Below the pieces are notes generated by a model that saw only the letters and a program-made list of their open reading frames with translations, was not told where the DNA came from and made no database searches. From positions 1-41,147 of the forward strand of contig CACYTI010000019.1 in assembly GCA_902777275.1 (NCBI GenBank): 41,147 bases of DNA. Direction: 5' to 3'. Shown piece by piece: positions 1-41,147 of this stretch (the first letter of the stretch is position 1; every line of letters starts with the position of its first letter). The stretch is from an uncultured Ruminococcus sp. (GTDB lineage: Bacteria > Bacillota > Clostridia > Oscillospirales > Acutalibacteraceae). Position numbers and translations under genes: made by a program.

Positions 1-7
1 GGAAATA

Positions 8-250
8 AACGTCGGTGCAGAGGGCGAACACACGGGTTCGCCCCTACGATGTCAAGGTAATGTTTACTATCAATCTCACCTTTACTGCCGTAGGGACAGG
101 GCTTGCGGCTGTCCTTGGGCGTTGAATTAAACGTTTGTATTCCTATCGACAATCGGACGGGAATGAACGTCGGTGCAGAGGGCGAACACACGGGTTCGCC
201 CCTACGATGTCAAGGTAATGTTTACTATGAAATTCACCTTTACTGTCAAA
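8..250. repeat. Tandem duplication carrying a dispersed palindromic repeat (element A and partial copy)
   Basis: Positions 8-70 and 166-228 are almost identical and lie 158 bases apart, so a unit of repeat plus spacer has been duplicated. The complete copy (element A, 90-205) starts with GTAGGG and ends with CCCTAC, which are inverted repeats of each other. Its left end holds a GGACAG/CTGTCC palindrome and its right end a GGGCGAAC-ACACGG-GTTCGCCC hairpin (also at 22-43 in the partial copy). The middle of about 60 bases recurs in elements at 2586-2759 and 32968-33084. Nothing coding is evident in 1-355; this is the downstream region of the minus-strand ABC exporter. Confidence 0.8.
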
Positions 251-320
251 ACGTTTCCAAACAATGAAACATTTAACGCGTGAACCAAACCCTTAAAAAA
301 ATCAAATGCGGGGAGCGCGA

Positions 321-343
321 ACCGGGTGCAGCGTCACGCTGCC
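321..343 (-). repeat. 23-base hairpin module, also found in the yebC leader
   Basis: On the minus strand these bases contain the hairpin GCAGCGTGACGCTGC. The whole 23-base stretch is the exact reverse complement of 28800-28822. It lies 13 bases past the stop codon of the ABC ATPase gene. The minus-strand sequence after it (to about 275) also resembles 33179-33245, so it appears to be part of another dispersed intergenic repeat rather than a dedicated terminator. Confidence 0.6.
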
Positions 344-355
344 GCGGCAACGGGT

Positions 356-1624
356 TTAATCCATCTTTTTCGCGTCGCCCAATCGTATGCTGCCCCACAG
401 ACGGTTCCACGGTCTTTTGTGGGTTTCGGACACCTGCTTGCGGAAAAGCAGTCCCGCGGCGTCCTCTATGTTCTCGTAAGCGACGGACTCGTTTCTTTTG
501 TTGTAGAAAACATAACGAGTGAAATATCTGCCGCCCGCTATCTTTGATATGTCGAACGTCAGCTTCTCGGTGTGCAGCTCGCCCTTTTTGCCGCTGTAAA
601 AATCCTCTATCAAAAATGAGGTTATCGGTATCCTGCGAGCGTCGTGCACCTCTATGCGCAGGGAAAGCGACGGGATATCGGCGAGGTTCTCCCATTCAAG
701 CTCCACCTTGACAGGCTCGCTGTCGTAAAACATATTTGTCGTTCTGCCGATGTATTTCATCTTTTTCAGGTTGAGATCCTTGCGCCTAACGGGGTTTTTG
801 TGCGTGTCGTCGGTGTACTCATGCACGAAGAACTCGTCGTTGTCGCCGCCCATATAAAGCTTTATCGCCTCGTCAACGTCGCCGTCGTAAACCTTTTGAC
901 CGTGTTCGAGCACTATGCAGCGGTTGCACAGATCCTGAATAGTTCCCATATTGTGCGAAACGTAAAGCACCGTGCGGTTCTGGTCTACCGCCAACTCGCG
1001 CATTTTGGCTATGCATTTCTTCTGGAATTTCATGTCGCCGACCGCTAACACCTCGTCCATGATCAGTATTTCGGCGTCAAGGTGAGAGGCGACCGCAAAC
1101 GCAAGCTTTACAAACATTCCCGAGGAGTATCTCTTTACAGGGGTGTCTATGAATTTTTCGCACTCGGAAAACTCAATAATATTATCTATTTTGCTGTTTA
1201 CCTCGGCGCGCGTCATTCCTAAAATAGCGCCGTTGAGATATATATTCTCCCTGCCCGTAAGCTCGGGGTGGAAGCCCGTTCCGACCTCAAGCATACTTGC
1301 TATCCTGCCCCGGTAGGCAATGGTTCCGCCCGTGGGAGAGGTTATGCGCGACAGCAGCTTTAAAAGAGTTGACTTTCCCGCGCCGTTCGAGCCGATTATA
1401 CCAACGCGTTCTCCGCGGTAAATCTCAAGATCGATTCCGTTTACAGCCAAGAATTTTTCGCCGTAGCTGTATTGATTGACTCCTATGCGCGCGTTCGGGT
1501 CTTCCTTTCCGCGTTTTTTGGCATACCAGCTCTGCAAATCGTGGCGGAGAGTCGTGGTTCCGATAACGCCCAGCCTGTATTCCTTTTTAAGATTTTCGGT
1601 TTTGATTACGCAATTCTTATCCAT
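356..1624 (-). CDS. ABC transporter ATP-binding protein for polysaccharide/teichoic acid export (Wzt/TagH-like)
   Basis: ATPase subunit of an ABC-2 exporter that moves lipid-linked polysaccharide or teichoic acid precursors across the membrane. The 422-residue protein has Walker A GSNGAGKST at about 78-86, the SSGM signature typical of Wzt/TagH near 167-170, and Walker B LIMDE at 187-191. A beta-rich C-terminal extension (about 240-422) fits the Wzt-C type sugar-binding domain, which in that family recognises the end of the exported chain; this is inferred from position and length. It starts two bases after the permease gene stop, so the two form an operon. The final codons end just before a hairpin repeat. 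The exact exported polymer cannot be read from the sequence. Confidence 0.9.
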   Translation of the reverse strand: MDKNCVIKTENLKKEYRLGVIGTTTLRHDLQSWYAKKRGKEDPNARIGVNQYSYGEKFLAVNGIDLEIYRGERVGIIGSNGAGKSTLLKLLSRITSPTGGTIAYRGRIASMLEVGTGFHPELTGRENIYLNGAILGMTRAEVNSKIDNIIEFSECEKFIDTPVKRYSSGMFVKLAFAVASHLDAEILIMDEVLAVGDMKFQKKCIAKMRELAVDQNRTVLYVSHNMGTIQDLCNRCIVLEHGQKVYDGDVDEAIKLYMGGDNDEFFVHEYTDDTHKNPVRRKDLNLKKMKYIGRTTNMFYDSEPVKVELEWENLADIPSLSLRIEVHDARRIPITSFLIEDFYSGKKGELHTEKLTFDISKIAGGRYFTRYVFYNKRNESVAYENIEDAAGLLFRKQVSETHKRPWNRLWGSIRLGDAKKMD

Positions 1625-1626
1625 AG

Positions 1627-2469
1627 TTATACCGTATCAATAAAATTCTTTTCAACCTTGTTAAACACCACAAGCCCGAATAATACTATAACGAAGGTCA
1701 CGCCCAAGCTTATAAGCCAGTAGAACAGCTCAAAGGAGCCGCAGCCCAAAAAAGCGTGGCGGTAGTTTTCGATTACGGGAGCCATGGGATTTGCCATTAT
1801 CACGCCGCGAAGCCAATCCGGAATACGCGACACGGGGTAAACAACGGGCGTGATATACATCCAAAGCGACACGCCGAAGCTTACCAAAATACTCAGGTCG
1901 CGGTACTTGGTCGTTATTGAGGAGACGATAAGCCCCGTTCCCATTCCGAGCAATGCCGTCTGAACGACAAAAACGGGCACAAGACAAATGTATATATTCG
2001 GCTGAACATCGGGATTTGTGACCGTATAGAACACCACAAGCCCGATAAACACAACAAGCTGGATAGCGTAGTTGAGGAAGTTGTACATAATTGATGACAC
2101 GGGGATCACCAGCCTCGGAAAATAGACCTTTCCGAACAGCCGCGCGTTGCCGAGAAATGTTCCCGCACCGTTGTTGAGGCAGTTTGAAAAATAACCCCAC
2201 AGCAGGTTTCCCGACATATAAAAAAGGAACTGCGGCATTCCGTCGGTGGAAATGCCCGCTATAACACCGAAGATGATCGTGAATACAGAGGTGGAAAGCA
2301 AAGGATTTATAAGTATCCACAAAGGTCCCAAAACGGTTTGCTTGTAAGAGGTGGTGATATTTCGCTTTACAAAAAGAAAAATCAGGTCGCGGTACCTCCA
2401 CAGCTCTTTAAAGTTGATTTTGAACCATCTGCTTTTCGAGTCTATATAGGTTATTGTTTCATTATCCAT
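1627..2469 (-). CDS. ABC-2 type polysaccharide export permease (Wzm/TagG-like)
   Basis: Membrane subunit paired with the downstream ATPase. The 280-residue protein has a cytoplasmic start containing the family pattern LWRYRDLIFLFVKRNI, followed by about six hydrophobic segments, as in TagG/Wzm/RfbA permeases. I start it at MDNETITY because GGAAG lies seven bases upstream. An in-frame ATG at 2502 has no ribosome binding site and sits at the predicted transcription start of the promoter at 2506-2534. It would pass undecaprenyl-linked glycan outward; the UDP-glucose dehydrogenase at the other end of the window is also envelope-sugar related but too distant to be called linked. Confidence 0.9.
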   Translation of the reverse strand: MDNETITYIDSKSRWFKINFKELWRYRDLIFLFVKRNITTSYKQTVLGPLWILINPLLSTSVFTIIFGVIAGISTDGMPQFLFYMSGNLLWGYFSNCLNNGAGTFLGNARLFGKVYFPRLVIPVSSIMYNFLNYAIQLVVFIGLVVFYTVTNPDVQPNIYICLVPVFVVQTALLGMGTGLIVSSITTKYRDLSILVSFGVSLWMYITPVVYPVSRIPDWLRGVIMANPMAPVIENYRHAFLGCGSFELFYWLISLGVTFVIVLFGLVVFNKVEKNFIDTV

Positions 2470-2505
2470 TATTTCACTTCCGGAAAAGTTTTTCATTCGC
2501 ACTAA

Positions 2506-2534
2506 ATTTTATCACAATATCTCCCGGGTGTCAA
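2506..2534 (-). promoter_or_regulatory. Promoter of the polysaccharide ABC exporter
   Basis: On the minus strand TTGACA (2529-2534) is followed after 17 bases by TAAAAT (2506-2511). Transcription would begin near 2500, leaving a leader of about 30 bases before the ATG at 2469. Confidence 0.75.
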
Positions 2535-2585
2535 TAAATCTGCCACGGAAATCAATTTTGCCAATAGCACTTTTTCCTTTAAATT

Positions 2586-2759
2586 GTAGGGGCGAACCGT
2601 AGCCGGTCGGCAACCCTTTTGTCGCTTCGCGACATTTCCCCTGTCAGGGGAATTTCCATGTGTTCGCCCTTGACCCAACGTTGTTTTCACGCCCAATTGT
2701 TGATAGAAATACAACGTTTTGTTCAGCGCCCTCGGGCGCACACACCGGTGCGCCCCTAC
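2586..2759. repeat. Dispersed palindromic repeat, element B
   Basis: The element begins GTAGGG (2586) and ends CCCTAC (2759). Its core (about 2676-2732) is the reverse complement of the core in elements A and C. The right end is a hairpin GGGCGCAC-ACACCG-GTGCGCCC at 2733-2754. At the left end GGGCGAAC and GTTCGCCC flank a longer insert that carries two further small hairpins, TGTCGC/GCGACA and TTCCCCTG/AGGGGAA. No coding potential is evident. It lies between divergent promoters. Confidence 0.75.
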
Positions 2760-2832
2760 GCAGTTAAGAAAAAGTGCGGTTTGCTAACAGAATTAGTAAA
2801 AATTGATTTCCATGAAAATCTGCAAATTTACC

Positions 2833-2862
2833 TTGACTTTGCGCGTATTGTAGTGGTAGAAT
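2833..2862 (+). promoter_or_regulatory. Promoter of the cyclophilin lipoprotein gene
   Basis: TTGACT (2833-2838) is followed after 18 bases by TAGAAT (2857-2862). An in-frame ATG at 2866 lies only four bases after the -10 and so cannot be the translation start; this supports the start at 2896. Confidence 0.7.
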
Positions 2863-2895
2863 AGTATGCGAAATATTTTTTCGGAGGTTATGAAA

Positions 2896-3597
2896 ATGCT
2901 TAAAACCAAAAAAGCTGTTTGCGTTGTGATCGCCCTTGTGCTTGCGCTCTCCTGCGTTGTGCTCGGCGGCTGCGGCGCGAAAAGCGAAATAAAAGGCATC
3001 AACACAAGCAAAACCGCAAGCTCCAAGGCCGACAGCGACGTTGCATCGCAGGCTTCGGACACAAGCAAGCCGGGCGAATACAAAAAACCCTACACCGGCA
3101 AGTCCAGAAACGTTGAGATCGACGTTAAGGATTACGGCAAGATCGCACTTAAGCTTGACGACACCTACGCGCCGATCACCGTGGAGAACTTCCTCAACCT
3201 TGTCAACGAGGGCTTCTACGACGGACTGACCTTCCACCGCATTATGGAGGGCTTTATGATCCAGGGCGGCGACCCGCAGGGCACCGGAACGGGCGGCAGC
3301 GACATCACGATCAAGGGCGAGTTCTCAAGCAACGGCGTTAATAATCCCCTCAGCCACAAGCGCGGAGTTATCTCGATGGCGCGTTCCAGCGCTCCCGACA
3401 GCGCAAGCTCGCAGTTCTTCATCGTTCAGGCTGACTCGACCTTCCTCGACGGCAACTACGCCGCCTTCGGCGAGGTCACTTCCGGCATGGATGTGGTTGA
3501 CAAAATCGCCAAGGACGCAAAGCCCACCGACGACAACGGAACTATCCCCGCTGATAAGCAGCCTGTCATCAATTCAATCAAAATCATTGAAGAATAA
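2896..3597 (+). CDS. Cyclophilin-type peptidyl-prolyl cis-trans isomerase, lipoprotein
   Basis: Exported proline isomerase, expected to help fold proteins outside the membrane. The 233-residue protein starts at MLKTKK, eight bases after GGAGG (2883-2887). A signal peptide ends in the lipobox LGGC with lipidated Cys26, then a Ser/Lys-rich linker to about residue 70. The cyclophilin domain fills the rest: FHRIMEGFMIQGGD carries the catalytic Arg115 and the pocket residues Phe120, Met121 and Gln123, and SSQFFI is at 171-176. All core active-site positions appear intact. It is a single-gene unit with its own promoter and a terminator directly after it. Cyclophilin family membership is clear; client proteins are unknown. 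Confidence 0.95.
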   Translation: MLKTKKAVCVVIALVLALSCVVLGGCGAKSEIKGINTSKTASSKADSDVASQASDTSKPGEYKKPYTGKSRNVEIDVKDYGKIALKLDDTYAPITVENFLNLVNEGFYDGLTFHRIMEGFMIQGGDPQGTGTGGSDITIKGEFSSNGVNNPLSHKRGVISMARSSAPDSASSQFFIVQADSTFLDGNYAAFGEVTSGMDVVDKIAKDAKPTDDNGTIPADKQPVINSIKIIEE

Positions 3598-3611
3598 TTA
3601 TTAAAAGTTTT

Positions 3612-3641
3612 AAAAGGAGCTTCCGCGTGAGGCTCCTTTTT
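3612..3641 (+). terminator. Intrinsic terminator after the cyclophilin gene
   Basis: AGGAGC and GCTCCT pair around an 11-base loop, followed by a run of T. It starts 15 bases after the stop codon. Confidence 0.85.
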
Positions 3642-3676
3642 CTTAACGTGTTTTCGATTATTTTCACAAAAACAGC

Positions 3677-3705
3677 TTGCGCTATGGACAGATTTTTGAT
3701 ATGAT
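3677..3705 (+). promoter_or_regulatory. Likely promoter of the dockerin protein gene
   Basis: TTGCGC (3677-3682) and TATGAT (3700-3705) are 17 bases apart. The -35 is weak. A second -10-like TATAGT overlaps at 3706-3711. Confidence 0.45.
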
Positions 3706-3744
3706 TATAGTATGATTAAAATAACCTTTAAGGAGGAAGCAATT

Positions 3745-5112
3745 ATGAAAAAAGTTATCTCTCTTCTGTTGGCTTTCTGTTTAATGCTGCCCTGCGCCGT
3801 GATAGGCGCTAACGCCGAATTTGCCGGGCTGAAATGTGTTGTAGTCGGAAGTCCGTGCGAGCTGTTCGGCACAACGTTTGACAAAGACAACACGGACAAC
3901 ATCATGGAGCATTTGGGCGATGGGTTTTATTCCAAAACCTACACCGCCGACTGTGATTACCAAAATGTTCAGCTTAAGGTGTACGTTGAACAAGGCGACG
4001 CATGGTACGGGGATAAAAACGGAAACAATTTAGTATTTAATATCACAGAACCAGGCAGATTCACGGTAGTTTTCGACTCCACTTCAAATACCGTTGATGT
4101 ATACGGCGACATCATTCAAGGTCTGCATTATTATGAGCCGTTTTATGTATACGGCAACGGTGACGAGGGCTGGCTGAACAACGCCGCCGACAACGCGATC
4201 AGCTATGAAAACGAGATGGAGCAAACCTCGTATTATCCTTTCTCGAATGAAATTTATTATCTGCATTTGCCCGGCACGGCGAAGAACACAAACAGAGAGT
4301 TCCGGATATGCTATGACGGCCGCCCCGAGTACATCTCGTTCGGCGGGACCTTTCCGGGCTACGACGTATGGACCGACGCGGTTTTCGGCGGCGATCCCGT
4401 AACCTTTGATGTTGACGAGGACAACAGCGATCTGTACATCTTCCTTGACCTTAAAGACTTTGATTACATCACAAAGACAGGCGCCCGCTTAGCGGTTGTC
4501 CGTTTGCGCGAAGGCGAGGACTTCAGGTTTCCCCAAAAGACGGACACGCGGTATTATCAGGAGTTCAAAGATCAATTTTTTGCCGACGGCGATTGGTGTA
4601 CTATCAAATGCTACGAGGAGCTGTATTATCACACCGGCGAAAGAAAAACCGACTGGGCGCTGATCCACGCGTACACCGATGAACAGGAGCCTTTGGTCAT
4701 CTTCGGCGAGTTCGGCGACAGATTCTTACACAAATACATGGGCGGCGTGCCGTTTGAATTTGATTACGGCATTTACGACGTAAAGCAGAACAAGTTTATC
4801 GGCTTGGAAACCGCATATAAAAGCGGCGATTACCCGGATTTGACAAGGGTTATGGATTTACTGAACATCGGCAGACTGCGCGGCGATATTGACCTCAGCG
4901 GCACTCTCGGCATTCTTGACGCGACCGAATTGCAGCGCGTCTTGGCTGAATACAGAAGCTATCCTGACGGCGACGCTGTTTGGGGATATGATTTGATATC
5001 TTATCGGGATATCGGCACTGAAAACTGCCTTTACATCAGCGACGTCAACAAGGACGGAAAACGCGACATAAACGACGTAACGGAAATCCAGCGCATTTTA
5101 GCGGGTTTTTAA
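3745..5112 (+). CDS. Secreted protein with C-terminal type I dockerin
   Basis: Exported protein of 455 residues that should dock onto a cohesin, on a scaffoldin or on the cell wall. Start MKKVIS follows AGGAGG by eight bases; the signal peptide probably ends at ANA/EF near residue 25. Residues about 30-125 (GFYSKTYTADCD ... FTVVFDSTSNTVDVYGD) resemble the beta-sandwich modules found beside starch-acting enzymes; this is tentative. The middle is unrecognised and I see no catalytic motif. The last 80 residues hold two dockerin repeats, GDIDLSGTLGILDATELQRV and SDVNKDGKRDINDVTEIQRI, with calcium-binding Asp/Asn positions; the first repeat is less canonical (Ser at position 5). The gene stands alone with its own promoter. 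No cohesin gene is in the window. Confidence 0.8.
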   Translation: MKKVISLLLAFCLMLPCAVIGANAEFAGLKCVVVGSPCELFGTTFDKDNTDNIMEHLGDGFYSKTYTADCDYQNVQLKVYVEQGDAWYGDKNGNNLVFNITEPGRFTVVFDSTSNTVDVYGDIIQGLHYYEPFYVYGNGDEGWLNNAADNAISYENEMEQTSYYPFSNEIYYLHLPGTAKNTNREFRICYDGRPEYISFGGTFPGYDVWTDAVFGGDPVTFDVDEDNSDLYIFLDLKDFDYITKTGARLAVVRLREGEDFRFPQKTDTRYYQEFKDQFFADGDWCTIKCYEELYYHTGERKTDWALIHAYTDEQEPLVIFGEFGDRFLHKYMGGVPFEFDYGIYDVKQNKFIGLETAYKSGDYPDLTRVMDLLNIGRLRGDIDLSGTLGILDATELQRVLAEYRSYPDGDAVWGYDLISYRDIGTENCLYISDVNKDGKRDINDVTEIQRILAGF

Positions 5113-5126
5113 GATAGAATATAATT

Positions 5127-5154
5127 AAGAGCTGTCGGATAATCGGCAGCTCTT
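5127..5154. terminator. Hairpin between convergent genes, probable bidirectional terminator
   Basis: AAGAGCTGTCG and CGGCAGCTCTT form an 11-pair stem with one wobble and a six-base loop. Neither side has a good T run, but the place, between a plus gene ending at 5112 and a minus gene ending at 5199, suits termination. Confidence 0.5.
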
Positions 5155-5198
5155 GCATTATAATTACATTTTTTGTTCTGTACCGACTGACGAGTAAT

Positions 5199-5822
5199 TC
5201 AATCATTATCGGGTTCATAATACTCTCGCCGCCCGGCGTAGAGGGTATTATCAAAATCATCCAAATTGCCGTAATCATTCTGCGGATCGATTTCATAAAG
5301 AATTTTCAGCAGGCCTTCCTTATCCGCTGCCACATGAGGCATATTTATTTCGTCGACCTCCTCGACTCTGTCCCTGTCATATTCCCTATACGTTAAAAGA
5401 GCGATTACCAAAACAATGATCGATACCAATACGATAACAGCTCCGATCCACGCAATACCCGGAATAAAAAAACCGACAACAAATGTTGCAGGTAAACCTG
5501 CAAATATTACAAGCAAAAAAATCAGACGGAATAAGAAAAGCTTCGGCTTCGACCACGGCTCGCGGCGACCGCATTTTTTACAGGGAGAATAATCAAATAA
5601 CCACGGTTTTTTTGTGTTTTCGATTTCCATTAATTTCAAAAGCGATCTCTCGGCTTCTAAGTTTGCTTTTCTTCTTGCTTCCTCTTTTTCATCTTTGTAA
5701 TAATACTCCACAGATGAATTTACGCCTCTTGCGATAACGTTGACCGCGTTGCAATTTGAGCAGCGATAAGCGATATAACACGGAATCACCGTACAAGCGC
5801 GCGGTTTTTGAGTATACGGCAT
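5199..5822 (-). CDS. Zinc-ribbon membrane protein of unknown function
   Basis: I do not recognise a named family for this 207-residue protein. It carries two CxxC pairs (Cys21/Cys24 and Cys81/Cys84) that could form a split zinc ribbon, separated by a charged, probably helical stretch (about 43-70). Two hydrophobic segments follow at about 97-118 and 123-144, then an acidic C-terminal tail of some 60 residues. The start follows AAAGGGG. It lies 25 bases downstream of tex and is probably co-transcribed with it. Its closest resemblance is to the many small zinc-ribbon membrane proteins of Clostridia with no known job. Confidence 0.7.
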   Translation of the reverse strand: MPYTQKPRACTVIPCYIAYRCSNCNAVNVIARGVNSSVEYYYKDEKEEARRKANLEAERSLLKLMEIENTKKPWLFDYSPCKKCGRREPWSKPKLFLFRLIFLLVIFAGLPATFVVGFFIPGIAWIGAVIVLVSIIVLVIALLTYREYDRDRVEEVDEINMPHVAADKEGLLKILYEIDPQNDYGNLDDFDNTLYAGRREYYEPDND

Positions 5823-5847
5823 TTATTACGTCCCCTTTGTATCAAGG

Positions 5848-7995
5848 TCAAAAGCGCATCGTCAGGGAAATGCGGTTTTTGTTGGGGTCTACCGAAAGGA
5901 TCTTAACGGTGACTATGTCGCCGACCTTTAAGACCTCGGACGGGTGGCGGATGAATTTATCGCATATTTGAGAGATGTGCACCAAGCCGTCCTGATGCAC
6001 GCCGATATCGACGAACGCGCCGAAGTCGATAACATTGCGCACGGTGCCTTTAAGCTCCATACCTTCTTTCAGGTCTTTGATATCGAGCACGTCGCTGCGC
6101 AGCATGGGAGCCGGCATTTCGTCGCGCGGATCCCTGCCCGGCTTTGACAATTCCTTGACAATGTCGTCGAGCGTCGGCAAGCCTATACCTATCTTTTCGG
6201 CGAGGGTTTTTGTTCCGACCGCCTTAACTCTTTGCGGCAAATCGGCGAACTTTGCGGATTTTATTTCTTTATCGGAATAATCAACGAGCGATAAAAGCTC
6301 CTTCGCGCTCTTGTAGCTCTCGGGGTGGACGCCCGTGTTGTCGAGAGGATTTCGGCTTTCGGGAACTCTCAAAAAGCCCGCGCACTGCTCAAACGCTTTG
6401 GGACCCAGCTTGGGAACCTTTTTTAATTCTGCGCGAGAATTAAAAGCTCCGTTTTCCTCGCGGTAAATGACTATATTCTTGCAGACCGTCGAGTTTAGTC
6501 CCGAAACGCGCGCAAGCAGCGACGGTGAGGCGGTGTTCAGATCGGCTCCGACCGCGTTAACGCAGTCCTCAACAACGCCGTCGAGGGTCTCTCCGAGACG
6601 CTTCTGCGGCATATCGTGCTGATACTGTCCCACGCCTATCGCCTTCGGCTCTATCTTCACCAGCTCCGCGAGCGGGTCCTGCAAGCGTCTTGCGATAGAC
6701 ACCGCGCTGCGCAGGGTAAGGTCAAGCTCCGGAAGCTCGGAAGCAGCAAGCTTTGAGGCGGAGTAAACGGACGCTCCCGCCTCGTTTACGACCATATAAT
6801 ACACCTTGCGGTCAAGCTCCTTCAGCAGGTCGGCGGTGAACATCTCGGTCTCCTTGCTCGCCGTGCCGTTGCCTATGGAAATGATATCAACGCCGTATTT
6901 TTTTATTAGTCGCAGTACGGTCTGCTTTGACTCGGCTATTTTGCGCTCGGAATGGGTGGGATATATAACGGCGGTGTCGAGCACCTTTCCGGTGTCGTCA
7001 ACCACCGCGACCTTGCAGCCCGTGCGGTATCCGGGGTCAAGCCCCATTACGGTTTTGCCCTTGACGGGCGGCTGCATGAGAAGCTGCTTAAGGTTTGTGG
7101 CGAAAACCTTCATCGCGTTTTCGGCGGCTGTCTCTGTCAGCTCGCTGCGGAGCTCACGCTCTATCGACGGGAAAATAAGGCGGGTATAAGCGTCCTGTCC
7201 CGCAGCTCGGAGAATGTCGCTGCACAGAGGATTCGTTCCCCTGTCTAAGACCCTGTTGATCACGTTCAGGGGTCCTTCGCTGTCGAGCGAAACACCGACC
7301 TTTAAGAAGCCCTCCTTCTCTCCCCTGTTCACGGCAAGCACGCGGTGCCCCGCCATTTTCTTGACAGGCTCGTTGAAATCGTAATACATCGTGTATACGC
7401 TGTCCTTGTCGGCGTCGGCTGCGGTCGAAACGAGCACGCCGTTCGCCTGAGCGATCAGACGCAGACGCTTGCGTATCTCTGCGCTGTCGGAAACCTGCTC
7501 GGCTATGATATCCATAGCGCCTTGGATAGCGTCCTCGGCAGTGGGAACGCCCTTTTCTTCATCGACAAAATCCGACGCCGCCTTTTGGGGTGAAAAGCCC
7601 TTTTCCTGCTTAATTATCATCAGGGCAAGCGGTTCGAGACCGCGCTCCTTTGCGATGCTCGCACGCGTTTTGCGCTTGGGGCGGAACGGGCGGTAGATGT
7701 CCTCTAACTCGCTGAGCGTCGTAGCCTTGTCAAGAGCCGCTCCGACGTCGTCGGTGAGCTTTTCCTGCGCCTCGATAAGCGAACGGATCTCCTCACGGCG
7801 CTTGTCCAAATTGCGCAGATACTCCAATTTTTCGCTGAACTCTCTTATAAGCTGGTCGTCCATTGAGCCGTGCATTTCCTTGCGATAACGCGCGATAAAC
7901 GGAATGGTGTTGCCGTCGTCAAGCAACGCGATTATATTCGCCGCGTACTCCTCTTTTATGTCAAAAATTTCCGCGAGTGTTTTTGAATAATCCAT
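5848..7995 (-). CDS. tex: Transcription accessory protein Tex (S1 RNA-binding protein)
   Basis: RNA-binding protein implicated in transcription in other bacteria. At 715 residues it is normal length. The N-terminal helical part (MDYSKTLAEIFDIKEEYAANII) and IPFIARYRKEMHGSMDD are typical; a YqgF-like RNase H fold domain begins near MGLDPGYRTGCKVAVVD, followed by helix-hairpin-helix regions around LNSTVCKNIVIYREENG, and a C-terminal S1 domain with GTVRNVIDFGAFVDIGVHQD. The start ATG follows AGAAGG. It sits 24 bases after the GH3 gene and 25 bases before the zinc-ribbon gene, so the three probably share the GH3 promoter. Nothing looks truncated. Confidence 0.95.
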   Translation of the reverse strand: MDYSKTLAEIFDIKEEYAANIIALLDDGNTIPFIARYRKEMHGSMDDQLIREFSEKLEYLRNLDKRREEIRSLIEAQEKLTDDVGAALDKATTLSELEDIYRPFRPKRKTRASIAKERGLEPLALMIIKQEKGFSPQKAASDFVDEEKGVPTAEDAIQGAMDIIAEQVSDSAEIRKRLRLIAQANGVLVSTAADADKDSVYTMYYDFNEPVKKMAGHRVLAVNRGEKEGFLKVGVSLDSEGPLNVINRVLDRGTNPLCSDILRAAGQDAYTRLIFPSIERELRSELTETAAENAMKVFATNLKQLLMQPPVKGKTVMGLDPGYRTGCKVAVVDDTGKVLDTAVIYPTHSERKIAESKQTVLRLIKKYGVDIISIGNGTASKETEMFTADLLKELDRKVYYMVVNEAGASVYSASKLAASELPELDLTLRSAVSIARRLQDPLAELVKIEPKAIGVGQYQHDMPQKRLGETLDGVVEDCVNAVGADLNTASPSLLARVSGLNSTVCKNIVIYREENGAFNSRAELKKVPKLGPKAFEQCAGFLRVPESRNPLDNTGVHPESYKSAKELLSLVDYSDKEIKSAKFADLPQRVKAVGTKTLAEKIGIGLPTLDDIVKELSKPGRDPRDEMPAPMLRSDVLDIKDLKEGMELKGTVRNVIDFGAFVDIGVHQDGLVHISQICDKFIRHPSEVLKVGDIVTVKILSVDPNKNRISLTMRF

Positions 7996-8019
7996 ATTTA
8001 CCTTCTTAATTTAAAAATA

Positions 8020-9201
8020 TCAATTTTGAGTCTCGCCGCTTCCGAGCAGCCCCAAATTCTGCTTCCACTTCAAAATGCGCTTTACGGAAGCGTTTATCTG
8101 CTCTTCGGGGATCTCGCCGCTTTTAACGGCATTCAACACAGCGGGATACTGGGTTGAAACATCGGAGCAGCACAGCAGATCATTTCCGCACTTTACGGCG
8201 GCTACGGCTGCGGCGTCGGAGCCCGAGTAGCGGGTTATCGCCTGCATAGCCAAATCGTCGGTCACTATCACTCCGTCAAAGCCGAGCTCGCTGCGGATAA
8301 TTTCGTGAACCTTTGCGGAAAGGGACGCGGGATAATCGGCGTCCATACTCGTGACTATGTTGTGCGCCACCATAATACAGTCGGCTCCCGATTCGATTCC
8401 CGATTTGAAGGGCAGGAAGTCGGTGTTCTGAAATTCCTCGTAGGGCTTTTCGTCATATGACAGATCCTCGTGGGTATCGGTGTTGTCGCCGTAGCCCGGG
8501 AAATGCTTTAGAACCGTGCCGAGCTTCTTTTCCCTGCAAATCCTGACTGTGTTTGTGACGTAGGTGCATACCTCGTTCACGTCTCCGCTGAACGAACGGT
8601 CAAAAATAAAGCTCTCGGTGTTAGAGGTGATGTCGCAGACGGGCGCGTTGTTAACGTTTATGCCGAGCGAAAGCAAAAAATCTGCCTTTTCAGCCTCGGT
8701 CTTTTCAACAGCGTCCCAGCCGCCTTCCTGATAGACCTCTTTCGGGGAAGCGAAAGGCTCGCTTCTCAGCTTCGGGTTATCGCTCGCGCGTACCACGGTG
8801 CCGCCTTCTTCGTCAACGCCGATAAGCATACCGATTTTTGAAGCGTTTTGATACGCGGCGATCTCCTGACGCACTTCGTCGGCGGTCTTGTCGGCAAAAT
8901 GATTTCCGAAGAGCACAACTCCGCCGATAAAATTGTTCTTTATAAGATTGGAAGCGGTTTCATCAGGGTAGCACATATAGAACATCTGCCCCACCTTTTC
9001 CTCAAGCGACATATCGTTAAGGAGCGTTTCAACCGGATCATCCGGGGCATTTGTCGTTTCCTGAACGGCTGACGACTCCGCAGTCGAACCGCTGACCGCC
9101 TCAGATGAAGAAGACGGCGTTTCACTCTTGCACGCTCCGAAAACAAAAGCGAGCATTGCCGCCGCCAATAACAGTGAAACAGCTTGTTTTGTTTTTTTCA
9201 T
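8020..9201 (-). CDS. Beta-N-acetylhexosaminidase-type glycoside hydrolase family 3 lipoprotein (NagZ-like)
   Basis: Likely removes N-acetylglucosamine from muropeptides or other glycans outside the cell. The 393-residue protein has a lipobox FGAC (Cys24), a Ser/Thr/Glu-rich linker to about 57, then a single GH3 domain. Visible motifs are GVDEEGG (128-134), KHFPGYGD (232-239) with the following DTH (242-244) that supplies the Asp-His acid/base dyad of NagZ enzymes, and VTDDLAM with probable nucleophile Asp315. The usual KHFPGHG has Tyr in place of the second His. The start follows AGGG. It leads a probable operon with tex. NagZ-type specificity is inferred from the DTH dyad; substrate is not proven. 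Confidence 0.88.
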   Translation of the reverse strand: MKKTKQAVSLLLAAAMLAFVFGACKSETPSSSSEAVSGSTAESSAVQETTNAPDDPVETLLNDMSLEEKVGQMFYMCYPDETASNLIKNNFIGGVVLFGNHFADKTADEVRQEIAAYQNASKIGMLIGVDEEGGTVVRASDNPKLRSEPFASPKEVYQEGGWDAVEKTEAEKADFLLSLGINVNNAPVCDITSNTESFIFDRSFSGDVNEVCTYVTNTVRICREKKLGTVLKHFPGYGDNTDTHEDLSYDEKPYEEFQNTDFLPFKSGIESGADCIMVAHNIVTSMDADYPASLSAKVHEIIRSELGFDGVIVTDDLAMQAITRYSGSDAAAVAAVKCGNDLLCCSDVSTQYPAVLNAVKSGEIPEEQINASVKRILKWKQNLGLLGSGETQN

Positions 9202-9231
9202 TTTGATCCCTACTTTATTACATGATTAATT

Positions 9232-9260
9232 ATTGTACTATTTTATTCCGATTTTGTAAA
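9232..9260 (-). promoter_or_regulatory. Promoter of the GH3-tex operon
   Basis: On the minus strand TTTACA (9255-9260) and TACAAT (9232-9237) are 17 bases apart, some 30 bases upstream of the GH3 start. Confidence 0.7.
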
Positions 9261-9279
9261 GAGCTTGAGGTCTATCGGG

Positions 9280-9311
9280 AAAAAATAAATCACCGCAGAC
9301 TTGTGCGGTGA
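9280..9311 (-). terminator. Intrinsic terminator of the carD-like gene
   Basis: On the minus strand TCACCGCA and TGCGGTGA pair around a short loop and are followed by TTTATTTTTT. It lies about 50 bases past the carD stop. Confidence 0.85.
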
Positions 9312-9361
9312 CGGTTGCTTTATTTGAGTTTGTAAACGCGAAACAAAGTGTCCGGCGGAGC

Positions 9362-9868
9362 TTAAGCGGGTTTTTTGGCGCCTTCTTCAAAAATGCGTCC
9401 GAGTATCTCCTCGCGGGTAGAATGAAGCACAATGGTGAATTCCTCGCAAACCATTTTTTCGGCTTCCTTCAAAAAGCGCTCGTCAGAGATATGCAGCCTT
9501 TTGCCGTCCGCGATTTGCTGCAGCTCGTGAAAATGGATAAGGCGGATCATTCTGACAAGCTCCACGCGGTCGCCGCTTGAAATAACGCCGCGAAAGGTCT
9601 CGGTGCGCTCGGGCTTGTTGTCGTTCCATTCGCCGATTTGGGGAAGGTTAAGCAAAATTCCGTTCGCCTCATCCTCAGAAAGAATATTGCGGATCTTGCC
9701 GACAAGCTGTTCGTTTGAGGTTGGCACATACAGCGTTGACGAGTTTATGCCCAAGGGCTTGAGCACATAATATTCATACTTGATTTTACCGATTCGCCTT
9801 TCGGTAACACCCTGAACGGTACAAACTCCGTTGGTACCATAGAGCACTATCTGACCGTCGCGAAACAT
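9362..9868 (-). CDS. CarD/CdnL-family transcriptional regulator
   Basis: A protein that in this family binds the beta subunit of RNA polymerase and stabilises open promoter complexes. The 168-residue length and the start MFRDGQIVLYGTNGVCTVQGV match the CarD N-terminal Tudor-like RNA polymerase interaction domain; YYVLKPLGINSSTLYVPT is the second half of that domain. The remainder is predicted helical, as in CdnL, with a basic patch around RVELVRMIRLIHFHELQ. The ATG follows AAGGGG. It is a single gene with a terminator after it and a structured region upstream (9998-10056). Paralogues with different target promoters are common in Clostridia, so the global CdnL role is not assured. Confidence 0.88.
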   Translation of the reverse strand: MFRDGQIVLYGTNGVCTVQGVTERRIGKIKYEYYVLKPLGINSSTLYVPTSNEQLVGKIRNILSEDEANGILLNLPQIGEWNDNKPERTETFRGVISSGDRVELVRMIRLIHFHELQQIADGKRLHISDERFLKEAEKMVCEEFTIVLHSTREEILGRIFEEGAKKPA

Positions 9869-9997
9869 TTTTACACCCCTTTTCTTTTTGAAACCGTTTT
9901 TACACTACTTGATCATTACATAAAAAGATTAACCAATACTTTTTTCGCCGATGTGACGTGATATTTATGAAAGCTTGCCTTTATCACTTTTGGTGCG

Positions 9998-10014
9998 CGG
10001 CTGACGGGCAGCCG
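9998..10014 (-). promoter_or_regulatory. Hairpin in the carD-like gene leader
   Basis: CGGCTG and CAGCCG pair around a five-base loop, about 130 bases upstream of the start codon. No T run follows. It is one of two hairpins in the presumed 5' leader. Confidence 0.4.
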
Positions 10015-10028
10015 ACGGCGGATTTATC

Positions 10029-10056
10029 AAAAAACCGCGATGCTATGCGGTTTTTA
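10029..10056. terminator. Strong hairpin with T runs on both strands, upstream of the carD-like gene
   Basis: AAAACCGC and GCGGTTTT pair around a loop of about eight bases, with T runs on either strand. On the minus strand it begins within about ten bases of the extended -10 TGTTATAAT (ATTATA at 10064-10069 on the plus strand), so it could be a 5' stem-loop or attenuator of the carD mRNA, or simply the terminator of something upstream. Confidence 0.55.
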
Positions 10057-10063
10057 CGATATT

Positions 10064-10072
10064 ATTATAACA
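10064..10072 (-). promoter_or_regulatory. Possible extended -10 promoter for the carD-like gene
   Basis: On the minus strand TGTTATAAT is a good extended -10. No convincing -35 is found 16-18 bases upstream. Confidence 0.35.
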
Positions 10073-10168
10073 TTTCTCGCGGAAAAATGACATAGGCAAA
10101 ATAACTAAAATTGACCCCCGGCAAACGCGAAAAAACTGTCGCAAGCCGCGAACAATGAAATTCTGCGT

Positions 10169-10330
10169 AAAAAGGGAAACAGCCGAGGATAACCTCGACT
10201 GCTTCAGGGGGTAAATTGGGTTATAGAAGGAATAAGCAAAAATTAAAGGGTGTAAAAGAAAAAACTGCGATATGTCAAAACTCCTAAATTACCTAAAGTG
10301 AAAACCATATCTTCAAAACCCATAGATATT
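10169..10330 (-). ncRNA. Candidate small RNA with its own promoter and terminator
   Basis: Between carD and the pseudokinase a minus-strand promoter (10337-10365) is followed about 125 bases later by a 13-pair hairpin (10176-10205; arms GAAGCAGTCGAGG and CCTCGGCTGTTTC) and a T run at 10169-10173. The expected transcript is about 160 bases. It contains no convincing gene; the longest frame reads 26 codons from an ATG near 10324 with no ribosome binding site, so a tiny hydrophobic peptide is an alternative. I do not recognise the RNA family. The remaining AT-rich part of this 690-base gap (10366-10464) shows nothing clear. Confidence 0.45.
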
Positions 10331-10336
10331 GTATAT

Positions 10337-10365
10337 ATAATACATCATTATTCAAATTAATTCAA
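10337..10365 (-). promoter_or_regulatory. Promoter of the candidate small RNA
   Basis: On the minus strand TTGAAT (10360-10365) and TATTAT (10337-10342) are 17 bases apart. Confidence 0.5.
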
Positions 10366-10464
10366 TTGCAAATGCAACGGAATTTTATGAGCAATGTAAA
10401 ATTCCATGATCGATTTTTAGTAATAATGCATAAATTTTACATATATACGCCGAATAATACAAAG

Positions 10465-10491
10465 TGAAAAAAACAATATGTTAAATTGTTT
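10465..10491 (-). terminator. AT-rich terminator after the pseudokinase gene
   Basis: On the minus strand AAACAAT and ATTGTTT pair around a seven-base loop and run straight into a stretch of T. Confidence 0.55.
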
Positions 10492-10507
10492 AAAACGGAC
10501 GGAGCAT

Positions 10508-10548
10508 AGGGCCGGCTCAAGCTCTGTTTTCGAGTTTAAGTCAGCCCT
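10508..10548 (-). other. Long imperfect hairpin just after the pseudokinase stop codon
   Basis: On the minus strand AGGGCTGACTTAAACTC pairs with GAGCTTGAGCCGGCCCT over about 17 positions with two mismatches, around the loop GAAAACA. No T run follows directly, but the weaker terminator at 10465-10491 comes next. It may protect the mRNA end from decay. Confidence 0.5.
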
Positions 10549-10558
10549 GTATGATTCT

Positions 10559-12193
10559 TTATTCTGTAGCAACAGGCTCCTTGCCCTTGCTTACTATTAA
10601 AGTGATGTTGGTGCCGTATTCAACGGTTTCGCCCTTGCTCTTATCCTTGTAGCCCACAACGATGCCCTCGGCGTATTTGTCGTTGTAGACATATTCCGCA
10701 GTGCCGAGCAAACCCTGAGCCGCAATTATCTCCGAAGCTTTCTCAAGCGTCTGTCCTTCGATTTCGGGAAGCTCGCGCATCTGCTTGCCCTTGCTCACAG
10801 TAAGGCTGATCAACACGCCGCCTTCTGTATCGGTAGCTGTCACCCTCGCTCCGGCGGGCGGGTTTTGCATCATTACATGACCCTCTTCATACTCCTCGCT
10901 GTATTCGTCGGCATAGTTTCTTAATAATTTGATTGAAGGGTCATTCTCGGCGGCTTTGACCGCTTCCTCGTAGGTCAAGCCCATATAATTCGGAACCGTC
11001 GCGCCCGTCCACTCGGTGCTTTCGGTCGTATCCTGAGTAGGCGCGACATTACTGCCGAACATTGACGCGAACGGATTCTGCATAAGCCAGAACGCTCCCA
11101 CAATTCCCAAAACAAGAACCGTTATCGCCGCGGCAATAATTGAAACAGACGCCGGAGACATTCCGCTTTTTGTTTTATTCTTGCCCGACGCGTTTGAAAG
11201 ATTCATGCTTGCCGTGCGGGAAATTTCGTCCTGAATGGCTTTCGCGGTGTGAGCCACGGAAAGCTGCGAGCGAAGGTCGTCAAAATTAGTGATACGGTTC
11301 TCGCGCTCAACCTGCAGGCCGTTGGCAAGAGCCGACACAACATGAGGCGGAAGCCTCTTGACCGTGTTAGTGCTCATAAGCAGGCGGCTGTCCTTCAAGC
11401 GCTCGGGCGCGCTCTTAGGCTGACGGCCTGTCAGCGCGTAAAACAGCGTTGCGCAGATGCCGTAGATATCGGTGATATCGTCGAGCGGGAAATTGTCCTC
11501 GTACTGCTCGGGGGCAGCCGCTCCGGAAAAGAGCTGAGATTTAAGCGGCGTGCCGCGCTTGCGCTCGTTCTCGGTGGCAAAACCCGAAATCTTGATTTTT
11601 CCCTGAGATGTGATGTACATATTTTTGGGAGAAATCGCGTAATGACCCACTCCGCGCTTATGAAGAGCCTCAAGAGCGGAAATCACGGGCATAAACAACG
11701 GACGAGCGATATCCCACTCAAGGCTGCCGCCGCTGCGCTCAACGTATTCCTCAAACGGAATCAGGTCTTCGTCTTCCTCGATGACATAGGCGGTGTTGTT
11801 CTCTTCAAAAATATTATGCACATTCAGAAGCGCGGAAAGATCGCGCAGCTCGGACAAAATGCGATAATAGCTTATGAATTCGTCCTTGATTTTTTTAAAC
11901 GCAAGACGGTTTTCATAATTGATTTTTAATTCGGTTTCGTCCTCGGCACGGGTGAACAGACCCATCGGCAAAAACTCACATACGATAATAACATCGCCTG
12001 TCTGCTTGTCATAGCCGATGTAACGGGTGCTTTCGCCGTTTGCGTCTATTCCCGCGCCGACAATGTAGCGGTTCGCAAGTACCGTGCCGTAGGGCAAAAA
12101 CGGCGCCTGCTGCTTTTCGGTATTGTCAAATCCGCAGGACGGGCAAATTTTATTGTTGCCTATCTGCTGCATACAACCCATACATAATGGCAT
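10559..12193 (-). CDS. Zinc-ribbon PASTA-domain pseudokinase (Ser/Thr kinase fold, catalytic residues lost)
   Basis: A 544-residue membrane protein. In order: an N-terminal zinc ribbon (Cys4, Cys7, Cys17, Cys20), a protein kinase fold (about 35-310), one membrane segment (349-371) and two PASTA repeats (about 400-471 and 472-540) facing outside. The layout matches a clostridial zinc-ribbon kinase family, but the catalytic residues are absent: the ATP-binding Lys of VAIK is Cys72 (VIIVCEFLP), HRD is HYA at 184-186, and the DFG Asp is missing (KISGFA at 201-206). The APE-like region (APEQYED) and the helical lobe remain, so the fold is probably kept for scaffolding or sensing. Start follows GGAG. 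Its promoter is at 12338-12367. It may partner the active PknB encoded nearby. Confidence 0.88.
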   Translation of the reverse strand: MPLCMGCMQQIGNNKICPSCGFDNTEKQQAPFLPYGTVLANRYIVGAGIDANGESTRYIGYDKQTGDVIIVCEFLPMGLFTRAEDETELKINYENRLAFKKIKDEFISYYRILSELRDLSALLNVHNIFEENNTAYVIEEDEDLIPFEEYVERSGGSLEWDIARPLFMPVISALEALHKRGVGHYAISPKNMYITSQGKIKISGFATENERKRGTPLKSQLFSGAAAPEQYEDNFPLDDITDIYGICATLFYALTGRQPKSAPERLKDSRLLMSTNTVKRLPPHVVSALANGLQVERENRITNFDDLRSQLSVAHTAKAIQDEISRTASMNLSNASGKNKTKSGMSPASVSIIAAAITVLVLGIVGAFWLMQNPFASMFGSNVAPTQDTTESTEWTGATVPNYMGLTYEEAVKAAENDPSIKLLRNYADEYSEEYEEGHVMMQNPPAGARVTATDTEGGVLISLTVSKGKQMRELPEIEGQTLEKASEIIAAQGLLGTAEYVYNDKYAEGIVVGYKDKSKGETVEYGTNITLIVSKGKEPVATE

Positions 12194-12337
12194 ATCAGGT
12201 CACTCCAAATTCGTTCTCGTTAAAACAAACCTTCCAACATAATCTGAGTCAGTCGCTGCGCTGCGCCGTGTAACCGGAGCAGCATAACGTTTGTTAAGAG
12301 TTTTTTCATAAACACACAAAAAATATTGCTGAAAAGA

Positions 12338-12367
12338 ATTATATCATATGTAACACATTCATTTCAA
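12338..12367 (-). promoter_or_regulatory. Promoter of the pseudokinase gene
   Basis: On the minus strand TTGAAA (12362-12367) and TATAAT (12338-12343) are 18 bases apart. The leader is about 140 bases. No terminator is visible between this site and the cotH stop at 12423, so read-through from the upstream operon is possible. Confidence 0.7.
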
Positions 12368-12422
12368 GATTATTGTCTGTTTTTTTTAATTACAGTTTTG
12401 TTATATGATAAAACGTCCTGTT

Positions 12423-13949
12423 TTACGCCGCGACAGTTTCACCTATTCCGTATTCGTTGCCGAACTCGGCAAGGTACCTCTGGAGCGCGGTCGCATCGTC
12501 AACGGACAATCCGTTTCCGTCAACATCGGCGCGCAAAATCATTTCCTCTCTGTCGGGAACCTCTACCTGCTCGGCAAGCACACGCTGAACATAGGTAGCG
12601 TCGTTCACGTCGACCTTGCCGTTTCCGTCCGCATCGCCGCGGATGTACTCGCGCTCAAAAAGTCGGTAGTATTCCGTGAGCCAATCGTTGCGCTGCACGC
12701 ACCAGCTCTTAAAAAACTCAAAATTCTGCTCATAGGTGCCAAGGGGCCTCATCTGAATGTTTATCCACCACCTGGATACTCTCCAGCCCGCCTCATTGAA
12801 GTTGCGCGCGAAAACGTCGGAGTACTGCGCAAGTGCGCTGTCAAGCACGCCGCCGTCGGCGCCGATATTGCTGAAATAGCCGTGATGCTCGCGGTAAACC
12901 GACTTAACCTCTTCGGTGAACCAGTCGTAAACGCAGAGATAGCGGAAAATGTTTTTCTTTTTGCAGAAAATACCCTCGGGATTATGCGTGCCCTCGCCGC
13001 GAGAGGAATACTCCGGGTTGCCGTTGCCGCTGCTGAGGTCGTAATCCCACGGCGGTCCCGCGTAGAGCTTGCCGTCCTTGTAGTAGAAGAAAACAGAGGT
13101 AACGTCAAAATCGAAGGTTTTAAAAAATTCGTTGAGCAGGTAGAACTTCGCGAAGGAAGGCACATCTATCTTTTCCGCGATTTGCTCCTGCGTGCCTTTT
13201 CTTATCGTGGTCACGATATCCTGCATGGTTTCGGTCATATAAGCTAACTGTTCCTCGTTGGGCTCCTCCGGCTCGCTGCACATAAATCTTAAGCCGTCAA
13301 CAGTCAAGTAGGTTTTGTCATCCTCAACACGCTTCGACTCGTACTCAAGCAAAAAGTCCTTTTTGCCGTCGTTGCTTTCAATGTCGATATCAACTCTGTC
13401 CTTGCCCTCCTGAACAGGCTCAAACAGCATATAGCAGCCGCGGAAGGAGCCATCCATCCACATTTCGACGATTTTAAAATCGGAGGTATATTCGAGACCG
13501 AGCTCTCTGCCCAGCGAAAACGCGAGATAATTACGGAGCAGGGTGGGGTCAAAAACGTTGGCTACAAGCGCCCATTTTTTGCCCTTGCCCATTCCGAGGA
13601 CGTCCTGCTTCTTGGAAAACTTAAAATTGAAGCCTTTCTTGGTGATCCAGCTCAGCGCGGTCGTGTTGCCTCTTACCTTAATGGTACAGTCGTCTTCAAG
13701 AACGGTTCCGTCAGTATCGGTTATTGAAATTGAGGCGTTCTGATATCCGTCTTCCTTTTGAAGCTCGTTGCCGTTTCCGTTTTCGGTCGTTATACGGATC
13801 TGCGGAACCGTCATCTCCCAATCGCTGCTCGCGGCAGGAGCCTCATCAGCAGCAAATGCCGCGAAGCCCGACGAGCACACACACGAAGCAATGACGGCTA
13901 AGCAGGTAAAAGCCGCTAAAATACCTCTGAAATATGATTTTTTTCGCAT
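12423..13949 (-). CDS. Secreted CotH-family protein kinase with C-terminal dockerin
   Basis: CotH proteins are atypical secreted kinases, first known from spore coats; dockerin-bearing versions occur in ruminococcal cellulosome systems. The 508-residue protein has a signal peptide (about 1-33), then CotH motifs: IKVRGNTT, KKGFNFKFSKK, KKWALVANVFDPTLLRN, YLAFSLGRELGL, MDGSFRGCYMLFEPVQEG and the metal-binding PPWDYDLSSGN. Residues 437-508 form a dockerin with repeats DADGNGKVDVNDATYVQRVL and ADVDGNGLSVDDATALQRYL; both keep the calcium ligands. The gene starts 32 bases after thiN, with GGAG before the ATG, so it may be the last gene of the housekeeping operon. What it phosphorylates is unknown. 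Confidence 0.88.
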   Translation of the reverse strand: MRKKSYFRGILAAFTCLAVIASCVCSSGFAAFAADEAPAASSDWEMTVPQIRITTENGNGNELQKEDGYQNASISITDTDGTVLEDDCTIKVRGNTTALSWITKKGFNFKFSKKQDVLGMGKGKKWALVANVFDPTLLRNYLAFSLGRELGLEYTSDFKIVEMWMDGSFRGCYMLFEPVQEGKDRVDIDIESNDGKKDFLLEYESKRVEDDKTYLTVDGLRFMCSEPEEPNEEQLAYMTETMQDIVTTIRKGTQEQIAEKIDVPSFAKFYLLNEFFKTFDFDVTSVFFYYKDGKLYAGPPWDYDLSSGNGNPEYSSRGEGTHNPEGIFCKKKNIFRYLCVYDWFTEEVKSVYREHHGYFSNIGADGGVLDSALAQYSDVFARNFNEAGWRVSRWWINIQMRPLGTYEQNFEFFKSWCVQRNDWLTEYYRLFEREYIRGDADGNGKVDVNDATYVQRVLAEQVEVPDREEMILRADVDGNGLSVDDATALQRYLAEFGNEYGIGETVAA

Positions 13950-13981
13950 TAATTTCTCACTCCAAAATTATATTAATTAGT

Positions 13982-14632
13982 TTACATTTCCGTATTGATT
14001 ATTATGACTGCCTGACCGCTGTGAACGGTGATTTCGGCGGAGCCTGATGTAAAAATATTTGAAAGCCCCATCGCCATGCCGTGCAAAAGCTTTCCGTTTT
14101 TAAGCGGATATTTCGCGCCCGAATAGCTTATTACAGCTTCCTTGCAGCCGAACGCGAACACCGAGAAGGTTTTGCCCGCCATATTCTCAAAGCGGTATTC
14201 GCCCTTTTGGAGCAAACGGATCGTTTCATTCTCCGAAAGAATGACCCCCTCGGCGCCGTTATCCGCAATATATTCAAGTAGGCTCAAATTCGCTAAGGTG
14301 TGGTCGAGCCGTCCTCCCGTTGCGGCAAGCAGGGCGAAACGGCGAAAGCCACGCTCAATGCCCTCCTGAACAGCGTGAAAGGTGTCGGAGTAATCCTTTT
14401 CCGGACAAAGCCCGATCACCTCATATTCACCGGGAATCGTTCCTCTATAAGAATCAAAATCCCCAACTAACAGACCAGGCGTGACACCCGCTTTCACGGC
14501 GGTTTCGTAACCCCTGTCGGCACAAATAACATAGTCGCCCGGAAGAACGTTTTTCCGCACAAAGACCGGGTCTGCTCCGGGCGCTCCGGAGATTATCACA
14601 CATCTGCGGTTTTCATTTATTTTAATTGCCAA
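13982..14632 (-). CDS. thiN: Thiamine pyrophosphokinase
   Basis: Transfers pyrophosphate from ATP to thiamine to make thiamine diphosphate. The diagnostic motifs are all present: GDFDS (57-61), KDYSD (79-83) and GGRLDHTLAN (106-115). I begin it at a TTG (MAIKINENRR...) preceded by AAAGG, giving 216 residues, the normal size; longer versions read through the end of rsgA and have no family similarity. A GTG at the Val-Ile-Ile-Ser-Gly start is an alternative. It overlaps the rsgA end by 16 bases, suggesting coupled translation. In Bacillus the order is rsgA, rpe, thiN; rpe is missing here. Confidence 0.9.
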   Translation of the reverse strand: MAIKINENRRCVIISGAPGADPVFVRKNVLPGDYVICADRGYETAVKAGVTPGLLVGDFDSYRGTIPGEYEVIGLCPEKDYSDTFHAVQEGIERGFRRFALLAATGGRLDHTLANLSLLEYIADNGAEGVILSENETIRLLQKGEYRFENMAGKTFSVFAFGCKEAVISYSGAKYPLKNGKLLHGMAMGLSNIFTSGSAEITVHSGQAVIIINTEM

Positions 14633-15504
14633 TGCTTTATATCCTTTACTTCGTTGTACATTGCCACATAGCTGTCGTGGCGCGATTTGCTGATCTCGCC
14701 GTCTCTGAGCGCCTGCAAAACACGGCAGCCGTTTTCGCAAAGGTGAGCGCATGAGTTGAATCTGCACTGACCCAAATAAGGCTCAAACTCAGGGAAGCAG
14801 TATTGCAGCCTCTCCTTGTCGATCAATTCGTACCGCTGCAAATCAACGGTTGAAAAACCGGGCGTATCGGCTACAAAGCAGCCCTCTAACTCGAAAAGCT
14901 CAACCACACGGGTCGTGTGTCTGCCGCGCCCTAACTTTTCGCTGATTTGTCCCGTCCTCAGGCTGAGCATAGGGAAAAGCGCGTTGAGCAGAGTCGATTT
15001 TCCGACTCCGCTGTTTCCGATAAACGCCGTGACCTTGCCTCTCAAAAAATCGAGCAGCCGCTCTCTTTCGGCGCTGTCGTCCGGTGCGCACTGAAAGACC
15101 CTAATGCCCGCCTTGCGGTAGATCTCAGCGACCTCGTCGCCGTTTTTTATATCATTTTTGGACACCGCTATCACGGGCTCCATATGATTATCGACCGCGG
15201 CGGCTGTCATTTTATCTATGACCATGTAGTTGGGGCGTGGATCAACCGTAGAGCAAACAATGACGAGCGCGTCTATATTGACAAGCGCAGGTCGCTTTAG
15301 TTTGTTTTTTCGGGGCAAAATCGACTCTATTGCGCAGAAACCGCCGTTTTCGGGAATTGAAATTACAACTCTGTCGCCTACAACGGGAGAGCTTCCCTTT
15401 TTGCGGAAGCTCCCCCTTGCCTTGCATTCGTATTCGTCCTCACCGCAGCGGACATAGTAAAATCCGCCTACGGACTTCATCAGCAACCCTGTTTTTTGTT
15501 CCAT
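14617..15504 (-). CDS. rsgA: Ribosome small subunit biogenesis GTPase RsgA
   Basis: Circularly permuted GTPase that checks late maturation of the 30S subunit. The 295-residue protein has an N-terminal OB fold (GGFYYV...VVGDRVVI), then G motifs in permuted order: SKND (115-118), GNSGVGKST (163-171) and DTPG (213-216). A C-terminal zinc site has Cys247, Cys252, His254 and Cys260. Its ATG lies one base past the pknB stop (TGATATG context). A clear ribosome binding site is lacking, so translation is probably coupled to the kinase gene. An ATG eight codons in, preceded by AGGG, is a possible alternative start. Confidence 0.95.
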   Translation of the reverse strand: MEQKTGLLMKSVGGFYYVRCGEDEYECKARGSFRKKGSSPVVGDRVVISIPENGGFCAIESILPRKNKLKRPALVNIDALVIVCSTVDPRPNYMVIDKMTAAAVDNHMEPVIAVSKNDIKNGDEVAEIYRKAGIRVFQCAPDDSAERERLLDFLRGKVTAFIGNSGVGKSTLLNALFPMLSLRTGQISEKLGRGRHTTRVVELFELEGCFVADTPGFSTVDLQRYELIDKERLQYCFPEFEPYLGQCRFNSCAHLCENGCRVLQALRDGEISKSRHDSYVAMYNEVKDIKHWQLK

Positions 15505-15505
15505 A

Positions 15506-17611
15506 TCAATAGCCTAAATCAGGGTCGTAGTAGTCTGTGTTGTCCTCAACGGGCTCCGTAGGATCTGTCGGGATAATATAGTCGGTAGTCGTCTCCTCGC
15601 TCGGCATAGGCTCTGTCGGAGCCGTAGTGGGCGGGATATACTCATGCGTTACGGTGCTGACGGAACCCGTGTTGAAATCGATCGTATATTCGCGGTAAAC
15701 CTGACCGTCAAGCTGGACAACGACGTTTTTGGTACCTGTACCGTCAAATTCAAGAGTTGCGGTCGCGCCGTAAGCCGGATAAACCGTCTTGGACTTCTCC
15801 CCGTCGATAACTCCGTCAACAGTAACGGTCATTTCAACCTTTTCAACGTTTGTGGGCAAATCAACGTTGATCGTCACCTTGCTCTTGTCGCCCACGCCCG
15901 AGCTGACGATAAGCGTCACCACGGTGCCGGACTCGACCTTGCCGTGAGGCAGCGGAGAAGAGCCGATAACAATGTCGCGCTTTGCCGTGCTTTCGTCGTC
16001 GTAAGCGGTTTCAATGGTTATATTAAGCTCCTGAAGAGCTGCCTGCGCTTCTTCAAGCGTCAAGCCGATAACCGCCGGGATCTCGACGGTTCCGGGGCGC
16101 GCTCCGTTTGAAACGTAAACATAGACGGTGGAGCCTATAGTCGCCTTGGAACCCGCCGACGGAAATGTTCCCATAACATAATCCTTGGCTACCTTGTCGC
16201 TTTCGACAAGCACTATCTCGGGAATGAGGTTGATATCCTTTATAGCACTTACCGCTTCATCCTGCTTCTGATTTGATGTGAAGAAAGGCACTGATATTTC
16301 GTCCTCGTTGCTGTTAACGGTAAGCACTATCGTAGAACCGGTTTTGACCTTCATAGAACCCGCCTCGGGCTCCTGGGCAAGAACGACACCAAGCGACTGT
16401 GTCTCGTCATAACGGCTTTTCAACTCAAACTGGAAGTTGTCGGGATTGTGTTCCTTCGCTTCAATAAACGACTTGCCTACATACTGAGGCACGTCTACAT
16501 CCTTGTTCTGACCCGAGGTGATTCCTCTGACCAGCGCCAAAACAAAGAAAATCAGACATACGGCTACAGCGGCTATAAGAATTCCCTTTATAGCGTAGAA
16601 CGCGCCGCTGTGCTCTTTATATTCCTCTTCGTCAATCTCTTTTTCCCTTTTTTGCCTTTCCGGCTTTTTCGCTACAGCTTGCTGACGTTTGACCGGTTTT
16701 TCTGTCTTGTTCTTTTTCATCTGCTCCACGTGCTTGGTGGGCTGATCGTCAACAAAGGACGTGCCGTAATCAAAAACAATGGAAGGATTCAGGCGGAAGC
16801 GCTCAAAATCGCTGAGCATCTCCGCTGCGGAGGTGTAGCGTCTTTCGGGCTCCTTTTCCATGGCGCGCATCGTGATCTGCTCAAGACCGACGGGAATGGA
16901 TGGATTGACCTCGCGCGGTCGCTTCGGCGTTGACTGAAGCTGCATAAGCGCGACGGTCACGGCGCTGTCGCCCTCAAACGGCAATCTGCCCGTGAGCATT
17001 TCATACAGCATCACGCCAACCGAGTAAATATCGGTTTTGCCGTCGGTCACGTCGCCTCTCGCCTGCTCGGGCGCGATATAGTGGACCGATCCGATAGCCT
17101 GGTCTGTCATGGTGCGTGTAGCCTTGTCCGAAAAACGCGCTATGCCGAAGTCGGTCACTTTGATCGTGCCGTCCTGAAGCAGCATTATATTCTGCGGCTT
17201 GATATCCCTGTGAACAATGCCGCTCTCGTGCGCGTGCTGCAGGGCGCGGAGCACCTGAGTCGTGAGGTGGAGAACATCCTTCCACTCGATCACGCCCTGA
17301 CGGTCAATGTACTCCTTGAGAGTAATGCCGTCGATATATTCCATGACGATATATTGTATCATGTCGCCAAAGCTCACATCGTACACCTTTACGATGTTGG
17401 GGTGTGAGAGCATGGCGATCGCCTTTGACTCGTTTTTAAATCGGCGGATAAACTCCTCGTTGTTGAGGTATTCATCCTTTAATATTTTAATGGCAACCTC
17501 ACGGTCATCCAGCGTGTCGGTGCAGCGGTAAACGTTCGCCATTCCGCCTACGCCGATTAGCTCGTGGATTTCATAACGACCGTCAAGCCGCTTGCCCAGA
17601 TATTTATCCAT
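15506..17611 (-). CDS. PASTA-domain Ser/Thr protein kinase (PknB/PrkC/Stk1 family)
   Basis: Membrane kinase that senses muropeptides or lipid II through PASTA repeats and controls cell wall and growth in other Firmicutes. The 701-residue protein has an intact kinase domain: glycine loop GVGGMANVY, Lys42, Glu61, HRD Asp136, Asn141 and DFG Asp154, then GSVHYIAPEQ. After a Lys-rich linker comes one membrane segment (AIKGILIAAVAVCLIFFVLA), then at least three PASTA repeats (VPQYVGKSF, VPFFTSNQK, IPAVIGLTL starts) and a Thr/Pro/Glu-rich tail. I use the ATG eight bases after AAGGAG; a GTG three codons earlier overlaps that site and cannot be used. It follows its PP2C phosphatase gene by 65 bases. 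Confidence 0.95.
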   Translation of the reverse strand: MDKYLGKRLDGRYEIHELIGVGGMANVYRCTDTLDDREVAIKILKDEYLNNEEFIRRFKNESKAIAMLSHPNIVKVYDVSFGDMIQYIVMEYIDGITLKEYIDRQGVIEWKDVLHLTTQVLRALQHAHESGIVHRDIKPQNIMLLQDGTIKVTDFGIARFSDKATRTMTDQAIGSVHYIAPEQARGDVTDGKTDIYSVGVMLYEMLTGRLPFEGDSAVTVALMQLQSTPKRPREVNPSIPVGLEQITMRAMEKEPERRYTSAAEMLSDFERFRLNPSIVFDYGTSFVDDQPTKHVEQMKKNKTEKPVKRQQAVAKKPERQKREKEIDEEEYKEHSGAFYAIKGILIAAVAVCLIFFVLALVRGITSGQNKDVDVPQYVGKSFIEAKEHNPDNFQFELKSRYDETQSLGVVLAQEPEAGSMKVKTGSTIVLTVNSNEDEISVPFFTSNQKQDEAVSAIKDINLIPEIVLVESDKVAKDYVMGTFPSAGSKATIGSTVYVYVSNGARPGTVEIPAVIGLTLEEAQAALQELNITIETAYDDESTAKRDIVIGSSPLPHGKVESGTVVTLIVSSGVGDKSKVTINVDLPTNVEKVEMTVTVDGVIDGEKSKTVYPAYGATATLEFDGTGTKNVVVQLDGQVYREYTIDFNTGSVSTVTHEYIPPTTAPTEPMPSEETTTDYIIPTDPTEPVEDNTDYYDPDLGY

Positions 17612-17676
17612 ATGAGCCACTCCTTTTTACTATGTGGGAATTGATTGATTTACCTTGCGCGGTTAGCGCACGGAGG

Positions 17677-18402
17677 TCAGTAAATTACCGTGGCGGTAAT
17701 GTTGTCGGTGCCGCCGCCCGCCTTGGCGCAGTCGATAAGTTTGTTAATAAGACTGTCGCCGCGGTTCTCATGGCATATTTTTACCATATCTCCGGTCGTA
17801 ATGTGGTTGGACAAACCGTCGCTGCAAATAAGCAGCACGTCGCCGTAGATAAAATTAGCCTCGATATAATCAAGCCGCACGGTGGTTTTTATGCCGAGCG
17901 CACGGGTGATGAAATTCTTGTTCGGGTGGTGCTGCGCCTCATCATATGTAAGCTCTCCCCTGCGAACCATCTCCTGAACAACGGAATGATCCTCTGTGAG
18001 CTGCTTGATTTTTCCTCCGCGAATAGCATAGGTGCGGCTGTCGCCGACGTGCACAACATGGACCGTGGTGTCCTTTACAAACACAAATTCGCACGTTGTG
18101 CCCATGCCCGCAAGCTCAGGGTCGCGCAGCGCCAAATCAAATATTTTGGAATTGGCGTTCACCACTATCTCCGCCATTAGCTCACCTATCTGCTCCTTTG
18201 TCATGTCGCTTTTGTATAAATCGGTTATTTTTTTGCTGATATAATCAACAGCAGTTGCGCTGGCTATATTGCCGCCGTTAGCGCCGCCCATTCCGTCGCA
18301 CACAACCGCCCATACGCAGCACGGAGAAATAATGCCGAAGCGGAAGTCGTCCTGATTCTGTTTACGCACCAACCCCACATCACTCTTGCTGAAAACTTCC
18401 AA
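17677..18402 (-). CDS. PP2C-family Ser/Thr protein phosphatase (PrpC/Stp-like)
   Basis: Metal-dependent phosphatase that should reverse the action of the neighbouring PASTA kinase. Motifs in order: DVGLVRKQNQDD (8-19), VVCDGMGG with metal-binding Asp36, GTT, HVGDSRTY, LTEDHSVV, ITRALG, CSDGLSN and GGGTDNIT, so both metal centres are intact. I start it at a TTG (MEVFSKSD...) because AAGGAGG lies eight bases upstream and the family starts at this point; the alternative ATG at 18426 has no good binding site and would overlap rlmN by 23 bases. This gives 241 residues. The TTG lies one base after the rlmN stop. Confidence 0.93.
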   Translation of the reverse strand: MEVFSKSDVGLVRKQNQDDFRFGIISPCCVWAVVCDGMGGANGGNIASATAVDYISKKITDLYKSDMTKEQIGELMAEIVVNANSKIFDLALRDPELAGMGTTCEFVFVKDTTVHVVHVGDSRTYAIRGGKIKQLTEDHSVVQEMVRRGELTYDEAQHHPNKNFITRALGIKTTVRLDYIEANFIYGDVLLICSDGLSNHITTGDMVKICHENRGDSLINKLIDCAKAGGGTDNITATVIY

Positions 18403-18403
18403 T

Positions 18404-19438
18404 TCATTTTCCTCCTTCTCTAACATATTTTCTTTTCAACTGACCGCAGGAAGCGTCGATATCGCTGCCCAGCGTCCGTCTGACTGTTGCCGTTACCCCA
18501 TAACCGGCAAGTATATCGGCAAAAGACTTTTGTCTTTGTATATTGCTCTTTTTATAACCCGTTCCCTCAACCGGATTGACGGGAATCAAATTTACGTGGC
18601 AGTTCATGCCCTTCAGCTTTTTGCCCAGCTCACGGGCACAGCCGTCGCTGTCGTTCACTCCGCTTATAAGCGCGTACTCAAACGTCACCCTTCTGCCTGT
18701 CAGCTTAAAGTAATCGCGGCAGGCACGCAAAAGCTCTTCCATAGGATACGCTTTTGCCACAGGCATGGTGCGGACGCGGATCTCATCGTTCGGAGCATGA
18801 AGTGAAACCGCAAGGTTTATTTGCAGCTTTAGCTTAGCAAGCTCGTAAATTTTCGGAACGATGCCGCAGGTGGATACAGTTATCCTTCGCGCGCCGATGT
18901 GCAGACCCTTTTCATCGCCCGCAAGCTCAATGAACCTGAGAACATTGTCGAGGTTGTCGAGAGGCTCGCCCATTCCCATAAGCACCACGTTTGAAACGCG
19001 GATATCCATATCCCGCTGAGCGGATTCGATCTGCGCAAGCATTTCCGACGCCGTCAAACTTCGCGAAAAGCCGCTTTTGCCCGTAGCGCAGAACGTGCAG
19101 CCCATTTTGCAGCCCGCCTGAGTTGAGATACATTCCGTCCAGCCGTGGCGGTAACTCATAAGAACAGACTCCACACATTCGCCGTCTTCAAACGAAAAAA
19201 GATACTTCACTGTTTTATCATACCTTGAAACCAGTTTTTTTTCAATAATTGCAACAGAAATGTAACAACTTGTTTTTAAAAAATCTTTCAATTGTGACGG
19301 AAGATTGGTCATTTCGTCAAAAGACGATACTCCCCTGCCCAGCCACTCGTGCACCTGAGAGGCGCGGAAGGAAGGATAATCGTTTTGGGTCAGGAACACC
19401 CGCAATTCGGGCAGAGTCATAGATTTTATATCAAGCAT
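18404..19438 (-). CDS. rlmN: 23S rRNA A2503 / tRNA A37 C2-methyltransferase RlmN
   Basis: Radical SAM enzyme that methylates A2503 of 23S rRNA and A37 of some tRNAs. The radical SAM cysteines are Cys110, Cys114 and Cys117 (CKMGCTFC), the SAM-binding GMGEPLDN follows, and the C-terminal catalytic Cys is Cys331 in ASCGQLK. The start MLDIKSM gives 344 residues, the usual size; GGGAGG is 14 bases upstream, a rather long spacing, and there is no better ATG. The gene lies 28 bases after rsmB and its stop is one base from the PP2C start. Confidence 0.95.
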   Translation of the reverse strand: MLDIKSMTLPELRVFLTQNDYPSFRASQVHEWLGRGVSSFDEMTNLPSQLKDFLKTSCYISVAIIEKKLVSRYDKTVKYLFSFEDGECVESVLMSYRHGWTECISTQAGCKMGCTFCATGKSGFSRSLTASEMLAQIESAQRDMDIRVSNVVLMGMGEPLDNLDNVLRFIELAGDEKGLHIGARRITVSTCGIVPKIYELAKLKLQINLAVSLHAPNDEIRVRTMPVAKAYPMEELLRACRDYFKLTGRRVTFEYALISGVNDSDGCARELGKKLKGMNCHVNLIPVNPVEGTGYKKSNIQRQKSFADILAGYGVTATVRRTLGSDIDASCGQLKRKYVREGGK

Positions 19439-19466
19439 TGTCGCGATGTTTACCTCCCGTGCGCCG

Positions 19467-20795
19467 CTATGATTTTGTAAGCGCGGCAAAATAGAACCCG
19501 TCGGTGCCCGCTGTGTGGGGCATTAATGTCAGCTCGTAATCGTTTTCTTCGATCGCGTGTGAAACGCCTTCGGGCAAAGAAAGAGTTTTTCCGTGAAAAT
19601 CCGGGTGCTCCGCCAAAAAACGCCGCACATTTTCGCCGTTTTCCGCAGGATTAAGCGTGCAGGTAGAGTAAACAAGCGTTCCTCCGCAGGCTAAGCTTTG
19701 CGCGCTGCGGCAGAATATCTTATATTGAAGCTCCGGCAAGCCTTCGGGGATCAAATCCTTTTTGGCGCGTATCTCCGGCTTTCTTGAAAGTATCCCCAAG
19801 CCGCTGCACGGCACGTCGCAGAGTATTTTGTCCGCAGTGGGCAGGGGCATTCCCTGTGCTCCGTCGCGCACTGACGTTACGATTATGTCTATCCCCAGCC
19901 GCTTTGCTCCGTCGTTTATCAGCTTCAGCTTATGGTCGTACAAATCGCAGGCATATATCTTTCCCCTGTTGCGCATATACTGCGCCGCAGTGAACGCCTT
20001 TCCTCCGGGAGCGGAGCAGACGTCGTGCATGATATCCCTCGGCTTTGGCGACAACACTTCAACACAGAGCTGCGAGGAAAGGTCCTGAACATGAAACAGC
20101 CCCTTTTTATAAGCCGAAAGCTTTTCAACCGCTCCCGTATTAGATAAACTGAGCGCGTTTTCAAGCGCAGGCACGGTTTCGCAGACGACTCCCTCGCTTT
20201 CAAGCTCCGATTTCAGAGTATCCCTGTCGGTTTTCAGCGTGTTTACGCGGATATAGATTTTCGGTCTGCCGCTGAGTGACTCAAAAAGCCGCACGGCGTT
20301 TGATTCTCCGTAGGAGTCGAGCCAAAGCGTTACAAGCTCCTGCGGAACGGAATACTTCACGCTGTAATACGCGGTTTTGTTTTTTTCGTCGGGCAGGGTG
20401 TACGGAACCTCAGCTCGGGTTATTCCTCTGAGAATGCCGTTGATAAAGCCCGAGGATTTTTGCAGCCTGAGCTTTTTGGCAAGCTTGACGCTCTCGTTCA
20501 CCGCAGCACTGTCGGGAACCTTGTCCATAAACAAAAGCTGGTAAACGCCCATTCGGAGTATTATTTTTGTTTTTGGTTCTATTTTCCTCAATGGAATTTT
20601 AGAGTATTGCCTGATTATATAGTCGAGGGTGATCTGACGTTCGAGCACGCCGTAAACAAGCGCCGAAGCAAACGCGCTGTCAACACCGCTCAGGCGGTTC
20701 TCGCGGATCGCGTGATTCAGCGCGATATTCGAGTAAGCGCCATCTTGTTCAATTTTAAGCAGCACGCTAAATGCCACGGCTCTTGCATTTGGCAT
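19467..20795 (-). CDS. rsmB: 16S rRNA C967 5-methyltransferase RsmB
   Basis: Methylates C967 of 16S rRNA. The 442-residue protein has an N-terminal NusB-like helical domain (ARAVAFSVLLKIEQDGAYSN, then IENRLSG-like DFIIRQYSK region) and a C-terminal Rossmann methyltransferase with the SAM motif DVCSAPGGK, the motif IV catalytic DVPCSGLG and the motif VI STCTLNPAEN with the second Cys. Start ATG follows GGAGG by six bases. It sits in the conserved def-fmt-rsmB-rlmN order. Confidence 0.95.
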   Translation of the reverse strand: MPNARAVAFSVLLKIEQDGAYSNIALNHAIRENRLSGVDSAFASALVYGVLERQITLDYIIRQYSKIPLRKIEPKTKIILRMGVYQLLFMDKVPDSAAVNESVKLAKKLRLQKSSGFINGILRGITRAEVPYTLPDEKNKTAYYSVKYSVPQELVTLWLDSYGESNAVRLFESLSGRPKIYIRVNTLKTDRDTLKSELESEGVVCETVPALENALSLSNTGAVEKLSAYKKGLFHVQDLSSQLCVEVLSPKPRDIMHDVCSAPGGKAFTAAQYMRNRGKIYACDLYDHKLKLINDGAKRLGIDIIVTSVRDGAQGMPLPTADKILCDVPCSGLGILSRKPEIRAKKDLIPEGLPELQYKIFCRSAQSLACGGTLVYSTCTLNPAENGENVRRFLAEHPDFHGKTLSLPEGVSHAIEENDYELTLMPHTAGTDGFYFAALTKS

Positions 20796-20834
20796 ATTGT
20801 ACCTCCAATCAAAATTACCTCACCGATTCAGCTG

Positions 20835-21542
20835 CTAATTTCTTCTTCTTCCTGCGATAAACAGAAGCCTGAGAAGCTGCATAATCGCTGTCAGGGCTGC
20901 GGCAACGTAGGTCATTGCAGCGGCAGAAAGCACACTTTTCGCGCCCTTGTATTCTTCTTCAGGGAGCAAATTTGTCTCTCTGAAGCATTTCAGAGCGCGT
21001 CGCGAAGCGTTGAACTCCACGGGAAGCGTCACTACGGTGAACAGCACCGACAGTGAAAACAGGATTATTCCGCCGTAAAGAATGTATGTGAAAATCTGAT
21101 TTGTTGTGCGGTAGGCAAACAGAAAGCCTATTGCAATAAGTATCCAGCTCAGTCCCGAGCCAAGCTTTGCTGCGGGAAGGATCGCACCGCGGAGCTTGTT
21201 GGGAACGTAGTTTTGCGCCGTCTGCACCGCGTGACCCGCCTCGTGCGCCGCAACGCCCACAGCCGCCACGGTGGTCGCTCCGTAAACGGACTCGGAGAGC
21301 CTGATAACATTGGTTCTCGGGTCGTAGTGGTCGGTCAGATTGCCCGCGACGCGTTCGATCCTAACGCCCGTCACGTTATTCTGCCGCAAAACATACTCCG
21401 CAGCCTGAGCGCCCGTCATTTGGCGCGAATTCGGGATTTTTGAGTATTTTGAAAACGCGGATTTTACCCTGATCTGACAAATCAGGGTGATTATAACGCA
21501 TGGAAGCATAAAATAAATATAAGTATAGTCAAAATAGAACAT
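20835..21542 (-). CDS. Membrane zinc metallopeptidase (YugP-like)
   Basis: Neutral zinc protease family with unknown substrate that often sits beside rsmB and fmt in Clostridia. The 235-residue protein has an N-terminal membrane segment, the zinc motif HEAGH (100-104), and three further hydrophobic segments (about 122-220). The region YDPRTNVIRLSE before the motif is typical of YugP. I start at MFYFDY, six bases after GGAG; a TTG four codons upstream overlaps the binding site. Seventeen bases separate it from fmt. Confidence 0.9.
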   Translation of the reverse strand: MFYFDYTYIYFMLPCVIITLICQIRVKSAFSKYSKIPNSRQMTGAQAAEYVLRQNNVTGVRIERVAGNLTDHYDPRTNVIRLSESVYGATTVAAVGVAAHEAGHAVQTAQNYVPNKLRGAILPAAKLGSGLSWILIAIGFLFAYRTTNQIFTYILYGGIILFSLSVLFTVVTLPVEFNASRRALKCFRETNLLPEEEYKGAKSVLSAAAMTYVAAALTAIMQLLRLLFIAGRRRN

Positions 21543-21559
21543 ATTTTTCTCCAAAAGAA

Positions 21560-22480
21560 TTAATTTGATGAGAGCAATTCGCCTGTTTTCAGCTTGTGTC
21601 CTGCCGCAAAAGCCTCGGCGGTCATTTTCTTTTTGCCCTCGGGCTGCAGCTCCAAAAGCTCGATCGCGCCCTCGCCGCAGGCTATGACAAGCGGCTTAAC
21701 GCTTAAAATCTCGCCCGCTCTGCCGCTTCCTTCGGCAAGCTTGGCTCGGTGTATCTTGACCCGCTTGCCGCAAATAGTCGCAGTCGCGACAGGCCATGAA
21801 TAAAGACCCCTGATTTGATTGTGGATTTGAAGCGCAGAACGGGAGAAATCGACCGGACAAAGGCTTTTGTCGATTTTTGAGGTGTGCGTCGCAAGGCTTT
21901 CGTCCTGCTTTTTCGGAGTGACCGTGCCGTTTTCAAGCGCCGCGAGAGTTTCAAGAATAAGCTCTCCGCCCAACGCGGAAAGTCGGTCAAAAAGCTCCGC
22001 CGAGGTCTCGTTCTCACCTATCGGCGTCTCCTTCACGAGCAAAATGTCGCCCGTATCAAGCCCGGCGTCCATAAGCATCGTCGTGACCCCCGTAACGCTG
22101 TCGCCGTTCAGCACCGCCTGCTGTATCGGCGCGGCTCCGCGGTACTTCGGGAGAAGCGAGCCGTGAATGTTGACACAGCCGTATCTTGGAACGTCAAGCA
22201 CCGCCTGAGGTAAAATCTGCCCGTAAGCCGCCACAACGACCACGTCGGGAGCAAAGCTTTTGAGCAGCTCAAGAGCCTCGGGAGTTTTCATCGAGGCGGG
22301 CTGGCAAACAGGGATCCCTATCTCCTGTGCGCAAACCTTTACATCAGGTGGGGTGAGAATCTGCTTTCTTCCGACGGGCTTGTCGGGCTGAGTGAACACC
22401 GCCGCCACCTCATGCTTTTCGGCGAGCGCCCTCAGCGCGGGCACAGCGAAATCCGGCGTGCCCATATATACTATTTTCAT
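21560..22480 (-). CDS. fmt: Methionyl-tRNA formyltransferase
   Basis: Formylates initiator Met-tRNA using 10-formyltetrahydrofolate. The 306-residue protein begins MKIVYMGTPDFAVPAL, has the catalytic Asn104-Ile-His106 in VNIHGSLLPKYRGAAPIQ and the essential Asp142 in DAGLDTGDIL, and a C-terminal tRNA-binding OB fold (from about 205). GGAGG precedes the ATG by five bases. It lies 41 bases after def, the enzyme that later removes the formyl group. Confidence 0.97.
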   Translation of the reverse strand: MKIVYMGTPDFAVPALRALAEKHEVAAVFTQPDKPVGRKQILTPPDVKVCAQEIGIPVCQPASMKTPEALELLKSFAPDVVVVAAYGQILPQAVLDVPRYGCVNIHGSLLPKYRGAAPIQQAVLNGDSVTGVTTMLMDAGLDTGDILLVKETPIGENETSAELFDRLSALGGELILETLAALENGTVTPKKQDESLATHTSKIDKSLCPVDFSRSALQIHNQIRGLYSWPVATATICGKRVKIHRAKLAEGSGRAGEILSVKPLVIACGEGAIELLELQPEGKKKMTAEAFAAGHKLKTGELLSSN

Positions 22481-22521
22481 ATGATCCTCCGTTTATGAGC
22501 GAGTCAGACTGATTATCAGTA

Positions 22522-23001
22522 TCACATCTTTTCAATTTCCTTGCGGGTGAGCATTCTCTCGGCGACCTGCTTGAAAACGACTCCGTTGAGATGATCGATC
22601 TCGTGACAAAGCGCACGGGCAAGCAGTTCCTTGCCTTCAACGATTATCTCCTCGCCGAAGCGGTCCTGAGCCTTCACCTTGACATAGTCGGGCCGCTTTA
22701 CAATGCCCCACTGCCCCGGGAATGAAAGACAGCCCTCGTTGCCCTCCTGCTCTCCGCTGAACGCGATTATTTTCGGATTGACAAGCTCGATAATGTCGTT
22801 TTGTTCCTTGCTGATGTCTATGACCGCCACGCGGCGAAGCATTCCCACCTGCGGTGCGGCAAGTCCCACGCCGTTAGCGTGGTGCATGGTCTCCGCCATA
22901 TCGTCGAGCAAAACATGAAGCTTGCGGTCAAATTTTTCAACGGGACGGCACTTCTTTTTTAGGATCGGATCTCCGTCCTTCACAATATTTCTCAGCGCCA
23001 T
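22522..23001 (-). CDS. def: Peptide deformylase
   Basis: Metalloenzyme that removes the formyl group from new proteins. All three motifs are present: [10 protein letters not shown] (44-53), EGCLSFPG with metal ligand Cys91, and HEIDH (133-137). I start it at MALRNIV, giving 159 residues; the ATG at 23022 has no ribosome binding site, whereas AAGGTGG precedes 23001 by about ten bases. It lies 27 bases past priA. Confidence 0.96.
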
Positions 23002-23028
23002 ATAATCCAAACCACCTTCCATATATTA

Positions 23029-25473
23029 TTAACACACCGGCGCGTTCATATCCGCGTATGCGGTAATTTTCGCATACTCGCGGTTCCCCGAGAAGCTTAT
23101 CAGAACAGATGAAAGCAAGCGGCGAAACTGCCGTGTGTTTCTGCATTTTATAATTAACTTGTAACGGTATTTGTTGCTGACCTTGATCACAGTCGCGGGA
23201 GAGGGTCCGAGAACCCTTATAGGGAGCTTTGCGTAATCCCTGCGCGCAAGCTCTGAAAACTCGCGCAAAAACTCATTTGCCGCTTGGACCGTCAGCAGCC
23301 TGTCTTCGCCCGCGAAGCCGACAAGACAAATATCGGCGAACGGCGGGTAAAGCATTGCTTTTCTCATGTTGATCTCTGTGTTGAAAAAAGCGTCGTAATC
23401 CTGCGCGGCTGCCATGGCAATTATCAAATTGTCCGGGGTATGAGTCTGTATAACCGCGATCCCCTTGCTCTCTCCCCTTCCGCTTCTTCCCACCACCTGA
23501 GTGAGCAGCGAAAAGGAACGCTCATAGCTGCGGTAGTCGTCGGCGTAAAGCATTTGGTCGGTGTTAAGCACGCCGACAAGCGTCACATTCGGGAAGTTAA
23601 GCCCCTTCGCGACCATCTGAGTGCCTACGAGAATATCGTAGTCTCCGCGCGCGAATGCGGATATCATCTTTTCGTAGCGCGATTTTGATGAAACCGCGTC
23701 GGTGTCCATTCGCAGAACTCTCGCATTGGGGAAAATCGCGGAAATATCAAGCTCCGCCTTCTGCGTGCCCGCGCCTCCCGGCCGCAGCGATTTGCCGTGA
23801 CACGCGGGACACTCGTTTCTGTACGGGATCGAATATCCGCAGTAGTGACACATAAGGCGGTTGTTGCGGCTGTGAAATGTGAGCGAAATCGAGCAATTCG
23901 GACAGGTGACTGCTTCGCCGCAGTGCGTACAGGTGACAAAGGTGTTGTGCCCGCGCCGATTGAGCAAAAGTATCGACTGCCTGCCGTGCTCTAAATTATA
24001 TTCAATGTTTTGAAGCAGCACATCGGAAAAGCCCGACGCGTTGCCGTTTTGTATCTCGGCGTTCATATCAGCCGTGATGACCTCGGGCAACTCCGCCTCG
24101 CCGAAGCGCTTGCTGAGCACATTCAGCGAATATCTGCCCGTTTTCGCGAAATAATATGTCTCCACGCTCGGAGTTGCGGAGCTGAGCACCAAAAGCGCGT
24201 TGTTCTGCGCCACGCGGTACATAGCTATCTCGCGGGCATGGTAACGCGGATTGCTCTCGGACTTGTAGCTGTATTCCTGCTCCTCGTCCATAATGATTAG
24301 ACCGATATTTTCAAAGGGAGCGAATACCGCACTGCGCGTACCTATAACTATCTGAGCCAAGCCCTGCCTGACGCGCTTGTATTCGTCAAGACGTTCGCCG
24401 AGCGATAAAGCGCTGTGGAAAACCGCGATTTTGTCGCCGAAGCGACCCGCGAACTGAGCCACAAACTGCGGCGTAAGCGATATTTCGGGCACCATAACAA
24501 TAATGCCCCTTCCGTCGCCGAGGACCCTCTCAATAAGGCTCATAAATACGCTGGTTTTGCCCGAGCCCGTAACGCCGTAAAGCAAGCTTACGTGCGGACT
24601 TCCGTCGCTGTACTCGCGGTACAGGCTGTCGCACGCCGCCTGCTGCTCTTCCGAAAGAGTGATCGGCTTAACAACATCGTCGGTGCTGTAGTCTCCCGTT
24701 CGGAAAACCTCTTCATCAAAAAAATATATAACGCCTTTTTTGAACAGAGCGTCAATTACAGATGCGGAAACACCCGTAAAATAGCGTATCTCCCTCACAG
24801 ACGCCGCGCCTGAAAGCTCTAAAAGCTCAGCGATCTCGCGCTGTTTGGGGCTGAGCTTATGCTCGTTCAAATCAACTCCGGGAGCAAGCGCCGCCATTTT
24901 CATAACAGCGTCGCTTACCTTGCGAAAAACCTCGTCCGATTTATAAAGCATACCCAACCGAACCATTTCGTCGGGTATTCCGCTGTCGGACAGTCCGAAA
25001 TCGTCAAGAATCTTTTCAAGCCTTACAGCGCCGCGTTTTTTTTTGAGATAATCAAACAACCTTTGCTGCTCGGCGTTCATCGGAATTTCCTCCGCTCCGG
25101 CTCTGACGCCGTAAACGGTTGTCACCTTGTAGTTGACGCCTGCGGGCAGCATGGTTTTTACCGCGTCGTAAAGCGTGCAAAAATAATGCTCCTTCATAAA
25201 CCGGGCAACGCCGATAAGCTGTGACGACGCCACGGGGCTTGAATCGAGAACCGAGATGATTTCCTTCAGACTCTCGTTCTCTTCACCCTCTGTCAGCTCG
25301 GTAACGATTCCCTGACGGCGGCTGTCGCCCCTGCCGAACGGCACAAGCACCCGCTTGCCGCAGGCGATCTCCTCCGCAAGACGAGCGGGAACAAGGTAAT
25401 CAAACTCTCTGTCAAAAGAAAACGCCGCTTTTTCAACCGCGACCTTCGCTATGATATTTTGATTACAGCTCAT
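23029..25473 (-). CDS. priA: Primosomal replication restart helicase PriA
   Basis: 3'-5' DNA helicase that reloads the replisome at stalled forks. The 814-residue protein has the N-terminal 3'BD (AKVAVEKAAFSFDREFDYLVP), Walker A GVTGSGKT, helicase motif II DEEQ, the zinc-binding region with eight Cys (CTHC...CPNC...CHYC...CPAC) and motif VI QVVGRSGRG. Motif II is usually DEEH; the Gln is a variant worth noting. The ATG overlaps the rpoZ end by 11 bases and has no separate good binding site, suggesting coupling. In Bacillus coaBC lies between rpoZ and priA; it is absent here. Confidence 0.96.
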   Translation of the reverse strand: MSCNQNIIAKVAVEKAAFSFDREFDYLVPARLAEEIACGKRVLVPFGRGDSRRQGIVTELTEGEENESLKEIISVLDSSPVASSQLIGVARFMKEHYFCTLYDAVKTMLPAGVNYKVTTVYGVRAGAEEIPMNAEQQRLFDYLKKKRGAVRLEKILDDFGLSDSGIPDEMVRLGMLYKSDEVFRKVSDAVMKMAALAPGVDLNEHKLSPKQREIAELLELSGAASVREIRYFTGVSASVIDALFKKGVIYFFDEEVFRTGDYSTDDVVKPITLSEEQQAACDSLYREYSDGSPHVSLLYGVTGSGKTSVFMSLIERVLGDGRGIIVMVPEISLTPQFVAQFAGRFGDKIAVFHSALSLGERLDEYKRVRQGLAQIVIGTRSAVFAPFENIGLIIMDEEQEYSYKSESNPRYHAREIAMYRVAQNNALLVLSSATPSVETYYFAKTGRYSLNVLSKRFGEAELPEVITADMNAEIQNGNASGFSDVLLQNIEYNLEHGRQSILLLNRRGHNTFVTCTHCGEAVTCPNCSISLTFHSRNNRLMCHYCGYSIPYRNECPACHGKSLRPGGAGTQKAELDISAIFPNARVLRMDTDAVSSKSRYEKMISAFARGDYDILVGTQMVAKGLNFPNVTLVGVLNTDQMLYADDYRSYERSFSLLTQVVGRSGRGESKGIAVIQTHTPDNLIIAMAAAQDYDAFFNTEINMRKAMLYPPFADICLVGFAGEDRLLTVQAANEFLREFSELARRDYAKLPIRVLGPSPATVIKVSNKYRYKLIIKCRNTRQFRRLLSSVLISFSGNREYAKITAYADMNAPVC

Positions 25474-25669
25474 CCTCGTCAGGCTCTAACAGACCTATCT
25501 CATGGTTTCTGATTTCTTCAATTGCAAGCAAAACGGGCTTTTCCTCGGTAACTGTGCCGTTCTGCTCAAATTCCTCGGTGATCTCTCTGGCTCTTTTTGA
25601 CACGCCGACAACCAGCGCGTATTTGCTTTGCTTGCCCTTAAACAGTTCATCTACGTCTACTTTGTGCAT
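25463..25669 (-). CDS. rpoZ: RNA polymerase omega subunit
   Basis: Small subunit that stabilises the beta-prime chain. The 68-residue protein starts MHKVDVDELF, nine bases after GAGGAG, and contains the omega pattern KYALVVGVSKRAREI followed by KPVLLAIEEI. Its acidic tail EPDEDEL ends inside the priA start. Reading frames extending further upstream have no family similarity. Confidence 0.92.
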   Translation of the reverse strand: MHKVDVDELFKGKQSKYALVVGVSKRAREITEEFEQNGTVTEEKPVLLAIEEIRNHEIGLLEPDEDEL

Positions 25670-25730
25670 AATAAATATCTCCTCAATATATATGTTTATC
25701 TGAAACAGCTTAAACAGCTTGACCGCTGTT

Positions 25731-26303
25731 TTATAAGCTGCTCTTACAGCTTTCCAAAATGCCGAGAACCTCGTCGACGGCGCGGTCAACTACGTCGTTT
25801 ACAACCAGGTACTTATAGCGCGGCGCAGCCTCAAGCTCCTTTACAGCCTGCTTCATGCGAAGCTCGATAGTCTCCTCGTCCTCGGTACCTCTGCCGCGCA
25901 AACGGCGCTCAAGCTCCTCCATAGATGGCGGCATTATAAAAATGCTGAGTACGCCGGGGTATTTTTCCATGACCTGAATACCGCCCTGGACCTCGATTTC
26001 AAGAAACACATCGAAGCCCTGCTCAAGCAGCTCCTCAACCTGTTTTCGCGGAGTGCCGTAATAATTTTCGCAGTATACGGCGGACTCGATATATCCGTCG
26101 TCGTCCGCGGCGGCTATAAATTCATCGCGCGTCACAAAATTGTAGTGAACTCCGTCGATCTCGCCTTTTCGCGGTTTACGGGTGGTGTTTGACACCGACA
26201 GGCGGATAGAATCATCGCGCCTCAGCAGCTCTTTCATTATTGTGCCTTTTCCCACTCCGGAGCAGCCGGTGTAGAGCACCATTTTTCCCCTTTGTTTACT
26301 CAT
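25731..26303 (-). CDS. gmk: Guanylate kinase
   Basis: Phosphorylates GMP to GDP. The 190-residue protein has the P-loop GCSGVGKGT (13-21; the second residue is usually Pro), the GMP-binding SNTTRKPRKGE and HYNFV regions, and EIEVQGG. The start ATG lies inside the end of remA (ATGAGTAA overlap) with GGGTG six bases upstream. A GTG three codons earlier is less likely. Together with remA and rpoZ it forms the conserved Firmicutes block. Confidence 0.95.
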   Translation of the reverse strand: MSKQRGKMVLYTGCSGVGKGTIMKELLRRDDSIRLSVSNTTRKPRKGEIDGVHYNFVTRDEFIAAADDDGYIESAVYCENYYGTPRKQVEELLEQGFDVFLEIEVQGGIQVMEKYPGVLSIFIMPPSMEELERRLRGRGTEDEETIELRMKQAVKELEAAPRYKYLVVNDVVDRAVDEVLGILESCKSSL

Positions 26304-26547
26304 CCTTTTCACCCTTTCCCTCAGCGCGGTTCTGGATAGTCTGCCATGTCACCGCCGAAAGCACAACATGATTGCTCTCGTTTATCAGCACGGACTTGCA
26401 TTTTCTGCCGCAGGTAGCGTCGATCAGCAAGCCGTTTGCCTTTGCCTCATGGACGATCCTCTTGACGGGAGCCGCGTCGGGCGCGACGACCGCAACAAGC
26501 TTATCGCCGTTTACAAGGTTTCCGAATCCGATATTGATAAGCTTCAT
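26296..26547 (-). CDS. remA: RemA-family DNA-binding regulator (DUF370)
   Basis: In Bacillus RemA activates biofilm matrix genes by binding DNA as an oligomeric ring. The 83-residue protein begins MKLINIGFGNLVNGDKLVAV and contains APVKRIVHEAK, LIDATCGRKCKSVLI and HVVLSAV, all typical. RemA often has LIDATYGRRTRAV; here the Tyr is Cys and a second Cys follows. GAGGG precedes the ATG by five bases. The position between yicC and gmk is conserved in many Firmicutes; its targets here are unknown. Confidence 0.93.
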   Translation of the reverse strand: MKLINIGFGNLVNGDKLVAVVAPDAAPVKRIVHEAKANGLLIDATCGRKCKSVLINESNHVVLSAVTWQTIQNRAEGKGEKDE

Positions 26548-26562
26548 GCTTTCCCTCGCTTT

Positions 26563-27447
26563 TTACTCAATATTCTGAACCTGCTCGCGGATTTTTTCGA
26601 TCTCGCTTTTGATATCGACAACCTTGTGAGCGAGCGTCGCGTCCTGAACCTTTGAGCCTATCGTATTCGCCTCACGGTTCATCTCCTGAATTATAAAGTC
26701 AAGCTTTCTGCCGACAGGCTGGTCGTAGCTCAAAAACGCGCTGAGCTGGTCGAAGTGACTGCGCAGGCGGACTGTTTCCTCGGCTACCGCCACCTTGTCG
26801 GCGAACACCGCGACCTCGGTCAGTATTCTCTGCTCGTCTATCTCAACGCTAAGATTTTCAAGCGTCTGACGAATACGGTCAAGCAGGCGGTTCTCATACT
26901 CCTCAACCGTTTGGGGCGAGCGCTCCTCAATGTCGGAAACGATCGACAAAATCGTCTGCGCCCTGCTCAAAATATCCGCTTTCATTTTAACGCCTTCAGC
27001 CTCGCGCATCGCGATAAATGAATCGAGAGCGACCGACGCCACCGACAAAACATCGGCGGTAAGCTGTTCCTCGTTGACCTTCGCCTTATTCACCGTGAAA
27101 ACGTCGGGAAAACGGGAGAGCGAAACGACCGTCGCGTCATTTTCAACGCCGTAGGTGTCGCTGATCTCTTTCATCGCCCTCAGATATCCCGAAACAAGGC
27201 TGTGATTGACCGTGACCTCGCTCGGAGTGTCGTCTGCGGCGCCGACGGACACGAACATATCGATTTTGCCGCGCGCCACCTTGGAATTGACAAACGCCTT
27301 CAGCTTATCCTCCAAAAAGCTGTAGCCGCGGGTAATCCTGCACGAAAACTCAAAATATCGGTGGTTAACGCTCTTTATTTCAACCGTAACTGCTCTGCCG
27401 CCGATTTCGGTTTCACACCGCCCGAAACCGGTCATTGACTTAACCAT
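26563..27447 (-). CDS. YicC/YloC-family endoribonuclease
   Basis: Members of this family act as endoribonucleases in other bacteria. The 294-residue protein starts MVKSMTGFGR, the family hallmark, with AAGGGAAG upstream, and continues with VEIKSVNHRYFE. The C-terminal DUF1732 part ends LDFIIQEMNREANTIGSKVQDATLAHKVVDIKSEIEKIREQVQN, shown here only as a position (about 250-294). It is the first gene of the long minus-strand operon, with a promoter at 27483-27511. Confidence 0.93.
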   Translation of the reverse strand: MVKSMTGFGRCETEIGGRAVTVEIKSVNHRYFEFSCRITRGYSFLEDKLKAFVNSKVARGKIDMFVSVGAADDTPSEVTVNHSLVSGYLRAMKEISDTYGVENDATVVSLSRFPDVFTVNKAKVNEEQLTADVLSVASVALDSFIAMREAEGVKMKADILSRAQTILSIVSDIEERSPQTVEEYENRLLDRIRQTLENLSVEIDEQRILTEVAVFADKVAVAEETVRLRSHFDQLSAFLSYDQPVGRKLDFIIQEMNREANTIGSKVQDATLAHKVVDIKSEIEKIREQVQNIE

Positions 27448-27482
27448 CGCACAACTTCCCTTCATCGTATTTTTTATTTTTT

Positions 27483-27511
27483 ATTGTATCACCAAACATC
27501 TGATTTGGCAA
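27483..27511 (-). promoter_or_regulatory. Promoter of the yicC-remA-gmk-rpoZ-priA operon
   Basis: On the minus strand TTGCCA (27506-27511) and TACAAT (27483-27488) are 17 bases apart. Confidence 0.65.
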
Positions 27512-27515
27512 TGGA

Positions 27516-27537
27516 GTTATTACGATATTGTAATAAC
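27516..27537. promoter_or_regulatory. Perfect palindrome between divergent promoters, possible operator
   Basis: GTTATTAC and GTAATAAC flank six bases. It lies just upstream of the yicC -35 and 35 bases before the -35 of the divergent membrane protein gene, a suitable site for a regulator. A T run follows on the plus strand, but no gene precedes it there. Confidence 0.45.
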
Positions 27538-27571
27538 TTTTTTCAAGTATTTTTGTTTCCGCAAAAAACTG

Positions 27572-27600
27572 TTGATTTCTAAAGAAAAATATGTTATGGT
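27572..27600 (+). promoter_or_regulatory. Promoter of the membrane protein gene at 27634
   Basis: TTGATT (27572-27577) and TATGGT (27595-27600) are 17 bases apart, 33 bases before the TTG start. Confidence 0.5.
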
Positions 27601-27633
27601 AATATTTGAAACTGAAAAAGGAGGTATCGCAAG

Positions 27634-28683
27634 TTGGAAGACAACAAAGATTTTCTGACCGAAGAAACCGAAGGCACAACCGACAATAATACATTGTACG
27701 CGGATACGGAGGAACCGCTCGAAAAAACCTCTTCTTCATACGCCGACTCTTTTTCCGGGGACGATTCTTTCTCGGAATTTGATTCGGAAGCCGGAGCAGC
27801 CGAGGAAAGCGAGTTCAACGCGGAATATGCTCCCGAAACGGATAACGCTCAGCCGCCCAAGAAAAAGAGAACGCTGCAATTTACGATCATTATCAGCGCG
27901 GTAATAGTGCTGATCGTGCTCTGCGCGGCGATCGCCTGCCGTCTGTTTTTCGCCAACGGCGTTGTCGATACAAATTTGTTCGGCGCCCAAAAAACGACCA
28001 CATGGCATTACAGAGCCGACGCCAGCCAGTTGGAGGCCACCGTTGACGAGGCTCAGATCCCCGACTACTACTTTATTTTTGAACCCGACGGAAAGCTAAA
28101 GGTCGATATGGGCTCCTTTGAGTATCTGGGAACCTACACCATTCAGAATATTGAAGAGCAGGACGTCGAGGGCATTGAAGGCGGCGAGTCAAAAATCGGT
28201 CAGCCGATGCTCAACATCGAAAACTCGGGCATAGTTGACGGCAAATTCCTGTTTGACAGAAGCGGCAACCCGTTTTCGGGCAGCACGCTAAAGCTCACAA
28301 GCCTTTCATCAGATCTGATTACACTTGATCTCGATTCAAAGGAATATACCCCCGTCAAGCTTGAACGCAGCGGAGAGTTCCACAAGGACGACAAGCTGGT
28401 CGGAAGCTGGAGCTTCAAAAACGAGGTCGCCTCACAGACCTTCGTATTTAACGAGGACGGCACCTACGATTTGAAGACCAATCAAGGCGGGGCGATTTAT
28501 AACCAGCACGGCTTATACGACTGCAAGGACGGTGTGCTGACAATAACGGTCATGGCTCCCGACGAGCAAAGCCAGTCTTTAAAATACTCCATTAAGGACG
28601 ACAAGCTTTCGCTCACTCAAATCATCGAATATATGGGACAAACCTTTGAACAGCCGCTCAACGACTTTACAAGAGATAAATAA
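27634..28683 (+). CDS. Single-pass membrane protein with lipocalin-like outer domain, unknown function
   Basis: I do not recognise a named function. The 349-residue protein starts at TTG, nine bases after AAGGAGG; no other start fits. A long acidic, Ser/Glu-rich region (1-75) precedes one membrane segment (about 82-104) and an outer domain. The part GSWSFKNEVASQTFVFNEDG and the strands after it (about 250-345) resemble the small beta-barrel repeats found in many clostridial surface proteins, where the pattern is GxW...FxxDGxY; an earlier similar segment lies near 120-200 (FEPDGKLKVDMG). It is a single-gene unit with its own promoter and terminator, divergent from yicC. Confidence 0.75.
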   Translation: MEDNKDFLTEETEGTTDNNTLYADTEEPLEKTSSSYADSFSGDDSFSEFDSEAGAAEESEFNAEYAPETDNAQPPKKKRTLQFTIIISAVIVLIVLCAAIACRLFFANGVVDTNLFGAQKTTTWHYRADASQLEATVDEAQIPDYYFIFEPDGKLKVDMGSFEYLGTYTIQNIEEQDVEGIEGGESKIGQPMLNIENSGIVDGKFLFDRSGNPFSGSTLKLTSLSSDLITLDLDSKEYTPVKLERSGEFHKDDKLVGSWSFKNEVASQTFVFNEDGTYDLKTNQGGAIYNQHGLYDCKDGVLTITVMAPDEQSQSLKYSIKDDKLSLTQIIEYMGQTFEQPLNDFTRDK

Positions 28684-28698
28684 CAGCAACACACTTTC

Positions 28699-28724
28699 GG
28701 GCCGCCGTTTGGCGGCTCGTTTTA
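28699..28724 (+). terminator. Intrinsic terminator after the membrane protein gene
   Basis: GGGCCGCC and GGCGGCTC form an eight-pair stem with one wobble around a GTTT loop, followed by GTTTT. Confidence 0.85.
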
Positions 28725-28754
28725 AATTATTACAACATTGTAACCTTAGGTTTG

Positions 28755-28784
28755 TTTACACAGGCAGCCGCCTTGTGGTATACT
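28755..28784 (+). promoter_or_regulatory. Promoter of yebC
   Basis: TTTACA (28755-28760) and TATACT (28779-28784) are 18 bases apart. The predicted leader of about 220 bases carries the tandem repeats at 28792-28984. Confidence 0.65.
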
Positions 28785-28791
28785 AATCAGG

Positions 28792-28984
28792 GTAAAAAAG
28801 GCAGCGTGACGCTGCACCCGGTCCCGCCTTTTGAAAAAAACATCTTGACGGCACTTTCATAAACGGCGGGATAGAGAAATTTCCTATAAGGTAAAAAAGC
28901 GCCGGTGGGCGCGTTCTCCCGCCTTTGAATACGTTCATCTGACAATGTGGTCATCAACGGCGGGAAAAAGAAGTTTTCTATAAA
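28792..28984 (+). repeat. Two tandem structured repeats in the yebC leader
   Basis: Unit 1 is 28792-28890 and unit 2 is 28891-28984; a third fragment (GTAAAAAAC) begins at 28985. Both units start GTAAAAAA, then have a small GC hairpin that differs in sequence (GCAGCG/CGCTGC in unit 1, GCGCC/GGCGC in unit 2), then TCCCGCC, about 40 variable bases, GGCGGGA and a tail ending in CTATAA. CCCGCC and GGCGGG can pair in each unit. The structure is kept while sequence varies, which suggests a folded RNA or a palindromic repeat. Unit 1 contains the 23-base module also found at 321-343. Confidence 0.7.
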
Positions 28985-29010
28985 GTAAAAAACAATAAAG
29001 GAATGATTTT

Positions 29011-29742
29011 ATGTCAGGACATAACAAATGGAGCACCATAAAGCAAAAAAAGGGTAAAAACGACGCTGCGCGCGCAAAGGTCTTCACCAAAATCGGCAGA
29101 GAGCTTATCGTGGCTATCAAAACGGGCGGAAGCGCCGACCCCTCTGTTAACTCCAAGCTCAAAGACACCATAGCAAAGGCAAAGGCCGCTAACGTGCCCA
29201 ACGACAATATTGAACGCATAATCAAAAAAGCAGCTAACGACAACGACTCCACAAACTACGAGTCCGTGACCTATGAGGGCTACGGTCCCAGCGGCGTAGC
29301 CGTAATCGTTGAGGCTCTCACCGACAACCGCAACCGCACCGCAGGCGAGGTCAGACATTATTTTGATAAATTCGGCGGCAACATGGGAACGCAGGGCTGC
29401 GTAAGCTTCATGTTCTCGCAAAAGGGTGTTATCGTTATCGAGCGTGAGGATCTGGAAAAGGACGAGGACACCGTAATGAGCGACGCTCTTGAATGCGGCG
29501 CATCCGACTTTGAAGCCGACGACGACATTTTCACCATCTACACCGAGCCGGAGGATTTCAGCGCGGTGAGAGAAGAGCTTGAAAAGTCAGGCTACGTGTT
29601 CGCCTCCGCCGAGCTCGAAATGGTTCCCCAGACCTACACCAAGCTTGATGACGAGGAAACCGCGATAAAAATGCAGAAAATGCTCGATATGTTCGAGGAC
29701 AACGACGACATCCAGAACGTCTGGCACAACTGGGACGAGTAA
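29011..29742 (+). CDS. YebC/PmpR-family protein (DNA-binding regulator / translation factor)
   Basis: The family was long annotated as transcriptional regulators, and some members are now linked to translation of proline-rich stretches. The 243-residue protein has the hallmark start MSGHNKWSTIKQKKGKNDAA, then ARAKVFTKIGREL and NVPNDNIERIIKKA, and a C-terminal domain ending at KMLDMFEDNDDIQNVWHNW. Length is normal. AAAGGA precedes the ATG by eight bases. It is a single gene with an unusual repeated leader and a strong terminator. Confidence 0.95.
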   Translation: MSGHNKWSTIKQKKGKNDAARAKVFTKIGRELIVAIKTGGSADPSVNSKLKDTIAKAKAANVPNDNIERIIKKAANDNDSTNYESVTYEGYGPSGVAVIVEALTDNRNRTAGEVRHYFDKFGGNMGTQGCVSFMFSQKGVIVIEREDLEKDEDTVMSDALECGASDFEADDDIFTIYTEPEDFSAVREELEKSGYVFASAELEMVPQTYTKLDDEETAIKMQKMLDMFEDNDDIQNVWHNWDE

Positions 29743-29794
29743 CTCGTCTTTCAGGGCGCCTTTGAAAAGGCTTAATATTTCGGAAAGATAGTGC

Positions 29795-29846
29795 AACGGC
29801 GCGTCAAGCCTTGGTTCATTACTAAGGTTTGACCCGCCGTTTTTTT
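29795..29846 (+). terminator. Intrinsic terminator of yebC
   Basis: ACGGCG...GTCAA..CCTT pairs with AAGG..TTGAC..CGCCGT around a short loop and is followed by seven T. Confidence 0.9.
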
Positions 29847-29907
29847 CAAAAGTGTTACATACAAAGAATAAATGAAAATGAGCGGGGCGCGTGCTCCGCT
29901 TTTTGTT

Positions 29908-30459
29908 TTATTCTAACGTACTAATAGGCGCACTGCCCTCCTGTGACAACAGGTATCCCGTAATAAACCTATCTCCTCTTACGCTTTCGGGAGAAAAAGC
30001 AGACGGTTTTGTTTCGTTGCAGAAGCGGTTGAGCGAGGTCAGCCTGCCGCCGTCATTTATTATCGAGTAAAAATGTATACCTTCGCTTCGTCTGTCGTTC
30101 CACGTGCAGATTATCGCGGCGCTGCAATTTTCAAGCCTGCCGCAAAACTCCTCGGCGCTGTCCGTTCGGCTGTAAGGAATTTCCATTTTGTCAAAATACC
30201 GTCCGAGAGAACGCGGCTTTGTGCCGAAAAATCCGAAAAGCCACGGCATACGGAGCTTCCGCGCTTCGGCGGCAATTTCTGCAAACGACTGCGGCTTATT
30301 CAGGCTGAGCATAACATTGTAAATCGCAACGATCCCGCAGCCGACGTTTTTTACTTTCTGACGGGAAACACCGTATCTGATATCGGAAACGGTAGGATCG
30401 CTCTGACGGAAAATATATCCGAAGTTCTGCTCTGATAATTCTATCTTAGAATTATTCAC
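29908..30459 (-). CDS. Small C39-like (papain-fold) protein, possible cysteine peptidase
   Basis: A 183-residue protein without signal peptide. KNVGCGIVAIYNVMLSL places Cys41 at the head of a helix as in C39-like peptidases, IHFYSII supplies His129, and LNRF supplies Asn144, giving a plausible Cys-His-Asn triad. I infer the fold from this pattern only. The start is GTG, eight bases after GGAGG. It lies 12 bases downstream of the flavin-binding protein gene and is probably co-transcribed. The substrate is unknown; housekeeping of a stress response is one guess, but nothing in the sequence decides it. Confidence 0.65.
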   Translation of the reverse strand: MNNSKIELSEQNFGYIFRQSDPTVSDIRYGVSRQKVKNVGCGIVAIYNVMLSLNKPQSFAEIAAEARKLRMPWLFGFFGTKPRSLGRYFDKMEIPYSRTDSAEEFCGRLENCSAAIICTWNDRRSEGIHFYSIINDGGRLTSLNRFCNETKPSAFSPESVRGDRFITGYLLSQEGSAPISTLE

Positions 30460-30471
30460 CCTTTCCGCCTC

Positions 30472-30942
30472 CTAATCCTCGTGAACGCGCTTTCCGCTCA
30501 AATGCTCCGCGGCAAGCTCTAATACAAGAGCGCGTCCCGCGTTTTTAGCAAGTTCTTCCTCGGTCTTTTGCTCGTCGGGAAAATATTTGTTTCCAAGCTT
30601 GCGGAGCTTTTCCGTTCGTATAGCTTCATCTTCAACCACCGTCACTCTGCCGAACACTATGACACTCTCGACAAAATACGACCAGCCGTCATCGGACAGC
30701 TCGCCGCCCGTCATCACGCAAAAAGACGCTTTGTTATCATTCTTTACCGCGTCGACCTTATGACCCGTGACCGCGCTGTGAAAATACAGGTTACCGTTAT
30801 CATAAACAAAATTCATCGGAACGGCATACGGATATCCCCCATCGCCTATTACCGAAAGCACACCGCGCTTTTCCGTTCCGAGAATTTCACTGCATCTTTC
30901 TTTGCTGAGCTGCTGCTTAAAACGCCGCATTGGTCTGAACAT
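30472..30942 (-). CDS. Pyridoxamine 5'-phosphate oxidase-fold flavin-binding protein (NimA-like)
   Basis: Split-barrel FMN-binding protein of the family that includes 5-nitroimidazole reductases. The 156-residue protein starts MFRPMRRFKQQLS, a pattern shared by this family, and contains GVLSVIGDGGYPYAVPMNFVY and LYFHSAVTGHKVDAV, where His of the GHK motif is a conserved position. AGGGG precedes the ATG. It heads a two-gene unit with the C39-like gene. Actual substrate is unknown; name by fold only. Confidence 0.85.
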   Translation of the reverse strand: MFRPMRRFKQQLSKERCSEILGTEKRGVLSVIGDGGYPYAVPMNFVYDNGNLYFHSAVTGHKVDAVKNDNKASFCVMTGGELSDDGWSYFVESVIVFGRVTVVEDEAIRTEKLRKLGNKYFPDEQKTEEELAKNAGRALVLELAAEHLSGKRVHED

Positions 30943-30976
30943 ATAACCGCCCCTTTTCGTTGTTTTTTACTTTCAT

Positions 30977-31005
30977 ATTATAACGCAAATTAATATATTA
31001 CGCAA
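30977..31005 (-). promoter_or_regulatory. Promoter of the NimA-like / C39-like operon
   Basis: On the minus strand TTGCGT (31000-31005) and TATAAT (30977-30982) are 17 bases apart. Confidence 0.7.
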
Positions 31006-31104
31006 CATAATAAATAATAATCACAGACATTCTGCGTTGAAATATCAGCTGTAAACCACTTTAAAATTATCAATAAGAAAAGCTCTAAATAATTATTTTT
31101 TTAT

Positions 31105-31133
31105 TTGCTTTTCCCGAACAAGTGTAGTATAAT
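31105..31133 (+). promoter_or_regulatory. Promoter of the sufC-sufB operon
   Basis: TTGCTT (31105-31110) and TATAAT (31128-31133) are 17 bases apart, 42 bases before the sufC start. No obvious iron-sulfur regulator site was recognised. Confidence 0.7.
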
Positions 31134-31175
31134 AGATAATTAACGAATATTGCGAATTTATTAGGAGAATAAAAA

Positions 31176-31904
31176 ATGCTGGAATTAAAAAATCTTTCTT
31201 TTTCGGTTGACGACGGAGGCTCTCAAAAGGAGATACTGCACGATCTCAATCTGTCTGTTGACAACGGCAAATTTGTTGTAATCACGGGTCCGAACGGAAG
31301 CGGAAAATCGACGCTTGCGCGGATCATCATGGGCATCGAGAAGCCCACCAAGGGTCAGATCCTTTTCGACGGTCAGGACATCACCGAGCTCGGCATAACA
31401 GAGCGCGCTAAGCGCGGAATAAGCTTTGCCTTTCAGCAGCCCGTCCGCTTCAAAGGAATAAGAGTTATAGATTTGCTTCGCCTTGCTTCGGGCAAGCAGC
31501 TCGGCATAAGCGAGGCCTGCGACTATCTCTCGGAGGTCGGTCTGTGCGCCAGAGACTACATCGACCGCGAGGTCAACTCCTCACTTTCGGGCGGCGAGCT
31601 TAAAAGAATCGAAATCGCGACGCTTCTTGCCCGTCAGACAAAGCTCAGCGTCTTTGACGAGCCCGAGGCGGGAATCGACCTGTGGAGCTTTCAAAATCTC
31701 ATCAGGATTTTTGAAAATATGCGCCGCGAAATCAAGGACAGCTCCATAATTATAATTTCTCACCAGGAGCGCATACTCAACATCGCCGACGAAATCATTC
31801 TTTTAGCCAACGGAACCATAAAGCAGACAGGAGCGGCAGACGAGGTCCTCCCTTCTCTGATAGGAACTACCGCCGCTGTGGACGCCTGCGAAAAGCTGAA
31901 ATAA
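31176..31904 (+). CDS. sufC: Fe-S cluster assembly ATPase SufC
   Basis: Cytosolic ABC-type ATPase that drives the SufB/SufD scaffold. The 242-residue protein has Walker A GPNGSGKS (38-45), the signature SSLSGGELKRIE and the Walker B region SVFDEPEAGIDLW, which in SufC proteins is typically DEP(D/E)(A/S)G. The Q-loop region SFAFQQPVRFKG matches SufC. AGGAG precedes the ATG. The next gene, 12 bases on, encodes the scaffold. No sufS, sufU or second scaffold gene follows. Confidence 0.92.
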   Translation: MLELKNLSFSVDDGGSQKEILHDLNLSVDNGKFVVITGPNGSGKSTLARIIMGIEKPTKGQILFDGQDITELGITERAKRGISFAFQQPVRFKGIRVIDLLRLASGKQLGISEACDYLSEVGLCARDYIDREVNSSLSGGELKRIEIATLLARQTKLSVFDEPEAGIDLWSFQNLIRIFENMRREIKDSSIIIISHQERILNIADEIILLANGTIKQTGAADEVLPSLIGTTAAVDACEKLK

Positions 31905-31916
31905 GGAGATACTGAC

Positions 31917-32849
31917 GTGATAGATTTAAACATTGACAGCATAGGACAAAAAATTCTCGCCGAGGTTGCGGATCTTCACGAGATCCCTTCCGGAGCTTAT
32001 AATTTCCGCGTCAACTCGCAGCTTGCGGGCAGACACACGACCGACAACATTGACATTATGACAAAAGATGGCTTGCCCGGAATAGACATCTTTATCAAGC
32101 CCGGCACAAAAAACGAGAGCGTGCACATTCCCGTAGTTGTGAGCGCGTCGGGCATAAAGGAAACGGTTTACAACGACTTTTTCATCGGAGACGACTGCGA
32201 CGTAGTTATTGTCGCGGGCTGCGGCATTGACAACTGCGGAGAACATGACGCCCAACACGACGGCGTTCACCGCTTTTACATCGGTAAAAATTCTCACATC
32301 AAATACGTTGAAAAACACTACGGCAGCGGCGACGGAAGCGGAAAGCGCATTCTCAACCCTGTCACCGAGGTCTACATGGAAGAAAACAGCTTCATGGAAA
32401 TGGAAATGGAGCAGATAAAGGGCGTTGACTCCACCGAGCGTTCGACTATAGCCGAGCTGAAGGAGGGCGCGAAGTTAGCCGTCAAGGAGCGCCTTATGAC
32501 TCACGGCGTGCAATCGGCCAAAAGCGAATACATGGTTACGCTGAACGGAAGCGGCTCCACCGCCGATGTCGTTTCGCGTTCGGTCGCACGCGACTCGTCA
32601 AGCCAGACCTTTAACGCAAGGATCACCGGCAACGCGCCATGCAGCGGTCACACCGAATGCGACTCGATTATAATGGACAACGGAAAAATCTTAGCTATCC
32701 CCTCGCTTGAAGCAAACGACGTTGACGCAATGCTTTTCCACGAGGCGGCGATTGGCAAAATCGCGGGTGATCAGCTCATCAAGCTTATGAGTCTCGGACT
32801 GACCGAAGCCGAGGCGGAGGAACAGATAATAAGCGGCTTCCTCAGATGA
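31917..32849 (+). CDS. SufB/SufD-family Fe-S cluster scaffold protein (short form)
   Basis: Beta-helix scaffold partner of SufC. At 310 residues it is clearly shorter than standard SufB (about 470) or SufD (about 420). The core is recognisable: CDVVIVAGCGIDNCGEHDAQ, HDGVHRFYIGKNSHIKYVEK, then ERSTIAELKEGAKLAVKERL and the C-terminal CSGHTECDSIIMDNGKILAI with EAAIGKIAGDQLIKLMSLGL, where the His/Glu positions are those of SufB/D proteins. Several cysteines and histidines in the CGIDNCGEHDAQH stretch could bind iron. The start is GTG, eight bases after AAGGAG. It is the only scaffold gene here, fitting a minimal two-component SUF system. Confidence 0.85.
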   Translation: MIDLNIDSIGQKILAEVADLHEIPSGAYNFRVNSQLAGRHTTDNIDIMTKDGLPGIDIFIKPGTKNESVHIPVVVSASGIKETVYNDFFIGDDCDVVIVAGCGIDNCGEHDAQHDGVHRFYIGKNSHIKYVEKHYGSGDGSGKRILNPVTEVYMEENSFMEMEMEQIKGVDSTERSTIAELKEGAKLAVKERLMTHGVQSAKSEYMVTLNGSGSTADVVSRSVARDSSSQTFNARITGNAPCSGHTECDSIIMDNGKILAIPSLEANDVDAMLFHEAAIGKIAGDQLIKLMSLGLTEAEAEEQIISGFLR

Positions 32850-32967
32850 TTAATGTGGAGTTTGGAGTTTGGAATTAAGGGGCGCAAAGCGCCGGATTTG
32901 TAATGCTGTGAGTTGTGGCGGATACCTTGCGCGCCTGTCGGATAAATATGCCGCTAACCTTGGGCGT

Positions 32968-33084
32968 GTAGGGACAGGGCTTGCCCCTGTCCGCGGGCGC
33001 TGAACAAAACGTTGTGTTCCAATCAACAAACGGACGGAAATCAAACGTCGGTGCGAAGGAGCCCGCAAGGGTTTCTGCCCCCTA
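32968..33084. repeat. Dispersed palindromic repeat, element C
   Basis: It starts GTAGGG, followed by a perfect GGACAGGGG/CCCCTGTCC-type palindrome at the left end, then the same 60-base core as elements A and B (GCGCTGAACAAAACGTTGTG). Its right end has diverged and stops near CCCCCTA. Before it, 32879-32895 has a GGCGC-AAA-GCGCC hairpin that is not followed by T. After it, 33085-33240 shows only a stretch resembling 275-345. This accounts for the 468-base gap after sufB. Confidence 0.75.
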
Positions 33085-33241
33085 ATAGGGGGATAGAGGG
33101 GGTCTGGGCTTAAGCCGTACCTCCACTACAAACCCAAGAAAATGAACATATTAATCAACATTAAGCATCCTAAAACGCGTGAACAAAACCCATAAACAAA
33201 TCAACGGAAAGAAGCGCGGATTGCCCCGTCGTGGCAACGAC

Positions 33242-33298
33242 AAAAGTCCTGTTCAAAACCCACTCGGAATTATGAACAGGACTTTTTTATTTTTTGTT
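33242..33298 (+). terminator. Strong terminator between the suf operon and the sugar transporter operon
   Basis: AAAAGTCCTGTTC and GAACAGGACTTTT form a 13-pair stem with a 19-base loop. The T run is long on the plus strand (TTTTTTATTTTTT) and short on the minus strand, so it best suits the plus strand but may act on both. Confidence 0.85.
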
Positions 33299-33317
33299 TT
33301 TATTCCAATAATGAAAT

Positions 33318-34181
33318 TTAGCCTTTGACAGCGCCTGCGGCAACGCCCTTGATGATGTATTTCTGGCAAACCAGATAGAATACAATAACTGGTACTATAG
33401 ACAGGAAAATCATAGCCATCATCGCGCCGAGGTTCATTTGACCGTAGCTGCCTGTCGTCGTAAGCTGAATGTGCATCGGAATATTGCGGTACTTGGCAAG
33501 ATCGAGCACGAGCGACGGCAAAAGGTAGTCGTTCCATACCCACATGATTTCTAGAATACCAACCGAAATCAGGGTGGGCTTTAACATTGGGAACACAACG
33601 AAAAAGTAGGTTTTCAGCGGACCGCAACCATCAATATACGCCGCTTCTTCTATCTCGATCGGAATAGATTTTGCAAAGCCGACGAACATAAAGATAGCCA
33701 GTCCTGCGCCGAATCCCAAATATACAACCGGAATCGTCCACGGGGTGTTCAGCTTGAGCGTATCGGCAGTCTTGGACAGTGTAAACTGCACCATCTGGAA
33801 CGGCACGACCATCGAGAAAACACACAAATAGTAGAATATTTTGCAGAAAATGCTGTTGACGCGCGCTACATACCACGCCGCCATTGAGCAGAACAGCAAA
33901 ATCAAAAAGGCTGACAGCACTGTAATGATAACGTTAAACATGACCGCTTTCCAGAACGGGAATGAACCTGCCGTCAGACCTGTAACGTAGTTTTCAAAGC
34001 CGACAAAGGATTCGCTGTTCGGAAGAGCGAACAGATTGGACTTGACCGCTCCGGCATCCTTGAAAGTGTTGATAATAATGGTAACTATCGGCAAAACGTA
34101 GATAACACATATAATCGCGAGAATAATAGACATCACGGTTTTGCGTGTTTTTTCCTGTTTCAAAGATTTCTGTTTACCCAT
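33318..34181 (-). CDS. Carbohydrate ABC transporter permease (MalG/MsmG type)
   Basis: Inner-membrane channel subunit of a sugar importer. The 287-residue protein has about six membrane segments and the EAA loop EIEEAAYIDGCGPLKTYFFV, which contacts the ATPase. GGAGG lies ten bases before the ATG. Its start overlaps the stop of the preceding permease (TAATG), so the two are translationally coupled. It is the last gene of the operon. The cognate ATPase is not encoded here; in Firmicutes one shared MsmK-type ATPase often serves several such importers. Confidence 0.93.
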   Translation of the reverse strand: MGKQKSLKQEKTRKTVMSIILAIICVIYVLPIVTIIINTFKDAGAVKSNLFALPNSESFVGFENYVTGLTAGSFPFWKAVMFNVIITVLSAFLILLFCSMAAWYVARVNSIFCKIFYYLCVFSMVVPFQMVQFTLSKTADTLKLNTPWTIPVVYLGFGAGLAIFMFVGFAKSIPIEIEEAAYIDGCGPLKTYFFVVFPMLKPTLISVGILEIMWVWNDYLLPSLVLDLAKYRNIPMHIQLTTTGSYGQMNLGAMMAMIFLSIVPVIVFYLVCQKYIIKGVAAGAVKG

Positions 34182-35119
34182 TACTGCTGCACCTCCTTCT
34201 TTCTGGTCGAAACAAGCTGGAGAATACCCAAGGTCGCAACTAAGATAAAGAACACGACCGCCTTAGCCTGCGCCATACCGCGCGTCGCCATATTCGAGTA
34301 ACCGTTAGAAATGTTCAGCGCGAGCATTTCGGTAAGACGTGCAGGCTTGCCGCCTGTAAGCGAAAGGTTTTGGTCATACAGCTTAAAGCTGTTGGTAAGA
34401 GTAAGGAACGTGCAAATAGTGATAGATGGCATAATATTGGGAATGATGACCTTGAAGAGCGTCTGCGTCTTGGTAGCGCCGTCGATTTTTGCCGCTTCAA
34501 GCATATCGTCGGGAACCGCCTGAAGTCCGGCGATATAAATTATCATCATATAACCTGCCTGCTGCCAGAGCAACAGGATAATAAGGCCCCAGAAGCCGTA
34601 GGTGGCGTTGTCAACAAGGTTTTGCGTTGTCCACAAATCCAGCAAGCCGTCAAAAATCATCGACCAGAGATAACCAAGTACGATGCCGCCGATGAGGTTC
34701 GGCATGAAGAATATAGTACGGAACAAGTTAGAGCCTTTTACACCCTGAGTAAGCGCGTAGGCGATCGAGAAAGCCAACAGGTTGATCAGCACCACGCTGA
34801 CAACGGCAAACAGCGCGGTAAACCAAAATGCGTGGAAGAAGGTTTCGTCCGAAAACGCCTTGACGTAGTTTTCAATGCCCTTGAGATGCGCGTCGGAAAT
34901 AACGCTGAACTTACCGCAGAAGGACAGATAAATACCCTGTCCGAACGGCCAGAGAAAGCCTATAATAAACGATACGAAAACGGGTCCGATGAACAGCCAC
35001 GCCCACTTGCGCATGGAACGCTTGGTCATGGAGCTGTGACCTGTTTTGAACGACGCTTTCCGTTTTTTTGCCGCGGGCTTTTTCGCAGCATCGGTTGCTG
35101 TCGTTGATGCCTGAATCAT
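34181..35119 (-). CDS. Carbohydrate ABC transporter permease (MalF/MsmF type)
   Basis: Second channel subunit. The 312-residue protein has a Lys/Ala-rich cytoplasmic N-terminus (about 1-45), then about six membrane segments, and the EAA loop MLEAAKIDGATKTQTLFKVI. I start at MIQASTT, six bases after GGAGG; an upstream in-frame start at 35161 would run through the hairpin region. It follows the solute-binding protein gene after a 97-base gap that holds a strong GC hairpin. Confidence 0.93.
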   Translation of the reverse strand: MIQASTTATDAAKKPAAKKRKASFKTGHSSMTKRSMRKWAWLFIGPVFVSFIIGFLWPFGQGIYLSFCGKFSVISDAHLKGIENYVKAFSDETFFHAFWFTALFAVVSVVLINLLAFSIAYALTQGVKGSNLFRTIFFMPNLIGGIVLGYLWSMIFDGLLDLWTTQNLVDNATYGFWGLIILLLWQQAGYMMIIYIAGLQAVPDDMLEAAKIDGATKTQTLFKVIIPNIMPSITICTFLTLTNSFKLYDQNLSLTGGKPARLTEMLALNISNGYSNMATRGMAQAKAVVFFILVATLGILQLVSTRKKEVQQ

Positions 35120-35134
35120 CTTATACCTCCTTTT

Positions 35135-35197
35135 CACGGCAAATGCCGTGCGTAAAATCAACTATAGAACAAGGGGCAGGCGAACGCCGCCCGCCCC
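35135..35197 (-). other. Intercistronic hairpins between binding-protein and permease genes
   Basis: GGGGC-GGGCG/CGCC-GCCCC (35173-35197) is a strong GC hairpin without a T run, and CACGGCA/TGCCGTG (35135-35150) a small one just before the permease ribosome binding site. Such hairpins in maltose-type operons commonly protect the upstream mRNA so that the binding protein is made in excess; that role is inferred. Confidence 0.6.
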
Positions 35198-35216
35198 GGA
35201 GGATAGTACAAAATTA

Positions 35217-36551
35217 TTACTCTTGAATTGCCTTATACTGCTTTGCCCAGCCGTCTACGAAAGCTTCTTTAACCTTCGCCCAGTTGGCGTCGCTCTGATC
35301 GGCATTGTAAGCGTTAAGCGCGGAAACGAGGTCTTTACGATACTCGTCAACGTTGGGCTGGAAGTTGGTAGCCCAATCCATTACATAGCAGCCATCCTTA
35401 GTGTAAGCTTCAGCGTTGTTGAGGAAGCCGTTTGTGGACTGTGCAGCGTTCTTGTAAGGCATAACGCCGAGCTGCTCAACCATCGTCTTAGAAGCATCGG
35501 TGTCGGATACGAGCCATACCATAAAGTCGATCGTAGCCTGCTGATCTTCCTTGGAAACCTTGGAGTTAACAGCCCAGCAGTTCTCTGTGCCGCAGTTCAA
35601 GCCGGCTTTCTCTTCGCCTTCAACACCGCAGTAGTAGGGGATCATAACCGCATTCGGAACCTTTTCGGAAACCGCAGCGAACTCCCAAGAGCCGTTTACA
35701 AAGAAAGCAGCTTTGCCGTTGATGAACTCTTCCTCAGCATTGTGACCGCCTGCGGAAAGGTCGGCGGGAGCTGTAAGAGAGTTGTTGATGCAGAGGTCAT
35801 ACAGATTCTTGTAGTTGGGGAGAAACTCGCCTGTGATAGTTGCGGGGCACTCTGTCCATGTTTTACCTGCGGCCTTTTCCTCGTAGAAATATTCGAGGTT
35901 AGCCATATGACCGGTGAAGCGCCATGATGAGCTGTCGTCCATGTCGCTTGATGAGAACGCGTCAAAGCCTAATTCGCCGGCTTTCTTGTGGATATCCTCG
36001 GCAACGGTCTTCAAACCGGCAAAGTTTTTGATTTCTTCCATCTTGTGACCCGCCTTCTCAACGAGGGTGGGGTTGGCGATGATGCCGTAGCACTCGTAGC
36101 AGTAACCAATGGAAACCAGCTTGCCGTCAGCGTCCTTAAGGTTGTATGCGTCGGTGTTCAGTTCCTTGGCAATAGCTGTGTCGGTCAGATCAAGAGCAAA
36201 ATCGCCCCAATCCTTTACGCCCTGCTGGTTGCCGATAACAAACAATGTGGGAGGATTGGACTTGTCCATCTCAGCGGTAAGAGTTGTGATGTAAGTACCG
36301 GAAGCAGCGGTAACTACCTTAACCTCTACACCCTTTGCTTCCTTATACTTCTTAGCAAGAGACTGGAGAGTTTCGTCGATTTCGGGCTTAAAGTTGAGCC
36401 AGTATACCGAACCCTTCGCGCCGTCGGCTGAGCCCGATTCGGATTTGGAGCCGCTGCTGCTGTTGCTGCCGCCGCAGCCTGCAAGCGCTGTGCCTGCCAT
36501 CATAGCCGCAATCGCAATCGCCGCTACTCTTTTGAGATGAGTTTTTTTCAC
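35217..36551 (-). CDS. Sugar ABC transporter substrate-binding lipoprotein
   Basis: Extracellular receptor that captures a carbohydrate and delivers it to the permeases. The 444-residue protein has a lipobox LAGC (Cys26), a Ser/Gly linker, and a family-1 solute-binding fold (VYWLNFKPE..., GVEVKVVTAASGTY, INGKAAFFVNGSWEF). I start it at GTG with AAAGGTG upstream; the GTG three codons earlier lies inside that binding site. It is strongly similar along its whole length to the protein at 36974-38287. First gene of the importer operon. The sugar cannot be named from the sequence. Confidence 0.93.
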   Translation of the reverse strand: MKKTHLKRVAAIAIAAMMAGTALAGCGGSNSSSGSKSESGSADGAKGSVYWLNFKPEIDETLQSLAKKYKEAKGVEVKVVTAASGTYITTLTAEMDKSNPPTLFVIGNQQGVKDWGDFALDLTDTAIAKELNTDAYNLKDADGKLVSIGYCYECYGIIANPTLVEKAGHKMEEIKNFAGLKTVAEDIHKKAGELGFDAFSSSDMDDSSSWRFTGHMANLEYFYEEKAAGKTWTECPATITGEFLPNYKNLYDLCINNSLTAPADLSAGGHNAEEEFINGKAAFFVNGSWEFAAVSEKVPNAVMIPYYCGVEGEEKAGLNCGTENCWAVNSKVSKEDQQATIDFMVWLVSDTDASKTMVEQLGVMPYKNAAQSTNGFLNNAEAYTKDGCYVMDWATNFQPNVDEYRKDLVSALNAYNADQSDANWAKVKEAFVDGWAKQYKAIQE

Positions 36552-36575
36552 GTATATCACCTTTTCTAAATTATT

Positions 36576-36597
36576 TATCCGTATTACGCAACGGATA
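36576..36597 (-). promoter_or_regulatory. Inverted repeat in the leader of the sugar-binding protein gene
   Basis: TATCCGT and ACGGATA flank eight bases, about 30 bases after the predicted transcription start. It can form an RNA hairpin or serve as an operator. Confidence 0.45.
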
Positions 36598-36632
36598 TCT
36601 GCGGGGGAGATAATCCCTTCTCCTTGTCTTTA

Positions 36633-36661
36633 ATAATATCATTAAAAAAGATAAAATGCAA
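36633..36661 (-). promoter_or_regulatory. Promoter of the sugar importer operon
   Basis: On the minus strand TTGCAT (36656-36661) and TATTAT (36633-36638) are 17 bases apart. The rest of the 420-base gap (36662-36856) is very AT rich; apart from a TTAC-N6-GTAA palindrome at 36722-36735 nothing clear was seen. Confidence 0.6.
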
Positions 36662-36856
36662 GAGTATTTTTGTAGAAATTGCCGTAAAAAAATACAAGAT
36701 TTATTATTGCGCGGGAAATAGTTACATTTTTGTAATTTATTGTTTTTTTAAGCGTATTTATTGCGTATTAATTGTAAAAAAATGGTAAAAATTGTTTATT
36801 TTATTACAGTACCGGATTGAGCTTTATTTTAACTTTGTTTCTTTTCAGAAAGATTT

Positions 36857-36896
36857 GAAAAAAATAAACCGGCTCTTTTTTTCGAGTCGGTTTTTT
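36857..36896 (-). terminator. Terminator of the second sugar-binding protein gene
   Basis: On the minus strand AAACCGACTC and GAGCCGGTTT pair with one mismatch around a loop of A, followed by TATTTTTTT. Plus-strand T are also present. Confidence 0.8.
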
Positions 36897-36973
36897 AAAG
36901 TTTTTATTTAGCGCATCGGGAGTCGGAAGCACAGCGCTACTTTAGCACACTTTCCGCGTTCCGGATCTCACAT

Positions 36974-38287
36974 TTACTTATTGATAAGCTTATACTGCAC
37001 AGCCCAGTTGTCAACAAACGACTTTTTGACCTCCGCCCAATTTGCATCGGTCTGTTCCTTGGTGTAGACGTTAAGGTCAGAAATCAAATCCGGACGATAC
37101 GCGTCAACATTCGGCTGGAACGCAAACGCCCAGTTCATCCTGTAGTAACCGTCCGCGTCATAGTCGGCGGCGTTTTTGATAAAGCCATTGGTCGAAGCCG
37201 CCGCTTTCTTGTAGGGCATTATTCCGAGCTGCTCGACCATGACCTTTGAAGCCTCGGCGTCGGATACAAGCCACAGCATAAAGTCGATGGTTGCTTTCTG
37301 ACTTTCCTTTGAGACCTTTGAGTTTACAGCCCAGTAGTTTTCCGTTCCGCAGCTTAGCCCCACTTTTTCCTCGCCCTTCATTCCGCAGTAGCAGGGAATC
37401 AAAACAGCGCTGGGGATCTCCTTTGAGATTTCGGCGTAGTCCCATGAGCCTGTAAGGAAGAACGTGCTCTTGCCCGAGATAAACGACATCGACGGATCGT
37501 GTCCTCCCTCGGAGAGCTCCTTCGGGTCGGTCGCGCTGTTATTTATCGCGAGATCAAAGATATTTTTGTAGTTGGGGAGAAATTCACCCGTGATAGACGG
37601 CGGGCACTCGGTCCACATCTTGCCGGCGGCTTTTTCCTCGTAGTAATATTCAATATTAGCCAAATGAGCCGTTATCCGCCATGAGTTCTCTTTATCCAGA
37701 TCCGCGGCTGAAAACGCGTCAAAGCCAAGCTTGGAAGCCCTTTTGTGAATGTCCTCCGCCACATTTTTCAAGCCCTCGAAATTATTGATCTCGTCCATTG
37801 TATGACCTGCGGCGGTAACGTTGGCAGGGTTTACGGCAATGCCGAAGCACTCATAGCAGTAGGCGATCGCGGCAAGCTTTCCGTCGGAGGTAATCAGATT
37901 GTACTCGTCCGTCGTAAGCTCTTCGGCTATTGCCGTATCCTTCAGGTCAAGAGCGTAGCTGCCCCATTCCTTAACACCCTGCTGATTATTCAGAACAAAC
38001 AATGTCGGCGGGTTCGGCAAATTCATTTCAGCCTTTAGAGCTTCACTGTAGGTGCCCTCGGAGGCTGTGACCACCTTGACCTCCACACCTTTTGATTCGC
38101 GGTATTTGGACGCGAGGTTACGGATAAATCCGTCAAGCTCGGGCTTGTAGTTAAGCCAGTATACCGAGCCTTTATTATCGTCTGAGGCTTCGGAAGAGGC
38201 TTTGCCGCTGCAGCCCGCAATAGCGGCAATAACCATTATAGCGGCAAGCAAAAACGCCGCTGTTCTTTTATGATTATTCTTTTTCAC
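36974..38287 (-). CDS. Second, paralogous sugar ABC transporter substrate-binding lipoprotein
   Basis: A 437-residue paralogue of the binding protein at 35217-36551, aligning end to end with few gaps (for example VYWLNYKPELD, GVEVKVVTASEGTY, NNQQGVKEWG, EEKAAGKMWTECPPSITGEF). Lipobox IAGC with Cys26. GTG start, six bases after GGGAG. It has its own promoter, leader hairpin and terminator and no permease genes of its own, so it probably feeds the permeases next door with a different sugar or under different conditions. The tandem arrangement indicates local duplication followed by divergence. Confidence 0.92.
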   Translation of the reverse strand: MKKNNHKRTAAFLLAAIMVIAAIAGCSGKASSEASDDNKGSVYWLNYKPELDGFIRNLASKYRESKGVEVKVVTASEGTYSEALKAEMNLPNPPTLFVLNNQQGVKEWGSYALDLKDTAIAEELTTDEYNLITSDGKLAAIAYCYECFGIAVNPANVTAAGHTMDEINNFEGLKNVAEDIHKRASKLGFDAFSAADLDKENSWRITAHLANIEYYYEEKAAGKMWTECPPSITGEFLPNYKNIFDLAINNSATDPKELSEGGHDPSMSFISGKSTFFLTGSWDYAEISKEIPSAVLIPCYCGMKGEEKVGLSCGTENYWAVNSKVSKESQKATIDFMLWLVSDAEASKVMVEQLGIMPYKKAAASTNGFIKNAADYDADGYYRMNWAFAFQPNVDAYRPDLISDLNVYTKEQTDANWAEVKKSFVDNWAVQYKLINK

Positions 38288-38339
38288 GTTGATCTCCCTT
38301 TTCAAAACAATAGATCCGCGTCGGGTCATATCCCTGCAC

Positions 38340-38381
38340 AAAATACCGGAAACACCGCACTTATGCGCGACCGGGTATTTT
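38340..38381 (-). promoter_or_regulatory. Leader hairpin of the second sugar-binding protein gene
   Basis: AAAATACC and GGTATTTT form the base of a hairpin that also contains a smaller CGCGCA/TGCG stem. It begins about ten bases after the predicted transcription start and ends in TTTTG, so it could attenuate or stabilise the mRNA. Confidence 0.45.
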
Positions 38382-38396
38382 TAGAGGCTTTCTTAA

Positions 38397-38425
38397 ATAA
38401 TAACATCAAAAATAACAAATATCAA
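38397..38425 (-). promoter_or_regulatory. Promoter of the second sugar-binding protein gene
   Basis: On the minus strand TTGATA (38420-38425) and TATTAT (38397-38402) are 17 bases apart. The -10 is the same as in the first binding-protein promoter. Confidence 0.65.
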
Positions 38426-38520
38426 TAGTAATTTTTCGACTTTTTGATCCGTGCGCCTGCTTCCTGAAAAGAAAAAGCATGGAAAATTATTTTTTTTATG
38501 TACCATTTTCGGCGGATTTA

Positions 38521-38529
38521 TGTTATAAT
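38521..38529 (+). promoter_or_regulatory. Extended -10 promoter of the gene at 38569
   Basis: TGTTATAAT is an extended -10, 39 bases before the ATG; no good -35 is present. Confidence 0.5.
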
Positions 38530-38568
38530 TAAACGGGTAATAAAAATATTTCTCAGGAGGAATAATTA

Positions 38569-38961
38569 ATGAAAACAGTGTACGATTTTTTGAAGGAAGC
38601 TCAGGTTTACTATCTTGCAACGGTTGATGGAGATCAGCCCCGCGTAAGACCGTTCGGCACCGTCGATATCTTCGAGGGCAGGCTCTACATTCAGACAGGA
38701 AAATCAAAGGAAGTTTCCCGTCAGCTCCAAGCCAACCCGAAGGCAGAGCTATGCGCTTTCTGCAACGGAAAATGGCTCAGAGTATCGGGCACGCTTGTGC
38801 GCGACGACAGACGCGAGGCAAAGGCTCATATGCTCGACAACTATCCCGAGCTTAAAGCGATGTACGACGCGGACGACGACAACACCGAGGTACTCTATTT
38901 CAAAGACGCCGAAGCGACATTTTCATCCTTCACCGAGCCACCGAAAACGGTTAAGTTTTGA
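38569..38961 (+). CDS. Pyridoxamine 5'-phosphate oxidase-fold flavin-binding protein
   Basis: Small split-barrel protein of 130 residues that probably binds FMN or another flavin. Typical features are the start VYDFLKEAQVYYLATVDGDQ, PRVRPFGTVDIFEGRLYIQT, KSKEVSRQLQANPKAELCAF and WLRVSGTLVRDD. AGGAGG precedes the ATG by eight bases. It has its own promoter and terminator. It is related in fold to the protein at 30472-30942 but belongs to a different, shorter subfamily. No substrate can be named. Confidence 0.88.
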   Translation: MKTVYDFLKEAQVYYLATVDGDQPRVRPFGTVDIFEGRLYIQTGKSKEVSRQLQANPKAELCAFCNGKWLRVSGTLVRDDRREAKAHMLDNYPELKAMYDADDDNTEVLYFKDAEATFSSFTEPPKTVKF

Positions 38962-39005
38962 GACAACGCGAGAGTATCCACAGCTTATAATAATTCGACA
39001 CAACA

Positions 39006-39047
39006 AAAAACAGGGACGCGCTTTTCCGGCACGCTCCCTGTTTTTTT
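39006..39047 (+). terminator. Terminator after the flavin-binding protein gene
   Basis: ACAGGGA-GCG pairs with the CGC-TCCCTGT side around a short loop, followed by seven T; a run of A on the left lets it act on the minus strand too, after ugd and the XRE remnant. Confidence 0.85.
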
Positions 39048-39050
39048 GTT

Positions 39051-39150
39051 CTATTTATAAGGCTTTTCGTTATCGGTCAGCCCCGCGATGTAATCTATTG
39101 AAACATCATAAAACTTCGCGTAAATCTCTCAGACGTCTGTAGTAAGGCAT
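39051..39150 (-). pseudogene. Internally deleted XRE-family HTH regulator remnant
   Basis: On the minus strand an ATG at 39150 reads MPYYRRLRDLRE, the usual beginning of a family of small XRE regulators. In another frame the same short stretch ends YDVSIDYIAGLTDNEKPYK followed by a stop at 39051, the usual end of the same family. The helix-turn-helix middle (about 40 residues) is missing and the two halves are joined out of frame near 39112-39121. Weak ribosome binding site AAGTGA. It lies 18 bases downstream of ugd. Not functional as a DNA-binding protein. Confidence 0.75.
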
Positions 39151-39168
39151 AGACATCACTTGATAGTA

Positions 39169-40392
39169 TCAGTCTCTTTTGAACAGATCCCTTGTATATA
39201 CCTTGTCCTCAACGTCGCCGAGCACATCCTGATCGAAGCGGTTGGCGAGGATCACGTCGGATTCAGCCTTGAAGCGCTCCAGATCATTCACAACCTCGGA
39301 GCGGAAGAAGGCGGAGCCGTCCTCGAGTGTGGGCTCGTAAATAATGATCGGGATACCTTTTGCCTTGATGCGCTTCATAACGCCCTGAATAGCAGAGGCG
39401 CGGAAGTTATCGCTGTTGCTCTTCATGGTCAGGCGGTATACGCCGACAGTTCCGGGATTCCGGGCGATGATCTGATCGGCGATGAAATCCTTTCTCACGG
39501 TGTTGGAGCGGACGACCGCCTCGATCATCGTCTGGGGCACGTCCTTATAGTTTGCGAGAAGCTGCTTGGTGTCCTTGGGCAGGCAATAACCGCCGTAGCC
39601 GAAGCTCGGGTTGTTGTAGTGGCTGCCGATACGGGGATCCATGCACACGCCGTCAATGATCATCTGAGTGTCAAGTCCCTTTGTCTGTGCGTAGGTGTCG
39701 AGCTCGTTGAAGTAGCTGACGCGCACTGCAAGGTAGGTATTGGCGAAAAGCTTGATCGCCTCTGCCTCGGTGGGGTGAGCAATAAGGATCGGGATATTCT
39801 GCTCCTCTGCGTCCGCTCTCTTCTCCTCTTCTCTTGCACCCTCAAGAAGAAGCTGCGCGAACATCTCTGCCTCTTCCTTCTGATCGTCGTCCGCGCCGAC
39901 AACGATGCGGCTGGGATGGAGGTTATCGTAGAGCGCCTTGGATTCTCTCAGGAATTCAGGGCTGAAAATTATGTTATCAACGCCGTATTTCTTTTTGACG
40001 CTGTCTGTATAGCCGACGGGAATTGTGCTCTTGATTACGATAAGCACATTGGGATTAACCTTGAGCGTCCACTCGATAGCGTCCTCAACGGCGCTTGTGT
40101 CGAAAAAGTGGTTTTTATCGTCATAGTTGGTAGGAGTGGCGACGATCACCAACTCTGCGGAGCCGTAAGCCTCCGCCTTGTCAGTGGTAGTGCGGAGATT
40201 CAGCTTGCGCTCACCCGCGTTCACCTCTCTGAAAAAGCGCTCGATCTCATCGTCCTGAATGGGACTGATGAATTTGTTCAGCTTTTCCGCCTTTGCCTCT
40301 GTGGTTGTGATGGCGGTCACCTCGTGCTTCTGCGCAAGCAGAACCGCTAACGAAAGTCCGACGTATCCCACGCCTGCTACTGTAATTTTCAT
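39169..40392 (-). CDS. ugd: UDP-glucose 6-dehydrogenase
   Basis: Oxidises UDP-glucose to UDP-glucuronate using two NAD+, a precursor for capsule and other acidic polysaccharides. The 407-residue protein has the Rossmann motif GVGYVG (7-12), FSPEFLRE with Glu147, the active-site Lys214 and Asn218 in [11 protein letters not shown], and catalytic Cys270 in [16 protein letters not shown]. This last motif is that of the short HasB/Cap3A-like forms. GGAGG precedes the ATG by nine bases. The ATG overlaps the stop codon of a truncated epimerase stub (ATGA), a relic of an earlier operon; the current promoter is at 40581-40609. Confidence 0.95.
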
Positions 40393-40511
40393 AGCTTGAT
40401 TCCTCCATAATTTGCTTTATACAACTCCGCAAATGATCTCAGACCTTCTCTGATACCGATTTGAGGGGTAAATCTGAAATTATACTCCAATTCCGCGTTC
40501 CGATACTTTTT
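40389..40511 (-). pseudogene. C-terminal stub of a NAD-dependent sugar epimerase
   Basis: On the minus strand about 40 codons read ELEYNFRFTPQIGIREGLRS and then [11 protein letters not shown], ending at a TGA that overlaps the ugd start. This is the familiar tail of nucleotide-sugar epimerases of the UDP-glucuronate 4-epimerase type (TP..GI.EGL..F..WY). An in-frame TAG at 40512-40514 and the loss of everything upstream show that only the tail is left. The ATGA overlap suggests epimerase and ugd were once translated together. Confidence 0.75.
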
Positions 40512-40580
40512 CTATATTCGGGAGCCGATACCGCAACACGGAAAAATCCGCATCAACAGCGGGTTTTTGGTAACTAAAAA

Positions 40581-40609
40581 ATTATATCATATTTTTTTAC
40601 TTATTTCAA
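40581..40609 (-). promoter_or_regulatory. Promoter now serving ugd
   Basis: On the minus strand TTGAAA (40604-40609) and TATAAT (40581-40586) are 17 bases apart. The leader of about 180 bases includes the epimerase stub. Confidence 0.7.
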
Positions 40610-40630
40610 CTGTGAAAATGATAAGAAATC

Positions 40631-40662
40631 GCACGAAAGTCCCGTAACTTTCATGCTTTTTG
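40631..40662 (+). terminator. Terminator-like hairpin upstream of the ugd promoter
   Basis: GCA-GAAAGT and ACTTTC-TGC pair with one internal mismatch around CCCGTA, followed by five T on the plus strand. No plus-strand gene precedes it, so it may be a relic. Confidence 0.4.
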
Positions 40663-40776
40663 CATTTATGTGAAAGAAATCAAACCCCAAAATGATCTTC
40701 CGCTCCTTTTCGACCACTGTATGCAGGCAAAGAAAAAACCGGAAATCGGCAGAACAGAACATCGTGAGCCGTCTAA

Positions 40777-40935
40777 TTCTTTCACTCGCCTTTCAGTCAA
40801 CATAGCCATAGTGCACCAAGAAGCTTGTCAGGTCACAGCCAAATAAAAACTGCATTAAACATTTATGCTCATGCGGTTCTGCAAAACAATAAGACCGCAT
40901 TTAGCAAGGTCGCTTCATCGTTGGAATCACAATAA
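40777..40935 (+). pseudogene. C-terminal stub of a tyrosine recombinase (integrase)
   Basis: The frame from 40822 reads SLSGHSQIKTALNIYAHA and continues for about 20 residues to a stop at 40933-40935. This is the end of a phage/ICE-type tyrosine recombinase: GHS holds the conserved second-last catalytic His and IYAH the nucleophilic Tyr. The frame opens only at 40777 after a TAA, and the Arg-containing catalytic parts are absent, so it is a remnant. Another frame (about 40671-40848) stays open and might hold a frameshifted upstream part, but similarity is weak. Confidence 0.7.
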
Positions 40936-40955
40936 TGAAAAAAAATTTCAAAAAA

Positions 40956-41147
40956 ATCGAGTAGGGCGGAATAACTCCGCCCTCTCACACCACCGTACGT
41001 GCCGTTCGGCATACGGCGGTCCAATTCAATTTCAAAGTATGCTGTCTGAGATAGTAATCTAATGGACTGACCAAGCCTCGCTTGGTCAGTTTCTCTTTGC
41101 TGATTGCTTTCTTAATCTGTGGCAAGCATACGGCTTTCATATACCCT
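40956..41147 (-). mobile_element. Group II intron, 3' end (domains V and VI plus end of the maturase gene)
   Basis: Reading the minus strand from the window edge: the end of the intron protein, then domain V (40989-41020: ACCGCCGTA-TGCC-GAAC-GGCA-CG bulge-TACGGTGGT, the two-base bulge and tetraloop layout is exact), then domain VI (stem AGGGCGGA/TCCGCCCT at 40963-40983) and the usual 3' end CTACTCGAT. The 3' boundary is put at 40956. The intron lies on the strand opposite to the recombinase stub and ends 21 bases past its stop. The rest lies beyond the window. Confidence 0.85.
40985..41147 (-). CDS. ltrA: Group II intron reverse transcriptase/maturase, C-terminal end (partial)
   Basis: Only the last 53 residues are in the window: they include GYMKAVCLPQIKKAISKEKL, GLVSPLDYYL and a tail that runs through domain V to a TGA at 40985-40987. 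The GL(V/I)S..DYY ending, directly upstream of domain V, is that of intron-encoded proteins, and the frame is open to the window edge. The true stop could be earlier in other family members; the start lies outside. Confidence 0.65.
   Translation of the reverse strand, partial: GYMKAVCLPQIKKAISKEKLTKRGLVSPLDYYLRQHTLKLNWTAVCRTARTVV

Follow-up and report, generated by a model that had tools for sequence, protein, structure and literature searches.

The window, a 41,147-nucleotide stretch from an uncultured Ruminococcus species (GenBank contig CACYTI010000019.1), carries on its reverse strand a gene for a PASTA receptor pseudokinase (PSK). Its parts, promoter region and relevant neighbours are listed in Table 1. 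From the N-terminus, a zinc ribbon is followed by a dead kinase domain, a membrane helix and two PASTA repeats; kinase and PASTA families are the only Pfam content. The helix has a Kyte-Doolittle peak of 2.64 (19 residues from position 350), and residues 347-371 are helical in the full-length structure model. Because the full-length prediction reached a pLDDT of only 66.5, the cytosolic part was folded separately. Near the contig end lies a match to a group II intron (Rfam RF00029, 46.7 bits; 40956-41021, reverse strand).

Table 1. Features of the PSK locus; positions are those of the window
Feature	Position	Strand	Basis or remark
PASTA receptor pseudokinase (PSK), 544 aa	10559..12193	-	ORF
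PSK zinc ribbon, CxxC/CxxC, Cys4/7/17/20	12134..12184	-	
PSK dead kinase domain, residues about 40-314	11252..12076	-	
PSK Cys72, position of the VAIK Lys	11978..11980	-	
PSK Tyr109, position of the alphaC Glu	11867..11869	-	alignment
PSK HYA replacing HRD, residues 184-186	11636..11644	-	
PSK GFA replacing DFG, residues 204-206	11576..11584	-	
PSK activation segment ERKRGTxLKSQL[FY]SGxAAPEQY, including Thr215; near-invariant	11501..11575	-	alignments
PSK membrane helix, residues 347-371	11081..11155	-	Kyte-Doolittle and full-length model
PSK PASTA repeat 1	10829..10999	-	37.4 bits
PSK PASTA repeat 2	10586..10774	-	35 bits
Promoter-like site TTGAAA-18-TATAAT, TG before the second hexamer	12338..12367	-	best scan match, 11/12
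Conserved box ATAACAAAACTGTAAT upstream of the PSK promoter	12389..12404	-	
CotH-domain protein with type I dockerin, between thiN and PSK	12423..13949	-	
Active PASTA kinase PknB, neighbour and candidate partner	15506..17620	-	
PrpC/Stp1-type phosphatase, neighbour	17677..18426	-	

The original prediction for this locus was that the VAIK Lys, HRD and DFG motifs are all replaced while the ribbon, kinase fold, membrane segment and two PASTA repeats remain, and that an intact PASTA kinase and its phosphatase are encoded nearby. Each of these statements holds, the fold as a structure prediction, and the damage is wider than first described, with the alphaC Glu and the Gly-loop lost as well. As a predicted kinase fold without the VAIK Lys, the HRD Asp and the DFG Asp, the loss of at least one of which defines the class, PSK is a pseudokinase.

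Within the genus, all 35 other genomes searched contain an orthologue, essentially whole in 31; in the other four it is in pieces, being split or incomplete in G034, G014 and G026 and, in G011, consisting of 82 residues at a contig edge. Residues were counted in 80 named loci of the Ruminococcus bromii group, the best 80 of 254 relatives, which include ATCC 27255, 5AMG, YE282, FMBCY1 and many rumen or gut assemblies. All 80 have HYA at the HRD site and Asn at position 191. Position 72 is Cys in 71, Ala in three, Arg in three and Thr in one, with a gap in two, so that none of the 78 loci covering it has Lys. The DFG site reads GFA in 62 loci, GFS in six, GLA in five, GYA in three, GYS in two, and CFA and AFA in one each; Asp is absent from position 204 throughout the 80. 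Close orthologues with intact Lys, Asp and Asp, which according to the original prediction would point to decay in a single strain, were thus not found in this set. The four ribbon cysteines are present in 77 of 77 loci covering the site, and in 72 of 72 in a further residue count. In the genus alignments, the activation-segment stretch RKRGTxLKSQL is nearly invariant, and Thr215 and Thr327 are invariant; Tyr109 is invariant in one alignment (A2) and nearly so in another (A1), and Arg57 is nearly invariant in A2.

Selection was measured over 28 species pairs with dS of 0.1-1, which are not independent of one another. Median dN/dS comes to 0.039 over the dead domain (residues 30-330) and 0.028 over the C-lobe, with 0.103 over the PASTA part, and PSK is under strong purifying selection. 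The PknB kinase domain is tighter (median 0.012), PSK having the lower value in just one of the 28 pairs. Recent decay is ruled out by these ratios together with the orthologues. It might still be argued from the loss of every catalytic motif that PSK is an older relic without function, but this is extremely improbable given dN/dS of 0.03-0.04, a matched stretch with no broken frame or stop in any of the 80 genus loci and, as described below, invariant structural residues, a conserved promoter box and an old clade.

When 394 genomes of the order were searched with a profile, matches came from the window's own genome, three more genomes of the genus, 39 of other genera in its family group (f1, which we take to be Acutalibacteraceae) and 41 of a second family group, f26. 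One of the 39, G192, is an edge piece only, and the 41 are a number of matches rather than a fraction of f26. The residue count outside the genus covers 65 homologues, 38 from f1 and 27 from f26; an active kinase (L202) was dropped from it, and L046 (genome G057, family f23; Lys kept, with HRL and HGF) stands outside the 65 although it falls inside the clade described below. None of the 65 has the HRD Asp, the alphaC Glu or the DFG Gly. The DFG Asp is present in 13, the catalytic-loop Asn in 19 and the beta-3 Lys in 19 (one from f1 and 18 from f26), and position 72 is Arg in 43. Structural residues are retained: the APE Glu, the alphaI Arg and the HRD His in all 65, and the alphaF Asp in 63. 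Nine active kinases included as comparison rows keep all of the catalytic and structural residues counted. Six further f26 sequences also lack the HRD Asp, so that the sequences read cover 33 of the 41 f26 genomes. Catalytic loss looks stepwise: many f26 sequences still have Lys, those of f1 mostly have Arg, and most of the genus has Cys.

The basic residue at position 72 in most homologues from other genera, together with the near-invariant Arg57, could also point to a non-canonical enzyme or to a switch gated by nucleotide, with ATP held through Arg57 or Arg/Lys72 and used for another reaction or a conformational change. A Cys at beta-3 has a parallel in WNK kinases, in which a beta-2 Lys stands in, as described in the available part of PMC12599244. 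We regard this reading as improbable in view of the complete absence of the HRD Asp and alphaC Glu and the scarcity of the DFG Asp and catalytic-loop Asn among the 65 homologues; an unsystematic look noticed no other family-wide conserved acidic set.

A tree was built by a quick method, with SH-aLRT support only, from 97 of 115 rows; of the 18 left off, 17 are PknB-type or interrupted hits from the phylum and the other duplicates the window protein. In this tree, 73 pseudokinases, including the one from G057, form one clade with support of 100, apart from both the active zinc-ribbon kinases and PknB; the zinc-ribbon groups are not ordered among themselves. The f1 rows make up a sub-clade with support of 98. 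One locus with a pattern label of PSK, L254, has VAIK, HRD and DFG and falls outside the clade. In a sample of 398 genomes from the phylum, scores above 590 bits are confined to three, the window's own genome plus the members of f1 and f26 in the sample; the other 27 of the 30 best loci have a DFG or a loop of HRD or HCD type. Another locus, L275, has two active zinc-ribbon kinases, in long frames of 1238 and 1383 aa, that match nearly the whole PSK profile. The dead clade covers at least two bacterial families, and the lineage is ancient. Rather than a strain-level accident, PSK is what had been proposed, a receptor pseudokinase, with HYA throughout the genus and one dead clade reaching two family groups. 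The original observation is confirmed and is stronger than first stated, and there is good support for describing PSK as a 'conserved PASTA receptor pseudokinase'.

The gene order in the genus is priA-def-fmt-...-rlmN-prpC-pknB-rsgA-thiN, followed by PSK. Upstream sequence is sufficient in 71 loci: in 65 of them PknB is found no more than 6.5 kb upstream of PSK and in the same orientation, and 68 have thiN or rsgA just upstream. Three of the six loci without PknB are on short contigs, and the others (L072, L077 and L105) have 5-10 kb of upstream sequence. The CotH-dockerin gene intervenes between thiN and PSK in 11 of the 71, as well as in the window. In eight of ten hand-chosen loci, a tRNA-Ala gene is found within 300 nt upstream of PSK; thiN precedes it in six of these, is 4.4 kb away in L133 and has no match in L132. 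The median gap from PSK to the nearest upstream ORF of at least 120 codons is 262 nt (73 loci).

Outside the genus, the prpC-pknB linkage is absent in 39 of 40 stretches, which extend up to about 9 kb on each side and are in some cases limited by the contig. The exception is L236 (genome G405, family f26), with PSK about 3.5 kb upstream of priA-def-fmt, which is another kind of linkage to the cluster. Stray matches include Tex in L217 and g2866 in L223 and, in a few stretches, weak RsmB-like, g356-like, and GH3 or CotH genes. No cluster besides PSK itself occurs in more than eight loci when the 40 stretches and the window's genes are compared together, a comparison in which the longest-ORF rule missed PSK in three loci. 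The seven annotated clusters (YebC, prephenate dehydratase, IspD, an HTH protein, a histidine phosphatase, an aldolase and a glutamate-type dehydrogenase) are housekeeping or HTH genes.

The promoter-like site of PSK was aligned in 20 upstream regions from the genus. Of 74 upstream regions from the genus, 70 contain the box that lies upstream of this site, ATAACAAAAnTGTAAY, when one mismatch is allowed, against one of 370 shuffles; outside the genus, two of 65 have it at this threshold. Exact matches occur in 51 of 80 genus genomes. In 36 genomes with a mapped PSK there are 25 exact boxes, of which 20 are just before PSK and five elsewhere, counted by hand. In the window's own genome, the exact box occurs once; allowing one mismatch gives four (three in the reversed control), and a related dyad occurs 11 times (five in the control). 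The box looks like a WalR/Pho-type 11-bp tandem site or a dyad of the form TTACA-N4-TGTAA. Related dyads in the window lie at 28729-28744 (forward strand), before a yebC-type gene, and at 36721-36736 (reverse strand), before a solute-binding protein gene. From these alignments, PSK appears to have its own conserved promoter region in the genus. Thus, co-transcription with pknB is not indicated, considering also the 262-nt median gap and the tRNA-Ala gene upstream of PSK in eight of the ten chosen loci.

PSK can be compared with several known groups of kinases and pseudokinases. With the PASTA kinases PknB/PrkC/StkP/Stk1 (NF033483) it shares the kinase fold, a single membrane helix and PASTA repeats after the helix; however, it scores 116.5 bits against a cut-off of 450 and is not a member, lacks intact VAIK, HRD and DFG motifs, has an N-terminal zinc ribbon and branches with zinc-ribbon kinases in the tree. 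Active clostridial zinc-ribbon Ser/Thr kinases of the same genome share the CxxC/CxxC ribbon and are the nearest kinase sequences, but keep VAIK, HRD and DFG. Among PASTA proteins of the genome that were compared, the PASTA pair of PSK is closest to that of PknB (33.8% over 133 aa). PSK thus reads, by sequence, as a PknB-like sensor on a dead kinase of zinc-ribbon descent. In the alignment, the nearest solved structure, PpkA (5hnv), shows a catalytic loop of HRD type.

Among the seven bacterial pseudokinase families printed in PMC12599244, the descriptions in its available part place PSK outside four. The DYD family keeps an HRD and/or DFG-type motif plus DYD, where PSK has HYA and GFA; the DLHK family keeps the HRD Asp and has no membrane segment, unlike PSK with its helix and invariant HYA; the GLW family has GLW in place of HRD, where PSK has HYA; and the CP1 family has no membrane segment and is linked to COG3899, whereas PSK has a helix and only kinase and PASTA Pfam domains. 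The remaining three, ActPs1-3, are known by description. ActPs2 is described with Asn for the HRD Asp, a position that is Ala or Gly in the PSK family. ActPs3, the pseudokinase domain of mycobacterial MviN, is like PSK a membrane pseudokinase; it is actinobacterial, has an activation-loop deletion and is tied to peptidoglycan synthesis and PknB, with PASTA unmentioned in that account (PMC12599244, available part). EssB/YukC of the type VII secretion system is likewise a Firmicutes transmembrane pseudokinase, a likeness drawn from the description in the same source. CD2148 of Clostridioides difficile, also likened to PSK by description only, is a membrane Hanks-type protein missing key residues, a possible pseudokinase that influences PrkC-dependent phosphorylation and has no PASTA domains, as given in the available parts of PMC9674922 and PMC8262956. 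The word PASTA appears once in the available text of PMC12599244, in the reference list, and no title or abstract start among the open-access matches listed describes a PASTA pseudokinase; earlier annotation of the group as pseudokinases is possible.

We consider it very probable that PSK is a genuine non-catalytic receptor. Since the catalytic parts are lost while the rest is under strong selection, it probably signals by binding partners. Outside the cell, the two PASTA repeats would sample wall material, a behaviour established for PASTA kinases; inside, the dead kinase domain may bind a protein through its near-invariant activation segment and C-lobe. The likeliest client would be one of the cell's own active Ser/Thr kinases, with PknB/PrkC as the first candidate. 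PSK could dimerise with PknB or compete for its ligand; alternatively, PknB could phosphorylate PSK, at Thr215 and Thr327, and turn it into a docking platform, as MviN is for PknB in mycobacteria. Given the PknB-like PASTA pair and the gene order, the leading inference is that PSK serves PknB signalling as co-receptor, decoy or docking site, and the earlier suggestion that PSK modulates PknB or the divisome is plausible.

An FHA-SEDS protein was considered as a general partner and rejected, as it failed a co-occurrence check across genomes of the order. FHA frames of about 425-603 aa are found in 21 of 22 genus genomes searched, and the two that were tested (L301:1404-3113, reverse strand, and L302:978-2663, forward strand) combine FHA with FTSW_RODA_SPOVE in Pfam. 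In a set of 157 order genomes, frames of 540-620 aa turn up in f13, f14 and further families as well, and no match listed for f26 is of this size, which argues against a general partner of PSK. In L302, an ORF with a transpeptidase domain adjoins the FHA-RodA/FtsW-type gene.

A close rival as client is an active zinc-ribbon kinase, since the dead domain branches with that group. PSK might work with such a Ser/Thr paralogue, the vicinity of pknB being an accident of gene order: the window's genome contributes eight active zinc-ribbon kinase rows, one of them with a PASTA repeat, and linkage to pknB is seen in the genus only. We think this rather unlikely, as the PASTA pair of PSK is closer to that of PknB than to that of the PASTA-bearing zinc-ribbon kinase, and PSK is downstream of pknB in most usable genus loci. 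PknB itself is put forward tentatively as the client, at somewhat below even confidence. For the best explanation taken whole, a non-phosphorylating membrane receptor with an active Ser/Thr kinase as client, PknB/PrkC first, our confidence is evenly balanced.

In Gram-positive bacteria, wall sensing by Ser/Thr kinases falls mainly to the PASTA kinases, and how these are tuned is a standing question; bacteria of the R. bromii type matter for starch breakdown in the gut. In PSK, the same kind of sensor sits on a dead kinase, a natural split of sensing from phosphotransfer, and the protein is a concrete target for binding and deletion work. The dead PASTA receptor family may, as a possibility we favour somewhat less than its negation, be a second input for wall sensing, ancient and inherited vertically within two families of gut Clostridia, which would regulate PASTA-kinase signalling without phosphorylation, as a decoy, co-receptor or docking platform.
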